DNA from: Hufsiella ginkgonis
GTDB taxonomy: Bacteria > Bacteroidota > Bacteroidia > Sphingobacteriales > Sphingobacteriaceae
Assembly: GCF_009834915.1 (NCBI RefSeq)
Contig: NZ_WVHS01000002.1
Span: 682,001 to 746,000, forward strand
DNA: 64,000 bases
Direction of reading: 5' to 3'
Position 1 is the first letter of the stretch. Every line of letters begins with the position of its first letter. A program made the position numbers and the translations under genes. Below are positions 1-64,000 of the stretch, piece by piece. The notes below the pieces were generated by a model. That model had not been told where the DNA came from. It searched no databases and saw nothing but the letters and a program-made list of their open reading frames with translations.

Positions 1-1
1 C

Positions 2-427
2 CGGGACGACGTACTCGAGATCGTAAATGATGCCTTCATCAAAGTATTTAAGTCAATCTCTACCTTTAACGAAGACCTGTCGTTTAAAGCCTGGTTCAGG
101 AAAGTGCTGGTAAATACGGCCCTCGACAGGCGGAGAAAGAACGGCAGGCAGGTGGCTATTACCGATATTGAGGATGCGGCACATGTGGGCAGCCAGCATA
201 CACACATCGAGGTCATGTCTGCGAGAGACATTTTGAACCTGCTCAGTATCCTGCCGGAAGCACAGCGGACCATTTTCAACCTCTTTGAAATTGACGGGTA
301 CAGCCATGAGGAGATCGGGAATATGCTTGGGATCCCCGCCAGCTCCTCTCGTGTTTACCTCGGAAGGGCAAAGGATAAATTAAAAAAGGCGATAATAAAT
401 CAGCATATGTACAATGGATCCATTTGA
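2..427 (+). CDS. ECF RNA polymerase sigma factor (5' end outside window)
   Basis: The frame is open from the first complete codon and ends at TGA 425-427, so the N-terminus is missing. Visible are the end of region 2 (a DVLEIVNDAFIKVF-like stretch) and a region 4 helix-turn-helix around LPEAQRTIFNLFEIDGYS and EEIGNMLGIPASSSRVYLGR. This is the layout of Bacteroidota extracytoplasmic-function sigma factors, which direct RNA polymerase to stress or uptake promoters. The stop overlaps the start of the next gene by 14 nt, so the two are probably translationally coupled as a sigma factor and its membrane partner. The regulon cannot be read from the sequence. Confidence 0.93.
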   Translation, partial: RDDVLEIVNDAFIKVFKSISTFNEDLSFKAWFRKVLVNTALDRRRKNGRQVAITDIEDAAHVGSQHTHIEVMSARDILNLLSILPEAQRTIFNLFEIDGYSHEEIGNMLGIPASSSRVYLGRAKDKLKKAIINQHMYNGSI

Positions 428-1901
428 CAAGAAACTTGCTGACCACATCCGCGATGTCTTCGATGATTATTCGGAAGACGGCGCCGCTGAAGGTTGGCAG
501 GAGCTGCGCAAAAAATACCCGGAGCGCGATAATCGTCGCCCGCTGGTATGGTGGCTGAGCAGCGCCGCCGCTATTTTGGTCGTGGGTGCCGCTACGTGGC
601 TGTCCATACCTGTTAACTCACCTGTTAAAAAGACCGGCAGTGAAACCGCAGCCACGAAATATAATCAACCTTCGCCGGCCCCGGGCGATAGCTCCGCCCA
701 CATCGCCCGGGGGACTGTAAAAACCGCCACGCTGCCGGCAAAGGAGCCAGGTAACATGAGTACTAAAACAACTGAACGATCAGCATTAAACAAATCAACC
801 GCTACCGGGCCTGTTAAGATCGCAAATGCGGCGAACCGGGTAAGAAACAAGGAAAATACGATAATTAAGCCCGAAGAAGGCCACCCAGACCAGGTTGTTA
901 AATCGCCCGCAGCCAGTTTACCAACCAGTCCTGATGCAATAGCCGGCGTTCGCGCGCAGGTGCAGCTCCCTTACCTGCCCGGTGCACCGGTAACCTCTGC
1001 GGGAGCCGAGCTTTCTCCCGGGGAATTTGAGAAAATACTTGGGAACCGGGTGGCTTCATTAGATATTATCCCGGCAATTCCGGTAGCAAACAACAGCATA
1101 CAGCCGGCGGTTGTTCAGCCGTTAACCTCCGTGGTAGTTGCTCACACCAGGCTACAGGGAACACTTGATTCGGCCCGTGCCTTACCGCCGCTCCCGCCCG
1201 CCATCGCCAGGACAATCAAACAGCCTAAATTTCCTTTCGGGATCTATGCAGCGAGCTTTTTCAGCTATGCCAACGGAAGTACCAGCCAGCTGAACCTGAG
1301 CGCAGGCATAACTTCCGATTTTAAGTTATCGCCACGGTTAAAGTTGTCGACCGGTATCGGCCTGGCACGTAACGACCTCTCGTTTGAGCGGGGTGTGCCG
1401 CAATCGTCATCCAATTTGTTTTCCACTGCCGCTAACCCGGCCCAGCTGGCGCAAAACGGTTTATACGGTAATAGCGGCCAGTCGTTTTACCTGGCGCTCG
1501 ACAGCTATGATGCGCATTTTATCGGGCTTGATTTGCCGGTCAACCTGAAATACACATTCCCGCAGCGCAAGTACCAGTTTTTCATGTCGGCAGGACTCAG
1601 TTCGTATACGTTCATCGACGAGAAATATGTAACGAGCTATAGCGTCATCACACCCGGCACGAACGCGGGAATGGCCGCCACTAATTTACCCCTGCAGGAA
1701 ACGGTGAACAAATCATTCAGCACGTTCGACGTCGCGGGCACGCTGAACTTATCGGTCGGGTTCGGTTACCCTGTGGGGAAAAAAGCTGGCTTATCCGTGG
1801 AGCCGTTCCTTAAATACCCGCTGAAGGGAATGGGATACGAAAAGATCCCGTTTGGTTCCGGCGGTGTTTCCTTAAAGTTCAACTTCAACCGGGGAAAATA
1901 A
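414..1901 (+). CDS. Single-TM outer-membrane beta-barrel protein, probable partner of the sigma factor
   Basis: A 495-residue protein. The first ~40 residues are charged and cytoplasmic-looking, one membrane helix lies at about residues 44-64 (LVWWLSSAAAILVVGAA), then comes a long low-complexity Pro/Ala/Thr linker, and the last ~210 residues have the alternating polar/aromatic pattern of an outer-membrane beta-barrel (from about FGIYAASFFSYANG to the C-terminal SLKFNFN). The start overlaps the ECF sigma gene. Sigma genes followed by a TM-plus-barrel protein are common in Bacteroidota; a role as anti-sigma or envelope sensor is inferred from position. No catalytic motif is seen. Confidence 0.85.
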   Translation: MDPFDKKLADHIRDVFDDYSEDGAAEGWQELRKKYPERDNRRPLVWWLSSAAAILVVGAATWLSIPVNSPVKKTGSETAATKYNQPSPAPGDSSAHIARGTVKTATLPAKEPGNMSTKTTERSALNKSTATGPVKIANAANRVRNKENTIIKPEEGHPDQVVKSPAASLPTSPDAIAGVRAQVQLPYLPGAPVTSAGAELSPGEFEKILGNRVASLDIIPAIPVANNSIQPAVVQPLTSVVVAHTRLQGTLDSARALPPLPPAIARTIKQPKFPFGIYAASFFSYANGSTSQLNLSAGITSDFKLSPRLKLSTGIGLARNDLSFERGVPQSSSNLFSTAANPAQLAQNGLYGNSGQSFYLALDSYDAHFIGLDLPVNLKYTFPQRKYQFFMSAGLSSYTFIDEKYVTSYSVITPGTNAGMAATNLPLQETVNKSFSTFDVAGTLNLSVGFGYPVGKKAGLSVEPFLKYPLKGMGYEKIPFGSGGVSLKFNFNRGK

Positions 1902-1907
1902 GCGGCG

Positions 1908-3134
1908 CTATTTAAATGCGATCGCTTTAACAGGTGCGATCCTTGTAACCAATGTCGACGGAAGCAGCATCACCAGCAGACAAATGGCGAGCGTGCCAAG
2001 GTTGAGGAGCATGATATCGGTGAAATCCAGCATCACCGGTATAAAGTTTACATAATACGAGGTCTGGTCGAGCGTAAAGAAATGCGTGCGGTCCTGGAAT
2101 AAGCCCAGCCCGATCCCCAGCACATTGCCCAGCAGTAAGCCATACCCGATGAGGTAAGCGGCATTGTAGAGAAAGATCTTCTGTATCCCCCAATTGGTTT
2201 GCCCGAGCGCTTTCAGGATCCCGATCATCCCTGTACGCTCGAGAATGATGATGAGCAATGCCGAGATCATATTGATCACCGCAACCGCGATCATAAGCAC
2301 CAGGATCACCTCCGTATTAACGTCGAGCAGCGAAAGCCACTGGAAAATAGCCGGGAACGACTCGATGATGGTGTTTGATTTCAGATCGATGCCCAACTCA
2401 TCATCTACCCGGGCGGCAGCTTCTTCCAGGTGATCAAAATCCCTGATGCGCACCTCGTAACCACCGGTTTGTTGAGGCGACCAGTTGTTTAAACGCTGTA
2501 CCATGGGAAGCGCCCCGATCACGTACATCCGGTCTACCTCTTCCACTCCCAGGTTATAGATGCCGGCGATCCTGAATTTCCGGGGACGCGGAGGCGCATT
2601 ATTCCTGAAAAAATACATCAGGAAGTCGTCGTTTACCTTCAGTTTCAGCCGCGCGGCTGTATACCGCGACACCAGGATCTCTTTGGTTGCCTCCACGCTG
2701 TCGGTAAAATCGATCACCCGGCCTGCCACCAGGATCTTCTTCATAAAGTCCCAATTATAGGTTTTGTCCACTCCTTTTAATACCACGCCCTCTACTTCGC
2801 CGTTAGCATTAATGATCCCGGGTTTATTGGCCACGGGCTGGATAAACGCGACCGCCGGCAACGCCCTGATCTTGCGGATGCTTTCGGGGCTAGCGGTCAC
2901 CGGCGAGTTCTCCAGCGATGCGTTCAGGTCGAACTTCATCACCATCACGTCGCCCGAAAAACCGCGTACCTTTTCCCGGATCTCTTCCTTAAACCCACGC
3001 ATCACCGCCAGGGAGAGGATCATTACCGCCAGGCTGAGCATGATCCCCAAAATGGCGATGCGTACACTGAGCTTCGAAAATGTTCGTTTAGATTGAAAAG
3101 TAATTCTCCGGGCGATGAAAGAAGGCAGATTCAA
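1908..3134 (-). CDS. FtsX/LolC-E-type ABC transporter permease
   Basis: A 408-residue permease with the MacB/FtsX topology: one N-terminal TM helix (about 25-48, AILGIMLSLAVMILSLAVMRG), a large periplasmic domain (about 50-270), and three C-terminal TM helices with the FtsX core (EVILVLMIAVAVINMISALL, then GMIGILKALG). It starts MNLPSFIARR like LolC/LolE proteins, which with an ATPase release lipoproteins from the inner membrane. No ATPase gene is adjacent. It is transcribed away from the muramidase gene at 3177 and converges on the barrel gene with a 6-nt gap. Lipoprotein release is the likeliest role but unproven. Confidence 0.87.
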   Translation of the reverse strand: MNLPSFIARRITFQSKRTFSKLSVRIAILGIMLSLAVMILSLAVMRGFKEEIREKVRGFSGDVMVMKFDLNASLENSPVTASPESIRKIRALPAVAFIQPVANKPGIINANGEVEGVVLKGVDKTYNWDFMKKILVAGRVIDFTDSVEATKEILVSRYTAARLKLKVNDDFLMYFFRNNAPPRPRKFRIAGIYNLGVEEVDRMYVIGALPMVQRLNNWSPQQTGGYEVRIRDFDHLEEAAARVDDELGIDLKSNTIIESFPAIFQWLSLLDVNTEVILVLMIAVAVINMISALLIIILERTGMIGILKALGQTNWGIQKIFLYNAAYLIGYGLLLGNVLGIGLGLFQDRTHFFTLDQTSYYVNFIPVMLDFTDIMLLNLGTLAICLLVMLLPSTLVTRIAPVKAIAFK

Positions 3135-3176
3135 CTGGATGGATTTTGTATTTTTAGCGAAGTTAAGTAATCTAAC

Positions 3177-4451
3177 ATGAAACCCTATCGTTTTGTTCCG
3201 GCCATGCTGATGTTGATGGCTGCATCATTTACCATGTGTGCACAGAATGTTCCTTTTGGGGGCAACCGGGTGCCGGACCCCAGGAAAATCAGGGCCGAAG
3301 ACCTCGATAAACCGAAACATAAGGGCCGCCTGGTGACCGGTGCCGACCAAACCGAAAAATACGTCCCCTACCTGAAAGGCAAACGCGTGGGCATGGTGGT
3401 GAATTTGACGTCGGTGATCGGGCACAAGCTGAGTGTCGACAGCCTCAAAAAAATGGGGGTAAATATCGTAAAGATCTTCGGGCCTGAGCATGGCTTCCGG
3501 GGCAATGCGAGCGCAGGCGTTAATGTGGCAGATGCCGTCGATCCATCTACCGGGATCCAGGTGATCTCGTTATACGGACCAAAGATTAAGCCGACCCGCG
3601 AAGACCTGGCAGACCTCGACCTGCTAATTTACGACATGCAGGATGTGGGGGTACGTTTTTATACCAACATCAATGTGCTTGCTCGGGTAATGGAAGCCTG
3701 CGCCGAAAATGGCAAGGAGCTGATGATCCTCGACCGCCCAAATCCCAACGGCTACCTGGTTGACGGCCCGGTATTGGATATGAAGCTTAAATCAGGTATC
3801 GGTATGTTCCCTGTCCCGATCGGTCACGGCCTTACAGTTGCTGAGTTTGCGCAGATGGCTAACGGCGAAGGGTGGCTTACCGGTAAAGTTCAATGCAAAT
3901 TGAATATTATCAGGGTGGCCAACTACACCCACCAAACACCCTATGTGTTGCCGGTAAAGCCGTCGCCTAACCTTAACACACAACAATCGGTATTGCTGTA
4001 TCCGTCAACTTGCCTTTTCGAGGGCACCTACCTGAACCACGGCCGCGGAACATATTATCCATTCACCGTAATCGGCAGCCCGGAACTGAAAGGAATTTAC
4101 GCATTTTCATTTACCCCTGCCAGCATCCCGGGCATGAGCGAAACACCCCTGTTCCAGGACAAAGTCTGCTATGGGCTCGACCTCCGGAAGTACAACACTG
4201 ATAAGCTCGTTAAAAGCGGCAAGGTAAACATCTCCTGGATGATGGAACTTTATAAAGCCTCGCCATATAAAGGAAAGTTTTTCGACAGCAAGCTCAGCAA
4301 AGAAATAAACAGTATCGACAGGCTGGCCGGCACAGAAGATTTCCGCGCGCAGATCATTGCCGGCAAATCAGAAGAAGAGATCCGCCTCAGTTGGGAGCCC
4401 CAGCTTTCGCAATATAAGATCATGCGCAAGAAGTATCTTTTATACCTGTAA
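3177..4451 (+). CDS. namZ: DUF1343 exo-beta-N-acetylmuramidase (NamZ/GH171 type)
   Basis: A 424-residue exported protein with a signal peptide (about residues 1-22, ending in MCAQ). The DUF1343 fold is recognisable from YLKGKRVGMVVNLTSV, FGPEHGFRG, YDMQDVGVRFYTNI, DRPNPNG and PSPNLNT. DUF1343 proteins include NamZ, an exo-acting muramidase (GH171) that removes terminal MurNAc from peptidoglycan fragments, so cell-wall turnover or recycling is the expected role. The invariant GPEHG and DRPNP motifs are intact. Nine nucleotides separate it from the Ppx/GppA gene downstream, so they may be co-transcribed. Confidence 0.9.
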   Translation: MKPYRFVPAMLMLMAASFTMCAQNVPFGGNRVPDPRKIRAEDLDKPKHKGRLVTGADQTEKYVPYLKGKRVGMVVNLTSVIGHKLSVDSLKKMGVNIVKIFGPEHGFRGNASAGVNVADAVDPSTGIQVISLYGPKIKPTREDLADLDLLIYDMQDVGVRFYTNINVLARVMEACAENGKELMILDRPNPNGYLVDGPVLDMKLKSGIGMFPVPIGHGLTVAEFAQMANGEGWLTGKVQCKLNIIRVANYTHQTPYVLPVKPSPNLNTQQSVLLYPSTCLFEGTYLNHGRGTYYPFTVIGSPELKGIYAFSFTPASIPGMSETPLFQDKVCYGLDLRKYNTDKLVKSGKVNISWMMELYKASPYKGKFFDSKLSKEINSIDRLAGTEDFRAQIIAGKSEEEIRLSWEPQLSQYKIMRKKYLLYL

Positions 4452-4460
4452 CTGTACCGC

Positions 4461-5384
4461 ATGCCTGCCCCCGTTGCCGTGATCGATCTTGGGACCAATA
4501 CGTTCCACCTGCTTATCGCCATCGTTGAGGCGGGGGCTATACGCGAGGTGGTGCACCGGGTCGACGCCGTGAAGCTTGGCGAAGGAGGCATTAACAGCGG
4601 CCGCATCCGTGACGACGCATTCGGACGCGGGTTAACCATGCTGCGGAACTATGCCCTGCAGATCCACGAAAATAACGCCTCCCCTGTTCGCGCCATAGCC
4701 ACCTCGGCGATCAGGAACGCCGCAAACGGCCCTGAATTTATCAAAAAGGTAGCACAGGAAACGGGCATTTGTATCGAGGTGATCGACGGCGCACAGGAAG
4801 CCGCTTTTATTTACAAGGGGATCCGCGCATCCGGCAGTCTTGGCCCCCATCGTTCGCTCATCATGGACATTGGTGGCGGAAGCGTAGAATTTATCCTCTG
4901 TACCCAATCCGGGATCCTGTGGAAACAAAGCTTCGAGATTGGCGCAGCGAGGCTGATGGACCGCTATCATCATAGCGACCCGATCGCGGCCCGGGAAATC
5001 GCCCGGCTTGAACAATACCTGGAAGAGCAGCTGCAACCATTATTTGCGGCCGTAAAAACGTACCCGGTAAAACACCTGGTGGGATCGGCTGGATCGTTCG
5101 AAACGTTCGTAGAAATGACCGGGACATCCGGGGCTTCTGCAGACAACGAGCGCATTAAAACCTATCATTTTAACCTTCAGGCATTAGCGGCAGTGATGGA
5201 TTGGCTCCGGAACTCGACTCACCGGCAACGGGAGGAACGGCAGGACATCGAACCGGTACGGGTCGATATGATCGTGGTGGCTTCGCTGGTGACCGCCTTC
5301 GTGATGCGGAAATCAGGGATCACACGGGTATCGATGTCGGCATACTCCCTGAAGGAAGGCGTGCTGGCAGACGTAATCAGCTAG
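4461..5384 (+). CDS. Ppx/GppA-family phosphatase (short form)
   Basis: A 307-residue ASKHA-fold phosphatase. The phosphate-1 motif VIDLGTNTFHLLI is at residues 7-19 and the phosphate-2 motif MDIGGGSVEFI at about 135-145; a catalytic Glu is expected near IDGAQEAAFIYKG. The family hydrolyses inorganic polyphosphate or the pppGpp gamma-phosphate. Only the short catalytic part is present, without the C-terminal HD-like extension of E. coli Ppx. The two activities cannot be told apart here. The gene ends 4 nt inside the convergent maf gene. Confidence 0.92.
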   Translation: MPAPVAVIDLGTNTFHLLIAIVEAGAIREVVHRVDAVKLGEGGINSGRIRDDAFGRGLTMLRNYALQIHENNASPVRAIATSAIRNAANGPEFIKKVAQETGICIEVIDGAQEAAFIYKGIRASGSLGPHRSLIMDIGGGSVEFILCTQSGILWKQSFEIGAARLMDRYHHSDPIAAREIARLEQYLEEQLQPLFAAVKTYPVKHLVGSAGSFETFVEMTGTSGASADNERIKTYHFNLQALAAVMDWLRNSTHRQREERQDIEPVRVDMIVVASLVTAFVMRKSGITRVSMSAYSLKEGVLADVIS

Positions 5385-5959
5385 GCTGTAACAGCGAGCA
5401 GGTTTTTATATAATTTCTCCGTGGGCAACCCGACCACGTTGGTATACGATCCCCGGATGCTTTCGATGGCGGTTAACCCGATCCACTCCTGGATGCCATA
5501 AGAGCCGGCTTTGTCAAGCGGCTGGTATTTTTCAACATAATAGCGGATCTCATCCCCGGTCAGTTCCCTAAGAACTACTTCGGTTACATCCGAAAATTTA
5601 ACCAGCTTATCTTGATACAGCAGGCAAACGCCGGTGATAACGCGGTGTGTACGGCCCGACAGTGAGCGGAGCATCGTCATGGCATCTTCCGGCCCCGCAG
5701 GCTTCCCGAGGATCTGGTCATCCAGTACCACCACGGTATCGGCCGTGATCACCAGCTCACCGTTTAACTGGTGGTCGAATGCGAGCGCCTTTTTTTCGGC
5801 GATGTGCGAGGCCACCTCTTCCACGGGCAGCCCGGGAGGGTAAGTTTCATCCACTTCGCGTAATATGACGCTGAAAGTAATGTCCATCAGCGTAAGCAGC
5901 TCCTGCCTCCGCGGAGATTTGGATGCCAGGATAATGGGAGGAAACGTGTTTACGGTCAT
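5381..5959 (-). CDS. maf: Maf-family nucleoside triphosphate pyrophosphatase
   Basis: A 192-residue Maf/Ham1-fold enzyme hydrolysing (d)NTPs to NMP and PPi, thought to remove non-canonical nucleotides. The N-terminal motif ILASKSPRRQELL (12-24) and the catalytic-Asp region ITADTVVVLDDQILGKP (about 70-86) are intact, as is the C-terminal DKAGSYGIQEW substrate loop. The length is normal for the family. It is third in the minus-strand run iscX-kdsC-maf, with 9 nt after kdsC. Confidence 0.95.
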   Translation of the reverse strand: MTVNTFPPIILASKSPRRQELLTLMDITFSVILREVDETYPPGLPVEEVASHIAEKKALAFDHQLNGELVITADTVVVLDDQILGKPAGPEDAMTMLRSLSGRTHRVITGVCLLYQDKLVKFSDVTEVVLRELTGDEIRYYVEKYQPLDKAGSYGIQEWIGLTAIESIRGSYTNVVGLPTEKLYKNLLAVTA

Positions 5960-5968
5960 CAGGTATTA

Positions 5969-6502
5969 TCAGGTGGAGGTGATCTGTTCGTCGGCAGCGT
6001 GCTCCTCGCTGTACCACTTGTCCTGGAGCTTCAGCACCTTTTCTATGATCTCCCTTACACAACCTTCTCCGCCCTTTTTCGGCGAGATATAGGCACTTAT
6101 CGCCTTCACTTCTTCTACGGCATCTGCCGGGCAGGCGGCAACACCCGCAAGCTTCATCACCGGGAGATCTGGAATATCGTCGCCAATATACAGCACCTCC
6201 GCTCCAGCGAGGGCATGGCTGGCCATAAAATCTTTGTAGGTCTGTAATTTTTGTTCGGCGCCGAGGTAGATCTCGGTAATGCCCAACGTGCGCAACCGCA
6301 TAGCGATGGTTTCGGAATACCCGCCCGAGATGGCACAGATCTTAAATCCTTTGCGGATAGCGAGCTTAATCGCGTATCCGTCGCGCACATTAAACCGCCT
6401 GAGCTGTTCGCCGCTTTCGGTAACGAGGACGGTAGCGTCCGTAAGCACGCCATCTACGTCGAGTATAAACGACTTTATTACAAGCAGCTTTGATAAGATC
6501 AT
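5969..6502 (-). CDS. kdsC: KDO-8-phosphate phosphatase (HAD superfamily)
   Basis: A 177-residue HAD enzyme of the cap-less C0 type. The nucleophile motif FILDVDGVLTD is at residues 12-22, motif II Ser follows in ICAISGG, and motif IV is IGDDIPDLPVM. KdsC removes the phosphate from 3-deoxy-D-manno-octulosonate 8-phosphate, the last step before CMP-KDO in lipid A/LPS core synthesis. The ATG overlaps the iscX stop by 4 nt (ATGA), indicating coupling. The size and Asp motifs match active KdsC. Confidence 0.94.
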   Translation of the reverse strand: MILSKLLVIKSFILDVDGVLTDATVLVTESGEQLRRFNVRDGYAIKLAIRKGFKICAISGGYSETIAMRLRTLGITEIYLGAEQKLQTYKDFMASHALAGAEVLYIGDDIPDLPVMKLAGVAACPADAVEEVKAISAYISPKKGGEGCVREIIEKVLKLQDKWYSEEHAADEQITST

Positions 6503-6741
6503 TGGTTATCGCGCCACTCATAAACCCAGGCCGACTGGATCTGCTCCAGGTAGCCCTCCGTGCATTGCTCCCTCGTCCCGGCGAAATTGGGCAGTGACAG
6601 CACCCATTCCATCAGGTCGGTAAAACGGATGCGGTAGATCTTTGACTCCGTAAAATCGTCACCAAATTTCTCATAAAGACCCATGGCAATATCTTCAATA
6701 TCGTTCCAATGAATAGGAAGGGCAAATTTATCGTCGTTCAT
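6499..6741 (-). CDS. iscX: IscX-like Fe-S cluster assembly protein
   Basis: The start is placed at the ATG at 6741, giving 80 residues; a longer in-frame reading would run back into the ferredoxin gene and adds non-conserved sequence. The core IHWNDIEDIAMGLYEKF, IRFTDLMEWVLSL and the acidic/aromatic end are typical of IscX/YfhJ, a small acidic adaptor that binds IscS and frataxin-like partners in the ISC iron-sulfur pathway. It sits 10 nt after the ferredoxin gene and overlaps kdsC by 4 nt. HscA of the same pathway is encoded ~13 kb away in this window. Confidence 0.88.
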   Translation of the reverse strand: MNDDKFALPIHWNDIEDIAMGLYEKFGDDFTESKIYRIRFTDLMEWVLSLPNFAGTREQCTEGYLEQIQSAWVYEWRDNQ

Positions 6742-6751
6742 GTAAATGTTC

Positions 6752-7084
6752 TTAGTGGCCGAGGAACTGTGTCTGATCTGGTAAAGTAACTTCAATATCG
6801 CCGTCTATCACCACGCATTGGCAGCCTAAACGGGAGTTGATGCGCGGGTTCACGGCACGGTCGATAAAATCCTCTTCCTTATCTGATATCTCCTGGAGGT
6901 GATCCATCCCTTTATTTACGTATACGTGGCAGGTGCTGCATCCGCATACGCCGCCGCAGTTATGCTGCAGCTCAATCCCGTTGTCGAGGCAGATATCCAG
7001 GATAGATTCTCCCTCCGCAATAGACAGTTCGACAGACTCTTCGCCGGCCTCTTCAAAATTGATCTTGACTTTAAAAATATTCAT
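6752..7084 (-). CDS. fdx: 2Fe-2S ferredoxin, ISC type
   Basis: A 110-residue adrenodoxin-like [2Fe-2S] ferredoxin. The cluster loop is NGIELQHNCGGVCGCSTCHV (three Cys in a C-x5-C-x2-C arrangement) and the fourth Cys is in SRLGCQCVV. Such ferredoxins supply electrons for cluster assembly by the ISC machinery. The gene is followed at once by iscX, and the pair with distal hscA represents part of an ISC system; iscS, iscU, iscA and hscB are not in this window. A -7 promoter element lies only 7 nt before the ATG. Confidence 0.93.
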   Translation of the reverse strand: MNIFKVKINFEEAGEESVELSIAEGESILDICLDNGIELQHNCGGVCGCSTCHVYVNKGMDHLQEISDKEEDFIDRAVNPRINSRLGCQCVVIDGDIEVTLPDQTQFLGH

Positions 7085-7091
7085 TCAGCCG

Positions 7092-7099
7092 CAAAATTA
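7092..7099 (-). promoter_or_regulatory. Bacteroidota -7 element before the ferredoxin gene
   Basis: On the minus strand the sequence reads TAATTTTG, a full match to TAnnTTTG. Only 7 nt separate it from the ATG at 7084, so a transcript starting at the usual distance would be almost leaderless. No convincing -33 TTTG is seen at 19 nt. Confidence 0.45.
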
Positions 7100-7110
7100 A
7101 TAAAATAGCA

Positions 7111-7887
7111 TTACCCCTGCTGCTTGTTATGGAAATTGATGATATTCTGACTGAGCCTGCGGTAGAGATCCTGTAGTTCAGGTTCTTTTTCGAGGAAATG
7201 AAGATGCTTATCCATCGTAAGCCGGTCGTTCCGTACCGCCGGGCCCGTTTGTACGCTGGCCGGGTCAACCGTGCTCACCTTTTCCGCCGTTTCGGCGATA
7301 AGCGGACGGATTAGATCGAAATCCAGCCCGTATTTATCCAGGATAGTTTTAGACAGCTGGTACAGGTGGTTGGTAAAGTTGCAGGCGAATACCGCCGCCA
7401 CGTGCAGCGAAAGGCGTTTTTCCGAGCTAAGCTCCAGCACGTTACCAGAAATACCTGACGCCAGCAAATGCAGCTCACGGGCAACGTCGGGCGTGCTGCC
7501 TTCAACGGCTACCGGCACTTGCCGGAAATCGATCTCCCGCAATTTAGAGATTGTTTGCAGCGGGTAAATTACGCCGGTGCGTGTTGACACGCCTGCAAGC
7601 ACGTCCATTGCGGTAGAACCTGAAGTATGCACCACCAGTTGGTTTCCGGCATTAAGCTGGCCGGCGACGCCAGGTATAGCATCGTCCTTTACCGCGATCA
7701 CAAAAATATCGGCCGAACTGTCGAGGTCGCCTAGATGTTCCGCTGCCGTTGCTTTAACATGGTAGGCCAGTAACGCCGCGTGCTGGTAGGTATGACTCCA
7801 GACCTGCGCAATGGTGTGCCCGGCATTTTTAAACGCCGCGGCCAGGTGGGTGGCCACATTCCCGGAACCGATCAGCGTAATGCGCAT
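7111..7887 (-). CDS. Rossmann-fold and DUF2520 domain protein
   Basis: A 258-residue protein with an N-terminal NAD(P)-binding motif (ITLIGSGNVATHLAAAF, glycines in GxGxxA arrangement) and a C-terminal all-alpha DUF2520 domain. The layout resembles pyrroline-5-carboxylate reductase and ketopantoate reductase relatives, but the substrate of this family is not established. It starts 2 nt after the ccsA gene and shares its orientation, so it may simply be carried in that operon. All of the fold appears intact. Confidence 0.87.
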   Translation of the reverse strand: MRITLIGSGNVATHLAAAFKNAGHTIAQVWSHTYQHAALLAYHVKATAAEHLGDLDSSADIFVIAVKDDAIPGVAGQLNAGNQLVVHTSGSTAMDVLAGVSTRTGVIYPLQTISKLREIDFRQVPVAVEGSTPDVARELHLLASGISGNVLELSSEKRLSLHVAAVFACNFTNHLYQLSKTILDKYGLDFDLIRPLIAETAEKVSTVDPASVQTGPAVRNDRLTMDKHLHFLEKEPELQDLYRRLSQNIINFHNKQQG

Positions 7888-7889
7888 GA

Positions 7890-10352
7890 TCAGTTCCGTT
7901 TAAGCTCCTTGTTCCTTCGGAGAATGGAAAGAAGAAAGCCCGCGACCATAATGATGGTGCCGCCCCAGAAAAGGTTGATGTACGGGAAAACGATGGCTTT
8001 CATAACGATCCATTTACGTTCCTGCACTTTTTTCTGGTATACCAACAGCTCAAGATTATTCTTATCGGGATTTATTTTCGTGAAACGCACCATTAAGCCG
8101 GCATCGTCGACCCGCCGGCCGAAATCCATCGGCTGGTTGCCACCCTTTAACAGGTACAGTGGCTCTGCCGGGTAGATTTTCTCCCCTGCGTGGACCTCCA
8201 GGTTCATTCCCACGGCAATATCGTTCGCCTCCAGCGGAATATCCTTAATGGTGGCGTTCTTGTTAACCGATACTACCACGATAAAACCGCCTTTATAGCG
8301 GACGGTGTCGCCAACGTTCACTTCGAACGTTAAAGGCTCCTGGTATTCCTCCGATTCCGTATGACCCTCGTGCTCCTGGTGATCAGCGATCTGCGGGGCG
8401 GCAGTGGCGTGCGTGTAAATATCGTGGGTCAGGTAATGCTTGGTGTCGGGCGATGATATCAGCCCCATCTTTTCGTTTTGCTGAGCATTAGGGTAAAGGT
8501 TAAACTCTTCCTCTATTTTGCCGTCTTTATCGAAAACCTTATAGTTTACCTTATAAAAGGTGTTGGGGTAGTCGGTGGTATCGCTTACATAAGTAACCGT
8601 ATACTTATCCATCTGCACAGGCTCGTCTTTGTAAAGCATGATATTTTCGCCGGACTTATTGGTCTTCTCAAAATCTTTCACGGGAATACCGGCGCCGCTG
8701 TTATTGATGGAGATCACTTTGTTTTTATACGCGGCCACCAGCGCTCCTACCAGGATCAGCCCGAAGCCAATATGCGCTACAGACGAACCCGCGAGCTTCC
8801 ATTTCCCCCTGATAGCCCCAAGCAGGATATCCCCGTTGGCAGCGATCGTGAAAAATGCCGCAAAAGAAAGAATGGCAAGCATCGGGTTGGAATATACCCC
8901 GGTTAGCAGCATGGCCCCAACGGTAAGCACAGCCGAAATCGCCGCGGTGATACCCAGTTTTTTATAAAACTTGCCGGGATCGCTGTTCTTGTACTTTAAA
9001 AACTGCGAAAGGCCCGACAGGATGGCGATCACCGTCGCGAAATTTGTTTGCCACTTATTGTAAGTTTCAATGGGCTCTTTGATGGTGAATTTCGTGCCGA
9101 ACATGGCGTTCACCACCGGTAAAGAAGTGGTACCGATCACCTGCAGGCAAGCCACTACCAGTACCAAAGAGCCTATGAATAACCAGAATTCCCTCGAATA
9201 GGTTTCTTCATCTTTCCTTGTGATGGGCAGCTGCTTCCACCTGCTCACCAGGAAATAGATCGCAAGCAGGCCAAACAGTACGATGTCGATCACCAGGTGC
9301 CAGAACATCCCGAGGTCGGTAAACGCGTGCACGGAAGTTTCTCCCAGGATGCCGCTCCGGGTGAGGAACGAGGCATACAACACCAGCACAAAGCTGATCA
9401 ATACCAGGAAAGTGGCCGTAAAGTAAGAATGGCCCGAGTTTTTATAAGCCAGCATCACGTGCATGGCGGCAATGAGCGTGATCCATGGAATGATGGAAGC
9501 GTTCTCAACCGGATCCCATGCCCAGAAGCCGCCGAAGTTTAACGCCTCGTAAGCCCAGAAAGAGCCCATAATAATGCCCGTTCCCAGGATCATGCAGGCA
9601 AAAAGCGCCCACGGGAACACCGGCTTCACCCATTCGCTAAACCTGCGCTGCCACAGTCCCGCTATCGCGTAAGCGAAAGGTACGATCATGGAAGCGAACC
9701 CGAGGAACAAAGTAGGCGGGTGAATGACCATCCAGTAATTCTGCAGCAGCGGGTTTAGCCCGTTACCATCCTGGATATAGGTAAGATAGTTGGCATAATT
9801 GGCCGGATCGGCAAACAATACCGGCGCCATTTCTTTCAGGTTTACCGCGTCTCTTAACAGGATGAACGGTGAACTGCCGATGCGTTCGCCGAATATTTCC
9901 ACGCCCAGCAGCATAGAGGCGAGCATTGCCTGCGAAACCATCACGATGGTCATCACCGGGCTTTCCCAGGTTTTCGCTTTCCACACCAGGATATTGGCAA
10001 GCACGGCCTGCCAGAACGTCCATAGCCAGAAGCTGCCCTCCTGCCCTTCCCAGAAACAGGAAACAATGTAATATACAGGCAGCGCCCTGGACGAATGCGC
10101 CCAGGCGTAGTGATACTCGAACAGGTGATTATAAATGATGTAGAACAGGCTGGCGCCGATGCCGATCACCGAAACGGTATTCAGCCAGGTGGCGATCCGC
10201 GCAATCCGCAGCCATGAGCCATCGGCGGTATCTTTTATCGTCGAAAAATAGTAGGAGATCGCAGCCAGCAACGCCGTACCAAACGAGAGAACTACGAAAA
10301 ACTGGCCGGCATGACCAGCGAACAGGTGCTCACCTGAGAATGTCTGATCCAT
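7890..10352 (-). CDS. ccsA: Cytochrome c biogenesis protein CcsA/CcmF type
   Basis: An 820-residue polytopic membrane protein. The heme-handling WWD-type motif is at NFGGFWAWDPVENAS (about residue 270), with conserved His around VIHPPTLFLG and the C-terminal soluble loop region before a last TM helix (about 790-815). It belongs to the CcmF/CcsA heme lyase superfamily, which ligates heme to CxxCH apocytochromes on the outer face of the inner membrane. It overlaps ccmE by 1 nt (TAATG). Clients in this window include the di-heme peroxidase at 38725. Confidence 0.94.
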   Translation of the reverse strand: MDQTFSGEHLFAGHAGQFFVVLSFGTALLAAISYYFSTIKDTADGSWLRIARIATWLNTVSVIGIGASLFYIIYNHLFEYHYAWAHSSRALPVYYIVSCFWEGQEGSFWLWTFWQAVLANILVWKAKTWESPVMTIVMVSQAMLASMLLGVEIFGERIGSSPFILLRDAVNLKEMAPVLFADPANYANYLTYIQDGNGLNPLLQNYWMVIHPPTLFLGFASMIVPFAYAIAGLWQRRFSEWVKPVFPWALFACMILGTGIIMGSFWAYEALNFGGFWAWDPVENASIIPWITLIAAMHVMLAYKNSGHSYFTATFLVLISFVLVLYASFLTRSGILGETSVHAFTDLGMFWHLVIDIVLFGLLAIYFLVSRWKQLPITRKDEETYSREFWLFIGSLVLVVACLQVIGTTSLPVVNAMFGTKFTIKEPIETYNKWQTNFATVIAILSGLSQFLKYKNSDPGKFYKKLGITAAISAVLTVGAMLLTGVYSNPMLAILSFAAFFTIAANGDILLGAIRGKWKLAGSSVAHIGFGLILVGALVAAYKNKVISINNSGAGIPVKDFEKTNKSGENIMLYKDEPVQMDKYTVTYVSDTTDYPNTFYKVNYKVFDKDGKIEEEFNLYPNAQQNEKMGLISSPDTKHYLTHDIYTHATAAPQIADHQEHEGHTESEEYQEPLTFEVNVGDTVRYKGGFIVVVSVNKNATIKDIPLEANDIAVGMNLEVHAGEKIYPAEPLYLLKGGNQPMDFGRRVDDAGLMVRFTKINPDKNNLELLVYQKKVQERKWIVMKAIVFPYINLFWGGTIIMVAGFLLSILRRNKELKRN

Positions 10353-10768
10353 TAAATACCAGATTTTACCGCAGAACTACCGTTCGCCTTTATTTCCACC
10401 TGGTCCTTGTTGTACTTGGAAGGACATTTCATGAGGATCCTGGAGGCATAAAAATTCTCTCCCGACATTTTACCGGTGATCACCAGTTGCTCCGATTTCT
10501 CGAAATCCTGGGGTTTTGTGCCGTTAAATATCACCTGGCACTCCTTGCCTTTGTTGTCTATCGCGTAAAACGCGAAGTAATTAGCATCCTTATGCGGATC
10601 GTACGTAAATTTCTTGCGCTTGTTCAGGTGGCTTACCACCACCAGCTCAGACTGCTTTTCCTGTGCTTCGCTGAAATTACCATAAGTGCTGGTGTCGGCG
10701 TAAATGCTGATGATTACCCCGATGGAGATGGCGATAATGATCAGGCCTATAATGGAAGTTTTCTTCAT
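10352..10768 (-). CDS. ccmE: Heme chaperone CcmE with CxxxY heme-binding motif
   Basis: A 138-residue protein: an N-terminal TM anchor (residues 4-22) and an OB-fold domain with the typical QLVITGKMSGENFYASRIL strand. CcmE carries heme covalently between CcmC and the CcmF lyase. The usual heme-linking His of HxxxY is absent; the aligned position reads KCPSKYNKD, with Cys115 and Tyr119, a CxxxY variant known from some sulfate reducers and archaea. It is translationally coupled to the downstream lyase gene. The replacement sits inside an otherwise normal protein, so it is unlikely to be an error. Confidence 0.92.
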   Translation of the reverse strand: MKKTSIIGLIIIAISIGVIISIYADTSTYGNFSEAQEKQSELVVVSHLNKRKKFTYDPHKDANYFAFYAIDNKGKECQVIFNGTKPQDFEKSEQLVITGKMSGENFYASRILMKCPSKYNKDQVEIKANGSSAVKSGI

Positions 10769-10805
10769 TGTACTGTTTACTAAAATCGAAACGATCTTTG
10801 GAGCG

Positions 10806-10813
10806 CAAAATTA
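10806..10813 (-). promoter_or_regulatory. Bacteroidota -7 element before ccmE
   Basis: The minus strand reads TAATTTTG, matching TAnnTTTG, 37 nt before the ccmE ATG. It would drive ccmE-ccsA-DUF2520. No clear -33 box is visible. Confidence 0.45.
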
Positions 10814-10929
10814 CGAAAACATGAACTTTCGCGAGACTTTTACAATAGAAGAGGATTATTAAGAATCAATCTAAATACCTGTATGTTAAACGCCAGATGC
10901 CGGACGTCTTCCAGGAGCGGCGTTTCACA

Positions 10930-10959
10930 CAAAACGCCCGGATCTCTCCAGGCGTTTTG
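10930..10959 (-). terminator. Hairpin terminator after the glutamate dehydrogenase gene
   Basis: CAAAACGCC (10930-10938) pairs perfectly with GGCGTTTTG (10951-10959), and the interior GGA/TCC extends the stem around a 4-nt loop. It lies 42 nt past the gdh stop (11001) and before the ccmE promoter, where a terminator is expected; on the minus strand T-rich sequence forms the 3' arm. Confidence 0.7.
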
Positions 10960-11000
10960 CAGTACGTACGACGTCGAACGTTTTACGTCAAACCTATTAT

Positions 11001-12431
11001 TTACGGCCAGATCCCCATATTCATATACGAAACCGCCACTTTATCGATCGAGCCGACAAAAGCGGCAGTCCTCAGGCTATCGATCTTCGGGTTTTGCATC
11101 TTGATCTCGCGGATCTCGTGGTACGAGCGGATCATGGTATCTTCGAGACCGGAGTTCACCAGCTCAAGTTCTGAGGCGCCTTTAATGATCATTTTCCGCT
11201 CCGCAGCGCCCAGGGTAGCGCCCGTCATGGCTTCGAGGGTATTTACCAGGTTGAGGTTGGCATTTTCTTCGTAGCGTTTATCCATACGGCCGAAGGCCAC
11301 GTGCGAGAGGTTTTTAAGCCACTCGAAATAAGAAACCGTTACCCCGCCGGCATTGCAATACATATCGGGAATAATAATTCCGCCGCGTTCCAGGAATGCC
11401 GCTGCGGCCTGCGGAGAAGTAGGCCCGTTGGCGCCTTCGGCGATCACTTTTGCCTTGATGCGGCCGATGTTTGCTTCTGTCACCTGGTTTTCGAGCGCTG
11501 CCGGAACCAGGATATCGCATTCCTGCTCCAATCCTTCTGCGGGGTTCTTAAACTCCTGGGTGGCTCCGTTAAACCCGAGGATCGAGCCTGTTTGTTTCCG
11601 GTGGTTCATTACCGCTTCAAAGTCGAGGCCGTCGGGGTTGTACAATGCACCGTCATATTCGCAAAGGCCAACTACCGTAGCGCCGTATTCGGTAAGGTAT
11701 TTTGCAGAATGGTAACCTACATTACCCAATCCCTGCACGATCACCTTCTTGCCTTCGAGGCCGGCGGTTAAGCCCAGCGGTTTCATATCTTCGGCAACGC
11801 TTACGCATTCGCGGACGGCAATGGCTACCCCGCGGCCGGTTGCCTCGCGTCGTCCCGCAATCCCGTGCAGGGCGATCGGTTTCCCGGTTACGCAACCCAT
11901 CGCGTCGAGCTGACCCGGATTCATGGTATAATAGGTGTCTGCGATCCAGCTCATTTCGCGTTCGCCGGAGCCATAATCAGGCGCAGGGACGTCGATGCCG
12001 GGGCCGATAAAGTTCTTTTTGATAAGTTCTACCGTGTAACGGCGGGTAATGGTCTCCAGTTCGGCAACGGTGTAGTTTTTCGGGTTGATCTTTATCCCGC
12101 CTTTCGCACCGCCAAACGGCACATTTACGATCGCGCATTTATACGTCATCAGCGCCGCGAGCGCCATTACTTCATCTTCGTTCACCATGTCGCTGTAGCG
12201 GATACCGCCTTTGGTGGGCGACATGTGGTGGGAATGCTCCACGCGCCATGCATGGATCACTTCAAAACTATTGCCTTTACGGATGGGGAACTGGAAACGG
12301 TATACACTGTTACAGGTTTTAATCTGGTCGAGCAAACCCTGCGGATGCTTGGTAAACTGCGCCGCGTGATCAAAGAACTGGCATACGTCGGCGAAAAAGT
12401 GAGTATCGTCAACAACAAGAGAATTGTTCAT
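11001..12431 (-). CDS. gdhA: Glu/Leu/Phe/Val dehydrogenase (glutamate dehydrogenase)
   Basis: A 476-residue enzyme with the catalytic-Lys region [16 protein letters not shown] (about 108-123) and the Rossmann nucleotide site [17 protein letters not shown] (about 230-246). It interconverts glutamate and 2-oxoglutarate plus ammonium. The substrate-binding segment [12 protein letters not shown] is intact. A monocistronic layout is likely: a hairpin follows it, and 154 nt separate it from the ccmD-like gene upstream. It physically separates two groups of cytochrome c maturation genes with no evident functional link. Confidence 0.95.
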
Positions 12432-12585
12432 AATGTAAATTTTATACAGGAATAATTGGTTAGTGGTGCAAAGTTGTGGTAAAATTATTTAATCTTCCAA
12501 CCCTGCTCATCCTTAGTGTACCGCGAACACCAATTTAATAACCATTAAAAAACATGTTTAGAACACGTAAGCGCCGGTTTTGATT

Positions 12586-12792
12586 TTAATTATTCCGCTC
12601 AATTTTTTTTAATCTTTTGTCGATGCTGAAAAGATAAACGGCAATTCCGGCAAAGACGATGGCGATGGTGGCTACTACCACGTAGATCATTCCCGATTGC
12701 CGCATGTCAAACGCCATGGTGCTGTCGTCGCCCGCGGCGAAAGCGGTAACAGATAGTAAACAAAGGAACAATACCAGTTTTAGGATTCTCAT
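12586..12792 (-). CDS. CcmD-like small membrane protein
   Basis: A 68-residue protein with a signal-like first helix (MRILKLVLFLCLLSVTAFAA), a short periplasmic loop and a second TM helix (about 35-57, YVVVATIAIVFAGIAVYLFS) ending in the basic tail DKRLKKIERNN. CcmD proteins stabilise the CcmABC heme-handling complex and release holo-CcmE. It overlaps the ccmC stop by 4 nt, which supports the assignment more than sequence similarity does, since such proteins are short and divergent. Confidence 0.75.
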   Translation of the reverse strand: MRILKLVLFLCLLSVTAFAAGDDSTMAFDMRQSGMIYVVVATIAIVFAGIAVYLFSIDKRLKKIERNN

Positions 12793-13466
12793 AGGTTTTC
12801 GTCAAGTCTTTTTCTTTCAATTAAACGTATGCGGTACCGAAGGGTAGCGATCCACACGCCGATGAGCGCCCATCCGATAAACGACGGGTACAATACCAGC
12901 CGCATCATACTGTCGAGATCGTATTTGCCGAATGCGGGGTTTCCACCGTTGCCGGGATGCAGCGAATCGCCCATCCGCGGAAGCACAAAAACCATCACCA
13001 CCAGGATGGGGTAGGCAAAAATGTTGTAAACGGCCGATATCTTAGCCCGTTTCTGCTCCTCTTCTACCGAGTTGCGCAGCACAAGATAAGCGCAGTACAC
13101 CAGGAAGGCGATGGCTGCGCAGAGCTGCTTAATGTCGTTATTCCAGGGCGTTCCCCAGGTGTAATTGGCCCACATCATGCCTGTCCCGAGACCGAGGATA
13201 TAAAATACGATGCCTACATTCACGCTTTCTACGGCAACCAGGTCGAAATCATCGTCGGGCTGTACCAGGTAGCGGATGCTGTAAAATACCGAGATCGAAA
13301 ACAGCACGATCATGGCCATCCATAGCGGTACGTGGAAATACAGGTTCCTGATAGTTTCCCGGAGGATGGGCAATTCGGGTACCGGCACTAAAAAACCGCC
13401 AACGATGCTGTAAAGCACCAATACTACACCTAAATATTTCCACCAGGATTTATATATGAAGCTCAT
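12789..13466 (-). CDS. ccmC: Heme-handling protein CcmC
   Basis: A 225-residue integral membrane protein with about six TM helices and the heme-binding tryptophan-rich motif GMMWANYTWGTPWNND (about 118-133), flanked by conserved His residues. CcmC loads heme onto CcmE. It is between ccmB and the ccmD-like gene in a compact minus-strand operon. The ATPase subunit CcmA is not encoded next to it. Confidence 0.93.
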   Translation of the reverse strand: MSFIYKSWWKYLGVVLVLYSIVGGFLVPVPELPILRETIRNLYFHVPLWMAMIVLFSISVFYSIRYLVQPDDDFDLVAVESVNVGIVFYILGLGTGMMWANYTWGTPWNNDIKQLCAAIAFLVYCAYLVLRNSVEEEQKRAKISAVYNIFAYPILVVMVFVLPRMGDSLHPGNGGNPAFGKYDLDSMMRLVLYPSFIGWALIGVWIATLRYRIRLIERKRLDENL

Positions 13467-13529
13467 TCGGGGATAAAGGTAATATTAATCGGGATTTTGG
13501 GGAATAGTAATGGAGAATACTCCCTCTCC

Positions 13530-14189
13530 TTATTCCTTCCACAAGAACGGAAACAGCATCACTGATACCGTAACCACGATCAGGTTAATGAGTGCGAGCA
13601 CACCGATCTCATCATAGCTAACACTGCGGTCGAGCCCGTCCATGGCATTTTTGGATAGCCTGATCAGCAGCAGCAGCAGCGGAATGATCACCGGGAAGCT
13701 GAGTATGGCCATTAAGGTGCCGCTGTTCCCGGCGCGCGAAGCGATGGCCGACACCATAGTAAATACCGAGGAAAAACTGACGCTGCCAATTACCACGGCC
13801 AGGAAATAGAATAGCGGATCGCCTACTTCGTTGCTGAACACCACGCTGTATACTACCAGGGCGACGATCGAAAGCCCCAGCATGAGCCCGGCATTGTAAA
13901 TGATCTTGGAAAGAATGACGGCGCGCGGCGACGCGATAGTATAATAATAAAGCTGCCTGCCCTTGCTCTCCTGTGCAAAGCTTTTAGAAATGGCGTTGAT
14001 AGAGGCAAACAACAGGATGATCCAGAAAAGCGCGTTCCATACCACCGGGTCTATCCGGATAAAGGACAGGTAACATACAAACACCGTGGACACCACGTAT
14101 AAAATCACCCCGTTAAGGGCATATTTCGAACGCCATTCGAGGAGTACCTCTTTGCGAAGAAGGGTTTTAATCTGGGAGAGCTCTGACAT
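13530..14189 (-). CDS. ccmB: Heme exporter/CcmABC permease CcmB
   Basis: A 219-residue permease with six predicted TM helices and the CcmB N-terminus (LLRKEVLLEWRSKYALNG) and FAQESKGRQLYYY cytosolic loop. With CcmA and CcmC it forms the complex that releases heme-loaded CcmE. Promoter-distal ccmC and ccmD follow on the same strand after 63 nt. The family length is normal. Confidence 0.93.
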   Translation of the reverse strand: MSELSQIKTLLRKEVLLEWRSKYALNGVILYVVSTVFVCYLSFIRIDPVVWNALFWIILLFASINAISKSFAQESKGRQLYYYTIASPRAVILSKIIYNAGLMLGLSIVALVVYSVVFSNEVGDPLFYFLAVVIGSVSFSSVFTMVSAIASRAGNSGTLMAILSFPVIIPLLLLLIRLSKNAMDGLDRSVSYDEIGVLALINLIVVTVSVMLFPFLWKE

Positions 14190-14199
14190 GGCATTGCGG

Positions 14200-14619
14200 C
14201 TATACCACTTCGATATCGGCTTTACGGTCTTTTCTTCCCATCGCGATCATCAGTACGGCGCCCACGATCATCACGAACCACCCAGTCCAGCGGTACCTGA
14301 TCAGCTTTGCGGCCGCTGCAGCCAGTTTTTTTAACGGGATGAAGCTGAAGGAGCTGTTCACCTTAAAATAAACGGCCACCAGGGTAAACAGGATGATCAC
14401 CAGCAGGGCCCATCCGCAAAAGCGGAGAAAACCGGGCCGTTTGAATAATGCAGCCAGGAAGCCCAGGATAGCGAGAGTAAACACCAGCGAGGCCAATACG
14501 GTATCGATATCCAGGTAATTCCAGGTACCCACGATGGGCACGTGCAGCATCGGGCTCAGCGCACCGACGATCACCAGGATCGATCCTAAAAATCCGAGGT
14601 AGTTCTTCAGGGTCATCAT
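14200..14619 (-). CDS. Four-TM membrane protein of unknown function
   Basis: 139 residues with four hydrophobic helices (about 8-27, 40-59, 68-86 and 113-129) and a basic C-terminus (GRKDRKADIEVV). I do not recognise the family. It ends 10 nt before ccmB, so it may be co-transcribed with the cytochrome maturation genes, but nothing in the sequence links it to heme. Confidence 0.7.
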   Translation of the reverse strand: MMTLKNYLGFLGSILVIVGALSPMLHVPIVGTWNYLDIDTVLASLVFTLAILGFLAALFKRPGFLRFCGWALLVIILFTLVAVYFKVNSSFSFIPLKKLAAAAAKLIRYRWTGWFVMIVGAVLMIAMGRKDRKADIEVV

Positions 14620-14653
14620 ATTGGGGGATTAAAATAATATAATTAGCTGCGTA

Positions 14654-15004
14654 TCAGCTTCTTCGTATGTTCAATTCCATCTTGTCGGCGAAATGAAGGC
14701 AATAGTCCCTAAGGTCTTCGATAACCGCGGTCTCGAGCGGCTGGTTACCCGCAGCCCGCAAAAAACTATCGCCCATGGTCAGCAAAGTCTGGTAGAAAAA
14801 AAGCTTCATTTCATCAAGCGGCATCTCTTTGGTCCAGATATTGGTATTCAGCGTGTTGCCATAATTATGGTCCCATACCGAAAGCATGATCGCTTTTACC
14901 GGTACTACATCTTTGTTATCAGAATCGGTTGCCTCCCAGTAAATATTCTCGGGGACGTTATTTTCGTCGAGCTCGACTTTGATGTTTATTTCTTCTTTTC
15001 TCAT
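14654..15004 (-). CDS. gldC: Gliding motility protein GldC
   Basis: A 116-residue soluble protein starting MRKEEINIKVELDENNVPE and containing IYWEATDSDN, VPVKAIMLSVWD and a helical C-terminal half, matching GldC of Bacteroidota. GldC is linked to gliding motility and type IX secretion in Flavobacterium but is also found in non-gliding relatives. No other gld or por gene is nearby. The whole family length is present. Confidence 0.88.
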   Translation of the reverse strand: MRKEEINIKVELDENNVPENIYWEATDSDNKDVVPVKAIMLSVWDHNYGNTLNTNIWTKEMPLDEMKLFFYQTLLTMGDSFLRAAGNQPLETAVIEDLRDYCLHFADKMELNIRRS

Positions 15005-15039
15005 TGATCGGACATTTCTGCCGCAAAAGTATCTATTAT

Positions 15040-15294
15040 TTAAATTTTACTGATGATCAGCATCAAAACTGCCACAAAGATGACGAATGCCAGCTGCAAT
15101 AGCCATAGCTTTTTAAGATTGGCATGTGGCAGCGCCAGGCGGAATACCAGGTCGGTAACGAAAAAAATAAATGCCAGGAAGAGAAACGCCGTCCGCATCA
15201 GTCCTTTCACATTGCCGGCACCTAAAAAAGAATACAGGCCCAGCGCCAGGCAGGCTGCTACCAGCAGGTTAAGCAGGGTCAGTTTATACTTCAT
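15040..15294 (-). CDS. Small three-TM membrane protein
   Basis: 84 residues with three hydrophobic segments (about 5-24, 32-52, 63-82). Not recognised. It begins 2 nt after the helicase stop and is followed by gldC, so it is likely carried on the same transcript as the helicase. Confidence 0.65.
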   Translation of the reverse strand: MKYKLTLLNLLVAACLALGLYSFLGAGNVKGLMRTAFLFLAFIFFVTDLVFRLALPHANLKKLWLLQLAFVIFVAVLMLIISKI

Positions 15295-15296
15295 CG

Positions 15297-16655
15297 CTAT
15301 TTCGTACGACTTGGCTTGTCGAACCGCTTTCCCTTTTTCTTAACGGAGGATGCTCCGGGCGTCGCCGCGCCTTTTTTAGGGGCGGTCGATTTGTGGGCGT
15401 TTGTGCCCGGTTTCCCTTTCTTCTCGTGGAAAGCTCCTTTGAAGTCAGGATTTTCCTTTCTTTTTTGCAAGTCGATCTCTTTGTTGATCGCTTGGCGTTC
15501 GTCATACGGCGTTTCGTCCACAAATACCTCCGGCGGCAGCGGCAGCAGCCGGATGGGTTGCCTGATCAGTTTCTCGATCTTGCGCACATAATACTCTTCG
15601 GCAATATTGGCGAAGGTGATCGCTTCTCCAACGTGCTCGGCCCTGCCCGTCCTGCCGATGCGGTGTACGTAGTCTTCGGTAATAATGGGCACATCGAAAT
15701 TGATCACGTGGCTCACCTGGCTAACGTCTAACCCGCGCGAGGCCACATCAGTGGCTACGAGGAAACGGATGGAGCCTTCTTTAAACGCGGTGATGGAGTT
15801 GATACGCGTATTTTGCCCTTTATTGGCATGGATCACACGCACCGCTTCCTCCCCGTACCGCCGCTGCAGGAAGTGGAAAATATTGTCGGCCACCGTTTTT
15901 GTCTTACAGAAAACGATCAGCCGGTTAAAGTGCGCATCGTCTTTGAGCAGGTGCTGGAGCAGGTTCAGCTTGGTCTTTAAATTAGGCACATGATAAAGCG
16001 CCTGGCTGATGGTATGTGCCGGGGTTGCCTGGGGGGCGACCTCCACAATAGCGGGGAATTTTAAAAAGTCGCCCGAGATCTTATGCACCAGCTCGCTCAT
16101 GGTAGCGGAAAACAGCAGGTTTTGCCTTTTTCTTGGCACCACTTCCAGTATCCGGTGGAGGGAGCCGATAAAGCCCATGTCCATCATCTTATCTGCTTCG
16201 TCCATCACCAGCAACTGGAGCTGTTTGGTAACGATGTGGCCGGCCAGGTAGAGGTCCAGGAATCGCCCCGGGGTGGCCACCAGGATGTCAACTCCTTCTT
16301 CCAGCTTTGCGATCTGTGTTTTCGGGCCAAGCCCCCCATAGATCACTTGTGTACGCAGATCGGTATATTTCGCAAAAAGCTTAATATTTTCCTCAATTTG
16401 CATAGCAAGCTCGCGGGTTGGCGAAAGGATGAGTGCGCGCGGGTCGTTTCCTATGGCATATTTCAGCTTCATCAGCATCGGCAGTACGTAAGCCGCCGTT
16501 TTGCCGGTCCCCGTTTGCGCGATCCCCATCATGTCCTGGCCCGCGAGTATTGGCGCGATCGCTTTTAGCTGAATGGGCGTGGGCTCCGTAAAACCGGCTT
16601 CCGCTACCGCATTCAGGATCTGGCGGTTTAGTTTAAAATCTTCGAATGAAGGCAT
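15297..16655 (-). CDS. DEAD-box RNA helicase (RhlE type)
   Basis: The start is set at ATG 16655 (MPSFEDFKL), which puts the Q motif (GFTEPTPIQ) at its usual place; an upstream in-frame start adds non-family residues. 452 residues: Walker A AQTGTGKT (about 46-53), VLVATPGR-type motif, DEAD box MDEADKM, SAT motif, and C-terminal HRIGRTGR. A Lys-rich tail (about 380-452) is typical of RhlE-like helicases acting in ribosome assembly or RNA decay, often under cold stress. It diverges from the satD gene across a 152-bp region. Confidence 0.93.
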   Translation of the reverse strand: MPSFEDFKLNRQILNAVAEAGFTEPTPIQLKAIAPILAGQDMMGIAQTGTGKTAAYVLPMLMKLKYAIGNDPRALILSPTRELAMQIEENIKLFAKYTDLRTQVIYGGLGPKTQIAKLEEGVDILVATPGRFLDLYLAGHIVTKQLQLLVMDEADKMMDMGFIGSLHRILEVVPRKRQNLLFSATMSELVHKISGDFLKFPAIVEVAPQATPAHTISQALYHVPNLKTKLNLLQHLLKDDAHFNRLIVFCKTKTVADNIFHFLQRRYGEEAVRVIHANKGQNTRINSITAFKEGSIRFLVATDVASRGLDVSQVSHVINFDVPIITEDYVHRIGRTGRAEHVGEAITFANIAEEYYVRKIEKLIRQPIRLLPLPPEVFVDETPYDERQAINKEIDLQKRKENPDFKGAFHEKKGKPGTNAHKSTAPKKGAATPGASSVKKKGKRFDKPSRTK

Positions 16656-16712
16656 GCGGTAAAGGTACGGAATTCGACGGACGTCCGGCGGCCAACGGAC
16701 AAATGCCATGGT

Positions 16713-16790
16713 TATAACCATATAAGGTTATACAAACATATTATAACCATTTAAGGTTATACTTTTTAAATATAACTTGTAATGGTTATA
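16713..16790 (+). promoter_or_regulatory. Three phased 20-bp palindromic operators upstream of satD
   Basis: Three 20-bp sites of form TATAACC-N6-GGTTATA start at 16713, 16742 and 16771, exactly 29 bp apart: TATAACCATATAAGGTTATA, TATAACCATTTAAGGTTATA and TATAACTTGTAATGGTTATA (one mismatched arm base). An extra GGTTATA half-site overlaps the first copy, giving the perfect palindrome ATGGTTATAACCAT at 16708-16721. The last copy covers the -7 promoter box, so binding would repress satD. The binding protein is unknown; SatD itself has a C-terminal HTH and is a candidate. Confidence 0.85.
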
Positions 16791-16794
16791 TTTG
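16787..16794 (+). promoter_or_regulatory. Bacteroidota -7 element for satD
   Basis: TATATTTG matches TAnnTTTG, 13 nt before the satD ATG, and overlaps the right arm of the third palindrome. The -33 position is a T-run without a clear TTTG. Confidence 0.55.
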
Positions 16795-16807
16795 TACTTT
16801 ATTCTCT

Positions 16808-17479
16808 ATGGAAACAGGCGCAGTATTAACAGGCGATGTGATCGGATCAACCAGGACAGACCAGGAGTTCCTGCCTAAGCTGAAACGGGTATTGCACGAC
16901 GTAAACCAACAGTTTTCTGCCCGGCATGACCGTTATGAAATATACCGTGGCGACAGTTTCCAGTTCGTACTGCGCGGAAACGCGGGTTTAAGTTTAAAAG
17001 CGGCTATTCTTATCCGTGCAGGGTTGAAAAGTGAAACGATCTACCCGGAATTTCCTGCCAGGTTCGATGCCCGGATCGCCATGGGCATCGGTAACCTCGC
17101 CCGTGTTCAACACAAGCCCGGAGAATCGAACGAGGAAGCGTTTATCATCTCCGGAAAATTGCTCGACGGGCTGGAAAAGGAAAAATATAACCTGGTTGCG
17201 GGTATGAACAACCCGGCATGGATTAACCTGCTGAACGTAGCTACCCGCTGGGCAGATCACATTATTTCGAACTGGTCGGCCGCATCGGCGGATACGCTGT
17301 ACCTGCACTGGCTGAAAGAGCTTAACCAGTCTGAGATCGCCGCCGCATTCGGGATCACGCAGCCGGGCGCTCATAAACGCTTTCAACAGGCGAAGATTGA
17401 ATACCTTGCTTTCTGCGAAGAGAACTTCAGGAAAACCGTTAACGAATTGCTCAATGACCGGGATCACCATACTGCTTAA
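16808..17479 (+). CDS. SatD-family protein with cyclase-like core and C-terminal HTH
   Basis: 223 residues. The N-terminal two-thirds match the SatD family (VLTGDVIGSTR, YEIYRGDSFQFVL, ARIAMGIG, AFIISGKLLDGLE). I read these as cognate to class III nucleotide cyclase motifs: Asp10 in the GDVIGST strand, Asp49 in RGDSF, Arg89 in a RIGxxxG-like strand, then a helix at the N-x-A-x-R position that lacks the canonical Asn. The end (about 165-205, LNQSEIAAAFGITQPGAHKR) is a sigma-region-4/HTH-like helix pair. No catalytic activity is established. It overlaps the DUF3307 gene by 26 nt and sits behind three palindromes. Confidence 0.8.
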   Translation: METGAVLTGDVIGSTRTDQEFLPKLKRVLHDVNQQFSARHDRYEIYRGDSFQFVLRGNAGLSLKAAILIRAGLKSETIYPEFPARFDARIAMGIGNLARVQHKPGESNEEAFIISGKLLDGLEKEKYNLVAGMNNPAWINLLNVATRWADHIISNWSAASADTLYLHWLKELNQSEIAAAFGITQPGAHKRFQQAKIEYLAFCEENFRKTVNELLNDRDHHTA

Positions 17480-18206
17480 ACTGCTGGCGGCGCACCTGCT
17501 CGGCGACTTTATCTTCCAGGGAAGAAAAGATGCGGAAGCGAAGAACAGGAAGATCCTCACGCTCGCCTTGGTTAAACACCTTCTCATCCACGCCGCTTGT
17601 ATATTGGCACTGTTCCTGTTTAATATAGACTACCTCGTGGTCATCGTTATCCTCGTAAGCCACCTCCTGATCGATATGGGCAAGATAGGGTATCACCTAC
17701 GCCTGCGGAAAGCGCAGGAGCGCGACCCCGGTATGGATGTACAGCACCGGCCGCTTATCGCTTTTGCGCTCGACCAGGCGGCGCACGTCGTAGTGATCGT
17801 GGCCTGCTGGGCGTGGACCACCGGCCAATATAGCGCACTCGGGCAACCCTTGCCGGCCAAAATATGGATCGTACTTGTGGCCTACCTGGCGGTGAGCCTC
17901 CCTGCATCCGTATTTATCAGCATCTGCGTAAAACGATGGGAGGAGCCAGTTACCGGCGGTTTGCCGAATGCAGGCAAGCTTATCGGTCTCATTGAACGGG
18001 CGCTGGTGCTCAGCTTCATCTTACAGGGCAGCCTGGCGGCCATCGGTTTCCTGATGGCTGCAAAATCGATCTTGCGCATCGGCGACCTGAGAGACGACAA
18101 GGACCACCGAAAAACCGAATACATTTTAATCGGCACGTTACTTAGCTTCAGTATTACGATCATTACCGGCATCATCGCCTTGTATTTTATTCAACTTACG
18201 CCATAA
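17454..18206 (+). CDS. DUF3307 integral membrane protein, SatD partner
   Basis: The start is set at ATG 17454 inside satD, giving 250 residues; an earlier start lies wholly within satD. About six TM helices. Polar motifs inside membrane-near segments (HLLGDFIFQ at about 13-21, KHLLIHA, SHLLIDMGK, and the C-terminal GFLMAAKSILR) mark DUF3307. The function is unknown. The 26-nt overlap with satD and the 2-nt gap to pyrC suggest one transcript; pairing of DUF3307 with SatD points to a membrane effector or transporter for a SatD-made or SatD-sensed signal, which is inference. Confidence 0.8.
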   Translation: MTGITILLKLLAAHLLGDFIFQGRKDAEAKNRKILTLALVKHLLIHAACILALFLFNIDYLVVIVILVSHLLIDMGKIGYHLRLRKAQERDPGMDVQHRPLIAFALDQAAHVVVIVACWAWTTGQYSALGQPLPAKIWIVLVAYLAVSLPASVFISICVKRWEEPVTGGLPNAGKLIGLIERALVLSFILQGSLAAIGFLMAAKSILRIGDLRDDKDHRKTEYILIGTLLSFSITIITGIIALYFIQLTP

Positions 18207-18208
18207 CC

Positions 18209-19543
18209 ATGTCATCATTACTCATTAAATCTGCAACGGTTGTTAATGAAGGCCGGCAATTCACCGCAGATGTGCTCATCAGGGACCGCCTGATCGAAAA
18301 GATCGCCCCGGAGATCGGTGATTTTTCGGGACCGGAGATCAACGCGGCAGGATTGCATCTTTTTCCCGGGTGTATAGACGACCAGGTACACTTTCGCGAG
18401 CCCGGGCTCACTCATAAAGCCGACATCTTTAACGAAAGCCGGGCTGCCGTAGCCGGGGGAATCACTTCCTTCATGGAGATGCCCAACACCGTACCCAACA
18501 CACTTACCCAGGAGTTACTGGCCGATAAGTATAGCATCGCATCAAAAAACTCGCTGGCCAATTACTCCTTTTACATGGGTGCTTCTAACGACAACCTCGA
18601 AGAAGTGCTGCGCACCGATGCGGCCAACGTTTGCGGCATCAAGGTGTTTATGGGCTCATCGACCGGTAATATGCTGGTAGATAATGAGAAAACGCTCGAG
18701 AACATCTTCTCCTCCACCCCGATGCTTATCGCCACGCATTGCGAGGACGAAGACACCATCCGCCGCAACCTGCAACTATTCAAAGACAAGTACGGAGAAA
18801 ATTTAACCCCCGAAATGCATCCACTTATCCGCAGCGCGGAAGCCTGTTATACTTCCTCCTCGTTCGCGGTGGCGCTCGCAAAAAAGCATGGGTCGAGGCT
18901 GCATATCCTCCACATTTCCAGCGGGAAAGAAACCGGCCTGTTCAGTAACGCTGTTCCGCTAAGCGAAAAAAAGATCACGGCCGAAGCATGTATCCACCAT
19001 CTATGGTTTTCAGACGCCGACTACGCCGAAAAAGGCAACTGGATCAAGTGGAACCCGGCCATCAAAACCGACGACGATCGCCGGGAGATCTTCCGGGCGG
19101 TGCTCGACGGGCGCATCGACGTGATCGCTACCGACCACGCGCCACATACCATCGCCGAAAAGTCGCAGCCCTACAGCCAGGCGCCATCTGGCGGCCCGTT
19201 GGTACAACATGCCTTAACGGCGATGCTTGAATTGTACCACCAAGGAAAAATATCGCTCGACGATATTGCCGAAAAAATGGCACATCACCCGGCAATCTGC
19301 TTCCGGTTAGCCAACCGGGGGTTTATCCGGGAAGGCTATGCGGCCGATCTCGTGCTGGTAAACCTGCACCAGCCATGGGTAGTGAACCACGCCAACGTAC
19401 TATCTAAATGCGGCTGGAGCCCGTTTGAAGGACAAACCTTTCAGTCGGCGGTTACCCACACGCTCGTTTCGGGGCACCTGGCTTACCACAACGGGAAGTT
19501 CAATGAATCAAGAATGGGCGAGCGGCTCAGGTTCTCCGTATAA
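18209..19543 (+). CDS. pyrC: Dihydroorotase (PyrC, amidohydrolase)
   Basis: A 444-residue amidohydrolase cyclising carbamoyl-aspartate to dihydroorotate in pyrimidine synthesis. Motifs: metal-site DDQVHFREPG (57-66), carboxylated-Lys region GIKVFMGSSTGN, ATHCEDE, LHILHISSGKE and the catalytic Asp in VIATDHAPHT. The first His of the normal HxH pair is Gln (Gln59), as in a subset of Bacteroidota dihydroorotases. Other ligands are intact, so activity is plausible. The gene starts 2 nt after DUF3307. Confidence 0.9.
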   Translation: MSSLLIKSATVVNEGRQFTADVLIRDRLIEKIAPEIGDFSGPEINAAGLHLFPGCIDDQVHFREPGLTHKADIFNESRAAVAGGITSFMEMPNTVPNTLTQELLADKYSIASKNSLANYSFYMGASNDNLEEVLRTDAANVCGIKVFMGSSTGNMLVDNEKTLENIFSSTPMLIATHCEDEDTIRRNLQLFKDKYGENLTPEMHPLIRSAEACYTSSSFAVALAKKHGSRLHILHISSGKETGLFSNAVPLSEKKITAEACIHHLWFSDADYAEKGNWIKWNPAIKTDDDRREIFRAVLDGRIDVIATDHAPHTIAEKSQPYSQAPSGGPLVQHALTAMLELYHQGKISLDDIAEKMAHHPAICFRLANRGFIREGYAADLVLVNLHQPWVVNHANVLSKCGWSPFEGQTFQSAVTHTLVSGHLAYHNGKFNESRMGERLRFSV

Positions 19544-19743
19544 TAAGCTAAAAGGCGAAAGCTCAGGTGTATTCAAGTAAACGCAGCATATTGTTCGAAA
19601 ACAGGCTTCATGCTTTCAGCTTTATGCTTTAACCTTGAAGAATTGATCCAAAACAATTATTTAGCGAGTGTCATTTTCGGCTGATTATCCGCGGGCAACT
19701 ACCCGTTACGGGTTATTCGCTACTCATTAAGTAATTCATTACC

Positions 19744-19751
19744 TACCTTTG
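19744..19751 (+). promoter_or_regulatory. Bacteroidota -7 element for hscA
   Basis: TACCTTTG matches TAnnTTTG, 22 nt before the hscA ATG. The 230-bp gap after pyrC holds no gene; its left part contains only short repeated words such as ATGCTTT. Confidence 0.45.
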
Positions 19752-19773
19752 AACACCAGTACAAACACCTTTT

Positions 19774-21633
19774 ATGGCAAAAGTTTCCATCAACCTGGCA
19801 ACAGGTTCCATTCAAAAAGAAGATATTATCGCCGGGATCGACCTCGGTACTACCAATAGTTTAGTTGCCTTTATTACCCCCGAGGGCAACCCACAGGTAA
19901 TAAACGACACCGGCAAAGGCGTGCTCGTGCCGTCTATTATCCATTTCGGCGCCGATAACCAGGTTACGGTAGGCAACGAGGCACGCGGTTTCCTGCTTAC
20001 CGACCCGGGGAGGACCATCTTCTCGGTGAAACGGTTGCTCGGCAGGTCGTATGCCGACATCGAAGCTTATAAAGACCTTTTTTCCTACAAGATCATCGAC
20101 GACAACTCCGAAAGCCTCGTGAAAATAAACGTGGGCAACCAGTTTTTTACGCCTGTGGAACTCTCCGGCATGATCCTTAAGGAGCTGAAAGCGCGTGCCG
20201 AGCACGCGTTAAAAACAGCGGTCACCCGGGCTGTGATCACCGTTCCTGCCTATTTTAACGATAGTCAGCGCCAGGCTACGCGCGATGCCGGGAAACTGGC
20301 AGGCCTCGATGTGCTGCGCATCGTTAACGAACCTACCGCGGCAAGCCTGGCCTACGGCATCGGGCTCGACCCCGCCGAGGAGAAGGTGATCGCCGTGTAC
20401 GACCTGGGCGGCGGAACTTTCGACGTGTCCATTCTGCGCATCCAGAACGGTATTTTCGAAGTATTGGCAACCAATGGGAATACATTCTTGGGCGGCGACG
20501 ATTTTGACCGGATGATTGTGAATTACTGGGTGGAAATGAACAAGATAGACCCGGGAGCACTGGCCTCAGACAAAGAGCTGGCACAAGCCCTTCGCCTCAA
20601 GGCAGAAGAGGCAAAAAAAGCGCTGAGCACCCAGAACCTATTCAACGACACCGCGGCAGGATTCCCCTGCGCCATTACCCGGATTACGTTCGAGGAGCTT
20701 ATTCTTGCCAAGGTAGAAGAAACCATTACCTGCTGCAAAAACGCGCTGGCAGATGCGGGCATACAAACCAGCGAGATAAGGGAGGTGATCATGGTAGGGG
20801 GTTCTACCCGTACCCCGCTGGTTAAACAGAAAGTGGCCGGTTTTTTTGGAAGACCGGTACACGACGACATTGATCCCGACCAGGTAGTGGCGCTGGGCGC
20901 AGCCATCCAGGCCGACATATTATCTGGAAACCGCAAGGATATTCTCCTGCTGGACGTCACCCCGCTATCGCTCGGCATCGAAACCATGGGCGGTTTGATG
21001 GATGTGATCATCCCGCGGAACGCGCGCCTCCCCACCAAGGCCGGCCGCCAGTACACCACCTCGAAAGACGGGCAGGTGAACATGAAGATCGCTGTTTACC
21101 AGGGAGAACGGGACCTGGTAAAAGAAAACCGGAAGCTGGCCGAGTTCGATCTTAAAGGAATTCCTGCCATGCCGGCTGGTTTCCCCAAAGTTGACATTAA
21201 CTTCCTGTTAAACGCAGACGGGATCCTCACCATACAGGCGGTAGAGCTGCGCTCGGGCGTAAAACAGCAGGTAGAAGTAAAGCCCACGTACGGCCTTACG
21301 GATGCGGAAGTGGAACAGATGCTCCTCGATTCGGTGACGCACGCTAAGGAAGACGTTACCCAACGCATGCTGATCGAAGCCAGAACAGAAGGTTCCCAAA
21401 TGGTGTATACCGCAGAACGTTTCGTGGAAAAGAACAGGGAATACCTGGCGGAAGACGAGATCACCAAAACAAATGAAATGATCGGCTTGCTGAAACAATC
21501 GCTGGAATCCGGCGATAAAGACCTGATCCTGAAGAAACTGGATGAACTGAACGACTATACCCGCCCTTTTGCCGAACGGGTAATGGACCTCGCCATCGGC
21601 AAAGCCATGAAGGGAAAAGAGATCGGATCCTGA
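19774..21633 (+). CDS. hscA: Fe-S cluster assembly Hsp70 chaperone HscA
   Basis: A 619-residue Hsp70. ATPase signatures: [15 protein letters not shown] (about 20-34), [14 protein letters not shown] (about 208-221) and [14 protein letters not shown]. The C-terminal part is a substrate-binding beta-sandwich and helical lid. The protein starts 15 residues before the first strand like HscA rather than DnaK, and lacks the DnaK Gly/Asp-rich tail. HscA with HscB remodels IscU to deliver Fe-S clusters. It agrees with the fdx and iscX genes at 6.5-7 kb. A co-oriented small gene follows after 3 nt. Confidence 0.92.
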
Positions 21634-21636
21634 CAT

Positions 21637-22083
21637 ATGATGCACTATCTATTCCTCCGCAAACCCGGGATCCTGGTCGGGTTGCTCCTTATTTCAGGGA
21701 GTTTCGCAACAGACCGCACAAAGGGTACCGCACCCGCGTTTGTGAAAGGCAGCTTTACCGACGACTACGGGATCAAATACACCATCACCGACACGCTATG
21801 GACGCAGCTTCCGCGTACCCGGTTCCACATCATTCGCTGGAACACGAAAGATCAATACCTGGTTGCGCGAAACGATGCAAAGAACCCGGGAGAACCCGGC
21901 TTATACACCCGGATCGACTACCTGCAATTTGAAGGCATGGACCCCTGGAAATGGGGCTTTTGTCTCAGCGCGTATGATGCCGCCAACGACTCCATCGCGG
22001 AAGCTACGGCTGTTGCCGATCGTAAAAACCCCAAAAAAGGGTGCAACGGGTACCCGTTCTCGCGGATGAAACGCATCAGGTAA
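21637..22083 (+). CDS. Conserved hypothetical secreted protein downstream of hscA
   Basis: 148 residues with a probable signal peptide (about 1-25, LVGLLLISGSFA). No domain is recognised; the body has Trp/Tyr-rich strands (TLWTQLPRTRFHIIRW, DPWKWGFCLSAY) and an end GCNGYPFSRMKR that I believe is the natural C-terminus of a Bacteroidota hypothetical family. It is 3 nt from hscA and probably cotranscribed. A decayed reading frame overlaps its last codons. Confidence 0.7.
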   Translation: MMHYLFLRKPGILVGLLLISGSFATDRTKGTAPAFVKGSFTDDYGIKYTITDTLWTQLPRTRFHIIRWNTKDQYLVARNDAKNPGEPGLYTRIDYLQFEGMDPWKWGFCLSAYDAANDSIAEATAVADRKNPKKGCNGYPFSRMKRIR

Positions 22084-22397
22084 AGCTTTTTCCCCGCGAA
22101 GATTTTTTTACCCCCGGCGGAGCAGAGGTCCAACCCTGGGGTTGCGAGAGTTATGGGCTCACCTTCCGTTTCGAAACCAGCCGTTTCGCAGACGATCCGG
22201 TCGACCTCGCTACTTGACAGAAAAACGCAGTGGTACTGGTCAAAGAAATTATTGAAGGCATTGATGCACCTGTCGATCTGTTACACGGTATTGAGCTTTT
22301 TGAAAAACACCCGGAAACTCACCCGGACGAGAAACCCGACAAGAAAGTCATGTTAACGAAACCGATAAGCCTTGTTACCTCACCTTCTCAAGATTGA
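22041..22397 (+). pseudogene. Decayed coding stretch with an in-frame stop
   Basis: One frame from 22041 to TGA 22395-22397 reads with coding character except for one internal TGA (about 22216): KLFPREDFFTPGGAEVQPWG, FRFETSRFADDPVDLAT, stop, KNAVVLVKEIIEGIDAPVD, LLHGIELFEKHPETHPDEKP. It has no good start and overlaps the upstream gene. The family is not recognised. Two readings are possible: a gene broken by a nonsense mutation, or two unrelated gene tails joined by deletion. Confidence 0.4.
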
Positions 22398-22524
22398 GAA
22401 ACTGGAGATTCAAAATTTGCGGTCGGGATAACATTCGTACAGAGCCCGTTATAAACGGTGCATTTTTTTGCCGCCACCTGTAAGGTTTACGGTTATCTGT
22501 CAACTAATAGCGGTAAATAACCAT

Positions 22525-22716
22525 ATGAAATTACTGACTATCGCCCTTCTCCTGTCGCTGATGTCCTGCGGCCGTGAGTCCTCCCCCGAAGGGAGGTCGC
22601 AACTCAGGGACGAAAAATTACACGCGGCCGTCGACAGCCTTAAAGCAGAGAACCTGTCTATGATGGACAGTATCCGCTCATTAAGCCGGCAAATACAAGA
22701 GATCAAGGGGCAATAA
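22525..22716 (+). CDS. Small coiled-coil lipoprotein upstream of a sigma factor
   Basis: The start at ATG 22525 gives 63 residues with a lipoprotein signal (MKLLTIALLLSLMSC, lipobox Cys at 15) and a following heptad-like helix (AAVDSLKAENLSMMDSIRSL). It lies 12 nt before a sigma factor gene in the same direction. A role in sigma control or envelope sensing is only suggested by position. Confidence 0.6.
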   Translation: MKLLTIALLLSLMSCGRESSPEGRSQLRDEKLHAAVDSLKAENLSMMDSIRSLSRQIQEIKGQ

Positions 22717-22728
22717 GCCGCTGCCGCG

Positions 22729-23208
22729 ATGGATGAAACCGTATTCCTGCAACTGGTTACCGCCAACCAGGGCATTATCCACAAGATCTGCCGGTTGTAC
22801 CGCAATGGTACAACAGATCGCGAGGACCTGTTCCAGGAAATCGTATTCCAGCTATGGAAAGCGTTCCCTGCCTTTAAAGGAAACGCCAGGGTAAGCACCT
22901 GGATGTACAGGATCGCACTGAATACGGCCATCGCATCCTTCCGAAAGAAAAAACCCGACATCACGTATCCCGACGCGCTGCCGGACCTGCACGAAGAACC
23001 CCGGGTAAATGAGGAGCAGGCCCTCAGGCAGGATCAGCTTTTTAACGCGATTGCACGGCTGGACGATAGTGAAAAAGCGCTCATCACACTTTACCTGGAA
23101 GAATTAACGTATCATGAGATCGCAGAGATCATGGGGATCAGCGAAAACAATGTTGGTGTGAAACTAAACCGGGTAAAAAACAAGATCAGGAAACTTTTAA
23201 CAACCTAA
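22729..23208 (+). CDS. ECF RNA polymerase sigma factor
   Basis: 159 residues with region 2 (ICRLYRNGTTDREDLFQEIV, VSTWMYRIALNTAI) and region 4 (LEELTYHEIAEIMGISENNVG and KLNRVKNKIRK). The whole sigma70-ECF core is present. The stop is 2 nt before the next gene, whose product has membrane helices and fits an anti-sigma or co-regulator. Target genes are unknown. Confidence 0.93.
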   Translation: MDETVFLQLVTANQGIIHKICRLYRNGTTDREDLFQEIVFQLWKAFPAFKGNARVSTWMYRIALNTAIASFRKKKPDITYPDALPDLHEEPRVNEEQALRQDQLFNAIARLDDSEKALITLYLEELTYHEIAEIMGISENNVGVKLNRVKNKIRKLLTT

Positions 23209-23210
23209 CC

Positions 23211-23753
23211 ATGGAACTCGACGAATTTAGATCCGCCTGGAACACGCCCGTATCACTCTCAAAAACACCTGCCGACATCAAAACGATGCTATCGGAAAAC
23301 AGGCACCCCGTGCTCAAACAGATCAGGCGGCAGTCGCTGCTGGAGATCGCCGGGTGGACGATCTTTCTCGCATGTTGTTACACGATGTTTGACGGCGACC
23401 GCAAACCGCTGTGGATCAATATCACGCTCGTCATTTCGGTGCTCCTGCCATTGGCCCACAATACGGCCGGTTACCTTGGCGCAAAGAACCTGGTAAAAGG
23501 CACTGACTTGAAACGATCGCTGGAAAATTATCACAGGTCGTTAAAAACGTTCGCAGCTTTATCCGTTGCCGCGCGCACATTATTCGGCACGGGCCTGGTG
23601 TTATTTTTTACCTATGGATTAAGACTCAATTTAACAAGAATGCTGTCGTTAGGCGCGATCGCCCTGGTATTTGCCTTGCAGATATGGCTGCTGCTCCGAA
23701 TGTGGAATAAAAGGATCTCGTTACTTGGCAAAACAATCAGCGCCCTCCGCTGA
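23211..23753 (+). CDS. Membrane protein paired with the ECF sigma factor
   Basis: 180 residues: a soluble N-terminus starting MELDEFRSAWNTPV, then four TM helices (about 48-62, 70-88, 115-135, 143-162). The N-terminal sigma-binding-like helix and coupling to the sigma gene (2-nt gap) suggest an anti-sigma role; no zinc HxxxCxxC motif is seen, so it is not a ZAS-type anti-sigma factor. Confidence 0.72.
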   Translation: MELDEFRSAWNTPVSLSKTPADIKTMLSENRHPVLKQIRRQSLLEIAGWTIFLACCYTMFDGDRKPLWINITLVISVLLPLAHNTAGYLGAKNLVKGTDLKRSLENYHRSLKTFAALSVAARTLFGTGLVLFFTYGLRLNLTRMLSLGAIALVFALQIWLLLRMWNKRISLLGKTISALR

Positions 23754-23779
23754 TCCGCTACCGTGAATCTCCACATCTC

Positions 23780-24060
23780 CTACCCGCTTTTCCCCTTTAC
23801 ACACCTGAACCCCCAATTATTAGACGCACTGTTTATCTCCCCCTTTCCACGGCTTCCCGCGCGCGGCGCAGCATCCGTATAAGCGGGATCATTGGTGCCC
23901 ATCTTAAACGTACCCGGAGGCACCCATACCATTTTGGCCGGAACGGTATCACAGGCTGGGTGTATGATTCTGCGGCGCCGGGGCTTTTAGTTCCCTGGTT
24001 ACAAGATGTCAGCATGATCGCGATCCATGCGAAAAGAATAGCTGCACGTAAAGATCTCAT
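23780..24060 (-). pseudogene. Formylglycine-generating-enzyme-like (SUMF1) gene, internally deleted and frameshifted
   Basis: The first part encodes a lipoprotein signal (ILFAWIAIMLTSCNQ). After a frameshift near 23955 the other frame gives AKMVWVPPGTFKMGTNDPAY, the start of a SUMF1/FGE domain, and ends ASNNWGFRCVKGK before TAG 23780-23782, the family's C-terminus. Of the usual ~300 residues only ~90 remain, so the catalytic centre has been deleted. The normal enzyme converts a sulfatase cysteine to formylglycine or acts in related redox maturation. It follows a small lipoprotein gene. Confidence 0.8.
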
Positions 24061-24062
24061 AG

Positions 24063-24296
24063 TTATTTTCCAGCCGATAGCACCCGCATACGCGACGGCG
24101 CCCCCTTACAGCAGGCAGCTTTGGGCAGCGATGGCGCATTGGGCGAACGCGGCACGCTCACTACCTTGCTGTTACCGGGCTTGGCTGTGTTAACCACCTG
24201 GTGCTGAACCGTATCGCCACCCTGCGCGCAACCGGCAATAACGAATACCGCAAGCATAAAAAAACAAACAGGCATTTTCGCCAGGCAGTATTTCAT
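24063..24296 (-). CDS. Small lipoprotein with CCxGxPSR motif
   Basis: Start taken at ATG 24296 (77 residues): a lipoprotein signal (VCFFMLAVFVIAGC, lipobox Cys about 23) and a short body ending in PKAACCKGAPSRMRVLSAG. I recall small proteins ending in CC..xPSR as frequent companions of SUMF1-type enzymes, and here a SUMF1-like remnant lies 2 nt downstream. This suggests a former two-gene module for a Cys-containing substrate or partner. Confidence 0.55.
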   Translation of the reverse strand: MKYCLAKMPVCFFMLAVFVIAGCAQGGDTVQHQVVNTAKPGNSKVVSVPRSPNAPSLPKAACCKGAPSRMRVLSAGK

Positions 24297-24400
24297 GCTG
24301 TGGGATAAGCGCATCAACAGTTATTAAACCCGCAATTGGTTCGGGTGATATGCAATATACGCGCTATCCGGAGAATAACCAACGAACCCCTATAAATTGA

Positions 24401-24691
24401 TCAATTGTCATGCCTTACCACCTCAATCTCTCCATTTATCTTTACCAGTTCCGCCGTCATTTCCTCCCTGTCCTTAGGCGCAATATAAATATTGTTCCAC
24501 CGGTCATACCTGATGATCATCCCGTGAAACCCCAGGGCCGGCCGGAAACCGCTCATTATGCTTTTGCTGAAGGTGATGGTCTTGATCCTGTCCACTTCTA
24601 TAACGTCCCTGAACGGCCCCGACCTGTATTCCAGTTTGCCTTCCTTAATGGCGTACCAGGTATCGAACCACAGCCGCAGGCAATAAAACAA
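24401..24691 (-). CDS. Truncated bacterial PH-domain protein
   Basis: From a TTG at 24691 this gives 96 residues: WFDTWYAIKEGKLEYRSGPF, DVIEVDRIKTITFSKSIMSG and IYIAPKDREEMTAEL form the bPH (DUF1648/YdbT-like) fold. The family normally has two N-terminal TM helices; here the sequence before residue 1 is repeat copy A (24679-24832), so the N-terminus has been lost or replaced. A continued open frame through the repeat is probably accidental. Confidence 0.6.
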   Translation of the reverse strand: MFYCLRLWFDTWYAIKEGKLEYRSGPFRDVIEVDRIKTITFSKSIMSGFRPALGFHGMIIRYDRWNNIYIAPKDREEMTAELVKINGEIEVVRHDN

Positions 24692-24832
24692 GGTCGCCCG
24701 AAGCCCGGGCGACCCGCAGGCGAGCCATACAATAAGGCGGCGGCTGGATGCGAGGAAGGAGCAGACAGAAGAGCCGACTATGAGGAAGAGGAAGGAAGGC
24801 GAAAGACATGACAGCCAGGAAGGCGCTGAACG
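24679..24832. repeat. ~150-bp direct repeat, copy A
   Basis: Nearly identical to 28268-28420 (only a handful of single-base differences and small indels). It contains GTCGCCC...GGGCGAC, a 7-bp inverted repeat near its left end (about 24694-24714). Copy A lies between the truncated PH gene and the ORF6N pseudogene. It is not a recognised insertion sequence and no transposase is present. Confidence 0.85.
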
Positions 24833-24841
24833 TGATCTTTT

Positions 24842-25340
24842 TCAGGATTTGCCTTTCAGCTTGTAACCTATCGGTGGTTTTTCCAGCTTTGGCTCGTCTT
24901 TCTTTTCCAGCAGTTCATCCAGGTAGCGGAACACGATCTCCATATTCTTGTCCTGGTTGTCCAGCTTTTTTTTGATCTTCTCGATCTCCAAACGGATCTC
25001 GGTATTATCGGGCCAGCATCTGCCTGATCCGGGTAAAGATCCTCATGATCTAGATGTTCACCGAGATCGCCCGGTCGCTATTCAGGATGCCCGATAACAT
25101 CGCTACACCCTGTTCGGTGAACGCATAAGGCAGGATCCTGGTACCGCCCCATCTTGCTATTCCATTTTGGAAGAGCAAGTTTTTGAACTCCTCGTCCAGC
25201 CGGAACATGAAGTCATCAGGGAACCGTTTGAGATTACGGGCTACGGCCTTGTTCAGGTTACCGGTGGTCACCTCGTAAAGCTCTGCTAAGTCTTTGTCCA
25301 GCATTACTTTATAACCCCGGATCACATAGATCTTATTCAT
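24842..25340 (-). pseudogene. ORF6N-domain protein, inactivated by nonsense and frameshift
   Basis: Start [20 protein letters not shown] and [20 protein letters not shown] are the ORF6N (KilA-N-like) DNA-binding domain found in phages and mobile elements. An in-frame TAG at 25050-25052 replaces the expected Gln (NI-Q-IMRIFTRIRQML), and one extra base near 25011 shifts the rest, which then reads DNTEIRLEIEKIKKKLDNQD and ends PPIGYKLKGKS at TGA 24842-24844. Repairing both recovers a full-length ~165-residue protein. Confidence 0.88.
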
Positions 25341-25432
25341 TACAATTCATCGGGGATCATCAGGTTAGGTGCCATAATTGAGGTTTAACGGAGGACGCAA
25401 TCTGCGACCTCCAAAGATATTTATCTGCTCTT

Positions 25433-26040
25433 TTACTTCAATGGATGGAACTTATTCAATGCCTCTTTCAGGTTCTCCAGGTTGGTCGTTTTATACAGCT
25501 CCGTCGAACTCACGTATTTATGGCCGACCATGTACTGAACGATCCGCAGGTTCTTTTCCTTTAACCATTCGGTGATCACGCTTTGCCGGATCTGCATGGC
25601 GTTCTTTACTTTCGGATCGATTCTTTGCAGCGCATATTTCAGGTGAAGCATAGTATTTTTCAGGCTCTTCAGGTCATTTCTGCCGGTAAACAGCCTTTCC
25701 GTTTTGCGTTGCAGTTTTGGCGTACCAGCAGCACGTATTCCTGCAGGTCGATCACCTGGTGAGGTTCCAGTCTTAGGATCCTGCCATTAAGTTTCCCGGT
25801 TGCCAGTACCTGTATTTTGCCTTCCCGGAGTTTGAGATGTTCAGGCCGCAATGTTTCCAGTTCTTCCCTTGTTAAGCCCTGGTACACCAGCAGTCCCAAG
25901 ATCACTTTGTTCCGGTGCGTCCGCTCGTCCCTGATCTCATACCGCTCGTACAGGTTTTCAAGGTTAGCCTGGTGCTGGCTGATCGTTTTCGAGGCCATCT
26001 TCTTTTGTGCCAGGTAGTCATTAAAGTTAAGCGGGGACAT
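25433..26040 (-). pseudogene. Tyrosine recombinase/integrase broken by a frameshift
   Basis: Two frames make one integrase. The first (26040 to 25669) has the N-terminal SAM-like and catalytic start (VILGLLVYQGLTREELETL). It shifts near 25690 in a run AAACGGAAAGG; the other frame continues AKTERLFTGRNDLKSLKNTM and ends with the catalytic block RQSVITEWLKEKN, VQYMVGHKYVSSTELY. The C-terminal His/Tyr region is intact. A single-base indel separates them, so activity is probably lost. It may once have mobilised this island. Confidence 0.85.
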
Positions 26041-26059
26041 ACTCCTTCGCTTCGGCGTA

Positions 26060-26281
26060 GCTGCAGAAGGTGTCCGGACTGTTCCGGATCACGCTCGACC
26101 AACTGGTGAAGGGGAACTGCCCGTGGAAGTGGTGATCGAGGACAAGGACGCCTCCGAGCAGTTGCGCCTGATCCGCCAGCTCGACGAGGACGACAGGGCA
26201 ATGGTGTTTAAGCTCATTGATAAAATGCTCACCAATAAGAAGTTTAAAGACTTCTTTCAAAAGAATGTAGCTGCCTTATAA
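26060..26281 (+). pseudogene. C-terminal remnant of an XRE-type regulator
   Basis: The plus strand reads KVSGLFRITLDQLV, then after a shift near 26106 EGELPVEVVIEDKDASEQLR, LIRQLDEDDRAMVFKLIDKM and FKDFFQKNVAAL to TAA 26279-26281. This is the tail of a Bacteroidota XRE-family transcriptional regulator; the HTH half is missing, cut off next to the integrase start at 26040. The 1-nt deletion also breaks the fragment. Confidence 0.75.
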
Positions 26282-26379
26282 ACAACAAAGCACCGATTAA
26301 GGGGCTTGTTTAGCTTATTCATAGAGCTTGCAAGTTGTTATGTAACCATAATTTAGGTACACGCCCTCTGCTGAATACA

Positions 26380-26892
26380 CTACCCTTTTCGGCGAATATA
26401 GTAAAGCTTGTTTGTCGCTGATGAATAAAGGAGAAAATATTGTTCTGTGTCGCTAATTGATATATAACTGTAGAAATTTCGGGGATTTAGTATCTCGTTT
26501 TTAAATGAAATACCGCAATCAGAAGTGTTAAGATTATTGGCTCCTATAATAAATCTATACAGGTTTATAACATCTTTATTAATAGGACAATTCCGCCATT
26601 TACCAATAGTTGTTTCCTTGGTAGCAGTACTATTCTCCCAATTACTAAACTGAGGATAATCATTGTTAATCTTGACATCATCAAGAGAATACACATAAAG
26701 CTCAAAAAAATCCCCACTTGTAGTGATGCCGATGAAGTCTTTTTTGCAAAGAACTTTTGCGTTACCCTTGTAGCCTTCGAATAAGCTAGTAAAATCAACT
26801 TTCTTTAAAGGGTCGAAAGAAATTTCGTTATAAAATAAATACGAGGCTACTAATAGTAACAAAACAAATAGTAATATAAATGTTTTTTTCAT
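26380..26892 (-). CDS. Membrane-anchored protein, candidate immunity for the orphan RHS C-terminus
   Basis: 170 residues with an N-terminal TM anchor (ILLFVLLLLVASYLFY) and an extracytoplasmic domain with three Cys. No family is recognised. It starts 7 nt after the RHS C-terminal module and is strikingly AT-rich compared with the GC-richer flanks, as is that module. In RHS polymorphic toxin loci the small gene after a C-terminal tip encodes its immunity protein, so that is the inferred role. Confidence 0.62.
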   Translation of the reverse strand: MKKTFILLFVLLLLVASYLFYNEISFDPLKKVDFTSLFEGYKGNAKVLCKKDFIGITTSGDFFELYVYSLDDVKINNDYPQFSNWENSTATKETTIGKWRNCPINKDVINLYRFIIGANNLNTSDCGISFKNEILNPRNFYSYISISDTEQYFLLYSSATNKLYYIRRKG

Positions 26893-26899
26893 TGTTAAT

Positions 26900-27634
26900 T
26901 TATTTAACTACAGGCACAGTTGCGTGGCCATAACCTCTAATGTCATAATCTTTCCCGTCATTTGCCCCGCCTGGTCTACCCGCCCAGGTAGCAACATTTC
27001 TTAGTGGTCTATTTTTTTGCATGTCGAATTTATACCTATCTACCTTGTTTTCATTTCCAATCATCACAGCCCCTGTTTTTGAATCCAATAGGGTCATATT
27101 TAACGATCCGTATACCTTACCTGTAGTAGTCAACCCGTTGTCGCCTCCTAGATTCCAAACAAAATTTTTAGAAAATGTGCCACCATCTTGATTCCCGAAT
27201 GATGCGGTAGTTACGCCAGGAAGATTTATTTTACTCTCGTCTACAAATAATGGATCTCCAGATTTCCCATTCCACCAAGCATCAGCCTCGGATTTGGTTA
27301 AAAAACCATCATAGTCAGGTCGATCTTTTAAGGTAACGTAGCTAGCGGCGTATTTATTTGCAGCTTCTTTACTATCAAATCCGTAATTGGGATCGCCCTC
27401 TTTATAGGTGCTATTTTTTACTGCTTCGTCATGACTCATTCCTTGTTTAAAGTCCTCTTTCTTCATAACTATAGCTTGTCCCTGTAATCCCTTATCATCC
27501 GTGCCTAACAACGAGCCGTCTGTGCCATAAATGGGATTAGGTGCCATCCCATCAGGATCTATAAACCTCAAAGGATTGTTGAATCCATAATTATAAGGAG
27601 AATGTCTCCTCATCTTCTCCGCCAAAGGGTCCAC
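26900..27634 (-). CDS. Orphan RHS C-terminal module (rhsCT)
   Basis: Read from GTG 27634, 244 residues; the frame is open back to 27682 where [19 protein letters not shown], the end of an RHS core, directly follows a stop. The core motif [14 protein letters not shown] marks the boundary; the following ~200 residues are the variable tip, beginning [18 protein letters not shown]. The main RHS gene at 30359 has the same core end but a different tip, so this is a displaced alternative tip. It lacks its own promoter and translation start signal. Confidence 0.75.
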
Positions 27635-27899
27635 ACTTGTCCATCTACCAATTACCGGATCATAGAACCTGGCCCCGTAATCTTATTCCCTTCACCGCAG
27701 TTTTTACAGTTCCGCAGGTTTTCCGGCACACTTCCCGGTTTACTTCAAAGAACGTTACCACCAAAGATAGATGTTGGCTGTCGGTTTTCCACCCGATTTT
27801 TTTGTGTTGATCGGTGCAGTGGCCAAAGTTCCGGCACTGCCTTTCGTTCGGAGGGAAAGGGTATATCAGAACAAACTTTTGGTACCAGCTTGCATTTTG

Positions 27900-27981
27900 A
27901 CCCGGTTATGGTGGTAAGGGCCAGAAACCACCAAACGCAATGGTTAGCAGGATCTTGTGGCCCTTACCACCATAACCGGGT
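27900..27981. repeat. Perfect 24-bp inverted repeat with 34-nt loop
   Basis: The left arm 27900-27923 (ACCCGGTTATGGTGGTAAGG then GCCA) pairs perfectly with the right arm 27958-27981. The loop (27924-27957) holds a second short stem AACCA/TGGTT. The flanks (27683-27899 and 27982-28267) have no supportable gene. Such a long stable stem could be a transcription terminator, a folded RNA, or an element end; nothing identifies which. Confidence 0.8.
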
Positions 27982-28267
27982 TGGACGGGCGCACTGTCCC
28001 TGATTCGGAGGATGCCGCTGTTCCCCCGGCCAGGCTGGCACTTCCCCTAAAGTGCTTTGCTGTAAACGTGAAGGTTAGCGGGGATCGTCACTAAAGGCAG
28101 GATCTTCGTTGCGAGCCGTCCGCGAGTGGAGCGAGGGTGTGCCGGGAGAAGCGCGAGGCACGAGCGTGACCGGCGCACATGTAGGAGGCCGGGCCTGCTG
28201 TGATCGTCAGGGGTAAACGGATCGTGCCGGCCCGGCCGAACTACACGAGGGCGGCCATGCTGCCGCA

Positions 28268-28420
28268 GGCAACTAAACAAGTCGCCCGAAGCCCGAGCGA
28301 CCCGCAGGCGAGCCATACAATAAGGCGGCGGCTGGATGCGAGGAACGAGCAGACAGGGGAGCCGACTATGAGGAAGAGGAAGGAAGGCGAAAGACATGAC
28401 AGCCAGGTAGGCGCTGGACG
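28268..28420. repeat. ~150-bp direct repeat, copy B
   Basis: Same-strand copy of 24679-24832. Copy B ends just before the region where the PDDEXK nuclease reading would have continued. The two copies bracket a 3.6-kb block with the ORF6N, integrase, XRE and orphan-RHS remnants, so homologous recombination between them could delete or invert that block. Confidence 0.85.
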
Positions 28421-28568
28421 ATTATTTGATGGGTAAACGGCACTTCAAAGCGCCGGACGGGCTGGCGTGGCTTTTGCGCTGACTGACGAGGACGAATGCC
28501 GCTTAACCTGCCGTGAAAAGGAACGTGAACGCTATCAGGATCCGGATTCTTCAGCCGTTTTTCCTGTT

Positions 28569-29321
28569 CTACGATCTCGATTTCCCTGCCGATCTCCCGC
28601 TGTAGTTCTTCTTCTGTAGGCAGATAGGTCTTGTATTTGAAGCGAAGATCTGTTTACTGTCACTCAATAGACTGTATTTTGCCAGGGCGTTATTCTTCTC
28701 GGCGCAGAGGATCAGCCCGATCGTCGGGTTATCGTTTTCCTGCCGTACCTGGTCTTCGAAGTACCGCACGTACATATCCATCTGTCCGATATCCTGGTGG
28801 GTCAGTTTCCCGGTTTTAAGATCGATCAACAGGAAGCATTTCAGGATATAGTTGTAGAACACCAGGTCGATATAAAAGTGTTCATACTCGGCGCTGATCC
28901 GGCGCTGTCTTCCCACAAAGGAAAAGCCTTTCCCAAGCTCCAAAAGGAACTCCTGCAATTTGTCGATAATGGCCTGTTCCAGCTCCCGCTCATAAAAGCC
29001 GGTGTTCGGTTTCAGGTCCAGGAACTCCAGCACGTACGGATCCTTGATAATGTCCCGGGCCTGCAATTCTTCTTTTTTGCTTTCCGCTTCCTGTTTTACC
29101 AATGGCTTTCCCTCCGTGCCGCTTAATAATATTCGCTCGTAATAAAAGCTGTTGATCTGTCTTTCCAGTGTCCGGGTACTCCAGTTGCCGGCGATCGCTT
29201 CGGTCACATAGAACGACCTTGCCGCTTCTTTTTCAACCTTTAACAGGAGCCGGTAATGTGTCCAGCTCAATTCGTCACGCAGTGCGTGACCTTTTTCAAA
29301 CAAGCTGTAGAACTGGCGCAT
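28569..29321 (-). pseudogene. PDDEXK nuclease (YhcG/DUF1016 family), truncated at both ends
   Basis: The protein begins inside the family at MRQFYSLFEKGHALRDELSW, missing ~100 N-terminal residues; an in-frame TAA sits just upstream. The nuclease core is clear: YEHFYIDLVFYNYILKCFLL, IDLKTGKLTHQDIGQMDMY. Near 28640 one base is lost: the printed end (SNTRPICLQKKNYSG) is out of frame, while the neighbouring frame restores KYKTYLPTEEELQREIGREI. The family acts in DNA processing and often travels with restriction or mobile loci. Confidence 0.8.
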
Positions 29322-29343
29322 ATATGCCCATTAAGCCGATTTG

Positions 29344-29697
29344 ATGATGGATTCAGAACTTTTATTGTTTGGAGAACGCCTTTTGCAGGTACGCAAACGG
29401 CGGAAAGTGTCGCAGGAAGAGCTGGCCAAAAAGATTGGCGTACACGCGCCGGTGATCGGCCGCTACGAGCGCGGGGAGGTAAAGCCGTCCATCGAAACGG
29501 CCGCACGAATGGCAAATGCTTTGGATGCTTCCCTCGATTATCTCACCGGCCTTGTCGACCAGGAGCTCGACCGGGAGGCCGTCCGGCAGATCAGCGAACT
29601 GCAAACGCTAAAGCCCGAAGACCAGGAACATATCCTAAGAACACTCGCCGCACTCATTCGCGAAGCCAAGACCAGGCAGGCGTTCGGTAATAAATGA
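29344..29697 (+). CDS. XRE-family helix-turn-helix regulator
   Basis: Start taken at ATG 29344 (117 residues). The HTH is at about 9-60: LLQVRKRRKVSQEELAKKIG, VIGRYERGEVKPSIETAARM, then SLDYLTG. The C-terminal helical part (LQTLKPEDQEHILRTLAALI) is typical of these regulators. It begins 22 nt from the truncated PDDEXK fragment with almost no room for a promoter, and ends before a strong hairpin. Its operator is unknown. The similar tail at 26060 is a relic of a related protein. Confidence 0.88.
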   Translation: MMDSELLLFGERLLQVRKRRKVSQEELAKKIGVHAPVIGRYERGEVKPSIETAARMANALDASLDYLTGLVDQELDREAVRQISELQTLKPEDQEHILRTLAALIREAKTRQAFGNK

Positions 29698-29700
29698 ACA

Positions 29701-29725
29701 AAGCCCGGAGCGACGCTCCGGGCTT
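29701..29725. terminator. Bidirectional hairpin terminator
   Basis: AAGCCCGGAGC (29701-29711) pairs perfectly with GCTCCGGGCTT (29715-29725) around a 3-nt loop; TCTTTAT follows. It lies between the convergent XRE and RHS-immunity genes and can serve both. Confidence 0.85.
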
Positions 29726-29747
29726 CTTTATGATTGTACGAAGGTGC

Positions 29748-30359
29748 TCAATGCGTTGGGCCTATCTTATTTGTATCGACAGCATTTAGTTCTATCAGTT
29801 CGTCCATGGTTTTCGCCGGGACACCTGAGCCTCCCGGAATATCAAACGACAGGTAGTTTAACGACCCATTAAAAGAAGTTGACGTAAACGTGTTTTTGCG
29901 ATATTCCTTCACCTCGCCAGTAATGTCATCGTTTTCTTTGAGTATTACCGGAGTGAAGCCCTTTTCGAACTTCTCTTGATCAATGTAGCCAACGCCATAA
30001 TCGTTCAAAATGATCTTATCAGTACCCTCGGGGCTTTTCGAAACAAACAACCTTACTTCACCGGAGTAACCCGGCTTTACTACAACTGTACACGTCGGCT
30101 TAGAGGTCGCCCCTAAATATACCAGGCAAAAGATGGCTGCTACGCTTAGGGAAAGCGTGACCACACTCCATTTGAGCTTAAAAACCGCCTTAACAAGCGC
30201 TCCTACTCCCAGGGACGCACTCAATACAACAACAGCCAATACGATAAGAATATACCACGAAGGCAGGATCATCGTAGGCGCTTCTAATATTGTGTAACAT
30301 CCATAAATCAGTACCAGCAATGCCAGTATTCCAACGATGATCTGTATTCTTGATTTCAT
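29748..30359 (-). CDS. Membrane protein coupled to the RHS gene, candidate immunity
   Basis: 203 residues: three TM helices in the first ~95 residues (IQIIVGILALLVLIYGCY, ILIVLAVVVLSASLGVGAL, TLSLSVAAIFCLVYLG) and an extracytoplasmic beta-rich domain (about 95-203). Its ATG overlaps the RHS stop by one base (TAATG), so it is translated with it. The family is not recognised. Position and topology fit an immunity protein that protects from a secreted tip acting at the envelope. Confidence 0.65.
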   Translation of the reverse strand: MKSRIQIIVGILALLVLIYGCYTILEAPTMILPSWYILIVLAVVVLSASLGVGALVKAVFKLKWSVVTLSLSVAAIFCLVYLGATSKPTCTVVVKPGYSGEVRLFVSKSPEGTDKIILNDYGVGYIDQEKFEKGFTPVILKENDDITGEVKEYRKNTFTSTSFNGSLNYLSFDIPGGSGVPAKTMDELIELNAVDTNKIGPTH

Positions 30360-33300
30360 TAATTGCGCTTGTAAAACTTGGAAGGATAATAAGAGAAGTC
30401 CCGAATAGGCAGCGATCCCGAAGATGGACTGGAGGAACCAACTATCGGAGCGGAATGAGTGCCTATGAATGACGGTTGATTATACTGCATGATCTTACTC
30501 CCGTTCATCTTCAAAGTAGCCGATGGAAAAACGTTCGTATAAGCCGAAACCGACAAAGCTCCGTTAGCTCCATTATAGCTTATATTCATCTTTTGTGCAA
30601 CGTCCACTATTTTGAAGCCGATACCATTTAATGCAAACTCCTCTGATTTGGATACACTTGCGTGCTGTTCAAAAGTCAGATTATAGGAACTCAGGCCGCC
30701 GTTTGACGTTTTACTACTGCTCGAAGTAAGCATGTTGTTACTGCCTCCCTCGCCAGGGTAAGAGTCTCGTGCTAAGCCGAACGGTGTGTCTCCAACAGCC
30801 ACCGACTTGGTAGCGGAGATGCCGGTTAATTCTCCGCTATTGTTTTCACTGGCTTGGAGCGTTACGGTACTGGTTAATTTATCTCCCGACGGATCGACTA
30901 GGCCGAACAACGTTGGCCCATCCCATTTCCCGCCATCAATATAACTGTTGAATGCGAACGTCAGCGTTTTGCCTAAATACGTTTCTCCCTGTTGGGTCGA
31001 TGCCTGTGAATTAGCATCCTTGTCCCATCTAACATTTCCTTCCTGGTCCTTGACCCAATCAAAAGGTGCCCTGCCATCAGGATCAATAAAACGCATGGGG
31101 TTATTGAATCCGTAACTGTACGGGGAGAACCTCCGCATTTGCTCGGAAATTGGATCAATCGTGTTAAATCGCCCCGTTACGGGATCGTACATTCTTGCTC
31201 CGAAGTCATAGTAACCTAGTTCTTCCTGAAGCTCCTTCCCATTATAAAGATACTTACTTACATTCCCCGGTACCGTCACCGCATATTGCATCCCGAACGG
31301 GTAGTAGTTGTCTGCCTGGATCACCCTCGCGGCGCCCGCGTAAATATCGAAGCTTTTTCTTACGTTTCCTAAGTGATCGGTAAGATTATACTCGAACCTG
31401 TAAGAGTTGTCCGATTGCCGTACCGCTCTTCCTTCTTCCGTCTGGATGAAATTGATCACATAGCTGCCGCTGACCGTGCCGTAGTGGATGCCGCCGACGT
31501 AATCGGTAGTTCCTGTGGTACTGCTCGCTTTGCGGAGCTTGTTGCCTGCCGCGTCGTAGGTATATACGATCTCCGTGCCGTTCACCGTTGCCGGCAGGTT
31601 CAGCAGGTTATAGGTAAGGGTTTTATTGTTGCGGCCGTCGGTGGTGGCGTTCCCGTTGCCGTCATAAGCGTAGCTCCCCGTGCTCCATGCCCCTGAGATC
31701 CCGTTCAGCCGGTTACCGGTGTAGGTATAGTTCCCCCTGCTCCCGTTCCGCTCCAGGCGGGTAATGTTGCCCATCGGGTCGTAGGCCAGCCTTTCCCGCA
31801 TGGCCGAGTCGGCGCTTACGCCGGCGGTAAGACGGTTGAGCTTGTCGTAGTAGTACTTGAACGTATTTGTAAGGCTCCCCGCCGTCCCCCAAAGCTGGTT
31901 AGCGATGTTCCCGTTAAACTGCTTTACCGTACCATCCTCGTAGTTCAGCCCTATGGCCAGCTGCGGGGAGGTACTGCTCTTCAGCCAGCCGCGCGGGTTG
32001 TAGACGTAGCTGGTTACCTGCAAGCTATCGTGCAGACTCTTCTGCTTTAGCTGTCCAAGCTCGTTGTATTCTATGTCCGAGGTTTTCACCTCCGCGCCTG
32101 AATTGATCTTTACGAATGTATTCTTCTTCCTCCCCGCCGGATCGTACTCGTACCGGGTGGCGATGGTGGCGCTCCCGCTCACGCTGATATGGATGCGGGT
32201 ACCGGAGATCAGCTCGCCGGTGAAGCCGTATACGTTGTCGGTGATGTCCGTTCCCCCCAGGTGGTTCCCGCTTTTGGACTGGACCACCCGGCCCTCCTTA
32301 TCGTAATAGTTTACGGACAGCAGCATGATGTCACTCCCCAGTATGTTCACCTTAGTGCCCGTTAGCAGGCCTCTTACGTTCTTGTCCTGGCCGGCGGAGC
32401 CGAAGGTGTTCCCCAGGAAATCGTAATCGTCGTAATAGCTGAGGGTATGATACCGGTCCACCCCGCTGGTGGGGAGATTGTTATTGGTATAGCCCGTGCC
32501 GGAAGAGGATGCGTTCGCATTGTCGCGCGCTTCCCACAGGTAAGGCTGGCCGTTGACGCTGGCTTGCCAGGTATCTCTTGAAGAGCCGCTCGAGGCGATC
32601 CCCGTAATGACGGCCCTGCCCATCACGTCGTACTTGGTAAAAAGCCACTTGTTGTTCGTCCGCTGCACCGAGTCCTGGGTCATCACCACTTGGTCGAGCT
32701 TGTTGTAGACGGTGTATTCCCAGCCCTTGCCCGGCACCTTCTTTTCGATGAGACGGTGACGACCATCGTAGCGGTACTGGTAGCAGAAGTCGTCAAGCGC
32801 CGGTTGGCCGAGACCGGTGGTATCGGGGTTCGCCCCCGGCGGAAGCACGAAGCTGAGGTTACCTTCGGCGTCGTACACATAATAAGTCGACAGGGCTTCC
32901 AGGCTGTTATCGGGCTTTTTGTTGATGAGGCGCTTAAGCACCACACGGCCCTGCTTGTCCTTGTATTCCTCGATGGTGCCGGCCTTGCCGTCGGCGCTCA
33001 GCCAGTTCTCGTCTTTAGTGATGGTGAGGGTCAGTTGGTCAGCATAGTAGAAGCCGGAGGTAGACAGGCGGCGTTTGTACAACTGGCCACCGGTGGGAAC
33101 CGTATCGGCTTTCCAGAGGCGTACACCGAAACCGGTGGAGGTGAACGCCCCGCTGTTGTCGTTGGCGCCCAATACGGTGAGAACGGTACGGCCGGCGGTA
33201 TCTGTGCGTGCGGCCGAGGGTCGCCAGGCCTGCCCGGGAGCGCCCTGCTCCGGCACACGGCCCAGCTGCGAGGGCTCGAACACGGTGCGGGCGTAGGGAG

Positions 33301-33868
33301 CAATGGTGGTGGCATGGTCGCTGCCGCTTTGGTAAAAAGTATACTGGGCGCTGCCGGTATAGCCGCCTGTGCCCGCCAACGCATCGCCCCGGTAAGCGCC
33401 CGCGCTGCCGGCAGTGGTGGTATAAGGCTGATATTTGATATTTTCCCGGCCGAAGGCATCGTAAGCTTGCGGCTGCACTACGTCTTTCCCCGTAGGACTG
33501 CCCTTTACCTGTACGGTTTGCAGCGGGCGACCAAGCCCGTCGAGGTACTGCACCACCTGGCTTACCTGGCAATTGGTGGCCCCTGTATCGGTGGACACCC
33601 CTTCCTTTTTCATGGTGCTTACGATCACGTAGTTGCGCGAGCCGGTCGGGGCGGTGGCCAGGATAGCGCAGCCTGCCGCGTTGGGTGTGAGGCGGGTCCG
33701 GAAATACCGGATGCCGCCCGTGTTAAACCCTGCCGCCAGGCGAATGGTGTCGGTAGCCGTGATCTCGCTCTGGCCATGGTAGGCGCTGGCGATAACCGAC
33801 CGCTGTGCCCGGGCATTGAAACACACCGCCACGACCAGTAAGGTGATGTATACCCGCAGCTTTTTCAT
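30359..33868 (-). CDS. RHS/YD-repeat protein with DUF6443-type N-terminus and variable C-terminal tip
   Basis: Start set at ATG 33868 (signal peptide MKKLRVYITLLVVAVCFNAR); an ATG 12 nt upstream overlaps the previous gene. About 1169 residues: the N-terminal DUF6443-type region (VQYLDGLGRPLQTVQVKG), many YD-repeats, the RHS-associated core (RYEYDPAGRKKNTFV, FEYNLTDHLGNVRKSFDIYA, ARMYDPVTGRFNTIDPISEQ) and core end YGFNNPMRFIDPDG. The last ~210 residues are a unique Ser/Asn-rich tip with no recognised toxin motif. RHS proteins form shells that hold a C-terminal effector. Confidence 0.9.
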   Translation of the reverse strand: MKKLRVYITLLVVAVCFNARAQRSVIASAYHGQSEITATDTIRLAAGFNTGGIRYFRTRLTPNAAGCAILATAPTGSRNYVIVSTMKKEGVSTDTGATNCQVSQVVQYLDGLGRPLQTVQVKGSPTGKDVVQPQAYDAFGRENIKYQPYTTTAGSAGAYRGDALAGTGGYTGSAQYTFYQSGSDHATTIAPYARTVFEPSQLGRVPEQGAPGQAWRPSAARTDTAGRTVLTVLGANDNSGAFTSTGFGVRLWKADTVPTGGQLYKRRLSTSGFYYADQLTLTITKDENWLSADGKAGTIEEYKDKQGRVVLKRLINKKPDNSLEALSTYYVYDAEGNLSFVLPPGANPDTTGLGQPALDDFCYQYRYDGRHRLIEKKVPGKGWEYTVYNKLDQVVMTQDSVQRTNNKWLFTKYDVMGRAVITGIASSGSSRDTWQASVNGQPYLWEARDNANASSSGTGYTNNNLPTSGVDRYHTLSYYDDYDFLGNTFGSAGQDKNVRGLLTGTKVNILGSDIMLLSVNYYDKEGRVVQSKSGNHLGGTDITDNVYGFTGELISGTRIHISVSGSATIATRYEYDPAGRKKNTFVKINSGAEVKTSDIEYNELGQLKQKSLHDSLQVTSYVYNPRGWLKSSTSPQLAIGLNYEDGTVKQFNGNIANQLWGTAGSLTNTFKYYYDKLNRLTAGVSADSAMRERLAYDPMGNITRLERNGSRGNYTYTGNRLNGISGAWSTGSYAYDGNGNATTDGRNNKTLTYNLLNLPATVNGTEIVYTYDAAGNKLRKASSTTGTTDYVGGIHYGTVSGSYVINFIQTEEGRAVRQSDNSYRFEYNLTDHLGNVRKSFDIYAGAARVIQADNYYPFGMQYAVTVPGNVSKYLYNGKELQEELGYYDFGARMYDPVTGRFNTIDPISEQMRRFSPYSYGFNNPMRFIDPDGRAPFDWVKDQEGNVRWDKDANSQASTQQGETYLGKTLTFAFNSYIDGGKWDGPTLFGLVDPSGDKLTSTVTLQASENNSGELTGISATKSVAVGDTPFGLARDSYPGEGGSNNMLTSSSSKTSNGGLSSYNLTFEQHASVSKSEEFALNGIGFKIVDVAQKMNISYNGANGALSVSAYTNVFPSATLKMNGSKIMQYNQPSFIGTHSAPIVGSSSPSSGSLPIRDFSYYPSKFYKRN

Positions 33869-33869
33869 G

Positions 33870-35390
33870 TTAGTTGCCATAATGGTAAGTGAACGTTTTT
33901 ACGGTATTTCCCCCGGTATCTTTAATGGCCCGCAGGCGGCGGAACACATCGTACTGGTAATACGTGGTTACGCCCCTGGAATCGATAGACGACCAGGTGC
34001 CGACCTGCGGCAGGTAAGTAAAGGTGCTTAGCTGTGCGTCGGCCGGGTACACGCGGATATCGTCGTAATACGAATGACCGGAAAGGGCGTAAGAAGAGCC
34101 CGTATAAGGCAGCTCGCCGGAATAATGCCAGCGCTCGTCGGCATCCATATACCAGTAGCTGATCACGTAGCCGCGGGCATTGGGGAGCGTAAAGCTCACG
34201 GTATATGCACTTCCGCTGCTGCGGGAGGTGCCGGTATGGGAGGCGTTGCTGGCGCTTCCACCGCCCGCCTCGAAATCCTGCAGGTAGCATTCTGTGCTTA
34301 ACGCGTTTTTGATCTCGGCCACGGGGTACTGCTGGTTATAGCCCCAGCGGTAGCTGATCTTCGGGCCGGAGGCCATGGAAACAGTCACGGGATTGCCCAG
34401 GTTGTCGTAGGCGCTATACTCGATGCGGTCTTCGGCGCTTTCGTTCTTATGCTGGGTCTGTATCTTATAAAGCAGGTACGGGGTGGTGTTGGCCGAGAGC
34501 GCATTGCTGTAGGTATTGATGGTTTTCTCCTGGAAGGCGCCGTTCACGAAATCCTTTTTCTCTGCCAGGGCGGTCACCTGGTTCTGGTCGATCATGGCCT
34601 GGTAGGGTATTGTGGCGCCTGCCGCCACTTTCTCGGCCGGGTAAAGAAACGTACTGTAGCGCACCAGGCCGTCGCTGCCCGTGGTGGTGGTTTTGGTGGG
34701 CTGCAGGTGGGCGGCGTTGGCGTACTCGGTGAGGGTAACGGTTTGTACGGGCCGGGACGTCCCGGCATCGTAATTAACCGAGATCGTACTGTCGCTGTAC
34801 ACCCAGTTGGTGCTCAGGGTGTACATGGACAGATCATAGGGGTGCAAACCGGTGAATACGGGGTCCTCCCAGTTCTTGCGGGCCGCATAAGCGGTCACCG
34901 GTGTACCCATCACCGTATTTACATAATGCTGCCGGGTTTCCTGCAGCTTTACCAGCTCACCCGGACCACCGGACTTGTATTGAACGGTGCGGACCTCCAG
35001 TGCCTGCGGCGTACCGTCCTGGTAATAGGGCGCGTGGGGCACTCCGCCGCCGCGGATGGTAGCGGCCACCGAATCGGCAGCTACCTGGAAGTGGTGCCAG
35101 GTAGCACCGTTGGTATATGCGGTATCCTCGCTTTCGGTCACGTCCTGGTAAACCACGTGGTTGCCCGTCTGGCTGAACAGGGAAATATTGCCTCCCGAGC
35201 TTGCCGCGTAATAGTTCAGGATCATGGATGAATTGTGCGAAACCTGCCTGACCTCCAGGTTGGAGTAATAGCTGACCTTGCCGTGCATAAGCCTTCCCGA
35301 GGAGAGGGCGGGATCCTCGTGGTCGTAGTACCGGTAAATGCGGGACAGCGTTCTGGTGGTAACGGGGTCGTAGGTGAGCACCTGTTTCAC
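33870..35390 (-). CDS. RHS/YD-repeat-like protein, C-terminal half of a frameshifted gene
   Basis: 506 residues from GTG 35390; this is the 3' part of one gene with the feature at 35408. Before it the same frame reads GHGYTIGSDSIKYHNVAVGG, which joins the upstream part if one base is restored near 35460. The end has YD-like repeats (SRGVTTYYQYDVFRRLRAIK). The reading ends 1 nt before the RHS start at 33868. No signal peptide occurs at its own start, so independent secretion is unlikely. Confidence 0.7.
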   Translation of the reverse strand: MKQVLTYDPVTTRTLSRIYRYYDHEDPALSSGRLMHGKVSYYSNLEVRQVSHNSSMILNYYAASSGGNISLFSQTGNHVVYQDVTESEDTAYTNGATWHHFQVAADSVAATIRGGGVPHAPYYQDGTPQALEVRTVQYKSGGPGELVKLQETRQHYVNTVMGTPVTAYAARKNWEDPVFTGLHPYDLSMYTLSTNWVYSDSTISVNYDAGTSRPVQTVTLTEYANAAHLQPTKTTTTGSDGLVRYSTFLYPAEKVAAGATIPYQAMIDQNQVTALAEKKDFVNGAFQEKTINTYSNALSANTTPYLLYKIQTQHKNESAEDRIEYSAYDNLGNPVTVSMASGPKISYRWGYNQQYPVAEIKNALSTECYLQDFEAGGGSASNASHTGTSRSSGSAYTVSFTLPNARGYVISYWYMDADERWHYSGELPYTGSSYALSGHSYYDDIRVYPADAQLSTFTYLPQVGTWSSIDSRGVTTYYQYDVFRRLRAIKDTGGNTVKTFTYHYGN

Positions 35391-35407
35391 GCGTGCGCCA
35401 CCTACGG

Positions 35408-37252
35408 CTACGTTGTGGTACTTGATCGAATCCGACCCGATGGTATATCCGTGGCCGCGAAGCCCTGGGCTGCCACGCCATTGGAAGAGAGCTGCACGGT
35501 GTAGGTGCCGGGATCGAGGTCTACCTTAAACGAGGCTGCATCGCCGGGGTGCAGCTGCCTGGTATACACCGGTGTGCCCGCCCCATACGCAAAAATGGAG
35601 TAGGTGGATACCTGGTGAATGCCGTCATCGACCCCTGTATTATAAGTACAACTGAATACCACGCTTACCTTTTGGGCAGCAGTGATCACCATGGCCGAAT
35701 CCATTTCTACCAGGCCTCGGTTACCCGTTCCGGTGACGTGGTGCGTGATGGTGGACTTTGGCGCCGGCTGGGTATAGGAAGTATATACGTCATTCGACTC
35801 ATAAACCACCGAGTCCTGCCCTCCCGTGGGATAAATGATCCTGCTCAGCATACCCACCCCGGCAAGGCTGGGATTGGTGCTGCGGTTAGCCGTAGAGTTC
35901 GGGAAATAATTAGCGAGCGAGTCGACGCCCGGCGCCGGTAAAAAGTTGATGTTATTCTGCCCGTTAAAAAAGCCGTATTCATCCTGGGCGAATGCCAGGC
36001 GCGGCGGCAGGTCATTTACCCGGTTATACGCAAAATAATGGTTCTTTACTTCACTTCCTGAAACGGGGTATTCGCTCACCCTTACCAGGAAGGGGCGGTA
36101 ATTAAGCATTGTTTCCCCGGCGATTGCCGTGTAGTAGCTTCCTATGGGCGAAGAAGTGGTATATTCCAGCCCGTAATTCCTCACCGGCACGACGGAGCCG
36201 GGCGCGTATAGTTTTACGGCTGTCACCAGCGAATCGCCCGGGACGTCGGGCCGGCTGCCGTACCAGAACCGCACTTCGCTGCCGTTGGAGGAGACGATCT
36301 TTTGAAGGAATACGCCGTTATTGTAAATGGTAGATGCACAGACCGTGTTGGATGTCAGGTCGGCGGCAGGGACAGAGGGAGGGCTAGACAGTGGGTCGAT
36401 CATTGCGCGCACGGCCGTATAATCCGGCGTAGCCACGCTGTTCTGGGAGAACGACGGCCAGTATTCGAAGCTGTGCTTGCGGTATGTAAAGGTCATGTAA
36501 TTGCCCTGCAGGTCCTCGATGCGTTTGAGGTACCATGCGTTTTCGATGGGGATGCTGTAGTGCTTGCCGCAGTCGGTGCCCGCGCTGCCCGAGCGGGAAC
36601 TTTCCGTGGCGGTGTTTCCGCCGAAAAAATACTTCCGGCCTTCGGCATCGGTGATCCGGAGCGTCCAGGTACTGTCAGACACATAGTGGAAGTTGGTGGC
36701 CACCTTCAGGTTGGAGTGTTCCAGGAAGATCACTTTGGTGCGGTCCGCAGGATCGAGGAAAAAGCGGCCGGAATAGCCGTTGAAGTTGAAGCTGAACACG
36801 TCCGGCTGCGTATCGTACAGGTCGAGGCTTAGTGCCGCATCGGTTAAAAAGTTGGTCGCTGCGGTATCGAACGAGGTGGAAAGGTCTACACCAGGGGGCG
36901 CCGCGCGCCAGGTGGAACGTTCGTCGGCATTGTCATACACCGTACGGTTAACCATCCCGCCGGCGTTAAGCACCCAGCCCATCCCGGCGCGGGAGGCGAC
37001 CTGGTCCACTTTGATACCGCCGGCATTATAGGAGACGGAGATGTCGGTTTTTATGGTACCGGCATTGAGGCTCACCATGGGGATGCTGGTAGCCATGCTG
37101 CCGGTGGTGAGCGATACCGGGACCCTGGCGACCTTGCCAAGCTCGGCCGCGTTTGGCGCCGGCGGCAATACCGAGGGAAGCTGCAGGTTGGTCTGCGCGC
37201 AGCAAAGGTGCGCGGCAAAGACGGCGATGGCTGAAAAAAACACTTTTTTCAT
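35408..37252 (-). CDS. Large secreted RHS-locus protein, N-terminal half of a frameshifted gene
   Basis: 614 residues with a signal peptide (MKKVFFSAIAVFAAHLCCAQ) and an N-terminal domain like those of Bacteroidota YD-repeat proteins (VSYNAGGIKVDQVASRAGMG, WVLNAGGMVNRTVYD). The last residues (ATDIPSGRIRSSTTT) are out of frame with the conserved continuation; one base appears lost near 35460. With the second half it forms a ~1125-residue protein. Whether this is a true mutation, phase variation or a sequence error cannot be decided. Confidence 0.75.
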   Translation of the reverse strand: MKKVFFSAIAVFAAHLCCAQTNLQLPSVLPPAPNAAELGKVARVPVSLTTGSMATSIPMVSLNAGTIKTDISVSYNAGGIKVDQVASRAGMGWVLNAGGMVNRTVYDNADERSTWRAAPPGVDLSTSFDTAATNFLTDAALSLDLYDTQPDVFSFNFNGYSGRFFLDPADRTKVIFLEHSNLKVATNFHYVSDSTWTLRITDAEGRKYFFGGNTATESSRSGSAGTDCGKHYSIPIENAWYLKRIEDLQGNYMTFTYRKHSFEYWPSFSQNSVATPDYTAVRAMIDPLSSPPSVPAADLTSNTVCASTIYNNGVFLQKIVSSNGSEVRFWYGSRPDVPGDSLVTAVKLYAPGSVVPVRNYGLEYTTSSPIGSYYTAIAGETMLNYRPFLVRVSEYPVSGSEVKNHYFAYNRVNDLPPRLAFAQDEYGFFNGQNNINFLPAPGVDSLANYFPNSTANRSTNPSLAGVGMLSRIIYPTGGQDSVVYESNDVYTSYTQPAPKSTITHHVTGTGNRGLVEMDSAMVITAAQKVSVVFSCTYNTGVDDGIHQVSTYSIFAYGAGTPVYTRQLHPGDAASFKVDLDPGTYTVQLSSNGVAAQGFAATDIPSGRIRSSTTT

Positions 37253-37291
37253 CTGGAAAGTACGTTTTGCGGGAATGATAGTGGCAGGGAG

Positions 37292-37459
37292 TTATTTTTT
37301 GGGAGCTTCCAGCTTTTCGGCCGTTCTATCACGGCCGCAATTTCCAGCCCGTGCTGTGTTTATGTACTTTACCTCCCGGGAGAGGGGCGGTGTTTCCTTC
37401 GAGCGGGCGGAAACAGCACAAAGCGGTAGCACGGCTAGCGTGCCGGAGAATGGTTTCAT
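37292..37459 (-). CDS. Possible 55-residue secreted peptide
   Basis: ATG 37459 to TAA 37292: MKPFSGTLAVLPLCAVSARS then a hydrophilic tail ending APKK. It sits 39 nt before the large RHS-locus gene in the same orientation. There is no family match I recognise and it may be chance; it is given because the 326-bp gap 37253-37578 otherwise shows nothing. Confidence 0.25.
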   Translation of the reverse strand: MKPFSGTLAVLPLCAVSARSKETPPLSREVKYINTARAGNCGRDRTAEKLEAPKK

Positions 37460-37578
37460 CGTGATTGAACTTTAGGTTGAATTTCTTCCAAGTTTACACA
37501 AGTACGGATGATAAACCGCCATGCTTTCCATAAGACTTTTCCACATTGGTGAGTTCTTCCCTATAACTCCTGTCGCCG

Positions 37579-38634
37579 TTAGGATGATGCCCGCGACACT
37601 ACCGTCAGCTCCGGGCCTGCACCCTTAGATGATTCGCGGATCACGAGCTTCGTATTCATGAGCACCGATTGATTGGGCTTCTTTTTATTGAGGGAGTTCA
37701 GCTTGTTCAGCAGCAGCGTGATCACTTTATCGGCCATTTCTTCGATGGGTTGCGCAATGGCCGTGATAGAGGGTGAATTTAGCTCGAACAGGTCGTGGTC
37801 ATCAAAAGCAACGATGCCCAGTTTTGGCGCGATCTGCCCTTTTAGCTGGTTAATAGCTTTCAGGCCGCGAATGGCGAGGTAGTTGGTACCGAACAGGATG
37901 GCGTCTACCTCCTTTTTTCGCTGCAGGAACGCGGCGATGTGCCGGATGGTATTTTCTTCATCGAGCGTAAAAGCGACTTCTTTAATATGAAAATTCAGGT
38001 TATGCTCTCTCAAAGCACGCTCGTAACCCTCCAGGCGGCCCTGCATCTGCGATTGCAGCGAATCGAGCGTTATAAAAGCGATGTTTTTAAACCCTTCGGC
38101 CACCAGATGTTTCACAGCGAGATAGGTACTGGCGGCATTGTCGATCATCACATGATCGGTGCTTACCTGCGGCAGCGTGCGGTCGAACAGGATCACCGGG
38201 CGGCCGTCATTTATCAGCGCGTTGATCTCTTCGTCAACGCCCTCCGGCGGGGCGATGATGAACCCGTCTACATGCCGCTCACGGAACATGTGGATCATCT
38301 CCCGCGTCTTTACCAGGCTGTTGTCTGTACTGCAATACATGATCTTATAGCCGCTTTTATAGGCACGTTCCTCTATCAGTCTTGCGATGTTGGCGAAAAA
38401 CGGGTTGGCTATATCCTCCACCATCAGGCAGATGATATGGCTTTTGCCTGTACGGAGGCTCCTGGCCAGCGAGTTGGGGCGGTAGCCCACTTCCTTCACA
38501 TGCTTTAATACCCGCTCTACCAGCTGTGCGCTGATCCTTTTCTCTTCGGCTCTCCCGTTCAGGATAAACGAAATGGTTGTTACCGACACGTCCAGCTGCG
38601 CGGCAAGGTCCCTGATCGAAATTCTTTTCTTCAT
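37579..38634 (-). CDS. LacI-family transcriptional regulator
   Basis: Start at ATG 38634 gives 351 residues. The HTH and hinge (ISIRDLAAQLDVSVTTISFI, YRPNSLARSLRTGKSHIICL) are followed by a periplasmic-binding-like sensor domain (VILFDRTLPQVSTDHVMID, LGIVAFDDHDLFELNSPSIT). Such regulators bind sugars or sugar phosphates and control nearby catabolic genes. The divergent neighbours are a peroxidase, a phosphatase and a lipid acyltransferase, with no sugar-use gene in sight; the ligand is unknown. Confidence 0.92.
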   Translation of the reverse strand: MKKRISIRDLAAQLDVSVTTISFILNGRAEEKRISAQLVERVLKHVKEVGYRPNSLARSLRTGKSHIICLMVEDIANPFFANIARLIEERAYKSGYKIMYCSTDNSLVKTREMIHMFRERHVDGFIIAPPEGVDEEINALINDGRPVILFDRTLPQVSTDHVMIDNAASTYLAVKHLVAEGFKNIAFITLDSLQSQMQGRLEGYERALREHNLNFHIKEVAFTLDEENTIRHIAAFLQRKKEVDAILFGTNYLAIRGLKAINQLKGQIAPKLGIVAFDDHDLFELNSPSITAIAQPIEEMADKVITLLLNKLNSLNKKKPNQSVLMNTKLVIRESSKGAGPELTVVSRASS

Positions 38635-38643
38635 CTGAATAGT

Positions 38644-38651
38644 CAAATATA
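38644..38651 (-). promoter_or_regulatory. Bacteroidota -7 element for the LacI-type regulator
   Basis: On the minus strand TATATTTG matches TAnnTTTG, 9 nt before the ATG, again a near-leaderless layout. Confidence 0.45.
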
Positions 38652-38724
38652 CACTAACGCTAAAACTCCACGCTAACTTAACGCGCAATTAACGAACAAA
38701 AATTACCTTGGCTGCTTGCGGACA

Positions 38725-40542
38725 ATGGCTGGCAGTGTGTATAAAGTAATCACCATTCTGATAATTGCGGCATTTATTTCCATCTCCCTGGCATGGAACG
38801 GGCCCCGTAACACGATAGGCGTAACAAACGGCGTAACTTATTTCCGGGAACAACTGGCGGTATTTGCCGGGGCCAACAAACGCCTGTATGCAGCCATCGA
38901 TAAAATTAACGGTGATACCCTATCCGTTTTACGGGCGAAACAAGCCCTTATCAACTGCCGTGTAAGCTATAAAAAGATTGCCTTTTTTACGGCATATTTT
39001 TTTCCGAGCGAAACACGGTTCTACAATGCCGCACCTAAGTTCGAAGTAGAGGAGCCTACATTGGAACTCGTTGAGCCGATGGGCCTTCAGCAGATCGAAA
39101 CGATGCTGTACGACGACGACCTGCCGGCCGCCAAACCCGCCCTCCTCGCCCAGTGCGAGGCGCTTTGCACTTCTGCCGATGACCTCGGCGCGCTGCTGTA
39201 TGGTTTCGAGGCAACCGACGCCCGGTTATTGGAAAGTGTACGGGTAGAGCTCATCCGGTTATCGTCTTTATATATTTCCGGGTACGATGCGCCGATGCTC
39301 AAAAGCGGTATCGTGGAAACTGCCGCAGCTACGCGCGCGATTTCGGCGGTACTGGAGCCGTACTTTCGCAAAGATACTCTTGCAGCCGGTACGCTGCGCA
39401 GGCTGACCGCCCATTCGCTGGCCTACCTGGAAGCGCACCCGGATTTCGATTCCTTCAACCGGATGGAGTACCTGGTTAAGTTCGCCCTGCCCATGCAAAA
39501 ACAGCTGGGGCTCTTTACCAGGCGGCTCGGGCTCGAACTCAACACGTCGCCATTCCTCGATTACCGCGCAGACCATATTTACCGCCCGGGTGCCATTAAC
39601 CTGGCCGGGGCACACGATGCGGCCGGCAGGCAAAAGGTCATGCTTGGCAGGCTGCTCTTCGCAGATCGCGCCCTTTCGGGGAACGGGTCTGTAAGCTGTG
39701 CCAGCTGCCACCAACCGGGCAACTATTTTGCCGACCGGTTGGCGAAAAGCCCGTCTCTCCACCGCGACTCGGTATTAAAACGCAACACCCCTACCCTGCT
39801 GTATGCCGGCAAACAACATACACAGTTTTGGGACGGACGCGCGGGCAGCCTCCAAAACCAGGTGCACGAGGTGATCTTCAACCCGCTGGAAATGGGCGGC
39901 AATAACGCGGCCTTATCGGAACGTGTACTGAAAAAGGAAAAATACCGGCATCTCTTCGCCGCTTCCTTTCCAGGGAAAAGGTTGCGCGATATGGGCATCC
40001 GGGAGGTCTCCGCGGCGCTATCGGCCTTTGTAACGCAACTGGGCGACCTTAGCTCCCCCTTCGACCGTTACCTGGCGGGCGAAAGTAAGGCCATGACCCC
40101 ACGACAGGTTGCCGGGTTTAACCTGTTCATGGGCAAGGCGCAATGCGGTACCTGCCATTTTCCGCCCTATTTTAATTCGCTCGTGCCGCCTTTGTACGAC
40201 CTTTCGGAAGTAGAAATACCCGGAACGCCTGCTACCCCTGACTTTAAAAAGCCTGTAGCCGACACCGACCGAGGACGATTCGCCCAGTTCCGCATCCGAT
40301 ATTATGATGGCGCTTTTAAAACCCCTACGGTGCGTAATGCCGCCGAAACTGGACCGTATATGCACCATGGCGCGTTCGTAACGCTCGACCAGGTGATTGA
40401 ATTCTATAACCTCGGCGGTGGTCGCGGCATTGGGCTCGATGTGCCCGATCAAACGCTCTCCGCCAAACCGCTCGGGCTTACGCCAACAGAAACCGCTGCT
40501 ATTAAATCATTTATTGAATCGCTAACAGATAAACGCAATTAA
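38725..40542 (+). CDS. Di-heme cytochrome c peroxidase (MauG/CcpA family) with a long N-terminal helical domain
   Basis: 605 residues; ATG 38725 gives a signal anchor (VITILIIAAFISISLAW). The first ~280 residues are a helical, imelysin-like domain. The catalytic part has two CxxCH heme sites, CASCHQ (about 324) and CGTCHF (about 474), the typical GNGSVSCASCHQPGN and the distal calcium/heme region (RNAAETGPYMHHG). It reduces H2O2 in the periplasm with electrons from small cytochromes. Both hemes need the Ccm genes of this window. It heads a run with the phosphatase and acyltransferase. Confidence 0.9.
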   Translation: MAGSVYKVITILIIAAFISISLAWNGPRNTIGVTNGVTYFREQLAVFAGANKRLYAAIDKINGDTLSVLRAKQALINCRVSYKKIAFFTAYFFPSETRFYNAAPKFEVEEPTLELVEPMGLQQIETMLYDDDLPAAKPALLAQCEALCTSADDLGALLYGFEATDARLLESVRVELIRLSSLYISGYDAPMLKSGIVETAAATRAISAVLEPYFRKDTLAAGTLRRLTAHSLAYLEAHPDFDSFNRMEYLVKFALPMQKQLGLFTRRLGLELNTSPFLDYRADHIYRPGAINLAGAHDAAGRQKVMLGRLLFADRALSGNGSVSCASCHQPGNYFADRLAKSPSLHRDSVLKRNTPTLLYAGKQHTQFWDGRAGSLQNQVHEVIFNPLEMGGNNAALSERVLKKEKYRHLFAASFPGKRLRDMGIREVSAALSAFVTQLGDLSSPFDRYLAGESKAMTPRQVAGFNLFMGKAQCGTCHFPPYFNSLVPPLYDLSEVEIPGTPATPDFKKPVADTDRGRFAQFRIRYYDGAFKTPTVRNAAETGPYMHHGAFVTLDQVIEFYNLGGGRGIGLDVPDQTLSAKPLGLTPTETAAIKSFIESLTDKRN

Positions 40543-40552
40543 CCTATAACAC

Positions 40553-41980
40553 ATGAGAATTGTTAACACGCTCCTCCTCCTGCTGCTGTCTTTCGCTTCG
40601 TTCGCACAAGAAGGCGCCGCTATCCGGCCATTAAGAAGAGGGCCCATGGGTGTGCAACCCGAGCTGCTGCGCGGCCCCTACCTGCAAATGGCAACCCCTA
40701 CCGGTATGACCATCCGCTGGCGCACCAATGTATTCGATCACAGCCGGGTACAGTACGGCAGCGCGCCCGACAGACTCGACCGGCGTATGGACGACTCGAC
40801 GCTGGTGAACGAACACATCATTACCCTGACCGGCCTCAAACCCTTCACCAAATATTATTATACCATTGGCGGATTGGCCGATACCATCCTGCAGGGCAAT
40901 GCCGATAACTACTTTTATACGCTCCCCGAAAAAGACAGCGACCAGCTGATCCGCGTAGCCGGGTTTGGCGATTGCGGCAATAACTCCATTAACCAGCGTA
41001 CCGTACGCGACCAGGCAATTAAGTACCTGGGCGATAACTACCTGAATGCCTGGATCCTGATGGGCGACAACGCCTATAACGACGGTACGGATGCCGAGTT
41101 CCAGGCCAAGTTCTTTAACATCTACAAAGACAATTTGCTCAAAAAGTACCCGTTATACCCCGTGCCGGGGAACCACGACTATAATAACTACAGGTCTTCT
41201 TCTATCGCCGCGATTAACAAGATCGCCTATTACCAGAACTTCTCGCTTCCCGCCAAAGGTGAAGCTGGCGGAATTCCTTCCGGCACCGAATCCTACTACT
41301 CGTATGATATCGGTCCTGTACATTTCCTCGCGCTCGACTCCTACGGGCCCGACAAGAAAGGAACTTATATGTACAACGAAATGGGCGAACAGGCGGAATG
41401 GGTGAAAAAAGACCTCGACGCCAATAAAAGCAAATGGGTGGTGGCGTACTGGCATCACCCGCCGTATACCATGGGCTCGCACGATTCGAACACGGAACAG
41501 CTCCTGGTAAAGATCCGGCAGAATTTTATTAAGATCCTTGAAGACCGGGGCGTAGACCTCGTGCTTTGCGGTCATAGCCACGTGTATGAACGTACCAGGC
41601 TCATTAAGGGCTATTATGGCATGGAAGCCGATTACGATGCACAGAAATACGAGATCAGCAGCTCCACCGGCCTGTACGATGGTACGAAAAACTCGGCGCC
41701 TTACCTTAAAAGCACCAAAAATAACGAAGGAACGGTGTACGTGGTAAGCGGCTCCTCGGGTGCCCTGGGCGGCCACATGGACAATTACCCTCACAACGCC
41801 ATGTACTATTCCAACAACGAGGTGGGCGGCATCGTGCTGCTCGAAGCACAGGGCAACCGACTCAGCCTGAAATGGATCACCGGCGAAGGAAAGGTTGGCG
41901 ACCACTTTACCATGATGAAAGATGTTAGCCCGGCCGACGAAAAAGCACTCAAACAAGACAAACAATTATCCAGGGAATGA
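40553..41980 (+). CDS. Purple-acid-phosphatase-like metallophosphoesterase
   Basis: 475 residues: signal peptide (LLLLLLSFASFAQE), a fibronectin-like N-terminal domain (RGPYLQMATPTGMTIRWRT), then a metallophosphatase domain with the full PAP motif set: GDCG, GDNAY (metal Tyr), GNHD, WHH and GHSHVYER. PAPs hydrolyse phosphomonoesters with an Fe/metal centre outside the cytoplasm. It begins 10 nt after the peroxidase gene and overlaps the next gene by 4 nt (ATGA). Confidence 0.92.
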   Translation: MRIVNTLLLLLLSFASFAQEGAAIRPLRRGPMGVQPELLRGPYLQMATPTGMTIRWRTNVFDHSRVQYGSAPDRLDRRMDDSTLVNEHIITLTGLKPFTKYYYTIGGLADTILQGNADNYFYTLPEKDSDQLIRVAGFGDCGNNSINQRTVRDQAIKYLGDNYLNAWILMGDNAYNDGTDAEFQAKFFNIYKDNLLKKYPLYPVPGNHDYNNYRSSSIAAINKIAYYQNFSLPAKGEAGGIPSGTESYYSYDIGPVHFLALDSYGPDKKGTYMYNEMGEQAEWVKKDLDANKSKWVVAYWHHPPYTMGSHDSNTEQLLVKIRQNFIKILEDRGVDLVLCGHSHVYERTRLIKGYYGMEADYDAQKYEISSSTGLYDGTKNSAPYLKSTKNNEGTVYVVSGSSGALGGHMDNYPHNAMYYSNNEVGGIVLLEAQGNRLSLKWITGEGKVGDHFTMMKDVSPADEKALKQDKQLSRE

Positions 41981-43719
41981 CGATTATCTCACGGAAGGAA
42001 TTTTCGAAGGCAACCGGCCTCCATAAGATCCCGATGCCGGGGCTCACCGCATTGATGATGCGGCTGATGAAGATCGATGCGCTTAACCGGCTTATCGGGA
42101 ATGCATCGGCGCTGGAAGGCCCCGGTTTTGCAGCGCGTTTGCTCGCTAACCTCGGGATCTCTATCGGGTTAGACGAAAAGGACCTGGCTAATATCCCTGC
42201 CAAAGGCCCGTTCATCGTAGTGGCCAATCATCCTTACGGCGCCGTCGAAGCGTTGGTACTGCTCCATATTCTCTGCAGCAAACGGCCCGACACCCTTTTT
42301 ATGGGCAACTTCCTGCTAAAAAAGATCCCTAACCTGGCCGATTATATCATCGCGGTAAATCCCTTTGAAACGGTGGATAATAAGTCGAGCATCAGCGGCA
42401 TAAAAAATATATTGCGGCTGCTGAAAGACGGCACGCCGGTAGGCATTTTTCCTGCCGGTGAAGTTTCGTCGTTTAAACCGTCGAAACAACGCATCACCGA
42501 CAGGAAATGGCATCCGGTGGTGGGCAAGATCATCGCGAAAGCCGGCGTACCGGTAGTACCGGTCTATTTCCATGGCAATAACGGATTGTGGTTCAGCATC
42601 TTACGCTTTCTGCACCCCTCCCTGCAAACCGCGAAACTCCCTTCAGAACTGTTTAACAAACAAGGGCACGTGTTAAAAATGCGGATCGGGAAGGCCCTGC
42701 TGCCCGCCGACGTTCCGGGGGGCGAAAATTCCAGCATATTGCTCGGTTACTGCCGGGCCAGGACCTACGCACTGGGCGCGGGCCTCGACGATGAGCCCCG
42801 GATCTTTAAACCCGGCGAGCTCTTTAAAGTAAAGAAAGAGCCCCAGCCCGTTGTTGCCGAAACATTCTGGGACGTACTTGAAACAGAGATCGCCAACATC
42901 AGCGAATACCGCATCAGCGTAGAAAAGAACTACGAAACCTACCTCGCGCCCTCATCGGCCATCCCGGTCATCTTAAAAGAGATCGGGCGGCTGCGCGAAG
43001 TCACCTTCCGGGAAGTGGGCGAAGGCACCAATAAGTCCATCGATCTCGACCGGTTCGATATCTATTACTCGCACCTTTTCCTGTGGGATACCACCGCAAA
43101 GATGCTGGTGGGCGCCTACCGGATCGGCAAGGGCGACGAGATCTTTTACGGCATGGGCAAGAAGGGGCTCTACCTGTCGGAGCTGTTCCGCTTAAAAAAA
43201 GGGATTACGCCGCTGCTGAAAAAATCGCTCGAGCTGGGGCGGTCATGGGTACGCAAAGAATACCAGCAAAAACCGCTACCCTTGTTTCTCTTATGGAAGG
43301 GGGTGCTTTGTTTCCTGCAATCTAACCCGCGCTACCGTTACCTGGTGGGGCCGGTAAGCATCAGCAACCGGTACTCGAAGTTCTCGAGGTCGCTGATGGT
43401 CGAATACATTACCCGCAATCACTTTAACCACGAGCTGGCAGGCTATGTGAAAGCGCGAAAGAAATTCACTCCCGATTTCTCAGGGATCGACCGGGAGATC
43501 CTGCTCGAAAACCGCGGCTCCATCAGGGACCTCGACCAGCTGATTGCCGAGCTCGAACCGGGGCATTTGAAAGTACCGGTGCTGCTGAGACAATACATCT
43601 CGCTGAATGCCTGGTTTATCGGCTTTAACCGGGACCCTAAGTTCTGTGACGCGCTTGACGGGTTCCTGGTATTAGACCTCGAAAAAGTCCCGGAGGCAAA
43701 ATTAGACCGGTTGAGTTAG
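41977..43719 (+). CDS. Fused acyltransferase, OlsF/GlsF type (aminolipid synthesis)
   Basis: 580 residues with two parts: an N-terminal PlsC-like O-acyltransferase (VVANHPYGAVEAL with HxxxxE-like site, then FPAGEVSSF) and a C-terminal OlsB/hemolysin-type N-acyltransferase of GNAT fold (REVTFREVGEGTNKSIDLDR, VGAYRIGKG, ELGRSWVRKEYQ). Fused proteins of this kind (OlsF of Serratia and Flavobacterium) make ornithine or glycine lipids by adding both acyl chains. The coupled overlap with the phosphatase gene suggests co-expression; the amino acid used cannot be predicted. Confidence 0.85.
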   Translation: MTIISRKEFSKATGLHKIPMPGLTALMMRLMKIDALNRLIGNASALEGPGFAARLLANLGISIGLDEKDLANIPAKGPFIVVANHPYGAVEALVLLHILCSKRPDTLFMGNFLLKKIPNLADYIIAVNPFETVDNKSSISGIKNILRLLKDGTPVGIFPAGEVSSFKPSKQRITDRKWHPVVGKIIAKAGVPVVPVYFHGNNGLWFSILRFLHPSLQTAKLPSELFNKQGHVLKMRIGKALLPADVPGGENSSILLGYCRARTYALGAGLDDEPRIFKPGELFKVKKEPQPVVAETFWDVLETEIANISEYRISVEKNYETYLAPSSAIPVILKEIGRLREVTFREVGEGTNKSIDLDRFDIYYSHLFLWDTTAKMLVGAYRIGKGDEIFYGMGKKGLYLSELFRLKKGITPLLKKSLELGRSWVRKEYQQKPLPLFLLWKGVLCFLQSNPRYRYLVGPVSISNRYSKFSRSLMVEYITRNHFNHELAGYVKARKKFTPDFSGIDREILLENRGSIRDLDQLIAELEPGHLKVPVLLRQYISLNAWFIGFNRDPKFCDALDGFLVLDLEKVPEAKLDRLS

Positions 43720-43888
43720 GCGTCCGTAAACCCGGACAACGTGATAAACCCCGGTCTTATTGAAGTAATTTAATAAAACGGATCAAGCTGAATTTCCGGG
43801 GAGTAGATTTGGCTGTCAGCTATCAGCATTCAGCCCATAAGTATACATTATAAGATAAGTAATTGACGTTGAGCTCTTCCTGAGTATA

Positions 43889-43921
43889 AAAAGGGACCGC
43901 CATTTACGTGGCAGCCCCCTT
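43889..43921 (-). terminator. Imperfect hairpin with T-run, possible end of the GH20 transcript
   Basis: GCCA/TGGC with outer GGG/CCC around a 6-nt loop; on the minus strand the 3' side is followed by TTTTTAT. The remaining intergenic sequence 43720-44102 has no supportable gene. Confidence 0.4.
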
Positions 43922-44102
43922 ACGGAAAAGCATAAATTCTTGTCTCGGCTATTAAAACGCTACAAAACTAGGGAACGCATATTAACATAACGTTAAGGTG
44001 ATGTCTTTTATTAAAACCCGGGAGAGTACCCGTTTACACTAAACTTCCCGCTGCCTCATTCATCCCGATGCACGTTTGACGTTATACTTCCGATCGATCC
44101 CA

Positions 44103-45767
44103 CTAGTTACTACTACGCTTTACAGGCGGCTCCGGTTCCGGCTGCAGCACCGCTTTGCTGTATGAAACGCCCCAACGATCGTACCTGTCCAGCTGTATTT
44201 TGAGACGTGGCTCGAAATCGGTCCAGTTACGAAGCGCCCTGGACGACCATAACACTTCGCTGAGGGCGGTCATCCGCGGAAAGATCTGGTATTCTACCTT
44301 TGAAGGATAGGCCATATATTCGGTCCATACGTTGCCCTGTGCACCTAAAATGAACTTTTCCTCTGCCTGATTAATCTCCTTGGGGATCGGCTCATAACTG
44401 TACGTTTTCTGCACGGTGGTGTATCCGCCGATGGTCAACGAGTCGTCGCGGCGTGTTTGCGAGTGGTCCAGGTATACGTGGCTGCCGGGCGTCATGACCA
44501 CGTAGTGCGATTGTTTTGCCGCATCGATACCGCCCTGTTCGCCCCGCCAGCTCATTACCAGCGCATTCGGCGCCAGTCCGCCTTCCAGGATCTCGTCCCA
44601 GCCGATGATCGACCGGCCTTTTCCGTTAATGTACTTTTCTATGCGCTGAATAAAGTAGCTCTGCAGGCCGTGCTCGTCTTTCAGTCCTTTATCCTTGATG
44701 AGCTGCTGGCAGAACGCTGAACGCTTCCAGTTCTCTTTCGGGCATTCGTCGCCCCCGATGTGGATTAATTTCGAAGGGAACAGGGCCATTACTTCATCCA
44801 GTACATTTTCGAGGAACGTGAACGTAGTTTCCGTGGGGGCGAACACATCGTTAAAAACGCCCCATGTCTGCTGCACCTGCTTGCCGGTGGTATCGCCGGC
44901 TACCGTGGTACGGCGCGGGTAGGTGGTCGGCTCGTTAGGGAAACAGCTCAGCTCAGGATACGCGGCAATCGCCGCCGATGCGTGCCCCGGCATTTCGATC
45001 TCCGGAACCACGGTGATGGAACGCCCGGCCGCATACCGTACGATCTCTTTTACCTGTTCCTGTGTATAAAAACCGCCATAGTGCTGGTTGTCATTGCCTG
45101 TTCCGGGGAAATGGCCAATGATGGTGCCGTTACGAAATCCGCCTATTTGTGTAAGTTTCGGGTATTTTTTTATCTCTATGCGCCATCCCTGGTCATCGGT
45201 AAGGTGCCAGTGAAAATAATTCATCTTGTGCAGGGCGAGGTAATCGATATATTCCCGGATAAAGGAAACCGGGAAAAAATGGCGGGCCACATCCAGGTGC
45301 ATGCCACGATAGGCGAAACGCGGGTAATCGCTGATGGTTACGAACGGAACAGCGAGCCTCGCAGCTTTCTGTACCGGAAGCAGCTGGATGAGCGACTGTA
45401 CGCCATAGAAAACGCCGGCCGCATCTTGCCCCTTTATGGTCACCGATCCCTTGGCGGCTTCGAGCGAGTACCCTTCTTTAGGGCCGTTCGTGGCGGTGCT
45501 GATAGCCAGGCGAACAGTTGTCGCACTTCCTTTGGGTTTGATCCCGCGAAGAAAGAACCCGTAATACTCCATCAGGTAAGCGTTTAAAAAATCGGCCGCG
45601 GGCTGGAGTGCCGGGGTGGCTGCAACCAGGTGGGTGCTTGCGTCGATAGTCAGCTCCCCTTTCACGGCCGGCATGGACACCGCTGCCGGTTTGGGAATAA
45701 TGTTCACCTGCGAATATCCTGTCAGGCCAAGCGATAAGAAAAAGATCACATAAAAAACTTGTTTCAT
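44103..45767 (-). CDS. Beta-N-acetylhexosaminidase (GH20)
   Basis: 554 residues: signal peptide (VIFFLSLGLTGYSQ), GH20 N-terminal alpha/beta domain (about 20-145), and TIM barrel with HWHLTDDQGWRIEIKKYP, PEIEMPGHASAAIAAYPEL and the catalytic Asp-Glu pair in HIGGDECPKENW (about 340). It removes terminal GlcNAc/GalNAc from chitin- or glycan-derived oligosaccharides, probably in the periplasm. The substrate-assisted mechanism residues are intact. It follows a small membrane protein gene by 16 nt. Confidence 0.94.
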   Translation of the reverse strand: MKQVFYVIFFLSLGLTGYSQVNIIPKPAAVSMPAVKGELTIDASTHLVAATPALQPAADFLNAYLMEYYGFFLRGIKPKGSATTVRLAISTATNGPKEGYSLEAAKGSVTIKGQDAAGVFYGVQSLIQLLPVQKAARLAVPFVTISDYPRFAYRGMHLDVARHFFPVSFIREYIDYLALHKMNYFHWHLTDDQGWRIEIKKYPKLTQIGGFRNGTIIGHFPGTGNDNQHYGGFYTQEQVKEIVRYAAGRSITVVPEIEMPGHASAAIAAYPELSCFPNEPTTYPRRTTVAGDTTGKQVQQTWGVFNDVFAPTETTFTFLENVLDEVMALFPSKLIHIGGDECPKENWKRSAFCQQLIKDKGLKDEHGLQSYFIQRIEKYINGKGRSIIGWDEILEGGLAPNALVMSWRGEQGGIDAAKQSHYVVMTPGSHVYLDHSQTRRDDSLTIGGYTTVQKTYSYEPIPKEINQAEEKFILGAQGNVWTEYMAYPSKVEYQIFPRMTALSEVLWSSRALRNWTDFEPRLKIQLDRYDRWGVSYSKAVLQPEPEPPVKRSSN

Positions 45768-45783
45768 TTGGTGCGGTATGAGA

Positions 45784-46266
45784 TTAGTAATTGTTATTCC
45801 TGTTCTTTAATTGATTTTCGGCATGAATGATCAGGGGATTGGCGTTTTCGATGGGCTCGACGTTAAAGCCCGTGAGCTCGGGCTCGCTCCCGCCCTTTAC
45901 GGACAGGAGGAAACGCAGGGAATCGCATTTCAGGTAATATTCATAAATAAAGGTCGACTGGTTAACGCCGCCGGCGTCTGGGCGCGTTATGTAATCGACA
46001 AACTTCCCGTCGCGGCTCTTCCAGTCACATTGCTGCCGCAAACCGGCAAGCAATGGCCGCAGCTGGTCCCGCGGAAAATACTTCTCGGGGAAATTCACTT
46101 CCACGCTTTCCCGGTCGAGGTTAGCAATGACCCGGTCAGCGACATCCCTGGCACTATTTCCGCCGGCAGGCGAATACCCGCTGCCAACAGCATTTAAGTC
46201 CATAATGGTCGTTCCAAATACAATTGCAACAATAATGATTCCCAGGATGGTAACTGCGATCTTCAT
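45784..46266 (-). CDS. Single-TM hypothetical protein
   Basis: 160 residues: an N-terminal TM/signal (VTILGIIIVAIVFGTTIMD) and a soluble mixed alpha/beta domain with two Cys. No family is recognised. It is 16 nt before the hexosaminidase in the same direction, so it may be co-transcribed. Confidence 0.65.
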   Translation of the reverse strand: MKIAVTILGIIIVAIVFGTTIMDLNAVGSGYSPAGGNSARDVADRVIANLDRESVEVNFPEKYFPRDQLRPLLAGLRQQCDWKSRDGKFVDYITRPDAGGVNQSTFIYEYYLKCDSLRFLLSVKGGSEPELTGFNVEPIENANPLIIHAENQLKNRNNNY

Positions 46267-46438
46267 ACATACAAGGTTAACTGCGGCGGACAGCTTCGGG
46301 CGGGACCCGTATTTCCGGCAATAAGGTAGTGTTTTTTGCTAAAAAAAATAAGTAACCTTGTGTAACTTGTGCTTATGTCCGTGATCTATCAGGAACATTG
46401 CCTCCATAACGAACCGGTCACATGTAAATATCAACACT

Positions 46439-47554
46439 ATGGGTCTTTTCAGCCGTTTGCTTAATGAATTAATTGATATCATCGAGTGGGTAGACACCAC
46501 CAATGATACCCTTATCTGGAAGTTTCCGCGCAACGACAACGCCATCAAAATGGGCGCAAAGCTAACGGTGCGCGAATCGCAGGTCGCCGTTTTTATGAAC
46601 GAGGGACGAATTGCCGACGTATTCGAGCCCGGCATGTACACTCTTACTACGCAGAATATGCCCATCCTCACCACGCTGGCAGGCTGGAAATATGGCTTCG
46701 AAAGCCCGTTCAAAGCAGATATATATTTCGTGAGCACGCGCTTGTTCACCAACCAGAAATGGGGCACGAAAAACCCGGTCATGCTGCGCGATGCAGAATT
46801 CGGCCCGGTACGGTTACGGGCATTCGGCTCTTACGGCGTTAAAGTAAACGACGCCCGCTTATTCTTAACGGAGATCTCGGCCACCAAACCGGTATACACC
46901 ATCGACGAGATCAACGAGCAACTGCGCAACATCATCGTATCGCGGGGCATGGATGCCGTTGCTTCTTCCCGCATCCCGGTACTGGACCTGGCCGCAAACT
47001 ACGATGAAGTAGCCAACGTGATAAAAAACACCATCCAACCCGACTTTAATCACATGGGGCTTAACCTGCCCATGCTGATGGTAGAGAACATTTCGCTTCC
47101 GCCGGAAGTAGAGGAGGCGCTCGACAAACGCACCCAAATGGGGATCATCGGCAACCTCGGCGCCTATGCGCAGTTCCAGGCGGCCAACGCCATCGAAAAA
47201 TCCGCGGAGAACAGCATCGGCGGCAACCTCGGCGCCGCAGGCATGGGCCTGGGAGTTGGTGCGGCCATGATGGGCCAGGCGGGAAACATCTTCCAGCAAA
47301 ATCATTTCGACGCCAACCGGCCAAACCCGGCAGATGTTCCGCCGCCCATGCCGGGGGCCGTACAGTATTTTATCGGTATAAACGGCAAATCAGAAGGCCC
47401 TCATACGCTGAACGAGCTAACGCAGATGGCTGATAGCGGTAAGCTCACCGCGTCATCACCCGTGTGGAAAAAAGGAATGAACGAATGGCTGGCCGCTGAA
47501 AAACTTGACGAGTTGGCATCGCTTTTTAACAACACCCCTCCCCCGTTGACCTAA
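46439..47554 (+). CDS. SPFH-domain protein with C-terminal GYF_2 domain
   Basis: 371 residues. The first ~280 are an SPFH/YdjI-like (virion-core-like) domain (TLIWKFPRNDNAIKMGAKLT, ESQVAVFMNEGRIADVFEPG) followed by a Gly/Ala/Met-rich link and a GYF_2 domain near the end (YFIGINGKSEGPHTLNELTQ, PVWKKGMNEWLAAE). Such proteins are membrane-associated scaffolds; in Bacillus YdjI works with a zinc-ribbon TM protein (YdjG) in PspA recruitment. The next gene encodes just such a zinc-ribbon TM protein. Confidence 0.88.
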   Translation: MGLFSRLLNELIDIIEWVDTTNDTLIWKFPRNDNAIKMGAKLTVRESQVAVFMNEGRIADVFEPGMYTLTTQNMPILTTLAGWKYGFESPFKADIYFVSTRLFTNQKWGTKNPVMLRDAEFGPVRLRAFGSYGVKVNDARLFLTEISATKPVYTIDEINEQLRNIIVSRGMDAVASSRIPVLDLAANYDEVANVIKNTIQPDFNHMGLNLPMLMVENISLPPEVEEALDKRTQMGIIGNLGAYAQFQAANAIEKSAENSIGGNLGAAGMGLGVGAAMMGQAGNIFQQNHFDANRPNPADVPPPMPGAVQYFIGINGKSEGPHTLNELTQMADSGKLTASSPVWKKGMNEWLAAEKLDELASLFNNTPPPLT

Positions 47555-47569
47555 CGGCGCACCGGAATT

Positions 47570-48697
47570 ATGGACCAGGAAACTTCACGGGCGGTTGCCA
47601 GCGATTCGCTGAACTGCACCAATTGCGGCGCCTTGCTTCATTTTGTACCCGGTACGCACAGCCTCAAATGTGATTATTGCGGCGTTGCGAACAACATCCG
47701 GGCAGAAAAGACGGTAATTGAGGCGGTGGATTACGATACCTTCATCCGGCAGGAAAAAGTGACCGGAAAAATGCCAGGCCTGCAAAGCCTCAGCTGCAAG
47801 GGATGCGGCTCACAAACCGTATTTAAGGAAAACATTATTGCCGATAAATGTCCCTTTTGCGCCTCTCCGCTGGTTCTCGGGCTGGATGACCGGCAGCAGG
47901 TATTACGTCCGCATTACGTGCTGCCGTTCGCGGTCGACCGCAATGCAGCGGCCAGGTACTTCCAGCAATGGCTCAAAGGGCTTTGGTTTGCGCCCGGCGA
48001 CCTCCTAAAAAAGGTGAACGGAGCTTCCTCGTCCCCGCTGCAGGGCGTGTATATGCCTTACTTCGCCTACAATACCGATACGGTTACAGATTACACCGGT
48101 CAACGGGGCGAATACTACTACACCACCGAACCGTACACCGTTACCGTGAACGGCAAAACCGAAACCCGGACGCGGCAAGTACGCCATACCCGCTGGCACT
48201 ACACCAGCGGCACCGTACGGCGTTCATTTAAAGACGTTACCGTACCGTCGAGCCGGTCGCTGCCGCAAAAGACGATGCTGACGCTTGGCCCCTGGGACTT
48301 CGGACAACTGGAGACGTTCGATGAGCGTTACCTGAGCGGCTTCAGGTCGGAGACCTTCCAGGCAGGTCCGGAAGAGACGCTGGAAACCGCCAAACAACTG
48401 ATCGCACCGGATATCGAGGCGGCGATCATTGATGATATCGGAGGCGACGAACAGCGGATAGACGAACAGTCGACCATGTACAATAACCTGGGTATTAAGT
48501 ATATAATGCTCCCTGTTTGGGTAAGCTCTTACAATTACAACAAGAAACCCTACCAGTTCACCATCAATGCCTGTACCGGCGAGGTGATCGGCCAACGCCC
48601 GTTGAGCTGGATAAAGATCACGCTGACAGTGCTGGCCGGGCTGATCCTGGTGGCGGTGATATGGCTGCTGGTAAGCCGGCAGCAAGGGAACGGCTGA
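47570..48697 (+). CDS. Zinc-ribbon membrane protein, SPFH partner (YdjG-like)
   Basis: 375 residues with two N-terminal zinc ribbons (CTNCGALLHFVPGTHSLKCD plus YCG; CKGCGSQTVFKENIIADKCP plus FC), a beta-rich middle (YMPYFAYNTDTVTDYTGQRG) and one C-terminal TM helix (about 350-367, LTVLAGLILVAVIWLLV). It lies 15 nt after the SPFH gene. Like Bacillus YdjG it may anchor a membrane-stress complex; no PspA gene is in this window. Confidence 0.82.
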   Translation: MDQETSRAVASDSLNCTNCGALLHFVPGTHSLKCDYCGVANNIRAEKTVIEAVDYDTFIRQEKVTGKMPGLQSLSCKGCGSQTVFKENIIADKCPFCASPLVLGLDDRQQVLRPHYVLPFAVDRNAAARYFQQWLKGLWFAPGDLLKKVNGASSSPLQGVYMPYFAYNTDTVTDYTGQRGEYYYTTEPYTVTVNGKTETRTRQVRHTRWHYTSGTVRRSFKDVTVPSSRSLPQKTMLTLGPWDFGQLETFDERYLSGFRSETFQAGPEETLETAKQLIAPDIEAAIIDDIGGDEQRIDEQSTMYNNLGIKYIMLPVWVSSYNYNKKPYQFTINACTGEVIGQRPLSWIKITLTVLAGLILVAVIWLLVSRQQGNG

Positions 48698-48698
48698 T

Positions 48699-49211
48699 AT
48701 GAATGCGATGACATACTACCATTCCCATATCGCTTCTCCTGTCGGAAAATTAACATTGGTTGCCAGCGACATCCACCTGGCAGCCATCCTATGGCACGAT
48801 AACGATTATAGCGCCACTTTTATGGCTGGCAGCACGGAAAACATTAACCACCCCTTATTGCTCGAAACAAAGGATCAGCTTACGGAATATTTCGACAAAC
48901 AGCGCATCGCCTTCACGCTTCCGCTTGATTTCTCCGGCGGTACGCCATTCCAGGTAAAGGTTTGGGAAGCACTGCTTACCATTCCCTTTGGCGAAACCCG
49001 CACCTATGGCCAGGTAGCGAAACAAATTGGCAACCCGAAGTCTGTTCGTGCGGTAGGCGCCGCTGCCAACAGGAACCCGATCCCGATCATCGCCCCTTGT
49101 CACCGCGTAATCGGCGCTTCCGGCGAGCTGGTGGGCTTTGGCGGCGGCATCGCCAATAAATCATTGCTTTTAAAGCTGGAACATAGCCGCAAAAACCCGA
49201 CTCTTTGGTAA
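48699..49211 (+). CDS. ogt: Methylated-DNA-protein-cysteine methyltransferase
   Basis: 170 residues. The acceptor Cys is in IIAPCHRVIGASGELVGFGG, and the HTH/active-site context TPFQVKVWEALLTIPFGETR is intact. It transfers the O6-alkyl group of guanine to its own cysteine in a suicide reaction. The gene starts one base after the zinc-ribbon stop, and alkA follows with a small reading frame between them, so alkylation repair genes are grouped. Confidence 0.93.
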   Translation: MNAMTYYHSHIASPVGKLTLVASDIHLAAILWHDNDYSATFMAGSTENINHPLLLETKDQLTEYFDKQRIAFTLPLDFSGGTPFQVKVWEALLTIPFGETRTYGQVAKQIGNPKSVRAVGAAANRNPIPIIAPCHRVIGASGELVGFGGGIANKSLLLKLEHSRKNPTLW

Positions 49212-49363
49212 CTTTGGAATACAGTGGTCATCTTTATCAACCGGCCCATGAATACCGCCTTAATCGCGATGGGGCGATCGTACCGACCATCGCCATTTTT
49301 GCCGTTTACTTTGATTTTGATGGAAATAACAAGCTGCATAACAATATCCCGATGAGAAAATAA
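49205..49363 (+). CDS. Short coding-like frame between ogt and alkA
   Basis: TTG 49205 to TAA 49361-49363, 52 residues: LVTLEYSGHLYQPAHEYRLN, RDGAIVPTIAIFAVYFDFD, NNKLHNNIPMRK. The stop is immediately followed by the alkA ATG and the start overlaps the ogt stop. It has coding-like composition but no recognised family and only a TTG start, so it may be a relic or a chance frame. Confidence 0.35.
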   Translation: MVTLEYSGHLYQPAHEYRLNRDGAIVPTIAIFAVYFDFDGNNKLHNNIPMRK

Positions 49364-50005
49364 ATGCAGAAGATCACCGCATTTTCCTCCGCCAATTTCC
49401 ACTTGCTATGCGATACACTCGCAGCTGCCGATAACGACCTGGCGCAAATCATTCGGCTTAACGGCTACCCGCCGATGTGGACAAGACCGAACACCTTCGA
49501 AACACTTATCCACATTATCCTGGAGCAGCAGGTTTCGCTGGCTTCGGCCCTGGCCACGCTCAATAAATTGCGGGAACGGATCACGGAAGTAACCCCCGCA
49601 CGATTGCTGATGTTAACCGACGAAGAGCTGCGTGCCTGCTATTTTAGCCGGCAGAAAACGAGTTATGCCCGTTATTTAGCGGAAGCTGTCCTGGGCGGCG
49701 CCATCTCGCTTGCCGCTTTGGAAGAGCTCCCCGACGACGAGATCCGTTCACGCCTGAGCACGTTGAAAGGCATCGGGAACTGGACGATCGACGTCTACCT
49801 GATGTTTGTACTGCAGCGCGCAAACGTGTTTCCCGTTGGCGATCTTGCCGCCGTGAATGCCCTGAAACAAGTAAAAGCATTGCCTAAAGACACTTCCCGG
49901 GAGGAAATACTGGCCGTTGCAGCCTCCTGGCAGCCATACCGTACCGTAGCGACGATGATCCTCTGGCATCATTATTTATCGGTAAGGACCAGGAAACAGG
50001 GTTAG
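49364..50005 (+). CDS. alkA: DNA-3-methyladenine glycosylase (AlkA-like)
   Basis: 213 residues of the HhH-GPD superfamily: substrate helix ETLIHIILEQQVSLASALAT, HhH (LSTLKGIGNWTIDVYLMF) with catalytic Asp in the WTID segment. It excises alkylated bases, starting base-excision repair. It begins directly after a TAA of the short frame, downstream of ogt, which supports a repair operon. Length is shorter than E. coli AlkA because the N-terminal domain is absent. Confidence 0.92.
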   Translation: MQKITAFSSANFHLLCDTLAAADNDLAQIIRLNGYPPMWTRPNTFETLIHIILEQQVSLASALATLNKLRERITEVTPARLLMLTDEELRACYFSRQKTSYARYLAEAVLGGAISLAALEELPDDEIRSRLSTLKGIGNWTIDVYLMFVLQRANVFPVGDLAAVNALKQVKALPKDTSREEILAVAASWQPYRTVATMILWHHYLSVRTRKQG

Positions 50006-50344
50006 TTATTAATTCCTCCCCCGTACGGTAAAACATGTATGGGATTACAAATGCCGGCCGAATATCAATCTACAATGATGCGGCGCCGGGGCCGGACAGC
50101 AGCGCGCTAACGCCCCTCTTCCGCCACCTGTCATGGTAAAGACGTTGTCGGTAACCGACTTTTGGGGCGAATATCCCTTGCGAAAAAAGTAACCTGCCGG
50201 CAAAGTTCCCGTGTTCCGCAACTTTTATTATTTTTGCACCGTTAACCCCAAAAACACCTTCATGTAGGATTCATTTCTTCCCCGGGAAAATAAACAAGCG
50301 GTGTGCACCGCCGCTGTAATTATTCACTCACTAAGAAATGAACT
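50006..50344 (+). promoter_or_regulatory. Leader/promoter region of the ABC-F gene
   Basis: A -7 element TATTTTTG (50229-50236) matches TAnnTTTG and leaves a ~105-nt leader. The leader has a GCGGTG...CACCGC palindrome (50298-50311) and an ATGTAG start-stop near 50261. Genes for ABC-F proteins are often controlled by attenuation. The first ~220 bases (50006-50225) hold nothing I can support. Confidence 0.4.
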
Positions 50345-51931
50345 ATGCTTATTCTACAGGGTATTACTTATACCCATCCCAACCGGGACCTGCTATTTGA
50401 TGAACTGGACCTGGCGATTAATAACCATGATAAAGCCGCATTGGTCGGCAACAACGGCGCAGGAAAATCGACACTGTTAAAGATCCTGGCGGGTGAATTG
50501 CGTCCCGCAGCAGGACTTGTAAAAGCGGAGCCGCACCCCTATTATGTACCACAACTCTTCGGGCAGTTTAATAACCAAACCGTGGCCGAAGCGCTGCAGG
50601 TACACGATAAGCTCCGTGCGTTAAAAGCGATCCTCGCTGGCGAAGTAACGGCAGAAAACATGACCCAGCTCAACGACGACTGGGTGATCGGAGACCGCTG
50701 CGGCGACGCCCTCGCTAAGTGGCAGCTTGGCCATCTCGACCCCGAACAGCCCATGAGATCATTAAGCGGCGGTGAGAAAACACGGGTTTTCCTGGCGGGA
50801 ATAACTATTCACCGGCCGGAAACGGTGTTGCTCGACGAACCCAGCAACCACCTTGACGCCGGCGGGCGGGAACTCTTATATAATTACATTACCCGTACAC
50901 AGGATACGCTGATAGTGGTAAGCCACGACCGCACCTTGTTAAACCTCCTGGATGTGGTTTACGAACTCGGCAACCGCGGAATTACCCGGTACGGCGGGAA
51001 CTACGATTTTTACGCCGCGCAGAAAACCATCGAGCAACAGGCCCTGGAACATAACCTTAAGAATAAAGAAAAGGCGCTTCGCAAAGCAAAAGAAACAGCA
51101 CGCGAAGCGATAGAACGGCAGCAAAAGCTGGACGCCCGCGGCAGGAAAAAACAGGACAAGGCAGGCGTACCTACCATTATGCTGAATACGCTCCGCAACA
51201 ATGCGGAAAAAAGCACTTCACGTGTGCAGGAAATACACGCCGAAAAAATAGGCGCAATCGCAAAGGAACTAAACCTGCTTCGCGAAGTCTTACCGGGTGC
51301 CGACAAGATGCAAATGGATTTTGATAACGTCACCCTTCACAAAGGCAAAGCGCTGGTTACCGCAACCGGCATAAATTATCATTATGGCGGCCAGCCCCTA
51401 TGGCGACAACCGCTGAGTTTCCAGCTCACTAGCGGCGAACGGGTGGCCATTAAAGGAGCAAACGGTTCCGGGAAAACCACGCTGATCCGGATGATCCTCG
51501 GCGATATGGCCCCTACCCTGGGCACACTTTCACGCGCAGCGGTGAGCTCAGTATACATAGACCAGGAGTACTCGCTGATCGACGACAGGCTTACCGTGTA
51601 CGAACAGGCCGGGCGGTATAACCCGGGCGACTTACAGGAACACGACATTAAGATTCGCCTTGATCGGTTTCTCTTCGGCAAAAACGACTGGGGTAAGTCC
51701 TGCAGGACGCTCAGCGGCGGCGAGAAAATGCGCCTGATGTTGTGCGCGTTAATGATCAGCGCGCAGGCGCCGGACCTGATCGTACTGGATGAGCCTACCA
51801 ATAACCTCGATCTCCGGAATATAGAGATCCTGGCCGGCGCCATTAAAGAGTACCGGGGAACGCTTATCGTCATTTCGCACGACCGATGGTTCCTGGAACA
51901 GGCAATGGTTGAAAAGGAGATCGTGTTGTAG
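50345..51931 (+). CDS. ABC-F family ATPase (ribosome-associated)
   Basis: 528 residues with two nucleotide-binding domains and no membrane part. Walker A: GNNGAGKSTL (about 35-44) and GANGSGKTTL; signature LSGGEKTRVFLAG and LSGGEKMRLMLCAL; Walker B LLDEPSNHLD and VLDEPTNNLD. A charged coiled linker (about 230-310) separates the domains. ABC-F proteins act on the ribosomal E site in translation or confer resistance to ribosome antibiotics; the sequence cannot separate these. The long leader suggests drug- or stall-responsive regulation. Confidence 0.9.
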   Translation: MLILQGITYTHPNRDLLFDELDLAINNHDKAALVGNNGAGKSTLLKILAGELRPAAGLVKAEPHPYYVPQLFGQFNNQTVAEALQVHDKLRALKAILAGEVTAENMTQLNDDWVIGDRCGDALAKWQLGHLDPEQPMRSLSGGEKTRVFLAGITIHRPETVLLDEPSNHLDAGGRELLYNYITRTQDTLIVVSHDRTLLNLLDVVYELGNRGITRYGGNYDFYAAQKTIEQQALEHNLKNKEKALRKAKETAREAIERQQKLDARGRKKQDKAGVPTIMLNTLRNNAEKSTSRVQEIHAEKIGAIAKELNLLREVLPGADKMQMDFDNVTLHKGKALVTATGINYHYGGQPLWRQPLSFQLTSGERVAIKGANGSGKTTLIRMILGDMAPTLGTLSRAAVSSVYIDQEYSLIDDRLTVYEQAGRYNPGDLQEHDIKIRLDRFLFGKNDWGKSCRTLSGGEKMRLMLCALMISAQAPDLIVLDEPTNNLDLRNIEILAGAIKEYRGTLIVISHDRWFLEQAMVEKEIVL

Positions 51932-51941
51932 CAGCTGCTTT

Positions 51942-53066
51942 TCAGAACCTCAACGCCCTGTCACGCGCCACGATCCGCCAGTTCCCGGCTATTTCGCCAT
52001 CCGTAACGCACCACGCGTGGTCATACTGTGCCACGGTAGGGCAAACATGATAAGGTACGGCGTATAGAGCGGAGCCAATTTCCAGGGAACAGCCTTCCGG
52101 CACTTGCAGCACCATGTGTTCTTCGCTGTGGCCCACGGGTAACAGTCCTTCGGCATTCAAAAAAACCGCCCGCCGCTGCAGCACGTTCTCTGATGCGACA
52201 GACTTGTGGCCCATATCGATACATACCCGGCCCGGCGCAGGTTTCGATACCACCCGGGTAAGCACCAGCGCCGCAACTATAAAGGGTTGCTCGGGAATGG
52301 ATACGCTATACCCCTGGTCCCAGAGAAGGAAGGTACCCGGGCTGCATTCCACTTGTTCGCGTTCCAGGTTCATGGCAAAGGTGGGCGTTCCGCCTGCAAC
52401 CAGCAGGGGGAATCCCAGGCCTTTCGCAGCAAGTTCCCGCCGCATCGCTTCCACCGGGGCGAAGGCCGCCTGGCAAAGGCGGGCGCGTTCAGCAAAATTT
52501 TCGTGGTTAATATGGCCATCGTAGGCATGCAAACCGGCTAACCTGGTGCCCGGCAGGGCCGATGCAAAACGGTATAACGAAACGGCTTCCTCACCGGGGA
52601 TGATACCCGTCCTGTTCATGCCCACGTTCAGGTCGAGGAATACGGTAAGGACAAGTTCCCCGGCCAATGCCATCTGCGAGATCATCTGCAAAGTATCCCG
52701 GTTATCGGCAATACAGGAATACCGGGTGAGCGGGAAATGCTTGACGAGCCCGATGAATCTCGAAAGCTTCGCGGCATTCGGCTGGTAGGCTAATAACACA
52801 TCGGGAGCTCCGCACATTCCCAGCAGCTCCGCTTCCGCGATGGTGGCGCATTTAAACTTCGTGATACCGGCTTCGAGCATCAGCCTCACCGGCTCAGCGG
52901 CTTTATGGGTTTTAATATGCGGACGCAGCTTCGCGACGTCACCCGCCATTGCAACGGCATGCTGAATGTTCTGTTTGACCCTTTCCGGGTAGACCAGCAG
53001 CGCCGGAGAGTCTGTTTGGGCGGCATCGGCCAGTTTATACCAGGCATCGGTGGGTATCGTCATCAT
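51942..53066 (-). CDS. Fold-III PLP enzyme, D-serine dehydratase/D-threonine aldolase type
   Basis: 374 residues. PLP-binding Lys is in LRPHIKTHKAAE (about 47-58); the barrel has LDLNVGMNRTG, and the C-terminal metal site reads HVCPT with His340 and Cys342, as in zinc-dependent D-serine dehydratase. The family degrades D-serine, or cleaves D-threonine, depending on the member. It converges on the ABC-F gene with a 10-bp gap. Cytoplasmic D-amino-acid clearance is the likely job. Confidence 0.85.
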   Translation of the reverse strand: MMTIPTDAWYKLADAAQTDSPALLVYPERVKQNIQHAVAMAGDVAKLRPHIKTHKAAEPVRLMLEAGITKFKCATIAEAELLGMCGAPDVLLAYQPNAAKLSRFIGLVKHFPLTRYSCIADNRDTLQMISQMALAGELVLTVFLDLNVGMNRTGIIPGEEAVSLYRFASALPGTRLAGLHAYDGHINHENFAERARLCQAAFAPVEAMRRELAAKGLGFPLLVAGGTPTFAMNLEREQVECSPGTFLLWDQGYSVSIPEQPFIVAALVLTRVVSKPAPGRVCIDMGHKSVASENVLQRRAVFLNAEGLLPVGHSEEHMVLQVPEGCSLEIGSALYAVPYHVCPTVAQYDHAWCVTDGEIAGNWRIVARDRALRF

Positions 53067-53138
53067 AATTTAGCAGTAAATGGCCTCCAAGGTACGGATC
53101 GGTTTACATTATGCACGCCCGGAACCGCCGGAAGCGGT

Positions 53139-54113
53139 TTATATGCCTACCGCTACCAACCACTTCTGCGTCACCGCCTGCTGCGCCAGCTGTTGCACCA
53201 GCAGCTCGAAATGCTCCTGGAAATAAAACTCGTGGTGGTTGTTGCCGCCTTCCGGGATCACGTTCAGCACTTCAAAAGAAGCTTCCAGGATACGCGGCAC
53301 TTTTAATGCCTCCGCGATAGAGAACGGGAACGACTGATTACCTATAAAAAGCCTGCAGCCGGCAATTACGGAAGCAAGCTCGTAGAAATCCGATACCGGG
53401 TGCCATCGTAGCGCCGGGATCGACTTCTTCATATCCAGGTATTCTTCCTCGACGCCTACGAACAAGATATTGCCGTATGCGGACAAAAATGAGTAATCAA
53501 TCATCGGATTCCGGTACCGCGAACTGCGGGCAACGACGATGGTTTCGTTAAAGCTGTTATCAGGCGATACATGAAGCCATTGCCTGGCAATATCGGGTGT
53601 GATGCCCGTTACATAACTGCACCAGCGGGCGATGCTTCCCTGGTGCAGCGGGATGCCCGCTTTGCGAAAACCGTCGAGGTCAACGTCGATGTGCTGGTTT
53701 TCCAATACGTTGCAGGAATGAATGTAAGGCTGCGCGCCGATAAGCGGCACCAGCATGCCGATCATCCTGCGGTTAAGCATTACATTTCCCAGCGGATGTG
53801 TGCGGCCGCGCGGAAGCAGCATCGGCTGATCGGGCAGCAGGTAAAGGTTCATCTTGGCGCCGGTAAGCTCGTAGATCTTGCGGATGGTGGGTAGCGCGTA
53901 CATCACATCGCCCGAATTGCCGCTATGCTTGATATTCAGGCAATTGGCGTTAAGCAGCGATCGCCGGATCGACTCAATATTACCGGCCAGCGTGTAGGGC
54001 GGTTCTGCCGGTACGCCTGCACGCAGGAAGGCCTTGTACTCCCGGTATTTCTCCCGGTCGGTTATTTTTAGCCAGAGTTTTTGCAGCTTGTTCTTCTTCT
54101 TGAAAGGTTTCAT
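53139..54113 (-). CDS. Glycosyltransferase-like protein with GT9/heptosyltransferase fold
   Basis: 324 residues. The C-terminal half (ASVIAGCRLFIGNQSFPFSI, AEALKVPRILEASFEVLNVI) has the nucleotide-sugar/donor pattern of GT-B glycosyltransferases of the ADP-heptose family, and the N-terminal part has ALPTIRKIYELTG. No signal peptide; the N-terminus is very basic (KKKNKLQKLWLK). A role in LPS or cell-surface glycan assembly is inferred; it lies 22 nt after an MsbA-type exporter gene, which agrees. Confidence 0.75.
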   Translation of the reverse strand: MKPFKKKNKLQKLWLKITDREKYREYKAFLRAGVPAEPPYTLAGNIESIRRSLLNANCLNIKHSGNSGDVMYALPTIRKIYELTGAKMNLYLLPDQPMLLPRGRTHPLGNVMLNRRMIGMLVPLIGAQPYIHSCNVLENQHIDVDLDGFRKAGIPLHQGSIARWCSYVTGITPDIARQWLHVSPDNSFNETIVVARSSRYRNPMIDYSFLSAYGNILFVGVEEEYLDMKKSIPALRWHPVSDFYELASVIAGCRLFIGNQSFPFSIAEALKVPRILEASFEVLNVIPEGGNNHHEFYFQEHFELLVQQLAQQAVTQKWLVAVGI

Positions 54114-54135
54114 GTCCTGCTTGTTAGCTCACTGT

Positions 54136-55998
54136 TCAGTTTAGCGTCGCCGCAACAGGCGCGGCAAGCGGTTGGTCATCTGTAAATTCCTGCAGTCGTA
54201 CCAATTTCCGGTACACCCCGTTCCGGTGCATCAGCTCATGGTGGGTGCCTTCTTCCACGATCCGTCCGGCTTCGATCACTACGATACGGTCGGCGTTCTT
54301 TACCGTGCTCAGGCGATGGGCGATCACCAGGGCTGTCCTGCTTTGCATCAGTTTGTTGAGGGCGTCCTGCACCAGTCGCTCCGACCGGGTATCGAGCGCC
54401 GAAGTGGCCTCATCCAGCAACAGCAGCGGCGGGTTACGCAATACAGCCCTGGCGATACAGATACGCTGCTTTTGTCCGCCCGACAGCTTCATGCCGCGGT
54501 CGCCGATGATGGTTTGGTACGCGTGCTCGGTGCCCATAATAAAATCATGCGCGTTGGCAATGCGGGCGGCTTCCTCCACCGCATGCGCGGCCATACCCGG
54601 TAAGCCGAAGGCGATGTTGTTAAAGATCGTATCGTTAAAGAGAATGGTTTCCTGGCTCACAATTCCCATCAGGCTGCGGAGCGATTCGATCTTTACATCG
54701 CGGATATCCCGGCCATCCACCTCGATACAGCCGCTTTGAACATCCATAAAACGGGGCACAAGGTCCATCAGCGTCGATTTCCCGCCACCCGAAGGCCCCA
54801 CCAGCGCGATCATCTCGCCTTTGCGGATGCGCAGGTGAATATCTTTCAGCACCTCGGCATTGCCGTACGAAAAGCTGACCGCCGAAAGATCGATGGATCC
54901 GTTAAAGCCGGTAATGCTGACGGCTGCCGGCGAGTCCGCTACGAGCGGCTGCTGATCGATCATCTCCAGCACACGCTCGCCGGAGGCAATTCCCATAGAA
55001 ATATTAGTAAAAGCGTCGGTCAGCGCTTTCGCGGGACGTATCACCTGCGAAAAGATCGCGATATAGGTAATGAACTTTTCGGCTGTAAAGCCAGGCTGCC
55101 CGCCGGATACTACCAGCTGCCCGCCATATAATACGATCACAGCGATCATGGTCACCCCCAGAAATTCCGAAACCGGAGAGGCCAGCTGCTGCCGTCGGGA
55201 GATCCGCCTGCCGAAGTCAGAAAATTTCTCGTTCTCGCGGTGGAACTTGTCTTTGATGAACCGGGTAGAGTTAAACGCCTTGATCATCTTGATCCCCGTG
55301 AGCGCTTCTTCCAGCTGGCTCACCAGCGTGCCGAATGAGCTTTGCGCGCGCGATGCCTCATTTTTTAAGCTTTTTACCAGCCTGGCGATCAGCCAGGCCG
55401 ATACCGGGATGATAAGCAAAGAGAACAGCGTGAGCTTTACAGAGATCGCCAAAAGCGTAACCATGTAAGCGACGAGCTGGAACGGTTCTTTAAAAACGAC
55501 CTGGAGCGTGCCGGTTACGGAAAACTGAACAGCCTGCACATCGGTGGTCACCTTTGAAATGATGTCCCCTTTTCGCTCGCTGCTGAAGTAGCCGGTATGC
55601 ATGTCCATCACGCTCTCGAACACCGCTTTTCGCAGGTTCAGCAAGGTGTGGATGCGCAGGCTCTCGATAATACGCTGCGAAAAATACCTGAACAGGTTGC
55701 TTAACAACACCGAAACCACGATCACCGCGCACACCAGCTGAAGGGCGGCATAGATCCCGAATGCGCGGTTCACTTCCTGCGCCGTATAGTTGAAATAACC
55801 GAGCACGTCCGTCCACCTATCAGGCCGGGTAAGCGTTCCGGTTGCCGTGCGTGCGCTGAATAGCGTGGTCACCAGCGGCGCGAGCAGCGCCAGGTTCAGC
55901 GTGTTAAATATGACACTCAATACCGTGAAAAGCACGTATGGGAAAGCGAACTTCCCGATAGGGCGCGCAAAGGATAACAGGCGGAAATAGGTCTTCAT
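54136..55998 (-). CDS. MsbA-type ABC exporter (fused TM and ATPase)
   Basis: 620 residues: an N-terminal six-TM domain (about 15-325) and an ATPase with Walker A GPSGGGKST (about 410), signature LSGGQKQRICIA and Walker B LLLLDEATSALD. Half-transporters of this kind flip lipid A or other lipids or export drugs. The glycosyltransferase-like gene downstream suggests envelope lipid or glycan traffic. The start is well placed at MKTYFRLLSFARPIG. Confidence 0.9.
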   Translation of the reverse strand: MKTYFRLLSFARPIGKFAFPYVLFTVLSVIFNTLNLALLAPLVTTLFSARTATGTLTRPDRWTDVLGYFNYTAQEVNRAFGIYAALQLVCAVIVVSVLLSNLFRYFSQRIIESLRIHTLLNLRKAVFESVMDMHTGYFSSERKGDIISKVTTDVQAVQFSVTGTLQVVFKEPFQLVAYMVTLLAISVKLTLFSLLIIPVSAWLIARLVKSLKNEASRAQSSFGTLVSQLEEALTGIKMIKAFNSTRFIKDKFHRENEKFSDFGRRISRRQQLASPVSEFLGVTMIAVIVLYGGQLVVSGGQPGFTAEKFITYIAIFSQVIRPAKALTDAFTNISMGIASGERVLEMIDQQPLVADSPAAVSITGFNGSIDLSAVSFSYGNAEVLKDIHLRIRKGEMIALVGPSGGGKSTLMDLVPRFMDVQSGCIEVDGRDIRDVKIESLRSLMGIVSQETILFNDTIFNNIAFGLPGMAAHAVEEAARIANAHDFIMGTEHAYQTIIGDRGMKLSGGQKQRICIARAVLRNPPLLLLDEATSALDTRSERLVQDALNKLMQSRTALVIAHRLSTVKNADRIVVIEAGRIVEEGTHHELMHRNGVYRKLVRLQEFTDDQPLAAPVAATLN

Positions 55999-56204
55999 AG
56001 TGTCTGCGGCGAGTGCGTGAATGTATAATCCATACGCAGATTTGGCATCAGGCGTAACAAGATTGACTAAAATGAACGGGAAAATATCTTCCGCACATCG
56101 CCGGACAGCTCCCTATTAACCGGCGTCGTTTCACCCAAACCTGTGATTAACCGGCTGTTACATAGGTGTTACCCCGATCTGCTGTCCCCGGCCGATGACC
56201 AGAA

Positions 56205-56512
56205 TTATTCAAAGGACGCAGGGCGGGCCGAGGGGATCCCGTCCGCAGGCTCCCTCCGGGGGCTCCCGGCAAACAGGGTTTTATAACTTTCGCCCAGCAT
56301 ACTGTAACCCGGTGTGATGATCGGTCGTTCTACAAGGTTCATAAAACGCCCGTTGAGGTAATGTGCGGACCTTTCCACGCGCAACTGTCTTTCGCCGGAA
56401 GGGAGGCGAATTGCGGCTGCCGCATATAAAAATACCCCGATGCCGTAAATAACGCCAGCAAGCCCAGCTGCGTGATGCCGGACCATTTAACCACGTTCCA
56501 AAATTTCCTCAT
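56205..56512 (-). pseudogene. N-terminal fragment of an MBL-fold hydrolase (NAPE-PLD-like)
   Basis: ATG 56512 reads MRKFWNVVKWSGITQLGLLA and TASGYFYMRQPQFAS, a TM start. Near 56410 the frame shifts and continues RLPSGERQLRVERSAHYLNG, RFMNLVERPIITPG to a stop at 56205. Together this is the opening ~95 residues of a membrane-anchored MBL-fold hydrolase (PQFG-x-LPSGER). The metallo-beta-lactamase core is missing, so both a frameshift and a large deletion are present. It is 4 nt from the SDR gene in the same direction. Confidence 0.7.
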
Positions 56513-56515
56513 CGG

Positions 56516-57169
56516 CTATCGGGCTGCAAGTGCTTTGATGTCGCTGATCTCCAGCACCTGTTTGGGATAGCCTTTTATTACCGCGTTGATCATGGCGCGT
56601 CCCAACTCGTGCAGGCTGATAATCCCTTTGGAAGAGAAAAACCTGATGATGCGAATGATCGCTACGTAGATCGCTTTAGCGTTCTTCTGGCCTTTTACCG
56701 GCTCCATCCCGCCCGGGCGAAAGTTATATTGGGCCTTAAAGGGCAGCTTCATCAGGTCGTTTTCTGTCCGACCCTTTACACGCGCCCACATAAGCTTACC
56801 TTTTTCGGTACTGTCCGTATGCGAGCCGGTAATGTAGTTGAAAACCATCCCGGGGTTAATGGCAACGAGGGTTTTCGCGAAACGCATGGTGGTATCGTAG
56901 GTGATCAGGGTATATTTTTCTTCGCTCATGCCCACGGAGCTGATCCCGGCACAGAAGAAGCAGGCATCGTAACCTTCAAGGGACGTGCTGTACGCTTCCA
57001 CTTCCAAGAAATCGGGCACGATCAGTTCTTTGAGCCTGGCATGTTTAATCCCGGAATGCTTCCGGTTCACCATAAGGACTTCCGAAACGGCATCGTTCTG
57101 AAGGCATTCCAGGAGTACGCCTTCACCGGCCATCCCGGTAGCGCCGGTGATAATTACTTTTAGCGGCAT
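56516..57169 (-). CDS. NAD(P)-binding SDR/epimerase-like protein
   Basis: Start ATG 57169 (217 residues), placed at the Rossmann strand: MPLKVIITGATGMAGEGVLL with the GxxGxxG motif. The middle has CFFCAGISSVGM and FNYITGSHTDSTEKGKLMWA, and the C-terminal part EVLMVNRKHSG. Atypical short-chain dehydrogenases of this kind are oxidoreductases with unknown substrates. It stands upstream of the MBL fragment. Confidence 0.82.
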   Translation of the reverse strand: MPLKVIITGATGMAGEGVLLECLQNDAVSEVLMVNRKHSGIKHARLKELIVPDFLEVEAYSTSLEGYDACFFCAGISSVGMSEEKYTLITYDTTMRFAKTLVAINPGMVFNYITGSHTDSTEKGKLMWARVKGRTENDLMKLPFKAQYNFRPGGMEPVKGQKNAKAIYVAIIRIIRFFSSKGIISLHELGRAMINAVIKGYPKQVLEISDIKALAAR

Positions 57170-57412
57170 GTTGTTTACGTTTAAGTGTTGCTTGTTATAA
57201 AGGTAGTCGATCAGCAGCACGCCATATTTTATCGGAAGGAAACTATTATCTTGGTGTCATTTAAAGTCTTTTTATAGAATAGCGACCGATTGAGGCGCCT
57301 CCCCTGCGCCGCCGTGCCCGATGCTATGCCTATGGCCGGCATCCGCCGCTACGTGGTTACCACCGTTTTTAAATGTGAACATTCCCGGGGGAAATTAAAT
57401 CCTTTTAAAAAC

Positions 57413-57456
57413 ACTTTGAAATGCAAAGTACTATCCATAACTTTGCAAAACAAAGA
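57413..57456 (+). promoter_or_regulatory. Serine-hydrolase promoter whose -33 and -7 boxes lie in palindromes
   Basis: Two sites of form ACTTTG-N5-CAAAG(T): ACTTTGAAATGCAAAGT at 57413-57429 and ACTTTGCAAAACAAAGA at 57440-57456, 27 bp apart. The -33 TTTG (57415-57418) is in site 1 and the -7 TAACTTTG (57438-57445) overlaps site 2, spaced 19 nt. A dimeric regulator binding both would block the promoter. The rest of 57170-57485 holds no gene. Confidence 0.75.
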
Positions 57457-57485
57457 ACTTTTATTAATAAACAAATCCTGGTATT

Positions 57486-58811
57486 ATGAACGTTAAAATA
57501 CTATTTGCCACAATCACAACCCTGGCTTTTTCCTTTGCGGCAACCGCGCAAATGCCCGATAAAGCCAAGCTCGACCAGCTATTCGATCGCCTCGCGGAGA
57601 AAAACAAAGGGATGGGTACACTCGTCATCACAAAAGACGGTAATCCCGTTTATACCCGTTCTTTCGGTTACGGCCAGATCAGCGAAACCGCGAAGAAGCC
57701 ATTGACTGAGGCGAGCAGGTACCGGATCGCTTCGGTTACTAAAATGTTTACGTCCGTGATGATCCTGCAGCTGGTAGAAGAAGGAAAGCTTAAACTGACC
57801 GACAATATCCACACCTATTTCCCGCAGGTACCGAACGCGCAGAAGATCACCATCGCACAGCTTCTCTCGCACCGCAGCGGCGTTCCCAACGTAAAGCCCG
57901 GACAAGAGAAAACGGCGCCGGTGACGAAGGACGAAATGCTCGCACTGATCGCCAAAGCGGCTCCTGATTTTGAACCGGACACGAAACATATCTACAGCAA
58001 TTCCGGCTATTTTCTCCTGGGCCTTATAGTGGAAAAGCTCACCGGGAAACCTTACGGGGAAGCGCTTGCAGCAAGAATTACGTCGAAAGCCGGGCTCAAA
58101 GACACTTACGTGGCTACCGGCGGCATCGATGTAAACAAGAATGAAAGTCTCACCTACTTTTATATCGATGGCGTGTGGAAGCAAATGCCCGAAACCCATC
58201 CAAGCATCCTATTCGGTGCGGGCTCGATCGTTTCAACGCCTAACGATATGGCCCGGTTCGCCCAGGCGTTGTTCGGGGGGAAGCTGATCTCCCGCGAGCA
58301 CCTCGACCTGGCGAAAACGATGAGGGACGGCGACGGGTTCGGTATGGAAACCTTCCTGTTCACAGGCAAAACCTTTTACGGGCACACAGGCGGCGGCGAC
58401 AACTACGGTGCATGGTTAGCTTACCTCCCGGAAGAAAAGCTTGCGGTGGCGTACGCTTCAAACGCGAAGGGCTACCCGGTAGCCGATATTATGCAGGGCA
58501 TTGTAGATATTTACTATAATAAGCCCTATACCATTCCCACTTTTGAGACGGTTTCTATCAGCCAGGAAATACTCGACAGCTATACCGGGGTTTATTCGAT
58601 GCCGGGAGCGCCCGTAAAATTTACCGTTACCCGGGACGGCTCAACGCTTTATTTCCACCCGCCGGGAGGACAGTCGCCCGCCCCGCTCGAAGCCACCGCA
58701 CCTGATAAGTTTAAGATCGAAGGCGCTATGGTGATCGAGTTCGACGCCGCCAAAAAGCAAATGACTATTAAGCGAGGCGGCGGCGAAAGGGTATTCACCA
58801 AAGAGAATTAA
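57486..58811 (+). CDS. Serine hydrolase, beta-lactamase class C/DD-peptidase family
   Basis: 441 residues: signal peptide (MNVKILFATITTLAFSFAAT, mature from AQMPD), catalytic SxxK in ASVTKMFTSVMI (about 80), YxN in YSNSGYFLLG, and HTG (GHTGG near 298) at the KTG position, plus a C-terminal beta domain (about 345-441). These enzymes act on peptidoglycan peptides or esters; the family is not by itself evidence of antibiotic resistance. Expression is probably controlled by the double palindrome just upstream. Confidence 0.88.
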   Translation: MNVKILFATITTLAFSFAATAQMPDKAKLDQLFDRLAEKNKGMGTLVITKDGNPVYTRSFGYGQISETAKKPLTEASRYRIASVTKMFTSVMILQLVEEGKLKLTDNIHTYFPQVPNAQKITIAQLLSHRSGVPNVKPGQEKTAPVTKDEMLALIAKAAPDFEPDTKHIYSNSGYFLLGLIVEKLTGKPYGEALAARITSKAGLKDTYVATGGIDVNKNESLTYFYIDGVWKQMPETHPSILFGAGSIVSTPNDMARFAQALFGGKLISREHLDLAKTMRDGDGFGMETFLFTGKTFYGHTGGGDNYGAWLAYLPEEKLAVAYASNAKGYPVADIMQGIVDIYYNKPYTIPTFETVSISQEILDSYTGVYSMPGAPVKFTVTRDGSTLYFHPPGGQSPAPLEATAPDKFKIEGAMVIEFDAAKKQMTIKRGGGERVFTKEN

Positions 58812-58864
58812 CCACCTCACCCCATCGATGTAAATATTCAAAGACTTATAAAAACTCCATGACA

Positions 58865-59668
58865 CTAACGTACCAAGAGCGACCTGCGCTGCACCGTATG
58901 CGCGCTAAAGTATCCCAGCGCCCCGCCTTTTAGGTTACTTACCGGGTTAGCGGGAGCGGCATTCTCGCCATTTCCGCTGGCACCGTCCGCTAAACTAAAC
59001 CAGTAAGTATAAATTGCGGCGTCAATACACTGCATTTCTATCTCCACTTTATCACCTTTTTTAAAGGCCGTATTCTGGTCGTCGATGGTTGAGTAATAGT
59101 CAAGCTGCGTATTTACTTGTTCACCCTGGGTAAACTCGTCGTTTTCTACGAAGATGCTTTTTTCCTTCTTCCCATTCTTGTACTGAACGAACCTGTAAGC
59201 GTTTTTTTGGTTCAGCGGATCCCGGTAAGAAACGGTGGCGTACCGGATGGAGCGGTCGAAATCGTCGCGCGTAAGGTACAGACTGTCAAAACGTACCGGG
59301 GCGGGCATGGTGCAGGAAGCGGTAAATAACCTGGTTCCTATTTTAACCGAAAGCGAATAGGTTTCGCCCGGGATACCGGTAACCGACGTATTTTGGTAAA
59401 TGCCTTTGCCGGTTTCGTTAAGCGTACGGGTAACGCCCTTGTTCTCTACGGTAACCGTTGCGCCGCTGATCCCTGGGAAAGTGTTGTCGTCCGCAAACTT
59501 ACGGGATTGGCTGATCAGCACTTTACATGCCCCGGCCTCGTTGGCAATCACCCCTTCAATAACATATTTGGCTTCACTGTCTTTTAAATCTATATCGATC
59601 ACTTCTTCGCAGGCGCTGAGACCGCCCAGCACAAGCGTTAAGGAAAAGAACCGCAGTATCGTATTCAT
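58865..59668 (-). CDS. DUF4249 lipoprotein, partner of a TonB-dependent receptor
   Basis: 267 residues with a lipoprotein signal (LTLVLGGLSAC, Cys about 20) and the DUF4249 body (EEVIDIDLKDSEAKYVIEGV, TARGTG-free beta-sandwich strands such as GKGIYQNTSVTGIPGETYSL). DUF4249 proteins usually follow a FecA-like receptor gene and are surface lipoproteins in substrate uptake. It is 3 nt after the receptor gene and fits that pattern. Substrate unknown. Confidence 0.88.
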   Translation of the reverse strand: MNTILRFFSLTLVLGGLSACEEVIDIDLKDSEAKYVIEGVIANEAGACKVLISQSRKFADDNTFPGISGATVTVENKGVTRTLNETGKGIYQNTSVTGIPGETYSLSVKIGTRLFTASCTMPAPVRFDSLYLTRDDFDRSIRYATVSYRDPLNQKNAYRFVQYKNGKKEKSIFVENDEFTQGEQVNTQLDYYSTIDDQNTAFKKGDKVEIEMQCIDAAIYTYWFSLADGASGNGENAAPANPVSNLKGGALGYFSAHTVQRRSLLVR

Positions 59669-59671
59669 TTT

Positions 59672-62332
59672 TTAAAATTTAAAATTGTAAGTAATGGATG
59701 GAACATATTTAAACAGCGTAGTTCGAAGCGCTTCGGTGTGGTTTGGATTAGTTTTGCTGTCGCGAAAGGTAATGCGGTAAGCGTTATTATATCCATAAGC
59801 GTTATATAAGCCAAGTACCATCTCTGACGAAAATTTTTCCGACTTTTTAAGCTGCCGGGTAGCGCCAAGGTCCAGGCGCTGGTAGGCGGGCATACGATAG
59901 CCGTTTCGTTCGGTGTAGTAATACACGGTTTGATCGTCTATGCTATACTTTCCTGCCGGGAAGGTCACTGCATCGCCGGTGTAAAATACCCAGTTAGCGG
60001 AGAGCGTCCACTTCCCGGATGCGCGGTAAGCGGCTACCACGACAATATCGTGGGTACGGTCTTGCCTGGCATTATACCATTGATCGTTATTAATGCCGTT
60101 TATTTTACGTTCGGTTTTAGAAAGCGTATAGCTCACCCAACCGGTCAGTCTCCCGCTTTTCTTTTTTGCCAGCAGTTCCACCCCATACGCTCTTCCTTTA
60201 CCGTACAGCAGTTGGGTTTCGATGGGCTCGTTGGTAAAGATGTCTGCACCGCCGCGATAATCGATCTGGTTGGTCATTTTTTTATAGTACGTTTCGACGG
60301 TGAATTCATAGCGGCCCGCTTCCGGCTCCCTATAGTAACCCAGCGATAGCTGGTCGGCGGTTTCGGGCTTTACCAGGTTGGTACTGGCTACCCATTTATC
60401 CGTTGGCGAGGCGCTGGTGGAGTTACTGATCAGGTGCAGGTTCTGTACATTCCGCACGTAGGAGGCTTTTAAAGAAGAGGTGGCGTTAAGCTTAAGCCCG
60501 GCGGCTGCCCGCGGCTCCAAATTGTAGTAAGTTTTAACGACCTCGCCTTTACGGTACCTGGTAATGTTGGTGATCTTGCCCTGTGCGTCCACATCGTAAA
60601 AATCGCCTTTACCAAGAATGGTGAATCCCGATGCCCGCAACCCGAAAGTCAGGCTCAGGCGATCACTCGCATCCCAGGTATCGCTCAGGTAAGCCGCATT
60701 CTCCAGCGAGTACTGGTTTTGCAATTTTTCTGAGAGCACGCCGGAATTACCTTTAGTGGAAATTTCGCCGGGCTTGATGGTATGGTAGATGGAATTGACG
60801 CCAAAACTGAGCTTATTGCCTGCTCCCGGGGTCCATTGAACGTCTTCTTTAAAATTCCAGTCACGAATCTGCGAGAAGATGATGAACTCGTTTATCCCGA
60901 GGCCCACGTTGATCTTGTAATTGTAATTACTGTATATAAACGAGCTGTTCGAAAATACCCTGTTGCCGAAAATATGGTTCCACCGAAATGTACCGGTGGT
61001 GTTTCCCCAATTAATGCCGCCAATCTTTTCAACCCCAAGCAGGTCTTTGCCAAAGTAGCCGGAAACATACAGCCGGTCGCGCGCTCCCAACTGGTAATTC
61101 GCTTTGGCATTTACATCGTAGAAGTATAGCTTCGCATCGCCGGTAGCGGTATCGGGCACCATTTTTAAAAATGCGTCTACGTACGTTCTCCGGGCCGAAA
61201 GCAGGAAGGACGACTTCCCTTTTTGAATCGGCGCTTCTACATTCAGCCGACTGGCTATCAGTCCGATGCCACCGCTGATGGCGGGACGCTGGTTGTTGCC
61301 GTCATTCATCTTAATATCGAGCACCGATGATAACCTGCCGCCATATTGCGCCGGCATACTGCCCTTGTAAATACTGGCATTTTTAATAGCGTCGGAGTTG
61401 AACGTAGAAAAGAACCCTAGCAGGTGGGATGCGTTATACACAGGAGCCTCATCAAGCAAGACCAGGTTCTGGTCAGACGCCCCGCCCCGAACGTAAAAGC
61501 CGCTGCTTCCTTCGCCGGCCGCTTTAATGCCTGGCAATAGCTGGATGGTTTTCACGATATCCCGCTCGCCCAGTAATACCGGGATATCATTCGTCTGGCT
61601 TACATTGATCTTTTCGAGGCCCATCTGGGTGCCGTTTAACAACTGGCTGCGGTTAGCGTTAATGGCAATTTCCTCCAGCGCACGGGGATAAGCGTCCAGC
61701 GCAAAGTTTTGCGCCGTATCCGCTTTTATCGCCAGGATCGCCGTGCGCGAACGGTAACCCATGGCGGTGATCACCAGGGTATACGTTCCCCGGGGAAGGG
61801 CGAGCGAGTAAAATCCGTACTCATTGGTGATGATCGTGCGCGAAAGCTCTGCTACCCGGATAGTGCCGCCGATCAGCGTTTCCCCCGTGCCGGCATCTGT
61901 GACGATACCACTCAGGGCGTATTTCGCGGTTAAGATTCCGGCGCCATCCGCCGTTACTCCTGCTTTCTTCCTCCCGGAAAGTTCCAACCTGATCAGCACC
62001 TCGCTCCCGAGCGCGGCGAAACTATATGGATAACCGGATAACAGCTCGTTCAAGATCCATTTCAGGCTTTTGTCTTTTGCACGGATGCTTATGCGAAGTG
62101 TGCTTTTGGCCACATCGTCAGTATAAGTGAAGTTCACGCCGCTGGCTTTAGTGATCTTATCGAGTGCGGGTTTTAACAGTTCGTTTTGCAGCTCTACAGA
62201 GAGTTTCTTGTTTAATGGATCCTGCGCATGCACCGTGAGCGTTGCCAGGCAAAGTACGAGTAAGAAGAAACGCGCAGGCCTAACGCCAACGCGGATAAAA
62301 TAGAAGAACCTGATTGGTCCGTAATTTTTCAT
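59672..62332 (-). CDS. TonB-dependent outer-membrane receptor with STN domain
   Basis: 886 residues: N-terminal signal (about 20-36), STN/secretin-like domain (about 40-107, SVELQNELLKPALDKITKAS), a carboxypeptidase-regulatory beta-sandwich (about 130-215, DAGTGETLIGGTIRVAEL), plug (about 225-340, VKTIQLLPGIKAAGEGSSGF) and a 22-strand barrel. STN domains pair with FecR/FecI signalling, and both are encoded upstream. It imports an iron complex or similar ligand across the outer membrane. The ligand is not predictable. Confidence 0.93.
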   Translation of the reverse strand: MKNYGPIRFFYFIRVGVRPARFFLLVLCLATLTVHAQDPLNKKLSVELQNELLKPALDKITKASGVNFTYTDDVAKSTLRISIRAKDKSLKWILNELLSGYPYSFAALGSEVLIRLELSGRKKAGVTADGAGILTAKYALSGIVTDAGTGETLIGGTIRVAELSRTIITNEYGFYSLALPRGTYTLVITAMGYRSRTAILAIKADTAQNFALDAYPRALEEIAINANRSQLLNGTQMGLEKINVSQTNDIPVLLGERDIVKTIQLLPGIKAAGEGSSGFYVRGGASDQNLVLLDEAPVYNASHLLGFFSTFNSDAIKNASIYKGSMPAQYGGRLSSVLDIKMNDGNNQRPAISGGIGLIASRLNVEAPIQKGKSSFLLSARRTYVDAFLKMVPDTATGDAKLYFYDVNAKANYQLGARDRLYVSGYFGKDLLGVEKIGGINWGNTTGTFRWNHIFGNRVFSNSSFIYSNYNYKINVGLGINEFIIFSQIRDWNFKEDVQWTPGAGNKLSFGVNSIYHTIKPGEISTKGNSGVLSEKLQNQYSLENAAYLSDTWDASDRLSLTFGLRASGFTILGKGDFYDVDAQGKITNITRYRKGEVVKTYYNLEPRAAAGLKLNATSSLKASYVRNVQNLHLISNSTSASPTDKWVASTNLVKPETADQLSLGYYREPEAGRYEFTVETYYKKMTNQIDYRGGADIFTNEPIETQLLYGKGRAYGVELLAKKKSGRLTGWVSYTLSKTERKINGINNDQWYNARQDRTHDIVVVAAYRASGKWTLSANWVFYTGDAVTFPAGKYSIDDQTVYYYTERNGYRMPAYQRLDLGATRQLKKSEKFSSEMVLGLYNAYGYNNAYRITFRDSKTNPNHTEALRTTLFKYVPSITYNFKF

Positions 62333-62352
62333 AACTTTAAATTTATCATGTT

Positions 62353-62514
62353 AATAATTAGCCTGCCTTAAGTTTTCGAAGGCTGCGGCAAGCTTTTGTT
62401 GACGTTAACGGCCTGGTTCTGCTGTGCAGGATCGGGCTTTTTTGTAGGGTTCAGGGTGATCTCAATGTGGTCATAGTTGTGTGACTTTGAATTAACTGTT
62501 AAAAACGGGAGCAT
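62353..62514 (-). CDS. Small 53-residue protein between FecR and receptor genes
   Basis: ATG 62514 to TAA 62353: MLPFLTVNSKSHNYDHIEIT, LNPTKKPDPAQQNQAVNVQK and a helical end AAAFENLRQANY. It begins 51 nt after the FecR gene and stops 20 nt before the receptor start. No family is known to me. The composition is coding-like, but short frames can arise by chance. Confidence 0.4.
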
Positions 62515-62565
62515 CGCTGCGACTCACTACCTTGCGGTAATCAAGTCGAAGGAAGCGCCTATCCA

Positions 62566-63555
62566 TTACTTTATGATATATGTATTTCCGCTTTTTTGCC
62601 AGCTCACGTTGGTTACCAGGCAAAGCTTGTTCAATACCTGCTCTACGGGCTCTTTAAGGTCGAGCGTTCCGTAAAATGCTTTGTTCCTGACGTCGTCGTG
62701 CAGCAACACGCGGATATGATACTGCTCCACGAGTTCCGGGGTGATGTTATGTAACCGCGCGCCACGATAGGTAAAGATCCCTTCACGTTCTGCAAGGTAA
62801 GCCGACGCCTCCGGGTAATCTTCCCTGGTGAGTGAGTTCGTGGCTTTATTATATACGGCCCGTTGATTGGCTGTCATGACTACCTGTTGGCGAGTGACGT
62901 GCTCCTGCGAAGCAACCGCTACTTTTCCGGTAACCACGGTAATGCTCATGCTCGTGTGATCCCGGTAAGCGTCAATATTGAAACTGGTACCCAATACAGT
63001 GGTGCTGATGCCGCCACTGTTAATAATGAACGGATGGCCGGCATCGTGTGCCACATTAAAAAAGGCTTCGCCCTCCAGGCTAATGGTGCGGGTATCGCCG
63101 TGAAACCGGTCCGGGTAGCTTAACTTTGTACCAGGACTCAGCCACACCTGGGTGCCGTCTGCTAATAATACTTTTTTACGTTCGCCCCAGGTGGTAGTTA
63201 ACGTGGTAAGCCGGGCGGCTGAGAGGCGATCGGAAATAGCGCCGCGATACAGGAAACCGATACTCATCATCAGCAAGAGTGAGGCGGCAACCGCCATGCG
63301 GAAAGGAAGACGGCTGATCAATGGTCGCTTAACACCGATCTTCCGGTGAAGTTTTTCCAGGATCCGCCGCGAATCAACTGGCGATAGTGACTGCCGTACC
63401 GTACCGAGGTCGTCCCTGTACTGCGTTTCAGCAAGATACCTGAGCGCTTCCGTATCCGTATTGTCCAGGTAATCCAGCAGCCATCGGCGATCATCTTCGT
63501 TGTACTCGCCCTCCCGGGCAAGGATCCGCTTCAACCGTTCGTTTGTGTCCTCCAT
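62566..63555 (-). CDS. FecR-family anti-sigma/regulator protein
   Basis: 329 residues: cytoplasmic sigma-binding N-terminus (about 1-80), one TM helix (about 86-105, FRMAVAASLLLMMSIGFLYR), periplasmic FecR domain (LADGTQVWLSPGTKLSYPDR, ISLEGEAFFNVAHDAGHPF) and a C-terminal DUF4974 (HNITPELVEQYHIRVLLH). It carries the receptor's signal to the sigma factor. It stands between the sigma and receptor genes. Confidence 0.93.
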   Translation of the reverse strand: MEDTNERLKRILAREGEYNEDDRRWLLDYLDNTDTEALRYLAETQYRDDLGTVRQSLSPVDSRRILEKLHRKIGVKRPLISRLPFRMAVAASLLLMMSIGFLYRGAISDRLSAARLTTLTTTWGERKKVLLADGTQVWLSPGTKLSYPDRFHGDTRTISLEGEAFFNVAHDAGHPFIINSGGISTTVLGTSFNIDAYRDHTSMSITVVTGKVAVASQEHVTRQQVVMTANQRAVYNKATNSLTREDYPEASAYLAEREGIFTYRGARLHNITPELVEQYHIRVLLHDDVRNKAFYGTLDLKEPVEQVLNKLCLVTNVSWQKSGNTYIIK

Positions 63556-63600
63556 GCGTTAATTTTCTTTGAATACGCAGGAAAGTAAAATTGCGGGGGG

Positions 63601-63999
63601 TTATATAAAAAAATAAAAAAACGCCAGCATCCCAACCTTATCTCCGGCACCGGGATGGCTTTTGATATAAGCTTTTACGGCTATGGTGGCCAGCGAGAGA
63701 TATTCTTTAACAGTGTGCTTAGAGATCTGCAGCGTTTCCGCCGCTTCTTCGTAGCTCTTGCCCTCTATCTTGCAAAGGGTAAAAACGTTTCTTTTCTGGG
63801 GAGATAATTGTTGGAGCGCCTCATTCAGCAAGGTGTACCGGCTCTCTACCAATGCTTTATCGCCGGCCTCATCTAACCGCAGTTCTGCAGCCATCGACTC
63901 CTGCAACACCTGATCGCGCAATCGTTTACGGATGTGGCTGATCGCCCGGTTGTAGCTTACTACGTAAAGCCAGTTGCTTACAGGTTGCTGCGAATCCAG
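63601..63999 (-). CDS. FecI-type ECF sigma factor (5' end outside window)
   Basis: The frame is open from the window edge to a stop at 63601, so the N-terminus is missing. Visible: region 2 end (VSNWLYVVSYNRAISHIRKR) and region 4 (LSPQKRNVFTLCKIEGKSYE, EAAETLQISKHTVKEYLSLA). This is the FecI-type sigma that drives the receptor genes once FecR is signalled. The adjacent order FecI, FecR, receptor, DUF4249 is standard. Confidence 0.92.
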   Translation of the reverse strand: MDSQQPVSNWLYVVSYNRAISHIRKRLRDQVLQESMAAELRLDEAGDKALVESRYTLLNEALQQLSPQKRNVFTLCKIEGKSYEEAAETLQISKHTVKEYLSLATIAVKAYIKSHPGAGDKVGMLAFFYFFI

Positions 64000-64000
64000 C

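What the first reader, a model, noticed from the sequence alone, without database searches (positions are those of the whole stretch)
29748..33868. RHS protein coupled to a membrane protein by a TAATG junction
The 1169-residue RHS protein has a unique Ser/Asn-rich tip with no recognised toxin fold. The coupled 203-residue membrane protein is a natural immunity candidate. The locus differs from the orphan tip 3 kb away, as expected for a diversifying polymorphic toxin.
Basis: partly seen in the sequence, partly recalled or inferred. Interest (0 to 1): 0.6.

Follow-up and report, generated by a model that had tools for sequence, protein, structure and literature searches.

The report
Rhs toxin with a membrane immunity partner
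This is probably a weapon-and-antidote gene pair used between bacteria: a large secreted Rhs protein with an unclassified toxin tip, followed by a membrane protein that probably protects the producer; relatives carry the same tip with one of two unrelated membrane antidotes.

Summary
An Rhs gene with a signal peptide (30359-33880, minus strand) overlaps a 203-residue membrane protein (29748-30359) by one base, TAATG. The tip is not unique: 30 distinct Bacteroidota loci carry it. In 29 of 30 the next gene belongs to one of two mutually non-matching families: A (9 loci; three TM helices plus a soluble domain, or in two loci a lipoprotein) or B (20 loci; about 135 residues, four TM helices). The exception is a truncated tip. 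In 395 sampled genomes B was found in two, both beside the tip. A-partnered tips are rejected as one clade (AU p 0.003). Tip and partner are AT-richer than the trunk. Toxin plus immunity is therefore very likely. Loop charges and lipoprotein forms suggest that the antidote's domain is periplasmic, so the toxin probably acts in the periplasm or at the inner membrane. The tip has no Pfam, NCBIfam or PDB sequence match; its model resembles 3c5p (Z 9.9), a protein of unknown function. Toxicity was not tested. Rating: new member of a known kind.

The parts
30359..33880 (-). Rhs polymorphic toxin gene (1173 codons; likely start ATG at 33868, 1169 residues)
33803..33868 (-). Sec-type signal peptide MKKLRVYITLLVVAVCFNARAQ (by eye)
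   Evidence: sequence; no signal-peptide program was run
33197..33607 (-). DUF6443 domain (residues 92-228)
   Evidence: E 2.5e-39
31073..31306 (-). Rhs-associated core (residues 859-936) with Asp909 and Asp933, 24 apart, in DPIS-X20-DPDG
30950..31060 (-). pre-toxin linker (first 37 residues of the tip), shared with other C-terminal domains
30362..30949 (-). beta-rich putative toxin domain
   Evidence: model pLDDT 90.9; GC 0.468 for linker plus domain
30357..30361 (-). TAATG junction: stop of the Rhs gene overlaps the start of the partner
29748..30359 (-). family A membrane partner, putative immunity protein (203 residues)
30105..30356 (-). three transmembrane helices (residues 2-26, 34-60, 64-85)
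   Evidence: model (mean pLDDT 76.4); hydropathy and charges; coordinates
29751..30104 (-). soluble domain, predicted periplasmic (residues 86-203)
   Evidence: lipoprotein forms in L029 and L033
33870..37252 (-). upstream companion gene with signal peptide (by eye), split into two overlapping reading frames (614 and 506 codons), so broken in this assembly
26380..27634 (-). separate orphan Rhs tip (244 codons) with its own 170-residue partner; a different toxin module

Best explanation
An interbacterial polymorphic toxin and its immunity protein. The Rhs protein is exported by Sec (inferred). Its YD-repeat shell probably holds the C-terminal tip, which is cut loose at the aspartyl-protease-like end of the core (inferred from Asp909/Asp933). 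The tip is a 37-residue linker plus a beta-rich toxin domain. It acts in the periplasm or on the inner membrane of the target (inferred). The overlapping gene makes an inner-membrane protein whose C-terminal domain sits in the periplasm and neutralises the tip there (inferred). Shown by comparison: the pairing, its coupling, the modularity and two alternative partner families; membrane location is predicted. Toxicity, cleavage, delivery and the molecular target are not shown. Most likely action: a non-enzymatic attack on the inner membrane, such as an oligomeric beta-pore; that step alone I hold at about 0.35.
For: 29 of 30 tip loci have a family A (9) or B (20) gene next; gap or overlap of at most 10 nt in 25 of 28 measured (L022 not measured, L035 has no partner). 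Among 395 genomes, 4 of 4 with the tip have A or B, against 2 of 391 without it (A at 100 bits or more, or B; Fisher 1.5e-8; cut-off chosen after seeing the scores; counting the faint A matches, 9 of 391). An Rhs core end lies just upstream of the tip in 26 of 28 loci, read by eye. The linker also precedes a GIY-YIG-like domain, E 7e-4, 20.3 bits against a cut-off of 22.6. GC drops from 0.577 (trunk) to 0.468 (tip) and 0.443 (partner). dN is below dS in 5 of 5 close pairs for tip and partner. In 7 of 8 three-helix family A proteins the second loop holds more Lys and Arg than the first, as expected if the C-terminal domain is outside; in L039 they tie. L029 and L033 are lipoproteins with lipobox-like LFGC and LSGC (by eye).
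Against: No toxicity data. The upstream companion gene is split, so this copy may be poorly delivered or decaying. Faint family A relatives exist without Rhs. Charges did not settle family B's orientation. Membrane immunity does not prove a membrane target; it could block uptake. Pore formation rests only on the partners' membrane nature and a beta-rich model; matches to beta-pore toxins were insignificant (Z 3.9 and below).
Confidence: 0.72

Rival explanations
1. The tip is a periplasmic enzyme (cell-wall, lipid II or lipid hydrolase) and the partners are enzyme inhibitors that happen to be membrane-anchored.
For: Invariant polar residues in 27 tips, e.g. Gln132, His133, Glu140, Lys157, His202; lipoprotein partners fit a periplasmic enzyme.
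Against: No enzyme family matched at a curated cut-off; no enzyme fold stood out; family B has only short loops outside the membrane (longest 25-36 residues).
Confidence: 0.3
2. [quoted passage not shown]
For: Zhang et al. propose this for two-helix partners (PMC3482391 passage).
Against: Family A's conserved part is the soluble domain, kept in lipoprotein forms without the three helices.
Confidence: 0.15
3. Not a toxin: tip and membrane protein form a surface or envelope complex without antibacterial action.
For: The tip evolves slowly (dN 0.01-0.11 in five pairs); no activity is known.
Against: Cassette behaviour, orphan modules, exchange between two non-matching partners, and the linker's use before a nuclease-like domain.
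Confidence: 0.08
4. Decayed locus: this copy is a relic because its upstream companion gene is split.
For: Split frames in the window; of 4 paralogue loci found in the same genome with the 506-codon part, 3 lie in single frames of over 1000 codons.
Against: The Rhs and partner frames are intact, and a sequencing error in the draft genome is possible.
Confidence: 0.25

Closest known systems
Rhs/YD-repeat polymorphic toxins (Zhang et al. 2012, PMC3482391; passages and section 36 read)
   Same: Repeat shell, core, variable C-terminal tip, downstream immunity gene, orphan modules.
   Different: The tip matches no Pfam or NCBIfam model. The passage read names two immunity families of two TM helices, some secreted or TM partners of an L,D peptidase, and one lipoprotein family; here one tip has three-helix, four-helix and lipoprotein partners.
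Tse5, Rhs pore-forming toxin (PMC10684867, passages read)
   Same: Rhs shell, aspartyl protease pair near the core end (D1141/D1164, 23 apart; here 24), predicted attack at the membrane.
   Different: Tse5 is a type VI effector and its CT is described as flexible/disordered inside the shell; this tip is predicted alone as a folded beta-rich domain and no VipB sheath gene was found in the genome.
PDB 3c5p, protein of unknown function BAS0735 from Bacillus anthracis (DUF3238 family by recall)
   Same: Best structural match of the tip model: Z 9.9, rmsd 3.4, 150 of 194 residues.
   Different: 13% identity; no DUF3238 match for any of 27 tips; function of 3c5p unknown.
PDB 4k15, Zea/Lmo2686, secreted RNA-binding hexamer of Listeria (PMC6907008, passages read)
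   Same: Second structural match, Z 5.7, rmsd 3.6, 98 residues; secreted.
   Different: Z below 8 may be a common arrangement only; the passages read describe an RNA-binding effector, not an antibacterial toxin.
PDB 4o4a, putative lipoprotein of Bacillus anthracis
   Same: Best match of the partner's soluble domain, Z 8.0, rmsd 3.7, 107 of 143 residues.
   Different: 9% identity, borderline Z, from a model of moderate confidence; no function known to me.
TANFOR polymorphic toxins of Bacteroidetes (PMC7073777; outline and part 1 of the results read)
   Same: Sec signal in most, Bacteroidetes, variable tips with immunity genes, link to type IX secretion proposed.
   Different: Different N-terminal domain; their new tip BaCT is a DNase.

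Membership tests
Rhs polymorphic toxins | RHS/YD repeats and Rhs-associated core | tested here: met
   PF05593 4.9e-12, TIGR03696 9e-18
Rhs polymorphic toxins | variable C-terminal tip directly after the core | tested here: met
   of 16 other matches in the own genome, 11 stop at residue 937-953 of the query, 3 stop earlier, 2 run on (to 1010 and 1085); six of those tips were read and differ; same linker before other domains
Rhs polymorphic toxins | downstream immunity gene specific to the tip | tested here: met
   29 of 30 loci have family A or B next; protection itself not tested
Rhs polymorphic toxins | aspartyl protease motif DPxG-X18/19-DPxG with self-cleavage | tested here: inconclusive
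   two Asp 24 apart in DPIS-X20-DPDG; first motif lacks Gly; cleavage not testable
Rhs polymorphic toxins | toxicity of the tip | not testable with these tools
   needs an expression assay
DUF3238 (PF11579) | sequence match to the Pfam profile | tested here: not met
   0 of 27 tips match it at E up to 1; 0 matches in the own genome, but the 14 control genomes also gave 0
DUF3238 (PF11579) | same fold | tested here: inconclusive
   Z 9.9 to 3c5p; that 3c5p belongs to this family is recalled
Zea/Lmo2686 | ring-forming fold | tested here: inconclusive
   Z 5.7; oligomer not modelled
Helical pore-forming tips (Tox-WTIP) | two membrane-spanning helices in the toxin | tested here: not met
   tip model is beta-rich with one 9-residue and one 5-residue helix
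Imm-CdiI / Imm17 immunity proteins | two transmembrane helices | tested here: not met
   by hydropathy family A has three (two lipoproteins apart) and family B four
Type VI secretion effector | type VI sheath in the same genome | tested here: inconclusive
   PF05943: 0 matches while the E. coli control rang; a divergent sheath could be missed
Type IX secretion cargo | type IX machinery in the genome and use of it by this protein | tested here: inconclusive
   9 PorP-family genes above the cut-off; core machinery not searched, route not shown

The most novel reading that the evidence does not exclude
A beta-rich toxin fold that attacks the inner membrane from the periplasm, countered by two unrelated, exchangeable membrane immunity families, and shared across phyla: the best structural matches of both tip and partner domain are uncharacterised Bacillus proteins, which could be a distant toxin-immunity pair of the same kind, one of them a lipoprotein as in L029 and L033.
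Probability: 0.2. Interest if true: 0.65.

Novelty: new member of a known kind. Interest (0 to 1): 0.42.

Why it matters
It gives a defined, testable toxin-immunity family in environmental Bacteroidota that matched no Pfam or NCBIfam model. One toxin with two unrelated membrane antidotes allows a clean test of whether immunity can be swapped and whether different antidotes hit the same site. If the fold matches hold, it could also suggest a role for structures solved without known function.

Tried and rejected
Searches without result: plasmids with the tip (no match); viral contigs (30 candidates, none confirmed); PDB by sequence (best 2gyk at E 0.67 for the tip profile and E 1.6 for family A); Pfam on 27 tips, 17 B and 10 A proteins (nothing general; best stray scores DUF4479 0.0027 in 2 tips, DUF6168 0.0074 in 1 B protein, Tetraspanin 0.0018 in 3 A proteins); NCBIfam on the window proteins and 8 selected relatives; Foldseek against PDB and viral models (none at E 0.001). 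DUF3238 in the own genome (none, and no control rang, so uninformative). Relation of family A to B was not supported: profile comparison probability 2.5% over 46 columns.

Considered and set aside: family A as a housekeeping membrane protein (faint relatives exist, but the close ones mostly sit with the tip); a tip belonging to Zea or the beta-pore toxins (Z too low). The pdb_via lists cover Foldseek's own candidates only; absence from them excludes nothing. Delivery: PorP-family genes are present and no type VI sheath match was found, but no route is shown. Papers: DUF3238 and DUF6443 each in 0 papers; searches listed no paper that I recognised as describing this tip. Of the papers listed there I read parts only: PMC3482391 (passages, section 36), PMC7073777 (outline, results part 1), PMC6907008, PMC10684867 and PMC10539506 (passages). 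The rest I saw as listings.

Limits: the family labels used profiles built partly from the same proteins (L032, L037 and L056 were not in the B profile and still matched at 3e-41 or better). The tree left out three loci with broken or truncated tips (L022, L035, L052). The 395 genomes appear to be the same set; tips were sought there with one sequence only, so distant tips could be missed. In one search only plus-strand ORFs were printed for loci other than L063, so the neighbours of L066 and L070 were not examined. One search's own count of 26 of 28 includes a false hit (L041) and misses L036; the true exceptions, read by eye, are L041 and L048, again 26 of 28. One search used only the second part (506 codons) of the split gene. 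In one search both partner families print the label A; they are told apart by locus. Signal peptides and lipoboxes were read by eye.
Full report
What is there. On the minus strand, 33880-30359 encodes a 1173-codon Rhs protein (1169 from the ATG at 33868) with a signal-peptide-like start, a DUF6443 domain, RHS repeats and an Rhs core. Its stop overlaps by one base the start of a 203-codon membrane protein, 30359-29748. The core match ends at residue 936; the last 233 residues are the tip. Two Asp residues 24 apart (909, 933) lie where Rhs proteins carry their self-cleaving protease (compare D1141/D1164 of Tse5, PMC10684867 passages), but the first motif is DPIS, not DPxG.

The tip is a family. 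A search of 395 class-level genomes with the tip found it in 4; an alignment search of 395 phylum-level genomes gave 6, two of them linker-only matches; a scan of genome contigs gave 27 loci, all Bacteroidota by title or by the taxonomy shown (Chitinophagaceae, Sphingobacteriaceae, Weeksellaceae, Flavobacteriaceae and unclassified MAGs). Identity to the window's tip is 47-72% over the 26 relatives aligned. With the window, L056 and L022, and counting duplicates once (L021 = L047, L023 = L052), there are 30 loci. Some are full Rhs genes with DUF6443 (4 of 6 scanned; of the other two, L029 is cut at its 5' end); others are short cassettes.

The partner. In 29 of 30 loci the next gene belongs to family A (9) or B (20). 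No protein matched both profiles, and the two families do not align credibly. L035, whose tip is cut short, has neither. For the 28 pairs measured, the partner's start lies within 10 nt of the tip's stop in 25; the exceptions are L029 (24), L033 (72) and the frame-broken L052 (47). In the 395-genome set, B occurred in 2 genomes, both beside the tip. A occurred in 11: 2 beside the tip, one intact solitary copy (G037), one decayed copy (G159), and 8 faint matches in 7 genomes. So the wider A family exists without Rhs, while the close relatives mostly travel with the tip.

Exchange of partners. On a maximum-likelihood tree of 27 tips the A label needs 4 changes where shuffles average 7.6, and one clade for the A-partnered tips is rejected (AU p 0.0034); well-supported branches alone force only one change. 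At least one swap is therefore likely, more are plausible. In five close pairs dN is higher in the partner than in the tip in all five, and dN is below dS throughout.

Where it acts. In family A the first loop holds 0-2 Lys or Arg and the second 2-4; the second exceeds the first in 7 of 8 three-helix proteins and ties in L039. This favours a C-terminal domain outside the cytoplasm. L029 and L033 carry the same soluble domain behind a lipoprotein signal instead of helices. Both facts point to the periplasmic side. Family B is mostly membrane, with loops of at most 36 residues, and its charges do not settle its orientation. Hence the toxin probably works in the periplasm or at the inner membrane. 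This is inference.

Cassette character. Tip and partner have GC 0.468 and 0.443 against 0.577 for the trunk. The first 37 residues of the tip recur before other C-terminal domains in three loci read, one of them matching GIY-YIG at 7e-4, just under Pfam's cut-off; another of the three had no Pfam match and the third was not scanned.

Structure. The tip model is confident (mean pLDDT 90.9, pTM 0.86) and beta-rich. Best match 3c5p (Z 9.9, 150 of 194 residues), then 4k15/Zea (5.7), then rows at 3.9 or less that include beta-pore toxins and many unrelated proteins. Foldseek itself found nothing at E 0.001. The partner model is weaker (pLDDT 76.4, pTM 0.55); its soluble domain best matches 4o4a, a putative lipoprotein (Z 8.0). 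Both top matches are uncharacterised Bacillus proteins. I could not test whether their genes are neighbours.

Verdict. A Bacteroidota Rhs toxin-immunity family that matched no library searched here, with two alternative membrane immunity families. The kind is known. The mechanism at the target remains open; I favour membrane attack over a periplasmic enzyme only slightly.

Noticed in passing
33870-37252: The upstream companion gene is split into two overlapping frames (614 and 506 codons); of 4 paralogue loci of its second part in the same genome, 3 lie in single frames of over 1000 codons.
   Followed up: partly
26380-27634: Orphan Rhs tip with its own 170-residue partner, very AT-rich (GC 0.415 and 0.318); a different module whose partner matches neither partner family.
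   Followed up: partly
28569-29321: YhcG/DUF1016-type nuclease (1.4e-56) that matches its N-terminal domain only from profile position 72, so probably shortened.
   Followed up: no
25050-26040: Short ORFs that look like an ORF6N protein and a tyrosine recombinase fragment (names recalled), suggesting mobile-element debris beside the rhs locus.
   Followed up: no
L047:7364-8561: A second Rhs tip (270 codons) directly followed by a 127-residue membrane protein; no Pfam family at its cut-off. Its GDAFPSAETF stretch recalls the FPSATL motif of this tip, perhaps a distant relative.
   Followed up: partly
L064 (G159): A decayed family A gene of the lipoprotein-like subgroup with four stops; no tip motif was found in the locus.
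   Followed up: partly
L036:6001-9348: Tandem tip-plus-partner modules in one Chryseobacterium locus, the second tip containing HELGH, a metallopeptidase-like motif (recalled).
   Followed up: no
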